Shown here in pieces: positions 1 to 21,061 of a DNA stretch of 21,061 nucleotides (position 1 is its first letter; each line of letters opens with the position of its first letter). The notes under the pieces are model-generated. The model was not told where the DNA came from. It saw only the letters and a program-made list of their open reading frames with translations, and did no database searches. A program made the position numbers and the translations under genes. Source of the DNA: a virus; the IMG/VR virus record IMGVR_UViG_3300046010_010348, positions 1 to 21,061 of that record; one strand, 5' to 3'.

Positions 1-2194
1 AGAATGAATTTGCAGTTGTAATTGTTACTGTTGTATTTGCAAATGCAGATGATTCATTTATACCGGTGAAAGTTGCATCATTTGCAAATACATCTCCGCT
101 ACTACTAAGTAAAAAATTACTAGATGAAATTTCAATTAATCCATTACTACCGCTAATATATGATGTTGCAATATCACCAAAAAAGAAATTATTTGTTGCA
201 ACATAAATTTCATCATCTGTAGTTGAATATCTAAAATAACTAGCAGTATTGAGATATAGTTCTAATCCTACTCCGGAATATGGTTGATTGTATTTTGACA
301 ACGAACCGGTTAGTGCAGAACCACTCCAAAGTAAGAACCCTGGAAATCCTGCATCAAAACCTTCATATCCTAATGATCTAACAAATCCAGAATTTTTATA
401 TCCAGAAATTGCAACTCCTGATTCTAGGGAATCTGCGACATAAAGTGAACCAGTAAGCATTGAATAATCGCCATCGATGTATCTATTGCCGCCTTGCCAC
501 ACGTTATCATAAAGATATGAAGTTTGTTTGCTAACAACACCATCAACATTATAATATTCTACTTTGAATGAAATTTGATTGTTTGCTTTATGTGGCGTTT
601 CAATTATTGATCTAATTCTAGTATAATTCGGAGAATATCCAGCATCGTTATCTGTAGTTGTGCGTACATCTGCAATCTGCCATTGACCTGATTCTACTAC
701 AAATAGCAGTGCACCAGTACCATCATAATTGCTTTCAAAATTAAATACCACATCATCAAATCGTTGTGAATCTGAAGTTACTTCTAATTCACCAATGCGT
801 TTACCTAATGTTTTTGGAAGTTCTTGATTAAAATAATCTGTTGGGTCGAATGCTACAGCACTACCAGAAACATATACTGATAAGCGAGGGTTAAGTCCTG
901 TTGCATCGCGTGTACCTAATGCATCTATAGAAACTTTGTATGATGATGTTGCAATAAATATGCCATTATATGCAGATTTATTTTGTACTACTAACACTGC
1001 ATTTTGAGCAGAAATATTAGTAGCACTTGTAATATTCATGGCATCGTTCAATGATGCTGTCGACCAAGTAAGTGTTGGAGCTGTACCGGTAGTTTTACCC
1101 GTGTACGTAAATCCTTCCCAATATGTATTGATAATGCTTTGAGATGTAAATGTGCCTATACTTTGGTCAGGAAATAAAGATGCTGTGCTAGTTACAAATA
1201 TTTCTGTTTCTTCTAATTCAACATCATTAACTAATTCCCACGTACCAACCGTACCTTTATTGTTTGTATAAACTTTTATGCGAGATACATCTCCAGTTGC
1301 CGGTTCTAATCCTTTGATTTGCACTAGAGCAAATGATTGTGAATTTTCTGTTGCAACATATGTAGGTGTTTGTTCATATGTCAATGAAAATGCTGATGCG
1401 GCAAATTCCGTGTATATGTGAGGAAAAATACTTTGGCTACTATAAACCGTATATTCTTCATCTAATAGAATCGTAGTGTCAGATAATACTTTTTTTATTG
1501 TACTAGAGTAAGGAGCGGAGACCACCGGGTAATTAGGAGTAGGAGAAGGATTTTGTGGAGTAGCAACTGTAATTGTTCCTGTCTTCATATCTCCAGTAAA
1601 TTTACCCCCTACGAGCTCTATTGCAGGTGCACCGTTAAGTGTAAATAATCTTACTGTTCCTGTTGTATATGTTGGAAATTGTTGACTGCCGGAATAAATT
1701 CGGTCTAATTGTACTCCAACTTGTTCTGATACTGTTACTTGTGGTAATTTAGAAAATATGATTTCAGATACGTTTGATACATTTGGATTGACAGGTACTG
1801 TACGACGCCATTTGATATTTGGACGACCTTGCCATTCTTGTGGTACGGCTTGACCTTGTATATTTTGTGCTTCTGCTAAAAGTGTTATGCTGCAATCACC
1901 TGGTGATGTTTCTGTATAAATATAAATTGCAATGACACGTGATTTGTCTTCATCAATGTAATCTACAACTTCAGAATAAATTGGATCGCCATTATAATCC
2001 AATACTTCAATTCCTAATACTCCGCCAACACGTAAATTAGTAGGATGACCTCGAAGTTTAAATAGATTTTTACCGGCTGTTAAACGTGTAGGAAATTCAG
2101 TTATTTGAAAATAGTCCGGAGATGTTAATGATGTATCTTGAAAATAAACCGGAACGAATTCTAAACCTTTATATACTGCTTCTTTGCGTTTCAT
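1..2194 (-). CDS. Tail-fibre-like virion protein, partial (3' end outside window)
   Basis: An open frame runs without a stop from an ATG at 2194 to the left edge, giving about 731 codons with the C-terminus missing. I translated and checked the frame across the region. The N-terminal third is beta-rich. Around residues 415-520 there is a compact beta-rich stretch that looks like a carbohydrate-binding jelly roll, with a motif containing VESGQWQIAD. The distal part is Ser/Gly-rich and contains LIEISSSNFLLSSSGDVFA, the repetitive style typical of phage fibre shafts. No signal peptide or membrane segment is seen. It follows the fused nuclease/ATPase gene by 26 bases, and its start lies 3 bases after a 9-bp inverted repeat. 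A role in host recognition or fibre assembly is inferred from composition and from the neighbouring virion genes, not from a recognised family. A minor baseplate or whisker protein is the alternative. Confidence 0.7.
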   Translation of the reverse strand, partial: MKRKEAVYKGLEFVPVYFQDTSLTSPDYFQITEFPTRLTAGKNLFKLRGHPTNLRVGGVLGIEVLDYNGDPIYSEVVDYIDEDKSRVIAIYIYTETSPGDCSITLLAEAQNIQGQAVPQEWQGRPNIKWRRTVPVNPNVSNVSEIIFSKLPQVTVSEQVGVQLDRIYSGSQQFPTYTTGTVRLFTLNGAPAIELVGGKFTGDMKTGTITVATPQNPSPTPNYPVVSAPYSSTIKKVLSDTTILLDEEYTVYSSQSIFPHIYTEFAASAFSLTYEQTPTYVATENSQSFALVQIKGLEPATGDVSRIKVYTNNKGTVGTWELVNDVELEETEIFVTSTASLFPDQSIGTFTSQSIINTYWEGFTYTGKTTGTAPTLTWSTASLNDAMNITSATNISAQNAVLVVQNKSAYNGIFIATSSYKVSIDALGTRDATGLNPRLSVYVSGSAVAFDPTDYFNQELPKTLGKRIGELEVTSDSQRFDDVVFNFESNYDGTGALLFVVESGQWQIADVRTTTDNDAGYSPNYTRIRSIIETPHKANNQISFKVEYYNVDGVVSKQTSYLYDNVWQGGNRYIDGDYSMLTGSLYVADSLESGVAISGYKNSGFVRSLGYEGFDAGFPGFLLWSGSALTGSLSKYNQPYSGVGLELYLNTASYFRYSTTDDEIYVATNNFFFGDIATSYISGSNGLIEISSSNFLLSSSGDVFANDATFTGINESSAFANTTVTITTANSF

Positions 2195-2197
2195 TGA

Positions 2198-2226
2198 GTT
2201 TGATATCTTTATTATAAATATCAAAC
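2198..2226 (-). repeat. 9-bp perfect inverted repeat at gene junction
   Basis: The arms are 2198-2206 (GTTTGATAT) and 2218-2226 (ATATCAAAC), separated by 11 bases. The repeat spans the stop codon of the nuclease/ATPase gene, at 2221-2223, and ends 3 bases before the next ATG. No T-run follows on the sense strand, so it is not a standard intrinsic terminator. An RNA hairpin here could affect translation of the downstream gene or 3'-end stability. Confidence 0.5.
2213..2220 (-). promoter_or_regulatory. TATTTATA motif upstream of tail-fibre-like gene
   Basis: The sense strand reads TATTTATA 19 bases before the ATG at 2194. The same octamer or a near-match occurs in five other intergenic gaps of this window. 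A promoter role is inferred from recurrence, orientation and spacing only. Confidence 0.3.
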
Positions 2227-5200
2227 ATGATTAATCTTGCTAAATCCTTGTGTCTTGTTTACTTCAATTAAATTGTCGACCATATCTCGCATTGAATCAA
2301 CGTGTGAAATGATAATTGAAAAATCAAATTTAGTTCGGAAATATTCAAATAAATTTACTACAGAAGAAATGTGTTCTGAATCTAAACTTCCCCAACCTTC
2401 ATCGATTGCAATGAAATTAGGACGAGGTAGTGCCGAAACATTGATAAGTGCTATGCGAATTGCTAAAGATGAAATAAAACGTTCCATTCCGCTTGTTAAT
2501 TCTAATGGCCAAAAATTGTCTTCATCATATATGATATAACCATTAATGTTTTTACCATCCGTGTTCATTACCATGTTGAATTCAACAATTTGATTAAGTA
2601 CATTGTTTATTTCAGCTTCTATTTTAGGAAGAGCTTTTGTAATTAATTCATATGGAATGCCATCTCGTTTAACTGATTCTAAATAATAACCATATGCTTT
2701 GTATTCAGTTTCAAGTTGTTGATAACGTTCCAATTGTTGCATTGCCGTAGATTTTTGTGTTTTTGCTACTTCAATTGCCCCATAATTATTTTTAATTTGA
2801 TTTTGAATTGTTTTGATTTGTTCTGATATATTTGCAATTTGTTTTTTGCAAGATTCAATTTCAATGTCAATAGTTCGATTGTGTTTAATTGCCGTTTCAT
2901 TTTGGCGAAATGATTCTTGTCGTTCAACTGCCGTTTCTAATTCAGATTCTCGGGTTTGCAAATCACTTTCTAAGATTTGAAGTTGCAATTCATTGCGTTC
3001 TTTTGTAATTGACTTGGTTGCAATAGTATTGCGTAACGAGTTAAGTTGTTCTGTTTGTTCAAATACTGGGTTTAATATTTTCAATTCATTGTTTAACGTT
3101 GCAATTCTTTCTTTTAAAGAATCTAATACATTTCTATCTTGGTCAATTGTATTTTGAGCTTCGATTGCATTTCGTACGAAAACGTTAGATGTACAGTATT
3201 GACATTGCGGATCATATTCATGGTCGGCAAGGTGATTAATTTTTTCTTGTTTTGCATTTACTATCTCCTGTTGTTGGCGTAATTTTTGTAAAAGTGTATT
3301 GACTGAATGTTCTTTTGCAGAGTATTGTTTTGTTTGTTCTGTTATAGTTGGTATATCAAATTGAGCCAACGTTGATTTATGTTCACTGATAGTTGCAATC
3401 AAAGATTCTAAATCAAATTCCGCAGTTTCAATGTCTGTTTGAATTGATTCAATATGTTCAATCAATGTTGCTTCTTGTTTTTTTAATTCTTCAATATCTG
3501 GGCCATTATAAGATGTTGGTAGTTTCGTTTCAATAAATGTAACAATTTGTTCTTGAAGTGAGTTACGACGATCTTGCAATACATCTTCTTCAGTTTCCAA
3601 TGCCGTAATTGTTTCTTGGTTGTCGGTAATAATGTTATCAGAATTAATAATAATTTCAGCAAAATCCGTTTTCTTATAATCTTTTAAACGACCTGCAGTT
3701 TCTTTTATTTCATCAGCTGCGAGTTGATAAAGTTGTTCAAATACCGTAATATCTAAAAATTGTGAAAGCAAATCTTTGCGTTCTTTTTGAGACTTTTCAA
3801 TAAAGTTATTGTTATCTGCTTGAAGTGAAAATGCCGTTAAAATAAAATCATCATACGTTCCTAGGTAGCGACGTATACTTTTATTTGTATCACTTCGTTC
3901 TTCTCCGTTTAAATTTTCTGTTTCAGTATAAAAATCAACATCAACTTTTACGTGTGTTTCTTTCTTTTTATTTTGAGTACCTCGACGTTCAATTGTATAT
4001 ATGATTCCATTCATTTCAAATTTGAATAAACCCCGGAACCAAGTTTTTTTATTGTTTAATATTTCATTTGCTTTGCCTGTTTTACTACATTTATCAAATA
4101 TAGTATATGTTATTGCATCTAACAAAGACGACTTACCAGATGTGTTTGCTGCAAATAAACCGCATACATCAGATAAATTTTCAAAGTTTAACGTGTTGCC
4201 TTCACCATATGAAAACATGTTATCGAATTCAAATGATATCGGATGCCATGTTGTATGACGAATTGATTCAACTGCTGGAAGTTTAGAATTAATTGTACGG
4301 TTAATATGTCTAATTGCGTCTACTTCTTCTGCTGTTGCTTGAGGAAAATGTGAATCTATATAATCTGATAATAACGTATTTTGATATTCTACGTCTCTAA
4401 CATTACCAATAGCTAAACTAGATGATGCAGCCGTTGCACCATGATCAATCGTACGTTGAATTGTTATATCTTGTACATTGTACTTTTTACGAATAGTTGC
4501 AATTAGTTTTTTCATTCCAGCTGCACTAGTACCATTAAATTTAATTCTAATACGAGGCTTTTCTGGCATTCGGTGCGGATGTGATACAATTTTATCACCT
4601 TGTGTTTCTAAAGTAACATAACCGTAGTCATTTTCTATTTGTGTAAATTCAGCGCTTCGATTAGCAACATCCCATACAAGTATTCCATGATCTAATGCTT
4701 CTCCATGATTTTGTTGAATAAGCGATCCAGGATATGCAATTGTACGTGCATCATCTAAAAATTGTGCTGGCTTATGAATATCGCCTAACAATGTAATGTC
4801 ATGACCAGCAAATAATTCTGTTGTTACATGTTCATTTGATATTTGATAACCTATATCCGTTTTAGCAGTATTAACAGCACCATGGTGCATTGCAATTTTA
4901 TATGTAGCTGAAAATTGATCAGCTCGTATGTAATCTGCAGGTGTCTTATCGACTGCCATATGATTCCAAACACATCCACCTAATTCAAAAAGTCCATTAT
5001 CTTTTACAAAATGAATATTAGGATTTTGAATAACATCTAATACAGGACTTACTGCATCTACTCGGTGCATATTGTTAAGATTCATATCATGATTACCTAG
5101 AATAACAACGGTAGGTATTTTGAATCCATTAAAGAAATCAACTAGCATTTGAACTAGTTCCGGCGACATATCCAATTTGCTATGAACAATATCTCCTGTT

Positions 5201-5367
5201 ACAACTGCGACACTATTTTTAGTAGCGTGGGTTTCCATGTAGTCAAATAAATTTTTAAATACTTGTCGGTATTCAGTATGGCGTTTCAATGTACGAATAT
5301 GTACGTCTGAAATATGAAAAATTTTATCAATCAGTGTAATTGATGTATCAATATGTTTTATGTCCAT
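2221..5367 (-). CDS. Fused Mre11/SbcD-Rad50/SbcC recombination nuclease-ATPase (T4 gp47+gp46-like)
   Basis: One 1048-aa frame carries both halves of the Mre11-Rad50 complex. Residues 1-250 form a metallophosphoesterase with all expected metal motifs: D21-V-H23, G-D59, G91-N-H-D94, H161-H162 and G195-D-I-H198. Residues about 260-370 look like the Mre11 cap and linker. The ATPase begins near 372, with a P-loop at 406-413 (AANTSGKS), a Rad50-like Q-loop region near 510-545, long coiled coils at about 560-715 and 735-900, a zinc hook C722-x-x-C725, signature TSGMER at 958-963, Walker B IAIDE ending at E990, D-loop SLD at 994-996 and H-loop H1022. In T4 the two proteins are separate, gp47 and gp46, and process DNA ends for recombination-dependent replication. 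The ATG at 5367 overlaps the primase stop by 10 bases, suggesting coupled translation. The fusion is seen directly; equal stoichiometry is inferred. Confidence 0.93.
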   Translation of the reverse strand: MDIKHIDTSITLIDKIFHISDVHIRTLKRHTEYRQVFKNLFDYMETHATKNSVAVVTGDIVHSKLDMSPELVQMLVDFFNGFKIPTVVILGNHDMNLNNMHRVDAVSPVLDVIQNPNIHFVKDNGLFELGGCVWNHMAVDKTPADYIRADQFSATYKIAMHHGAVNTAKTDIGYQISNEHVTTELFAGHDITLLGDIHKPAQFLDDARTIAYPGSLIQQNHGEALDHGILVWDVANRSAEFTQIENDYGYVTLETQGDKIVSHPHRMPEKPRIRIKFNGTSAAGMKKLIATIRKKYNVQDITIQRTIDHGATAASSSLAIGNVRDVEYQNTLLSDYIDSHFPQATAEEVDAIRHINRTINSKLPAVESIRHTTWHPISFEFDNMFSYGEGNTLNFENLSDVCGLFAANTSGKSSLLDAITYTIFDKCSKTGKANEILNNKKTWFRGLFKFEMNGIIYTIERRGTQNKKKETHVKVDVDFYTETENLNGEERSDTNKSIRRYLGTYDDFILTAFSLQADNNNFIEKSQKERKDLLSQFLDITVFEQLYQLAADEIKETAGRLKDYKKTDFAEIIINSDNIITDNQETITALETEEDVLQDRRNSLQEQIVTFIETKLPTSYNGPDIEELKKQEATLIEHIESIQTDIETAEFDLESLIATISEHKSTLAQFDIPTITEQTKQYSAKEHSVNTLLQKLRQQQEIVNAKQEKINHLADHEYDPQCQYCTSNVFVRNAIEAQNTIDQDRNVLDSLKERIATLNNELKILNPVFEQTEQLNSLRNTIATKSITKERNELQLQILESDLQTRESELETAVERQESFRQNETAIKHNRTIDIEIESCKKQIANISEQIKTIQNQIKNNYGAIEVAKTQKSTAMQQLERYQQLETEYKAYGYYLESVKRDGIPYELITKALPKIEAEINNVLNQIVEFNMVMNTDGKNINGYIIYDEDNFWPLELTSGMERFISSLAIRIALINVSALPRPNFIAIDEGWGSLDSEHISSVVNLFEYFRTKFDFSIIISHVDSMRDMVDNLIEVNKTQGFSKINHV

Positions 5368-6302
5368 AATAATCCCATTCTGAGCTCCATGATTCGCTCA
5401 AAGGTTAAAATATCAGTATTTTCTATAATTTCCGTAATTCTTTGAAATCCTAGTTCAGATGCATCATCATCTTGCAATTCAACAAAATAAACATTAAGAC
5501 CTTCTCCAATAAATTTTTCAGCAATTGCTAATGCATTTTTTAAAGCATCTGCATCTAAACATATGTAAATGTTTTTAACGCGTTCTTCAATAATTTTCTT
5601 TTGCAATGCAGGTTGAATTATTTTTCCAAACAATGGAATTGCATTTCTTTTAACAGCAATTGCATCAAATGAACCTTCACATAAAATAATAGGTTCAGCC
5701 CAATTAATTAACATTTCAAATCCAATTATATCTTTTGAAATCTTTGGATTTTTATGTTTGAATTTATCTGCCTTATAAAATGCTCTACTAACAAAATAAT
5801 TTAATTGACCATCGCGATCGTAACTAGGAATAATTATCTTGCCGGAATATTCTCCATTTTCACAATAACCTATTCTGTATTTTAAAATATCAAAAACCGT
5901 TACACCTCTGTTTGTTAAATAGTGAATTGCATTGCGATAATCCGGCGTATTTTTTTTAATCCAAAGTGGAGCATATTCTGCAGGTAATTGAATTGTTTGA
6001 TTGGTTTTGATTTCTTTAGCATCAACCCGATAACGAGTTGATTCGATTATACGGTTAAGTTGTTCTAAACGTTCTTTAGGTAAATTTAATTGTTTAAACA
6101 ACGTGTGAATACTTTTACCTTTTTTATCAGTAATCCAACAGTGCCAAGTATAATTTCCGTTTTCATCCGGAGTACTACGAATTTCTAATTTAGGTTTATA
6201 ATGTGAAGTAAATGGAGAAAAGAATGTTATATTACCTCCGGATGTAGGCTTTCCTTTACCTAACACTGATTCCAATAATTGAAGTAATTTATGATTCTTC
6301 AT
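5358..6302 (-). CDS. DnaG-type DNA primase with TOPRIM domain (T4 gp61-like), degenerate zinc ribbon
   Basis: The 314-aa protein has the length and order of phage DnaG-type primases such as T4 gp61: an N-terminal zinc-ribbon region followed by a catalytic core. The TOPRIM core is clear, with E209 in ILCEGSFDA, D250 and D252 in CLDADA, and an acidic DDD at 278-280. Such primases make short RNA primers for the lagging strand with the replicative helicase. The N-terminal region (27-70) keeps the spacing and flanking residues of a CxxC...CxxC ribbon, but reads SPFT at 29-32 and CWIT at 55-58, so only C55 of the four expected ligands remains. The start follows a 187-base AT-rich gap and has no clear Shine-Dalgarno sequence. 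Its last codons overlap the start of the nuclease/ATPase gene. Enzyme class is well supported; activity without the zinc site is uncertain. Confidence 0.85.
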   Translation of the reverse strand: MKNHKLLQLLESVLGKGKPTSGGNITFFSPFTSHYKPKLEIRSTPDENGNYTWHCWITDKKGKSIHTLFKQLNLPKERLEQLNRIIESTRYRVDAKEIKTNQTIQLPAEYAPLWIKKNTPDYRNAIHYLTNRGVTVFDILKYRIGYCENGEYSGKIIIPSYDRDGQLNYFVSRAFYKADKFKHKNPKISKDIIGFEMLINWAEPIILCEGSFDAIAVKRNAIPLFGKIIQPALQKKIIEERVKNIYICLDADALKNALAIAEKFIGEGLNVYFVELQDDDASELGFQRITEIIENTDILTFERIMELRMGLLWT

Positions 6303-6489
6303 ATTAATATAATAATAAAATTCTGTAAGGAATCCAATTAATAATTAATATTAATATAAATAATATATGTTTGACACATACATTACATTACTGATCAAAC
6401 GATCGAATTAATAAATAATTCAATCTATTAATAAAATAAATTTCATTAATATTTCATGAATATATTAAAAATAATTTAAAAATCAAACC
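6303..6489. other. AT-rich intergenic spacer before the primase gene
   Basis: This is the longest gene-free stretch in the window (187 bases), with very few G or C. It holds a TATTTATA sense-strand motif (6355-6362), a small inverted repeat TATGT/ACATA with a 5-base loop (6366-6380), and GAATTA/TAATTC around a 5-base loop at about 6404-6420. No credible ORF, RNA gene or strong terminator is seen. It may hold promoter signals for the primase-nuclease pair or an AT-rich unwinding region, but nothing decides between these. Confidence 0.5.
6355..6362 (-). promoter_or_regulatory. TATTTATA motif in the primase leader
   Basis: The sense strand reads TATTTATA 53 bases before the primase ATG at 6302, farther away than the other copies. 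The surroundings are almost pure A+T, so a chance match is more likely here. Confidence 0.2.
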
Positions 6490-6972
6490 TTATTCAAAGA
6501 AACGTTTAACATTTATCGGACTTTCACCGGATTTTATGCATTCCAACAACCATTCTTCAGGTATATCTTTCTTAGCAACATGATTAATTCCTAATTTTAA
6601 TGCATATTCAGCATATGTAGTTTTGCTTGTTTTTGACAAACGTTGATTAGGATTTTGAAATACCATACGAATATCAACACCAGGATTTGACTGTAATACA
6701 TGTTTCATTTTAGTACGATCTGCTGTAGTCCATCGTCCTTTTGTTTCAACAAACATGAATTGGCCATTGCGTTTTGTAAATACGAAGTCAGGCGTATATT
6801 TTGCTTTACGCTCAGGTACTATATAATTTATGATTTCTGTTTCATATTTCAAATCATATGCAGTAGTTTTTATCCAATCTGCAACTGTATGTTCTAATCC
6901 AGATTTATATCCGTACTTAAGTGCCGTAGCTCGTTTTGAGTTGCCCGAGCTGTGAAAATGATTTTTTGCCAT
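6490..6972 (-). CDS. T7 endonuclease I-like Holliday junction resolvase
   Basis: The 160-aa protein aligns by eye with phage T7 endonuclease I (gp3) along most of its length. It has KSGLE with catalytic E27, YTPDF with D62, and FVETKGRW with E76 and K78, the four active-site residues of this PD-(D/E)XK family. The C-terminal half keeps IRMVFQNP, a Lys-rich stretch, TYAEYALKLGI and IPEEWL, matching the T7 RIVF...SYGEFCEKHGI...IPAEW order. The family cleaves four-way junctions and other branched DNA as a dimer, clearing recombination intermediates before packaging. It lies 24 bases after the 730-aa protein gene and upstream of the primase and the Mre11-Rad50 fusion, consistent with a DNA-processing module. 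No Shine-Dalgarno sequence is evident before the ATG. T4 itself uses an unrelated resolvase, endonuclease VII. Confidence 0.93.
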   Translation of the reverse strand: MAKNHFHSSGNSKRATALKYGYKSGLEHTVADWIKTTAYDLKYETEIINYIVPERKAKYTPDFVFTKRNGQFMFVETKGRWTTADRTKMKHVLQSNPGVDIRMVFQNPNQRLSKTSKTTYAEYALKLGINHVAKKDIPEEWLLECIKSGESPINVKRFFE

Positions 6973-6996
6973 AACTTGTTATTAAATTTAATATAT

Positions 6997-9189
6997 TTAC
7001 TTATTACTCAAAACATCTCTATATACACCACTTTTAATAGATGTAGTTACTGACCAAAATGAAGATATTGCTCGTATTGCTGCTAATAATGTCACTTTAA
7101 ATGCAGGACCTGCTGCAGCTTTTGTTACATATATTTTTTCTGTTACTGTTTTACCAAACAATTTTGCTTGTAAACGTTTGCCGCCATCAGACCAACCACT
7201 TCCTGTACCTTGTAATATTGTAGCACCTTTTACTTTAACTATAATAGTTCCATCGTCGCGTACATGCAAAAATGCATTTTGATCAAATGCTCCTGGACTT
7301 CTTTTTAATAAAAGAGTTGCATCAAACCACCAAACTTTAAGTTTACTATCATATGATGCTGTTACATTTAATGCTTTAGCAACGTCTTGTATAAAACGTT
7401 TAGGTGCTGGCTTTTGTGCTTGTGTACTAGTTTTTGTCGATGTCTTCGTTGTTGATTTAGTAGTAGTAGCTTTTGGTTTTAAAGATGGTTGTTCGGGAAG
7501 ATTTCTAAAACTTAATCTATTAATACCGATTTGTAGATTTAACGTTTTATCTTTCCATGCTCCTGCATTGGCGCGAATTGCTTGAAATAATGTATCATAT
7601 ATTGCATCGCCAGCTGGCAGTTTGCTAGTATATGTTCCAGTTTTCGTTATTAATTTTCTACCACCATCAGACCATCCACTACCAATACCTTGTACAATTT
7701 GTTTACCTTCTGATGTAGCAGAAATAGTACCATCATCACGCATATGTAACAATCCATCTACATCCATTTTTCCCGGACCTCGTACAATACGTATTTCTAA
7801 ATCAATATAGTATACTTTTAACTTTTCGCTGTAATGTATACTACCACCTGTTTCTTGAGCTATTTTATCAATACCGCGGCGATGACCAAAAAGTGTTGCA
7901 GTATCAGATTTTTTTGTTTTTTCCGGTGCCTTAGCTTTTTCCGGCTCAGTCGTTTTTGGAACAGTTTTAGTTGATGTAGATGTTGTTGTTTTAGGAACTT
8001 CTTTTTTTGTAGTAGTAACAGGCGTTGGAGTAGTAACAGCTGAAACATCAAACCCTGAAAAATCTTGTTCTCGTAAATTAAGTTCAAGAAGTATAGATTT
8101 CAATAAAAGTTTAGATTCCGATTTAATTGGAGATAATAATCTATCAATCAATTGTTCTGTTACGTCTGTTGAATTTTGTACTTTAAAAAATCCTTTATTC
8201 AAATCACGTATTACAGCTTTTGATTTATTTCCCCAAATGCCATCAACTGGTTTTGCAATATTGGCAAAATCTTTAACAGATGGTATTATTTCTTTTAATG
8301 TATATTGTTTTCCATCTACCATAATCTTACTGTTTATTACGCGTTGCATAATAAGCTGTTGGAAGACCTTTGCAGTTTCGGCATCTGGCGTTGTTTTATT
8401 AATTTCTGGTAATAATGCTAGTAATTCTTCTTTAGATAACGCTTTATCTTCACCTTTATCCGTTTTAAATGACAATTTTTCTAAACTAGTTACTTGTTTT
8501 AATACTTTATCATCTTTTTTAACTTCATCATCTTTTTTATCAATAACTACCGAATCATCTTTTTTAGAATCATCTGAAGATCCATCTTTTTTAGAATCAT
8601 CTGAAGATCCATCTTTTTTGACAACCACAATTTCTTTTTCATCACTACTAGGAGAATCTACAATTGTATTATTAAGTATGTCATTTATTTGTTTGATCAA
8701 TGTAGCACCAGTTCCCAATGTTTCAGGAATTCTTTCAGCCTTAGGATCGATAGCTGAAACAAAATCACTTACTTTGATAATATCGCTACTTCCAACTTTA
8801 CCCGATGATTTTGGTGTTGTTTTAAATAAAAATTCAATTTCTTCCCATTTTTGCTTTCCTTTATCAACGCCAACTAATTTTCGTTTCGGATAAATTAATA
8901 CATCAGTTACAAGACGTCGTTCTGCTTTTTTACGGTCATCTCCTATTATATAATACCAATCGCCATTTGCAAAACTAGATGCTGGACCATATTGTGTATT
9001 TTTAGGAGATGTTAAAACATACATGACGTCATGTTCAAAATCCGGAGGAGATTTTTCGTCTCTAGTAGCTTTAAATTTAATTCGAAATACACCTGCCATT
9101 AAGTCAGCTGCTTTTGAAATAATTGCATTTGGTGATTTTTTTAATATATAATTTACATCTTCTGTTAATAAGTTTTTTAACTTGATCAT
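6997..9189 (-). CDS. Large multidomain virion-associated protein with duplicated C-terminal domain
   Basis: This 730-aa protein matches no family I can name. It starts MIKLKNLLTE, the same pattern as the upstream gene. Residues 11-170 form a globular region. Residues 175-230 are a Lys/Asp/Ser linker with two 9-residue repeats. Near 314-327, PVDGIWGNKSKAVI resembles the core of PG_binding_1 peptidoglycan-binding domains. A Thr/Pro/Lys linker covers 385-430. Two homologous domains follow at about 434-553 and 598-718, sharing LH[MV]RDDGTI and GSGWSDGG, joined by another Thr/Lys-rich linker. Internal L-x-E sites occur at 367-369 and 372-374. The start is supported by AGG six bases before the ATG. 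Context between virion genes suggests a structural or internal head protein; cell-wall binding is possible but rests on one short motif. Confidence 0.75.
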   Translation of the reverse strand: MIKLKNLLTEDVNYILKKSPNAIISKAADLMAGVFRIKFKATRDEKSPPDFEHDVMYVLTSPKNTQYGPASSFANGDWYYIIGDDRKKAERRLVTDVLIYPKRKLVGVDKGKQKWEEIEFLFKTTPKSSGKVGSSDIIKVSDFVSAIDPKAERIPETLGTGATLIKQINDILNNTIVDSPSSDEKEIVVVKKDGSSDDSKKDGSSDDSKKDDSVVIDKKDDEVKKDDKVLKQVTSLEKLSFKTDKGEDKALSKEELLALLPEINKTTPDAETAKVFQQLIMQRVINSKIMVDGKQYTLKEIIPSVKDFANIAKPVDGIWGNKSKAVIRDLNKGFFKVQNSTDVTEQLIDRLLSPIKSESKLLLKSILLELNLREQDFSGFDVSAVTTPTPVTTTKKEVPKTTTSTSTKTVPKTTEPEKAKAPEKTKKSDTATLFGHRRGIDKIAQETGGSIHYSEKLKVYYIDLEIRIVRGPGKMDVDGLLHMRDDGTISATSEGKQIVQGIGSGWSDGGRKLITKTGTYTSKLPAGDAIYDTLFQAIRANAGAWKDKTLNLQIGINRLSFRNLPEQPSLKPKATTTKSTTKTSTKTSTQAQKPAPKRFIQDVAKALNVTASYDSKLKVWWFDATLLLKRSPGAFDQNAFLHVRDDGTIIVKVKGATILQGTGSGWSDGGKRLQAKLFGKTVTEKIYVTKAAAGPAFKVTLLAAIRAISSFWSVTTSIKSGVYRDVLSNK
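8557..8619. repeat. 27-bp tandem direct repeat, about 2.3 copies
   Basis: Two identical 27-bp units lie at 8557-8583 and 8584-8610, with a further 9-base partial copy to 8619. They encode repeated SSDDSKKDG-type nonapeptides in the acidic-basic linker of the 730-aa protein. The repeat is in frame, so copy-number change would only lengthen or shorten the linker. Confidence 0.9.
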
Positions 9190-9190
9190 T

Positions 9191-9198
9191 TTTAACCT
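9191..9198 (-). promoter_or_regulatory. AGGTTAAA ribosome-binding site of the 730-aa gene
   Basis: The sense strand reads AAAGGTTAAAAATG, placing AGG six bases before the start codon. The same AGGTTAAA leader precedes the 429-aa and 216-aa virion genes, which supports the assigned starts. Confidence 0.6.
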
Positions 9199-9206
9199 TT
9201 ATATAT

Positions 9207-9214
9207 AATAAATA
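9207..9214 (-). promoter_or_regulatory. TATTTATT variant motif upstream of the 730-aa gene
   Basis: The sense strand reads GATATTTATTATA, a one-base variant of the recurring TATTTATA motif, 18 bases before the ATG at 9189. Its position matches the other copies. The function is inferred. Confidence 0.25.
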
Positions 9215-9760
9215 TCACCAATCTACTAATACGAGCTTATTATTCCACAACATCATGTTCGATGCACTAAAATCTAAATCTAAATCAAAATCATCGATAC
9301 CTATTTTTGCTACATCTCTTTGTAAAGCTCGAATAAAATTAACTAGTTTAATATCCATATTACGTGCTCCATCTGCATCCAAAAAATCAAATATTGAAAC
9401 TTCTCCGCCTTCGGATCTAGCAAATTGTTTGAATTGTTCCATAAATGCATCAATATTCATACGATCTTGTTCTGGCAATGTTTCTGCATTTGACATAATA
9501 TACATTTGTTCGCGATCGTTAACATAATATACTGGGATAAAACAAGTAAATTCCGATGCTCTATTTACTATAATTTTAGCAACTTCATACTCATCACGCT
9601 CGGTTGTAATTTTAAAAACTTTATCTTCTCCATCAATTTCATAAACACGACCATTATCACCCCCGCCTATTAAACGGAATGATTTATTGCGTATTTTATC
9701 TAATAAACGAGTAATTTCTGAATCAGATAATTCACGTAAAAGTTGTTTTAGTCGTATCAT
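9215..9760 (-). CDS. Minimal protein-kinase-like / APH-like protein
   Basis: The 181-aa protein has the landmarks of a kinase-like fold. A glycine-rich loop IGGGDNGRVYEI (31-42) is followed by a strand ending VFKI with K50 as the ATP-anchoring Lys, a hinge-like MYIMSNAE near 87-94, a catalytic-loop pattern D163-FSAS-N168, and LVLVD180-W at the extreme C-terminus, equivalent to the DFG/IDW metal site. The His of HxD is replaced by D161. The chain stops one residue after D180, so the substrate-binding helices of normal kinases are absent. The downstream gap is only 25 bases, so no missing C-terminus follows. It begins MIRLKQLLRE, matching the next gene. Its ATG overlaps the upstream stop (ATGA). 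Phosphorylation of a host or virion target is possible; a pseudokinase is equally possible. Confidence 0.7.
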   Translation of the reverse strand: MIRLKQLLRELSDSEITRLLDKIRNKSFRLIGGGDNGRVYEIDGEDKVFKITTERDEYEVAKIIVNRASEFTCFIPVYYVNDREQMYIMSNAETLPEQDRMNIDAFMEQFKQFARSEGGEVSIFDFLDADGARNMDIKLVNFIRALQRDVAKIGIDDFDLDLDFSASNMMLWNNKLVLVDW

Positions 9761-11379
9761 GAAATATTCCTATCTAAATCTATTCTAATTAAAAAATTTG
9801 TATCAACATCATTTCTTTTGCGAATAGGTTGTGCTAATTTTCCAATAGCAAGTAATTGTCCGGCATCATCATACAACCCAATTGTTGTAATATATGGCGC
9901 AAATGCACTTCCGGTTGCAAATGATTTATATGTTTGATCGTCATCTGCTGTTAGTGATATGTTAGATGAAATATTAAAATCTCCGGAATCTACATTTGCT
10001 AATACGCCTAATTCATAAATTGTTTTAGTACTGCGATATGATGCAGTGTATGCTGTATTAATAACATTGTGTATGCGATAATCTGGACTTGATAATATAG
10101 CAACACCTTGTTTAGTAAATATATTACCAACATGATTAGTTTGCATGAAAGTACCACCCTCAGACCAATCTGCTAAATATCCAATTTCAGTACTAGATAA
10201 TGATTTATTGTAAATTCGTATTTCATCTAATACACCACTTAAATTACAAGATGTTTCAAATCCGCCGATATAAACAGAATCTTTATTATCAATTCTAGCA
10301 GATGCCGTAAATGGAGAATTTGTATCAATCAATAATGCACTAGAAGCAGATGAATGCAATGTGCCATTAACATACATTTGCATTGAACTTCCGGATTTTT
10401 GACAAACAATGTGAGTCCAATTGGTAACAGCTATTGATGATGTTACTTGTGTTTTAAATGATGTAGATCCAGCAATTGTAAATTCAATTTGATTACTACC
10501 ACTTAATTCTATTTTAAACGGATATTGTGGTGTTAATGAACTAGATGCTTTTGTTATGATAATTTTAGAATCCGGATCTGTATTAGATGCTGACACAAAA
10601 AATGAAATTGCATAATCATTGTTTCTATCATATAATCCATCCAATGTTGTTTTTAAATAACCATTTGCAAATTTTGCGGCATATCCATAATTACCTTGCA
10701 AATTTGTAGTTACTAATACACCAGGTATATATGTAATTCCGATATTTTCATTAATATTTCTAGATGCATCAAAATATTCATTAAATCCTTCATGAAATTT
10801 TACACCGGTGATAATTGAACTTGTATTAAATGCAGCATTATATAGATTACCATATCTATCAGATGAAATATACAATGGCAAAGTACTTGAATATGATGAA
10901 GTTCCATATGATCCGGAGCCATATATGCTACTACCACTTACATAACTTGCTGTCATTGTAAATGATGCCGGTTTAATGCCTTCTCCTATACGTACTTGCG
11001 GAAATGATAATATCGATGCCGACTGATATAAAAACTTCTTAGTCCGCGTTAAATCGGTAGGACCATAGGTTTTCATTGGTTCTAATTTATTCTTATAATA
11101 TAAATGATTTATAGAATAATATGTAATTGTTTGCAATGAGTCATCTATATTCTTTGCATCATTAAATGTTAAATTAGAACCTAATGCTGGCAAATTATTG
11201 ATATCAGAATAAATTGCTTGTAATGGCAATGCACTAGAAGTTTCACTTCCTGATACGACCATCCAAGATTTATATGTCTGGAATGGATTAACTTTTACAT
11301 CTGAATCTCCAATCTTTTTAAAGACAGTAGGAACAGGGCCTGTATAAGTATTTTGTTGTTGTATTTTTGATTCTGCCAT
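9757..11379 (-). CDS. LamG-domain virion protein with shared C-terminal module
   Basis: I take the ATG at 11379, giving about 540 aa beginning MAESKIQQQ. The frame also has an ATG at 11403, but that codon lies inside the loop of a terminator-like hairpin, and the eight extra residues are unlike a virion N-terminus. Neither start has a clear Shine-Dalgarno sequence. Residues about 145-170 are Ser/Gly/Tyr low complexity. A LamG/concanavalin-like domain spans about 232-404, with FSVS-type strands, WTHIVCQKSG, MYVNGTLHSS and LDEIRIYNKSLS. The C-terminal 90 residues contain YITTIGLYDDAGQLLAIGKL, homologous to the end of the adjacent 429-aa protein. Such proteins are typically tail or capsid surface components that may bind glycans. 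The role is inferred from the fold and position among virion genes. Confidence 0.8.
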   Translation of the reverse strand: MAESKIQQQNTYTGPVPTVFKKIGDSDVKVNPFQTYKSWMVVSGSETSSALPLQAIYSDINNLPALGSNLTFNDAKNIDDSLQTITYYSINHLYYKNKLEPMKTYGPTDLTRTKKFLYQSASILSFPQVRIGEGIKPASFTMTASYVSGSSIYGSGSYGTSSYSSTLPLYISSDRYGNLYNAAFNTSSIITGVKFHEGFNEYFDASRNINENIGITYIPGVLVTTNLQGNYGYAAKFANGYLKTTLDGLYDRNNDYAISFFVSASNTDPDSKIIITKASSSLTPQYPFKIELSGSNQIEFTIAGSTSFKTQVTSSIAVTNWTHIVCQKSGSSMQMYVNGTLHSSASSALLIDTNSPFTASARIDNKDSVYIGGFETSCNLSGVLDEIRIYNKSLSSTEIGYLADWSEGGTFMQTNHVGNIFTKQGVAILSSPDYRIHNVINTAYTASYRSTKTIYELGVLANVDSGDFNISSNISLTADDDQTYKSFATGSAFAPYITTIGLYDDAGQLLAIGKLAQPIRKRNDVDTNFLIRIDLDRNIS

Positions 11380-11391
11380 GATTAGTAAAAA

Positions 11392-11417
11392 CCCGTTATA
11401 CATATAAATATAACGGG
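11392..11417 (-). terminator. Intrinsic terminator-like hairpin between two virion genes
   Basis: A perfect 9-bp stem (CCCGTTATA at 11392-11400, TATAACGGG at 11409-11417) encloses an 8-base loop. On the sense strand the stem ends in GGG followed directly by TTTTT. It lies after the 429-aa gene and 12 bases before the ATG at 11379. The G/C end stands out in this AT-rich sequence. It may reduce read-through into the LamG gene. Confidence 0.6.
11403..11410 (-). promoter_or_regulatory. TATTTATA motif inside the hairpin loop, upstream of the LamG gene
   Basis: The sense strand reads TATTTATA 24 bases before the ATG at 11379. The motif occupies the loop and first bases of the terminator-like stem. 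This would allow termination of the upstream transcript and a new start for the LamG gene at one site, but that is inference. Confidence 0.3.
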
Positions 11418-11437
11418 CTCAAATTACTGATTGAATT

Positions 11438-12727
11438 TTAATAGTCTAACTTGACTCTAATCAATGCTTCTCTTTGGAATGATTTCAACAATGGTTTAGA
11501 AAGTTTTGCAACTGCTAATAATTCTTGTGAATCATTATATAAACCAACCGTTGTTATATATGTTTTCGGATCACCAATAAATGTTGATTGTGCTACTTGT
11601 CCAACACTTCCCGTAACATATGAAGGATTATTAGAAAAATTATATTCCGCATTTTTTACCCTTACAAAATAGTGTGTACTTGTTACTTTTTCTGAATTAC
11701 GTGCTAAGAAACCATATGGGTCACTAGTTGCTGGATTTGGCACACCTGCAGATCCTGAAATTGAATGGAATAATGCAAAGTGATTATTACCTTCGGAACT
11801 AGAACCCGTATTAGTTTGGAATCTTAACTGTTGATCTAACATTTTTCCATCTAGTACCAATGTTCCGTAATCTGGGTAAGCTAATCCATAATATACAGGC
11901 GCCGACGGATTAAATACACCTCCATTAATTGAACCCGATACAATGTTATATACTTTTCCAGAATCTCCAACAGCTGCCGATGAAATTGATGAGTCATCAA
12001 TCAACGTAATAATTCTAGATCCAGATGTTACAATACTTCCCGTTGCATTTGTAGGACGAGAACCTGATATTGTTCGTAATGGCAATTCCCAATTACCTGC
12101 ATCTAAACGTTCTTTTAATCGGTTACGTTTAAAATTAACTACATAGATATAATCCGTACTTCCTGATCCAGCAGTCGTAAAACGTGTATCTGTTGGTGCA
12201 AGTAAAAGTTGTCGGTATTGTGAATAAATTGCTTTACTAGGCGAATCATTAAGTTGCCCTTGTGAATCAGATCCACTTCCTAATGCATGACCGAAAGCCA
12301 ATGAAAATTGAACTGCTGAACCTGTTTCTGTAATAGCTTTATGATATGTGTCAACATAATAACGACGTTGCGATGTAGTTTGTGTTGATGAGGTAAAAAA
12401 CGTTTCTAAACTGGCTAAATTATCAGACCATAAACCTGCCGTAACGGTTTCTGTTTGATTTGAAATAATATCGTTAGCAGTATCAAATTTAGTATATGTC
12501 CTACCATTACGAGCTAATATTTGTGTTTGTTGTTGTTCCGCCACAATCTGATTAGCAAGTTGTTGAGCTAATTGCCGAACTTGTTCTGTAATTGCTGATG
12601 TATTTGCCGGACTGATAATCGGAGATGTTACTGCATCTCGAGTTGGAGTTGCTGCAGCAGCTTGATTTAGATTAATCCTAGGTACGCCACCTTGTTTTGG
12701 TTGTTGTTTTAACTTTGTATAATTCAT
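11438..12727 (-). CDS. Virion structural protein with C-terminal module shared with its neighbour
   Basis: The 429-aa protein has a Gln/Ala-rich, probably helical segment at about 45-70, then a long Ser/Thr/Gly-rich beta region. Its last 80 residues contain TYITTVGLYNDSQELLAVAK and end in LIRVKLDY. This module is clearly homologous to the C-terminus of the next gene in the operon (YITTIGLYDDAGQLLAIGKL ... LIRIDLD). No catalytic motif, signal peptide or transmembrane segment is visible. The start at 12727 is supported by AGG eight bases upstream, within an AGGTTAAA leader. It follows the 216-aa gene by 12 bases and precedes a terminator-like hairpin. A baseplate, tail or head-decoration role is inferred from composition and context; I cannot name the family. 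Confidence 0.75.
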   Translation of the reverse strand: MNYTKLKQQPKQGGVPRINLNQAAAATPTRDAVTSPIISPANTSAITEQVRQLAQQLANQIVAEQQQTQILARNGRTYTKFDTANDIISNQTETVTAGLWSDNLASLETFFTSSTQTTSQRRYYVDTYHKAITETGSAVQFSLAFGHALGSGSDSQGQLNDSPSKAIYSQYRQLLLAPTDTRFTTAGSGSTDYIYVVNFKRNRLKERLDAGNWELPLRTISGSRPTNATGSIVTSGSRIITLIDDSSISSAAVGDSGKVYNIVSGSINGGVFNPSAPVYYGLAYPDYGTLVLDGKMLDQQLRFQTNTGSSSEGNNHFALFHSISGSAGVPNPATSDPYGFLARNSEKVTSTHYFVRVKNAEYNFSNNPSYVTGSVGQVAQSTFIGDPKTYITTVGLYNDSQELLAVAKLSKPLLKSFQREALIRVKLDY

Positions 12728-12730
12728 TTC

Positions 12731-12738
12731 TTTAACCT
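12731..12738 (-). promoter_or_regulatory. AGGTTAAA ribosome-binding site of the 429-aa gene
   Basis: The sense strand reads AGGTTAAAGAAATG, placing AGG eight bases before the start codon. It matches the leaders of the 216-aa and 730-aa genes. Confidence 0.6.
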
Positions 12739-12739
12739 A

Positions 12740-13390
12740 TTATATAGTTGCTGTAGTTGCTTTTTTAACAGTTACATTAATGGTAACACTTCCACCGGTT
12801 TCATTTCCAATTACTGTAATAGTTGCAGTTTTATCTTCAATCATTTGAGTCTTAGCAACAATGCGGAATTCAAATCCAGCAACTGCAACACTTTGTGCAT
12901 CTTCATTATCTCCAATAAATCTAGGAGTAGTTGGAAGTGTTGATGATTGTAATGCTCTAGTTACTTGAATATCACAAACCGTTGAATCTGACAATATTGC
13001 GGTATATCCTAGATTGGCATTTCCGCCTTGGAAGTTGCTTGTATTTGGAGCTATAATAGAACTATCACCAGGAGCCGCTAATGTAACAGCTGTATTTCCA
13101 ACTGTAACAATAGGTATATTAGTTGTTTGTTTCGGCAATGTAATTAATTTATATTTTAATGCCTGAGTTTCATCTGGAATTGCTTCTGTTACTGGCATAT
13201 TTTCTATAATAGTACCATAATAATCAGTTCCAAGTGGATGATCCGGATTCCATAATGAATAATCAATTTCATCATCTCCTAATGCAAATTGTGTAATTTT
13301 AAATGCATTACCACCTTTTGCAAGTAATTCTCGACCTTTCAATGTTAATATTGCGTCAATTGTAACGCTCGAATTATCTAAGTATCCCAT
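12740..13390 (-). CDS. Virion structural protein (MGYLDNSS-type)
   Basis: The 216-aa protein starts MGYLDNSSVTIDAILTLKGR, then LLAKG and ITQFALGDDEIDY. I associate this N-terminus with structural proteins of uncultured aquatic myoviruses, from memory rather than a search. The C-terminal 90 residues are Val/Thr-rich and end in repeated beta-strand patterns (TATITVIGNETGGSVTINV), suggesting an Ig-like sandwich. No enzymatic motif is seen. The ATG at 13390 has AGG nine bases upstream and a TATTTATA motif 20 bases upstream. It follows the 1305-aa protein by 42 bases. The exact place in the virion is unknown; its position after the baseplate genes suggests a baseplate or tail accessory. Confidence 0.75.
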   Translation of the reverse strand: MGYLDNSSVTIDAILTLKGRELLAKGGNAFKITQFALGDDEIDYSLWNPDHPLGTDYYGTIIENMPVTEAIPDETQALKYKLITLPKQTTNIPIVTVGNTAVTLAAPGDSSIIAPNTSNFQGGNANLGYTAILSDSTVCDIQVTRALQSSTLPTTPRFIGDNEDAQSVAVAGFEFRIVAKTQMIEDKTATITVIGNETGGSVTINVTVKKATTATI

Positions 13391-13394
13391 ATGT

Positions 13395-13402
13395 TTTAAC
13401 CT
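13395..13402 (-). promoter_or_regulatory. AGGTTAAA ribosome-binding site of the 216-aa gene
   Basis: The sense strand reads AAGGTTAAAACATATG, placing AGG nine bases before the start codon. It is the third copy of this leader in the window. Confidence 0.55.
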
Positions 13403-13409
13403 TATTTCA

Positions 13410-13417
13410 TATAAATA
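13410..13417 (-). promoter_or_regulatory. TATTTATA motif upstream of the 216-aa gene
   Basis: The sense strand reads GTGTATATTTATATG, with the octamer 20 bases before the ATG at 13390 and just upstream of the AGGTTAAA leader. This is the clearest promoter-plus-RBS layout among the copies. Confidence 0.35.
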
Positions 13418-13432
13418 TACACGTTATAAATT

Positions 13433-16400
13433 TTATACCAATACAAAACTTCCTTGTTCGCCGTTGTTTTGATATATTAATTGATTAGGATTTGCTGTTC
13501 TCCATTCTACCACCGGACCTCCATCTACGGTTTGTGTTGATGCAATATTGAAACCAGGAGATGTTAGTTTAGCACCAGAATACCGTTGATTATCAATACC
13601 CGTTGGTAAGTAATCTTGAATTTCTTGTAAAATATATCCAGATTTAGTAACATATGTCGGTGCATCAATTCCTATATTATTTATTGTTTGAGTTTGATAA
13701 AATATAAAATTGATATTATCGATTCCGCTAGTTACTATTACACGTTGATTAACAAATTCAGCTATTTCGTCTGCCGATGCAATTCTATTCAATGTAAATT
13801 TTGTACTTAATGATCCTGGAAGTGTTACTTCATATATACCATTACTAACATGTTCAATCTCTGTACTAGTAGCAGATATTGTATGACCATCTTTGATTAA
13901 AACTATTTGTCCAGGATATACTAAACTGCCGTCAATAGTATTAAATCCACCGTTTATATTTTTTTGTAGAAATGCGCCTACTCCATCTATTCCGTTATCA
14001 TATGTAAAATTAAACAACGGAGCTATTGTTGCTAATTCTACTATAAATTCCGTATATGTTTTTCCGGGAATTATATTTGTTTTAAATTCTGATAAAACTG
14101 ATGATGTAATTGCCGGGCATAAACCTTCACTACGCCAATACGGGGAAGAAGCGGTAATATATGTGCTACCCGATTGGATTAGATATTCATATGAATATGT
14201 TGTTCCATCATATTTTTCTGCTTGAGAAGATGTTAAATACATTTGCCATTGATCATCATCTTGTGCAGATATAGTTAAAATATCACCATCAATTGAACCA
14301 AGATATTGCAAATAATCACCCGATGCAGTAGGGTGGGTTTGTTCAATAAGAGCATAATAACTTGAATTATAATGTCGTATCTTAGGTAAAATTGTATCTT
14401 TGCTACGTTCTAAAACATTTGGTTGTATTAAAACACCCGTAATTTTATCGGCACGCGCCGGAAGTAATTGATCCAATTGTTTGAAAAATGATAAATCAAA
14501 CAATGTAAACATTTTAATATATGAATTAATGTCATTTTTATCAGCATATTTTTTCCAATAGCTTTGTGCAGCTTGAATCAAGTTGGGATATGATTTTGCT
14601 TCTACCTCACCTGGATCGCCAATATATTGATCTAAATCTGTAAATCCTAATTGTGCAATGATATCTTCATCAATCATTGTTTGAGGAGAAAAATATACTC
14701 CTAATTTTTTGCTATCTAATGGAGCTCGATCAAATTGACTTCGTTCTGCTCTTGTTTTAACATCTAACGGAGCAATCAATTCATTTGATTCAATACGTAT
14801 TTTATTATCATCATACGTTCCAGCACCTAAAGAAATAGAATCATAATAATATGTTTCTTCAATAGAATCATATGGCGTATTAACAGACCAACTCGTAAAT
14901 GATGCTGATATGCTAGATGAAATTGGCTGCACACCTGGTAAACTACCGGTAAGTGCGTGATTTATTTTTTGTGTAAGTGGTAATCTAAATAACAATTCAG
15001 AATATGCATCTACATTTCCATTATAAGCAGCTGGTGCTTTAACATGATTATCAAATGCCAAATCTTGTAAACTAGATGACCATAATCTTAATTCTTGAAA
15101 CTGACCAACAAATCTACTACCACCAGAAGTTCCTCCTAATATTAAAGGTCCATTTACCGGTATATTACCGCTGTCTGATGCAGATACTGCTGCTACTATT
15201 TTTCCATATTTAGATTTTTTTACAACTAATTCTATATTACCACCATTATTTTTAACTATTAAAGATGCCCACTCTCCATCAAATATCGATATCGGATCTG
15301 TCTGTGCACTTGCATTGATTTGAAATATACCTTTATCACCACTTTGAAATGCTAATACAATACGATCTCCGCCAAATTGAAGAACATTCATTACATTCGG
15401 AAGGAATGGGTTATCTTGTATGTTATCTGTTCGTAAACGCAGTTCAATTGAATTTAACGGTAAGGAATTATAATTTACAGTTACAATACCAGCTGCACTA
15501 CTACTAACATCTAATGCATAATCAAAATTTAATTTTTCATATACAGGTGCCCGTTCTAGTCTAGGTCCTCCATATTCATTGATTGAAATCATTGATTGTG
15601 GAATTCCATAACATGATAACAATGCTTGAACACTGCGTTTAGTACCTTTAGATTTTAAAAGTAGTGGTAAATTATTTACAATTCTACGCCATATTGCATA
15701 TGTACGATCTCTTGCTGATAATGATGTACCATTAACAGAATTAGATCCGGTTTGCGGTGTCCCGGTTTCTGAAGTACCTAATACATATGACCACAATTCT
15801 TGCTGTTGATTTCCATTTGTTAAATTCCAACCAAATTGTTTTGCTACAGTATATAACAATTCATTTGGCATACCTAATTTAGGATTTTCTTCACGAGTGT
15901 GAATTTGATTCATATGATTGATATATGAATATATTATATCATAATGATGTCCTAACATTCGTACAAACAATACCATTTGTTCATTATCAGTATTAAATCT
16001 AATAAACTCTGGTATTGAATATTCTAATGAATTCAAATTAAATGAATCATATAATGAGGCTGAATCTAATAATGAATTGTACCATGTATTAAATTGACTA
16101 CTTGTTACGGAATATAATGCATATGGATATGTAGATGTAGATTTAGGTACTGGTTGTACGTAACTTCCTGTTAAGTCAGCATAAACCGCATTTTCTTTTG
16201 CAATATCATATGTAGTTAATTTAGATGATGAATCATAATATAAATACTTTTCAAATGCATCAAAACCACTAACTAAATTAGTTTGATATTGTGTATATTC
16301 TGCAGAATTTGATTCTGCATTACTTCCGGAGATTTGCGAAATTAATATACTCTGAGATGCATAATATTCTAAAAGTTGTAATTTGTATTTAAAATTACTT

Positions 16401-17350
16401 AAACGTTCTGTTGCTGAACTGTAAAATATAAAATTATTAAAATCTGAATAATCAATATTCAATTGTGCGCCACTTAAACTACTAGAAAAATACGAATCAA
16501 CAATTTGTTGTGAAGTTTGCGTAGACGAACCTAATAAATCAGTCCATGTTTTGAAACCCGTTTCTGTTGATAAATTTAATGTATTATTAGCTTGCCAATT
16601 TGGATTAGATAATGTATTATATTGTTTAGTAAATGATTTAGCAATTATTGATACACGATCAATATATGTATCTTTTTGTTCTTCAACGATCCAACATTTA
16701 AAATCTACATCAATATCCGCTGATAACGGTTCTGCTAATTTAACGTATAAATATTCTCCGATAACAACACTATTAACAAATAATACACAATTATTTCTAC
16801 TAAAATTTAATAGATAATTTTTATAATATGTATTTGTAGTTTGTTTAACCGTTTGAATATATGAGGTAATTTGTGTTAAAAATTGTGGATTATCTGCATC
16901 AATTGCACGTAATCTTATTTCTGTACGATCTGGAGAAATTTCATCAATACGTAAATGTTGTAAATCATAACTACCAATTAAATTTTTAAAAAAATTAACG
17001 GCAATACGAAATGTCCCGGAAGTTAATTTTAATTTATCAAATTCATTGTATAAATTTATAGCTAACGGTTGAGCAGGAAATTGTATTAATGCATTTGTTT
17101 GTTTGTTGCGATATTCTGGTACTTTTGTTTCTAATTGAACTCGATGTGTACCAGTAATCCAAGTATCTCCAGCATATACATGAATTTCAACACGTTGATC
17201 TTCCGTTTGTTTATTTATTTCAGTATTAAAATAAATTGCTTCTTCAGCATCAAAACTAGCAAATTCTGTTTTACTACTAGATAAACGTTCTGCAGATATA
17301 GAACCTGACGCTGTTTGAATTTGATTGATATTTTTATATTGTGTTAACAT
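13433..17350 (-). CDS. Large baseplate/tail protein with LamG domain
   Basis: This 1305-aa protein is the largest in the window. The N-terminal 540 residues are a mix of beta-rich and Tyr/Ser-rich segments. At about 549-597 there is a helical block, IWRRIVNNLPLLLKSKGTKR followed by SVQALLSCYGIPQSMISINE, which I recognise as recurring in large tail proteins of marine myoviruses. A LamG/concanavalin-like domain follows at about 605-790, including DGEWASLIVKNNGG and GQFQELRLWSSSL. The rest is extended beta structure with Ser/Thr/Tyr tracts such as TYSYEYLIQSGSTYITASS. Its ATG shares one base with the upstream stop (TAATG). Position two genes after the gp6-like wedge protein suggests a baseplate wedge component, perhaps in the place T4 gives to gp7, but I see no direct gp7 similarity. 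Glycan binding is inferred from the LamG fold. Confidence 0.8.
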   Translation of the reverse strand: MLTQYKNINQIQTASGSISAERLSSSKTEFASFDAEEAIYFNTEINKQTEDQRVEIHVYAGDTWITGTHRVQLETKVPEYRNKQTNALIQFPAQPLAINLYNEFDKLKLTSGTFRIAVNFFKNLIGSYDLQHLRIDEISPDRTEIRLRAIDADNPQFLTQITSYIQTVKQTTNTYYKNYLLNFSRNNCVLFVNSVVIGEYLYVKLAEPLSADIDVDFKCWIVEEQKDTYIDRVSIIAKSFTKQYNTLSNPNWQANNTLNLSTETGFKTWTDLLGSSTQTSQQIVDSYFSSSLSGAQLNIDYSDFNNFIFYSSATERLSNFKYKLQLLEYYASQSILISQISGSNAESNSAEYTQYQTNLVSGFDAFEKYLYYDSSSKLTTYDIAKENAVYADLTGSYVQPVPKSTSTYPYALYSVTSSQFNTWYNSLLDSASLYDSFNLNSLEYSIPEFIRFNTDNEQMVLFVRMLGHHYDIIYSYINHMNQIHTREENPKLGMPNELLYTVAKQFGWNLTNGNQQQELWSYVLGTSETGTPQTGSNSVNGTSLSARDRTYAIWRRIVNNLPLLLKSKGTKRSVQALLSCYGIPQSMISINEYGGPRLERAPVYEKLNFDYALDVSSSAAGIVTVNYNSLPLNSIELRLRTDNIQDNPFLPNVMNVLQFGGDRIVLAFQSGDKGIFQINASAQTDPISIFDGEWASLIVKNNGGNIELVVKKSKYGKIVAAVSASDSGNIPVNGPLILGGTSGGSRFVGQFQELRLWSSSLQDLAFDNHVKAPAAYNGNVDAYSELLFRLPLTQKINHALTGSLPGVQPISSSISASFTSWSVNTPYDSIEETYYYDSISLGAGTYDDNKIRIESNELIAPLDVKTRAERSQFDRAPLDSKKLGVYFSPQTMIDEDIIAQLGFTDLDQYIGDPGEVEAKSYPNLIQAAQSYWKKYADKNDINSYIKMFTLFDLSFFKQLDQLLPARADKITGVLIQPNVLERSKDTILPKIRHYNSSYYALIEQTHPTASGDYLQYLGSIDGDILTISAQDDDQWQMYLTSSQAEKYDGTTYSYEYLIQSGSTYITASSPYWRSEGLCPAITSSVLSEFKTNIIPGKTYTEFIVELATIAPLFNFTYDNGIDGVGAFLQKNINGGFNTIDGSLVYPGQIVLIKDGHTISATSTEIEHVSNGIYEVTLPGSLSTKFTLNRIASADEIAEFVNQRVIVTSGIDNINFIFYQTQTINNIGIDAPTYVTKSGYILQEIQDYLPTGIDNQRYSGAKLTSPGFNIASTQTVDGGPVVEWRTANPNQLIYQNNGEQGSFVLV

Positions 17351-18213
17351 TAGCTAATTTCTTGATTCCATTCATCTACATTTTTACTAGCATCGGTAAT
17401 TACCCAATATGATTGATCTGCAATTACAAAATGATATGATGAATCTGTATTTTGATCTTTGCCAGCTTTTGCTCCAATTGAAATAGTTTCTCCTATTTCA
17501 AATTCTTCATTTCTTATAATGATCTCAAATTGTAATGTTTGAATTTCATTACGTGCAATTGAGCCCCATGTTGAATTTCCTTCGGATTGATTTGCATATG
17601 GACCTTTCCATTCTCTAAATAAACCTCTATCTGGTGAATTCAATACGATTGAAAAATAAGCCGTCCCATAACCATCTGAATCGGCTTGATATTTATGTTG
17701 TAATTTTATAAAAAATCGTAAATCCTGGCCAGAATTTTTAATTTCTTTTGTAATAAAATATCCATTAATATTTTTCTGTGTTTGTCCATCAACTACGTCA
17801 TCCATTAAAATTCCGGAAAATGCAGCATCAGATAATCTAAAATCTTCCGACGGTTTATAACGAGCATATACCAGATCTGGTTCCGGAAGATCTTCCAATT
17901 CTGGTATCGTTAAATCTATATTAACATCGGGTGTTTCGATAACACGTGTCGTTGCCGGAAATTTAAAATATTGAAATCTAGTATCTAAAACTTTAAGTAC
18001 GGAATTCAATGTTATTCGTGTTGCAACAGGTTCAATAATAAGTAGTGGATTTGTTTCTGCAGATTCTTGAAATTGTATATTTCCAGCTTCATCTCTAGGA
18101 ATGATATTTGTATCATTAGATGTAACGGTTAAATTACCTTGATATTTTACTATCTGTTGTAATTTAACTGGATCTAATAATTTTCCTACATTTATTCTTA
18201 ATGGTCTTAACAT
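17350..18213 (-). CDS. Baseplate-region protein, family not recognised
   Basis: I do not recognise this 287-aa protein. It begins MLRPLRINVGKLLDPVKLQQ. The first 110 residues are Thr/Asn/Ile-rich. A Pro/Glu-rich hinge occurs at about 104-115 (PELEDLPEPD). The C-terminal half, from FRLSDAAFSG onward, is beta-rich with alternating hydrophobics (FFIKLQHKY, LQFEIIIRNEEFEIGE). No signal peptide, membrane segment or catalytic pattern is seen. Both ends overlap neighbours by one base (TAATG), so it is probably translated together with the 377-aa and 1305-aa proteins and made at a similar level. A baseplate role is inferred only from this coupling to the gp6-like operon. Confidence 0.7.
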   Translation of the reverse strand: MLRPLRINVGKLLDPVKLQQIVKYQGNLTVTSNDTNIIPRDEAGNIQFQESAETNPLLIIEPVATRITLNSVLKVLDTRFQYFKFPATTRVIETPDVNIDLTIPELEDLPEPDLVYARYKPSEDFRLSDAAFSGILMDDVVDGQTQKNINGYFITKEIKNSGQDLRFFIKLQHKYQADSDGYGTAYFSIVLNSPDRGLFREWKGPYANQSEGNSTWGSIARNEIQTLQFEIIIRNEEFEIGETISIGAKAGKDQNTDSSYHFVIADQSYWVITDASKNVDEWNQEIS

Positions 18214-19346
18214 TATCTAACTACTTTAAAATATACATCATCATCAATATACTGTTCCGTAAATCCATCTTTGATTTTGAATTGTAAACGATAATATCGT
18301 TCTGGCATAAAACCATTCATATCAACGTAGATGTAATTACTAGTATTATCACAACTTACTTTAGTATAAATATCATCGTACGGAATAATGACTTCATCTG
18401 TAGCAGCATCTAATATAGAGTAATATGTAGTAGCAGGTAAACGTTTAACGGTCTGTGTTGGAAATAAATTTGTTGGTGATTTTTGCGGATACTTATCTCT
18501 AGTATAAACTCGCAATTTAATTATTTCTGTATCGCGATATTCCGGTTTTAATTTTGTAAATACTGTATAAGATTCTAAATTAGCAGCCGATAATGAAGAT
18601 GAATACGTTGTATCATCCCAATACATTGTAAGTTTAGGAACATATATTGTATGAGTTTCTTTTCCAAAAAATTGAATATAGCCTGTTACCGTATCTGTTG
18701 CTTCATCTGCATTAGAAAATTTAAGTATGAATCCGTTATTGTCAATCGATTGACTGTTACTTCCGCTAACCCATTTTAAAATTAAACTAGAAACATCAAT
18801 TGATAAATCTGTTGTTTGATATGAAAATGCTTGTGAACTAGAAAATGATGTACTACCCGTACTATATAACCAACTACCACCTGCACCTGATCCAGAAACT
18901 CTAATTCCAGATGTACCTAAATCAATTTGTTGTGAGCTAGATATCCACAATGATCCGGATTGCGAATCTAATGACCAAGATGTATATGGTGTTGCCCATT
19001 GTACTCCATTTGATATAATTGGATTTGATGATAAATAACCAGTTCCATTAATCCATGGTTGTGCAATCATTTGTGCATCGATTGTATATTGTGCTGGTAA
19101 ATTTTTTGCATAACTAGTATATAATTGCAATACAAATTTGCAAGAATTAATATTAGTAGCATACTTAGAAACTACATCAGTAATTTCATCTATATCAAAT
19201 TTAATCAATGATCTAGATTTTTGCCAAACAGTACCGTCAGTGCCTAATCGTTTACCTATTTCTAATATTTCATCAAGTCCGGTATTAGTTGTGTCTAAAC
19301 CTTCATATACTGTAGCATCAGATTCGGGATAAAATATTCTAAACAT
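18213..19346 (-). CDS. DNRLRE-like virion protein
   Basis: The 377-aa protein opens with DATVYEGLDTTNTGLDEILE and then SRSLIKFDI (residues 9-52). This pattern of a variable tract, a conserved NTG and an (S/A)-L-(I/L)-(K/R)-F-D strand is typical of DNRLRE/CBM96-like beta domains. The middle is Ser/Gly-rich, with a further Asp/Ser pattern before VSSLILKWVSG. The C-terminal 100 residues form a separate beta module including LPATTYYSILDAATDE and MPERYYRLQFKI. No active site is visible. It starts 29 bases after the gp6-like gene, with a TATTTATA motif in the gap but no clear Shine-Dalgarno sequence, and its stop overlaps the next ATG. A baseplate-attached structural or carbohydrate-binding role is inferred. 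Confidence 0.75.
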   Translation of the reverse strand: MFRIFYPESDATVYEGLDTTNTGLDEILEIGKRLGTDGTVWQKSRSLIKFDIDEITDVVSKYATNINSCKFVLQLYTSYAKNLPAQYTIDAQMIAQPWINGTGYLSSNPIISNGVQWATPYTSWSLDSQSGSLWISSSQQIDLGTSGIRVSGSGAGGSWLYSTGSTSFSSSQAFSYQTTDLSIDVSSLILKWVSGSNSQSIDNNGFILKFSNADEATDTVTGYIQFFGKETHTIYVPKLTMYWDDTTYSSSLSAANLESYTVFTKLKPEYRDTEIIKLRVYTRDKYPQKSPTNLFPTQTVKRLPATTYYSILDAATDEVIIPYDDIYTKVSCDNTSNYIYVDMNGFMPERYYRLQFKIKDGFTEQYIDDDVYFKVVR

Positions 19347-19348
19347 AA

Positions 19349-19367
19349 TATACTTTTAGTATAAATA
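19349..19367 (-). promoter_or_regulatory. TATTTATA motif with adjoining small inverted repeat
   Basis: The sense strand reads TATTTATA (19360-19367) 14 bases before the ATG at 19346. Overlapping it is a 5-bp inverted repeat, TATAC/GTATA around a 5-base loop (19349-19363). No Shine-Dalgarno sequence is present, so start-codon access may depend on this leader. Confidence 0.3.
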
Positions 19368-19375
19368 TTCAAATC

Positions 19376-21061
19376 TTAATAACTTACCACTCGTCCGCGA
19401 ATATCTTGATTAGGAAATTTAATTTCAAAAATACTAGGATCTAATGATGGATAAATTACTCCATTACGAGTAGCAGATTCTAAATCATATACATTGCCAG
19501 AATATCCAAAGTCTGTATCATATAAATTAAGGAACTTGACTCCTATAACATTTTGTACACCTTTTACATTGGCCAATGTTGTCAATATGTCAGATTTAAT
19601 TATTGTTTGATTTATTTGCCATTTATCAATATCAAATAAACTTTTAACTGCATTAGTACATTTTAATAAAACTTCATTGCTATTATAATTAGGCAACGTT
19701 GTTATTTCAAAATCAATACCTACATTAATTATGAATGCATCTTTAATATTTACTGCATCAGTTAATATTCGATAATATCCTAAATATGTTTTTAAATTTT
19801 CTTTAATTGCTTGATTGCATGAAATTAATTGTTTGATTTCATTGAATCCTAAAACATATAAATTCATTGCTAATGGATTTGCAATTCGATTAGTTGTAGC
19901 ATCTTGTTGTGATATTTGATCATCGGGAACAATATATGCTTTTGCTACACTACCAAATTTTGCCGGCATTGAATATGTTCGTATAATGTAATCTTCTTTA
20001 GTAACCAATCTATTCTGCGTCGCAAAATTAGACATTGCATTATTTTTAATATCAGTTAAACTTTCTGAAGATTTAGCACCAGTTGCTGGATCTGGATTCG
20101 TAACTGCTACTGTTGTTTTTACAAAATTAACCATAGCACCACTATTTGTTGAATTGATATCATCATTATATGTAATCCTATCAAGTACAGTCAATATATT
20201 TGCAGAAACGTTTTCTGTTATACCATTTGACACAACATATGTAATAGTTAATGTTGTATTTGCCGGTGCTTGGCCGTATGTTCTAGTATATAAAAAATTA
20301 GCAGGATCAATATCAATATCAACAGTTCGTCTAATACCAGAAAGCCCATTTCCTACATTATCTGGATTAGGAACAATTTCTTCATCATTATTATCAGATA
20401 TTCCAGCTCCAAATTGTATTTCCATTCTGTTATCGCTACGTAATTTTGTAACAAAACGTTTTGCTGTTTTCTTAAGTTTCAATAAACTAGGAGCAGCAGA
20501 ACGATATTGTGCTAAGTCTGGATCATTTTCTATTAAATTAGGAACAGCTTCGAAAATTGTATCTTGTGCTAAATATGGAACTTCATACCAATTATCACCA
20601 TCCGTTTCAGTTACTGAAATAATTTCAATAATATTAGTATCATTTAATAAAATTTTATCATATGGTAAAGGTGATCCAAAAGAAAACGTTTGTGTTTTTA
20701 CTTCTCCAGAAACTGCCTTAGCTTTTTTCTTCAATAAAAAATATGTAGGCGTTTTAGTTGATGGGTCAACATCATATATTGTTACATCTGTTGTGTCATA
20801 CGAAGATGAATATGCAAAATTAATCGAATCCAAAGTACGAAATATAGATGTATTTCCAGAAGCTGGTTTAACTCGCATTCCTGGTTGTATTGACAATGCA
20901 TAATTATAATCAGGTATCACATTTGCTCCGGACCCAATAGCTGGAACTACTTGAAATACATCTAATGTAACATACGCCGGCATTGCTGTTTTAGGTTTAT
21001 ATCCTAATGCTTTAGCTAAATCATATATATTTGCTTGTTCAACTGCTTGATCTAAAAAAGA
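19376..21061 (-). CDS. Baseplate wedge protein, T4 gp6 / baseplate J-like, partial (5' end outside window)
   Basis: The frame is open through the right edge. An ATG at 20983 exists, but the 26 codons upstream (SFLDQAVEQANIYDLAKALG then YKPKTA) continue the protein and match the conserved N-terminal helix of baseplate J/gp6 proteins (LDxAxxxxNIxxLAKxLGYxP). The true start is therefore upstream of the window. At least 561 codons are present. The conserved C-terminal part includes NRLVTKEDYIIRTYSMPAKF and GSVAKAYIVPDD, the usual position of the VTxxDY...G motif. In T4, gp6 dimers form the ring of wedges around the baseplate hub that triggers sheath contraction. It is the first gene here of a block of coupled virion genes, which fits the T4 order of gene 6 leading the wedge cluster. 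Family assignment is strong; the exact orthology to gp6 is likely but unproven. Confidence 0.88.
   Translation of the reverse strand, partial: SFLDQAVEQANIYDLAKALGYKPKTAMPAYVTLDVFQVVPAIGSGANVIPDYNYALSIQPGMRVKPASGNTSIFRTLDSINFAYSSSYDTTDVTIYDVDPSTKTPTYFLLKKKAKAVSGEVKTQTFSFGSPLPYDKILLNDTNIIEIISVTETDGDNWYEVPYLAQDTIFEAVPNLIENDPDLAQYRSAAPSLLKLKKTAKRFVTKLRSDNRMEIQFGAGISDNNDEEIVPNPDNVGNGLSGIRRTVDIDIDPANFLYTRTYGQAPANTTLTITYVVSNGITENVSANILTVLDRITYNDDINSTNSGAMVNFVKTTVAVTNPDPATGAKSSESLTDIKNNAMSNFATQNRLVTKEDYIIRTYSMPAKFGSVAKAYIVPDDQISQQDATTNRIANPLAMNLYVLGFNEIKQLISCNQAIKENLKTYLGYYRILTDAVNIKDAFIINVGIDFEITTLPNYNSNEVLLKCTNAVKSLFDIDKWQINQTIIKSDILTTLANVKGVQNVIGVKFLNLYDTDFGYSGNVYDLESATRNGVIYPSLDPSIFEIKFPNQDIRGRVVSY

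Follow-up and report, generated by a model that had tools for sequence, protein, structure and literature searches.

A virus contig with a probable single-chain Mre11–Rad50 enzyme

Phages T4 (gp47/gp46), T5 (D12/D13) and SPO1 (gp21.3/gp21.9), together with E. coli (SbcD/SbcC), are annotated with the same nuclease/ATPase pair as the virus record described here, but encode it in two genes, as the first-pass annotation stated for T4, T5 and bacteria. In IMG/VR record IMGVR_UViG_3300046010_010348 both halves appear in one gene. Is the join genuine, is it new to phages, and what might such a chain do? We addressed these questions in the window, meaning the whole stretch of 21,061 nucleotides that was analysed, and in its relatives.

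A single open frame and its domains

The gene lies at positions 2221–5367 of the window, on the minus strand (no strand had been assigned before). It starts with ATG and, as had been proposed, runs uninterrupted for 1048 codons with no internal stops; 300 Markov resamplings of the window gave open frames of at most 193 codons. An SbcD/Mre11 nuclease comes first and is followed by an SbcC/Rad50 ATPase with a CxxC hook. Pfam matches above cut-off were found for Metallophos (residues 15–200, E 6e-10) and AAA_23 (residues 382–645, E 8e-6; 27.2 bits, threshold 27), and SMC_N matched residues 386–1041 below its cut-off. The protein also matched the SbcC-like PHROG family phrog_77 and the NCBIfam family sbcc, and a profile built from 57 members matched, by sequence, both SbcC/Rad50 (6s6v_C, E 2e-30) and Mre11/SbcD (3qg5_C, E 2e-14) chains in the PDB. 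The gene very probably encodes a single-chain Mre11–Rad50 (SbcDC) enzyme, a kind first described from Mimivirus R555. Its features, with those of two neighbouring genes, are as follows.

2221–5367, minus: fused SbcD/Mre11–SbcC/Rad50 gene, 1048 aa (open frame; Metallophos and AAA_23; phrog_77; one-frame loci, 210/236)
4639–5325, minus: nuclease domain, residues 15–243 (Metallophos; conservation in 210 rows; model match to 7dog_A)
within 4639–5325, minus: nuclease motif residues D21, H23, D59, H62, N92, H93, H162, D196, H198
4450–4638, minus: capping-like domain, residues ~244–306 (model secondary structure; 62–68 residues in 206 rows; 7dog_A match)
4393–4449, minus: low-confidence variable loop, residues 307–325 (pLDDT <50 at 308–318; 19–24 residues in 206 rows)
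4288–4392, minus: two helices, residues 326–340 and 346–360, candidate helix-loop-helix Rad50-binding element (model, position)
4252–4287, minus: interdomain linker, residues 361–372 (12 residues in 204/206 rows, 13 in 2)
3745–4251, minus: Rad50 head N-terminal half, residues 373–541, with Walker A AANTSGKS and Q-loop Q516 (conservation; 7yzo_D)
3223–3744, minus: coiled-coil arm A, residues 542–715 (model; dN/dS)
3193–3204, minus: zinc-hook motif C722-Q-Y-C725 (both Cys in 210/210)
2671–3183, minus: coiled-coil arm B, residues 729–899 (model; dN/dS)
2224–2658, minus: Rad50 head C-terminal half, residues 904–1048 (signature LTSGMER, Walker B FIAIDE, D-loop, H1022)
5358–6302, minus: DNA primase-like gene (phrog_47, E 1e-28)
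6490–6972, minus, same direction as the fusion: T7-type endonuclease I (Phage_endo_I, E 6e-33)

The ABC-ATPase motifs claimed in the first-pass annotation are present, with a Walker A that begins with Ala, and the CxxC hook is where it had been placed, at residues 722–725. An AlphaFold model (mean pLDDT 83.5, pTM 0.43) arranges the chain as nuclease, capping-like domain, two helices, short linker and Rad50 head; given this pTM, the placement of the domains and the docking of the helices on the coiled coil are only tentative. Structural comparison (VIA) matched residues 12–305 to SbcD, including 7dog_A, titled as the nuclease and capping domain of SbcD (Z 24.8, rmsd 3.3, 271 aligned), and residues 374–1048 to SbcCD/Rad50 heads, including 7yzo_D (Z 30.1, rmsd 3.1, 350 aligned). 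The displayed rows for SbcD/Mre11 chains stop at residues 304–315, short of the two helices, which are a candidate helix-loop-helix by their position and modelled secondary structure. It had been argued that fusion removes the free C terminus of the nuclease. In the model the capping-like domain and both helices are retained ahead of the junction, so only the free end beyond them is lost.

Conservation of the join

We compared 236 loci, the window included; the lists of relatives behind them were capped, at the best 80 of 371 and the best 80 of 113. Both halves lie in one frame in 210 of these; a contig end cuts another 23, and 3 are otherwise incomplete. The halves were found as two neighbouring genes in none of the 236 loci kept, an arrangement that would have spoken against a fusion. 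The sole break between them is an insertion in one locus (L083), in which Rfam gave no intron at its gathering score. Among the one-frame loci, identity to the window protein falls as low as 31% (L145).

An indel or a chimera could in principle have joined two adjacent genes, and the window comes from a virus record of 21 kb whose completeness is not stated. The first-pass annotation had singled out residues 250–375 (window 4243–4620) as the suspect range. The same in-frame join nevertheless recurs in the 210 loci and in deposited phages such as Mel-JY01, PTm1 and phiXF1, the linker is of near-constant length, and dN/dS is 0.07 across cap and linker. Because independent contigs show the same join, we reject an assembly or sequencing artefact as vanishingly improbable, and the fusion is genuine.

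Strong purifying selection acts on both catalytic halves. Over 88 pairs, dN/dS was 0.09 for the nuclease, 0.07 for cap plus linker, 0.04 and 0.05 for the two ATPase halves and 0.12 for the hook, with values of 0.21 and 0.22 for the coils at residues 561–712 and 731–880, respectively. Eleven of the residues checked (D59, H93, H162, D196, H198, C722, C725, K412, D989, E990 and H1022) are invariant in all 210 aligned rows, as are S959 and G960, and Q516 of the Q-loop is kept in 208. In the candidate helix-loop-helix, Q329 is present in 207 of 210 rows, N356 in 205 and I355 in 193.

Covalent joining of nuclease and ATPase would tether the one to the other and fix a 1:1 stoichiometry, provided that the chain stays uncut. 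A phage or host protease might instead cleave it near residues 307–372 and release an ordinary two-subunit complex, a reading to which the low-confidence, length-variable loop at 307–325 lends some weight. We consider this very unlikely, as the 361–372 linker has an almost fixed length and lies in a stretch subject to purifying selection.

The putative nuclease site

All five metallophosphoesterase motifs that had been claimed are present, including GDIVH (with His62) and GDIH, but the last of these, motif V, departs from the comparators: T4 gp47, SPO1 gp21.3 and T. maritima Mre11 have GHxH, and Asp196 replaces the His in 210/210 rows. Elsewhere in the site, D21 is found in 208 of 210 rows (2 gaps), N92 in 209 and H62 in 207, whereas position 23 is His in 178 and Gln in 30. 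Asp can bind metal as well. Beyond the roles quoted in the 2011 paper discussed below, we presume these motif residues to be metal ligands. The Asp at motif V in every row and the Gln for His23 in 30 of 210 may affect the metal chemistry of the putative nuclease.

These two substitutions could mean that catalysis by the nuclease half is weak or its metal altered, and that the protein chiefly tethers DNA ends. This seems to us very unlikely: the other motif residues examined vary little or not at all, the nuclease has a dN/dS of 0.09, Asp is a possible metal ligand, and T5 D12, whose annotation is that of a recombination endonuclease subunit, carries the same GDxH at motif V.

Related fusions, gene neighbourhood and proposed role

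Fusions of this kind have been known since 2011, so the earlier suggestion that none had been described in phages fails. Yoshida, Claverie and Ogata (2011, PMC3175470) report Mre11/Rad50 fusions in Mimivirus, bacteria, eukaryotes, plasmids and one Bacillus phage, 0305phi8-36 (A7KV18), and propose, from short metagenomic scaffolds, that homologues beside primases are phage genes. The window protein is a further case. As that paper describes R555, the window protein shares with it a single chain with nuclease first and ATPase second, and the signature of a GDxxH His (H62) with Asp (Asp196) replacing P. furiosus His206. It also has a segment of capping/helix-loop-helix size, and its 12-residue linker falls within the 9–12 residues estimated there (PMC3175470). 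Giant-virus chains of 969–1389 aa lead its matches in a viral structure library (ranks 1–5: Tupanvirus, E 1e-72, Harvfovirus, Yasminevirus, Terrestrivirus and Catovirus), with the phages pT24 and PTm1 at ranks 10 and 14, although TM-scores are only 0.2–0.6. R555 differs in length (1351 aa against 1048 aa), and fusions of the window type are found on contigs of phages, where they follow a primase-like gene and often an endonuclease I. The 0305phi8-36 fusion, according to the same paper, is missing one P-loop NTPase segment as well as the capping/helix-loop-helix region; the window protein has counterparts of both, with the helix-loop-helix as a candidate.

Deposited phages carry the same domain order in one gene: Microcystis phage Mel-JY01, Tenacibaculum phages PTm1 and pT24, Sphingomonas phage PAU, Chryseobacterium phage MA9V-1 and Xanthomonas phage phiXF1. 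Both Pfam halves were matched in Mel-JY01, phiXF1, PAU (SMC_N below cut-off) and PTm1 (Metallophos from the genome search only); pT24 and MA9V-1 were called by alignment to PTm1 and motifs. Identity to the window protein is 40% for Mel-JY01, 20% for phiXF1 and 19% for PTm1. As to habitat, the compared phage records hint at a Microcystis host for Mel-JY01 and seawater for PTm1, and otherwise hold only the source lines of PAU, pT24 and MA9V-1; the virus contigs are labelled by sample number. Across deposited phages, 503 of 50,697 records match at E 1e-3, mostly through the ATPase half, and coverage of the query reaches 80% in only 4. In viral contigs, the PTm1 fusion has one relative, 100% identical and of the same record length as PTm1, and 9 pattern matches to the phiXF1 fusion yielded 0 confirmed relatives. 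Genome contigs gave 3 fusion loci (L087–L089), all on MAG contigs of 4–17 kb for which cellular and viral origin are both possible. Among plasmids, 33 records matched, with 0 covering 80% of the query and 0 from Clostridium or Deferribacter in the organism tally; the plasmid fusions of the 2011 paper (PMC3175470) were therefore not recovered by this search. Quick trees, which carry long-branch warnings, require 2 changes to account for the fusions (phiXF1 apart), and the AU test does not reject a single clade (p 0.41 for the nuclease, 0.23 for the ATPase).

By titles and abstract starts, in a search mostly outside the subscription literature, we found no further report of a phage Mre11–Rad50 fusion besides PMC3175470, and the literature passages on such fusions held no biochemistry of a fused chain. 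Passages of PMC7824862 on SbcC/SbcD and on fusion give SbcC and SbcD as a near-universal pair in jumbo phages and mention no SbcD–SbcC fusion.

The neighbourhood is also conserved. The last 10 bases of the primase-like gene overlap the start of the fusion, a primase-like relative lies upstream within ~270 bases in 212 of 216 loci, and endonuclease I has a relative in 122 of the 192 loci whose upstream flank spans 2000 bases or more. Mel-JY01 has its primase-like gene upstream as in the window, whereas no primase relative was found beside the phiXF1 and PTm1 fusions within the flanks taken. In SPO1, 278BB001 and Bromius, too, a primase gene lies close to SbcC. The RecA family was found in 12 of 14 records and not in the other 2. 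Each of 21 virus contigs (45–369 kb, completeness uncertified) has no strong SbcC match other than the fusion. Mel-JY01 and 2 of the 21 show further, weak phrog_77 matches (14–24 bits), and 2 of 10 contigs hold additional short Metallophos frames. Two records broke the only-copy pattern; in the 735-kb LR756501 there is one more SbcC match, stronger than the first and with stops read through. As no contig is certified complete and weak extra matches exist, the absence of separate SbcC and SbcD genes is provisional.

A defence-like SMC nuclease of the Lamassu type, rather than a replication enzyme, is suggested by matches to PADLOC LmuB (E 1e-10 for the window protein and E 1e-25 for Mel-JY01, which NCBIfam sbcc matches about equally well, at E 4e-25) and by LmuACB structures among the Foldseek matches. 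The SbcC family phrog_77 is stronger in both (E 1e-52 and E 1e-45), and NCBIfam sbcc reaches E 4e-23 for the window protein, although these E-values are only roughly comparable because the libraries differ in size. The gene also has its own nuclease domain and a near-constant primase-like neighbour, and we regard a Lamassu-type function as extremely improbable.

Most probably the protein is a single-chain enzyme that resects DNA ends in recombination-dependent phage replication. Two chains would pair through a nuclease dimer and ATP-bound heads to form the usual M2R2 head, each nuclease pre-tied to its own ATPase and the hook joining the coiled coils. Through ATP binding and hydrolysis, DNA ends or hairpins would gain access to the nuclease, and the 3′ end left by resection would feed RecA/UvsX for recombination-dependent replication and repair. 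The fusion would thereby fill the place of T4 gp46/gp47, for which the same role has been proposed. More speculatively, and we think doubtfully, it may be an obligate single-chain machine, in which the fixed 12-residue junction limits the distance between nuclease and head and leaves the enzyme fewer states to sample than SbcCD has; with Asp196 retuning the metal site, it would be specialised for end resection in phage replication.

Several deposited phages encode such fusions, but the gene names refer to a single half or to neither ('AAA domain containing protein', 'metallo-phosphoesterase', 'DNA repair', 'hypothetical protein'), and the chain offers a compact single-chain Mre11–Rad50 for structural work. 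These phages generally have the fusion as their single clear SbcC-like gene, behind a primase-like gene. The long contigs support the proposal made in 2011 (PMC3175470) that many R555-like fusions belong to phages.

An uninterrupted fusion gene shared by many loci

The gene at 2221-5367 on the minus strand is a stop-free frame of 1048 amino acids; the longest frame in 300 Markov resamplings of the window had 193 codons, so a frame of this length is not a chance product. Pfam matched Metallophos (residues 15-200) and AAA_23 (382-645) above cut-off, bearing out the first-pass annotation, which had read a nuclease and an ATPase in one uninterrupted 1048-codon frame. An SMC_N match fell below its cut-off, as did, by a wide margin from the curated values, the NCBIfam matches to sbcc (E = 4e-23) and sbcd (E = 2e-7). 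The second half resembled the SbcC-like PHROG family phrog_77 (E = 1e-52).

To the window's own locus we added the best 80 of 371 relatives from a viral-contig scan with its protein, 68 loci and 78 loci (the latter from the best 80 of 113 relatives) from scans with two more distant members, 3 from genome contigs, 1 from a query with the fusion of phage PTm1 and 5 from deposited phages. Both halves lay in one frame in 210 of these 236 loci, a count that includes the window, its near copies L002 and L003, and PTm1 twice. The same in-frame join in so many loci excludes an indel or chimera peculiar to the window's contig. Another 23 loci were partial, cut at a contig end, and the last three were L025, whose coiled coil contains an in-frame stop, L083, which is interrupted, and L142, which meets stops near its contig end.

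The stop in L025 (1-7195), a close relative, is the only one there and may be an error or mark a pseudogene. In L083 (LR756508, a 484-kb phage), about 0.9 kb at 4701-5615 interrupts the gene directly after the GDIHKR motif and contains a 304-residue frame that matches a TnsA-like endonuclease N-terminus (E = 6e-6). The interrupting DNA resembles a mobile intron or an endonuclease insertion; an Rfam search of L083 found no intron.

Conserved residues and predicted anatomy

Across an alignment of 210 rows, with the window counted once, invariant residues were D59, H93, H162, D196 and H198 in the nuclease, and G411, K412, C722, C725, S959, G960, D989, E990 and H1022 in the ATPase and hook. Nearly invariant were D21 (208 rows, two gaps), N92 (209), H62 (207) and Q516 (208). 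The motif I histidine, H23, was kept in 178 rows, with glutamine in 30 and gaps in two. Glutamine occurs, for example, in L088 and likewise in phages PTm1, PAU, pT24 and MA9V-1.

We estimated dN/dS from 88 close pairs (85-97% identical) drawn from the window and full-length rows of L004-L081, removing pairs without usable dS region by region. Values were 0.09 for residues 1-264, 0.07 for the cap and linker (265-374; 82 pairs), 0.04 and 0.05 for the ATPase halves (375-560 and 881-1048), 0.21 and 0.22 for the coils, and 0.12 for the hook (68 pairs).

An AlphaFold model from a 57-sequence input (mean pLDDT 83.5, pTM 0.43) gave the following divisions.

Predicted segments of the fusion protein (AlphaFold; secondary structure except for the loop)
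Up to residue ~243: nuclease
Up to residue 306: capping-like segment
Residues 308-318: poorly predicted loop
Residues 326-340 and 346-360: two helices
From residue 373: first strand of the Rad50 head

Modelled residues 12-305 aligned with SbcD (7dog_A; Z 24.8, rmsd 3.3, 271 residues), and the head with SbcC/Rad50 structures (7yzo_D; Z 30.1, rmsd 3.1, 350 residues). The two helices occupy the position of the Rad50-binding helix-loop-helix of Mre11, and we infer that they dock on the coiled coil. The stretch 361-372 that follows, counted over 206 rows with four divergent ones (L084, L085, L086 and L236) omitted, has 12 residues in 204 and 13 in two; this near-constant length may have a mechanical role.

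Gene neighbourhood and other SbcC/SbcD genes

Upstream of the window's fusion gene lie two genes of DNA metabolism.

2221-5367, minus strand: fusion
5358-6302, minus strand: primase-like gene, its end overlapping the fusion start by 10 bases
6490-6972, minus strand: endonuclease I, T7-type

Just upstream, at most about 270 bases away, a relative of the window's primase-like gene was present in 212 of the 216 loci that had 1,000 bases or more there (all except L084, L085, L086 and L236). Endonuclease I occurred in 122 of the 192 with at least 2,000 bases, and 172 of 204 loci had a relative of the gene that lies downstream in the window. The deposited phage Mel-JY01 has the window's gene order, except that a GIY-YIG gene replaces endonuclease I and an extra gene, on the scale of 58 codons, separates primase and fusion. 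The window also carries a baseplate wedge gene (phrog_219), as expected for a tailed phage. Its recombination and replication genes (2221-6972) adjoin tail and baseplate genes; in Bacillus phage G the SbcC gene likewise follows virion genes.

Two adjacent proteins, encoded at 9215-9760 and 6997-9189, matched nothing in Pfam or PHROG at E 0.01. They begin alike (MIRLKQLLRE and MIKLKNLLTE), perhaps a shared N-terminal signal. The first (181 residues), with a glycine-rich start and DLDFSASNMM near its end, looks by eye like a divergent protein-kinase-like fold; the second (730 residues) seems to comprise two copies of one domain, each with GSGWSDGG[RK].

Among virus records, 10 contigs of 45-160 kb and 11 of 101-369 kb, none certified complete, each had one strong phrog_77 match. 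Additional matches were weak, in virus contigs G017 (14.5 bits) and G021 (24.1 bits) and twice in Mel-JY01 (20.6 and 15.9 bits). Additional Metallophos frames (219-247 residues) occurred in two of the 10 contigs, one of three falling below cut-off. RecA-family genes were present in 12 of 14 records, which are not certified complete. Fused genes of deposited phages encode 1,066 (Mel-JY01), 1,318 (PTm1), 1,310 (pT24), 1,301 (PAU), 1,326 (MA9V-1) and 951 residues (phiXF1). For PTm1, a whole-protein Pfam scan matched the ATPase half and not Metallophos at E 0.01; a genome search matched Metallophos above cut-off. The phage record LR756501 (735 kb) has a fused frame of 1,202 residues; a separate, stronger SbcC match lies at 670999-672753 (618 residues, stops read through). 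In LR756511 (595 kb), two unfused frames of 348 and 683 codons lie about 870 bases apart, the latter grouping near T4 gp46 in the ATPase tree.

Ancestry, earlier descriptions and role

In quick trees that set 21 selected fused rows alongside 9 separate nucleases or 10 separate ATPases, 20 of the 21 clustered (SH-aLRT 96 and 95, respectively). The exception, phiXF1, sat in forks with T5-type rows, a placement made unsure by long branches; a single origin for all 21 was not rejected (p = 0.41 and 0.23). Giant-virus chains took ranks 1-5, 8 and 9 in a viral structure library; ranks 6 and 7 were unnamed and rank 10 was phage pT24.

Motif V reads GDIH in the window and GDxH in 11 of 12 fusions compared, in contrast to GHxH in T4 gp47, SPO1 gp21.3 and 278BB001 SbcD and GHIH in Thermotoga maritima Mre11. 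Mimivirus R555 is also described as having Asp at this position (PMC3175470). Because the separate D12 proteins of T5 and Thalassa have GDLH, like most fusions, while the PAU fusion has GHIH, the Asp marks nuclease lineage more than fusion as such.

The first-pass annotation knew of no phage example, but Yoshida, Claverie and Ogata had in 2011 reported Mre11/Rad50 fusions in Mimivirus, bacteria, plasmids, eukaryotes and Bacillus phage 0305phi8-36 (PMC3175470). On GOS scaffolds they found R555 homologues next to primases of phage type and gp3 endonucleases of T7 type, and they proposed some as phage-borne; they estimated the linker at 9-12 residues and noted only a small number of long environmental sequences in which the fusion was confirmed (PMC3175470). 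The window and its relatives fit this description in their order of genes, the length of the linker and the signature residues. Among titles and abstract openings in the open-access literature, we recognised no later report of phage fusions.

By analogy with SbcCD and T4 gp46/47, single chains would most likely self-pair into a dimer, its hooks bridging DNA and its ATP-controlled resection of DNA ends feeding a RecA/UvsX recombinase. The tether would keep nuclease and ATPase at equal numbers, both made together from a single gene. The fusion is real, intact and common to many related phage contigs; it is a protein of an already known kind, and is probably central to the DNA metabolism of these phages.
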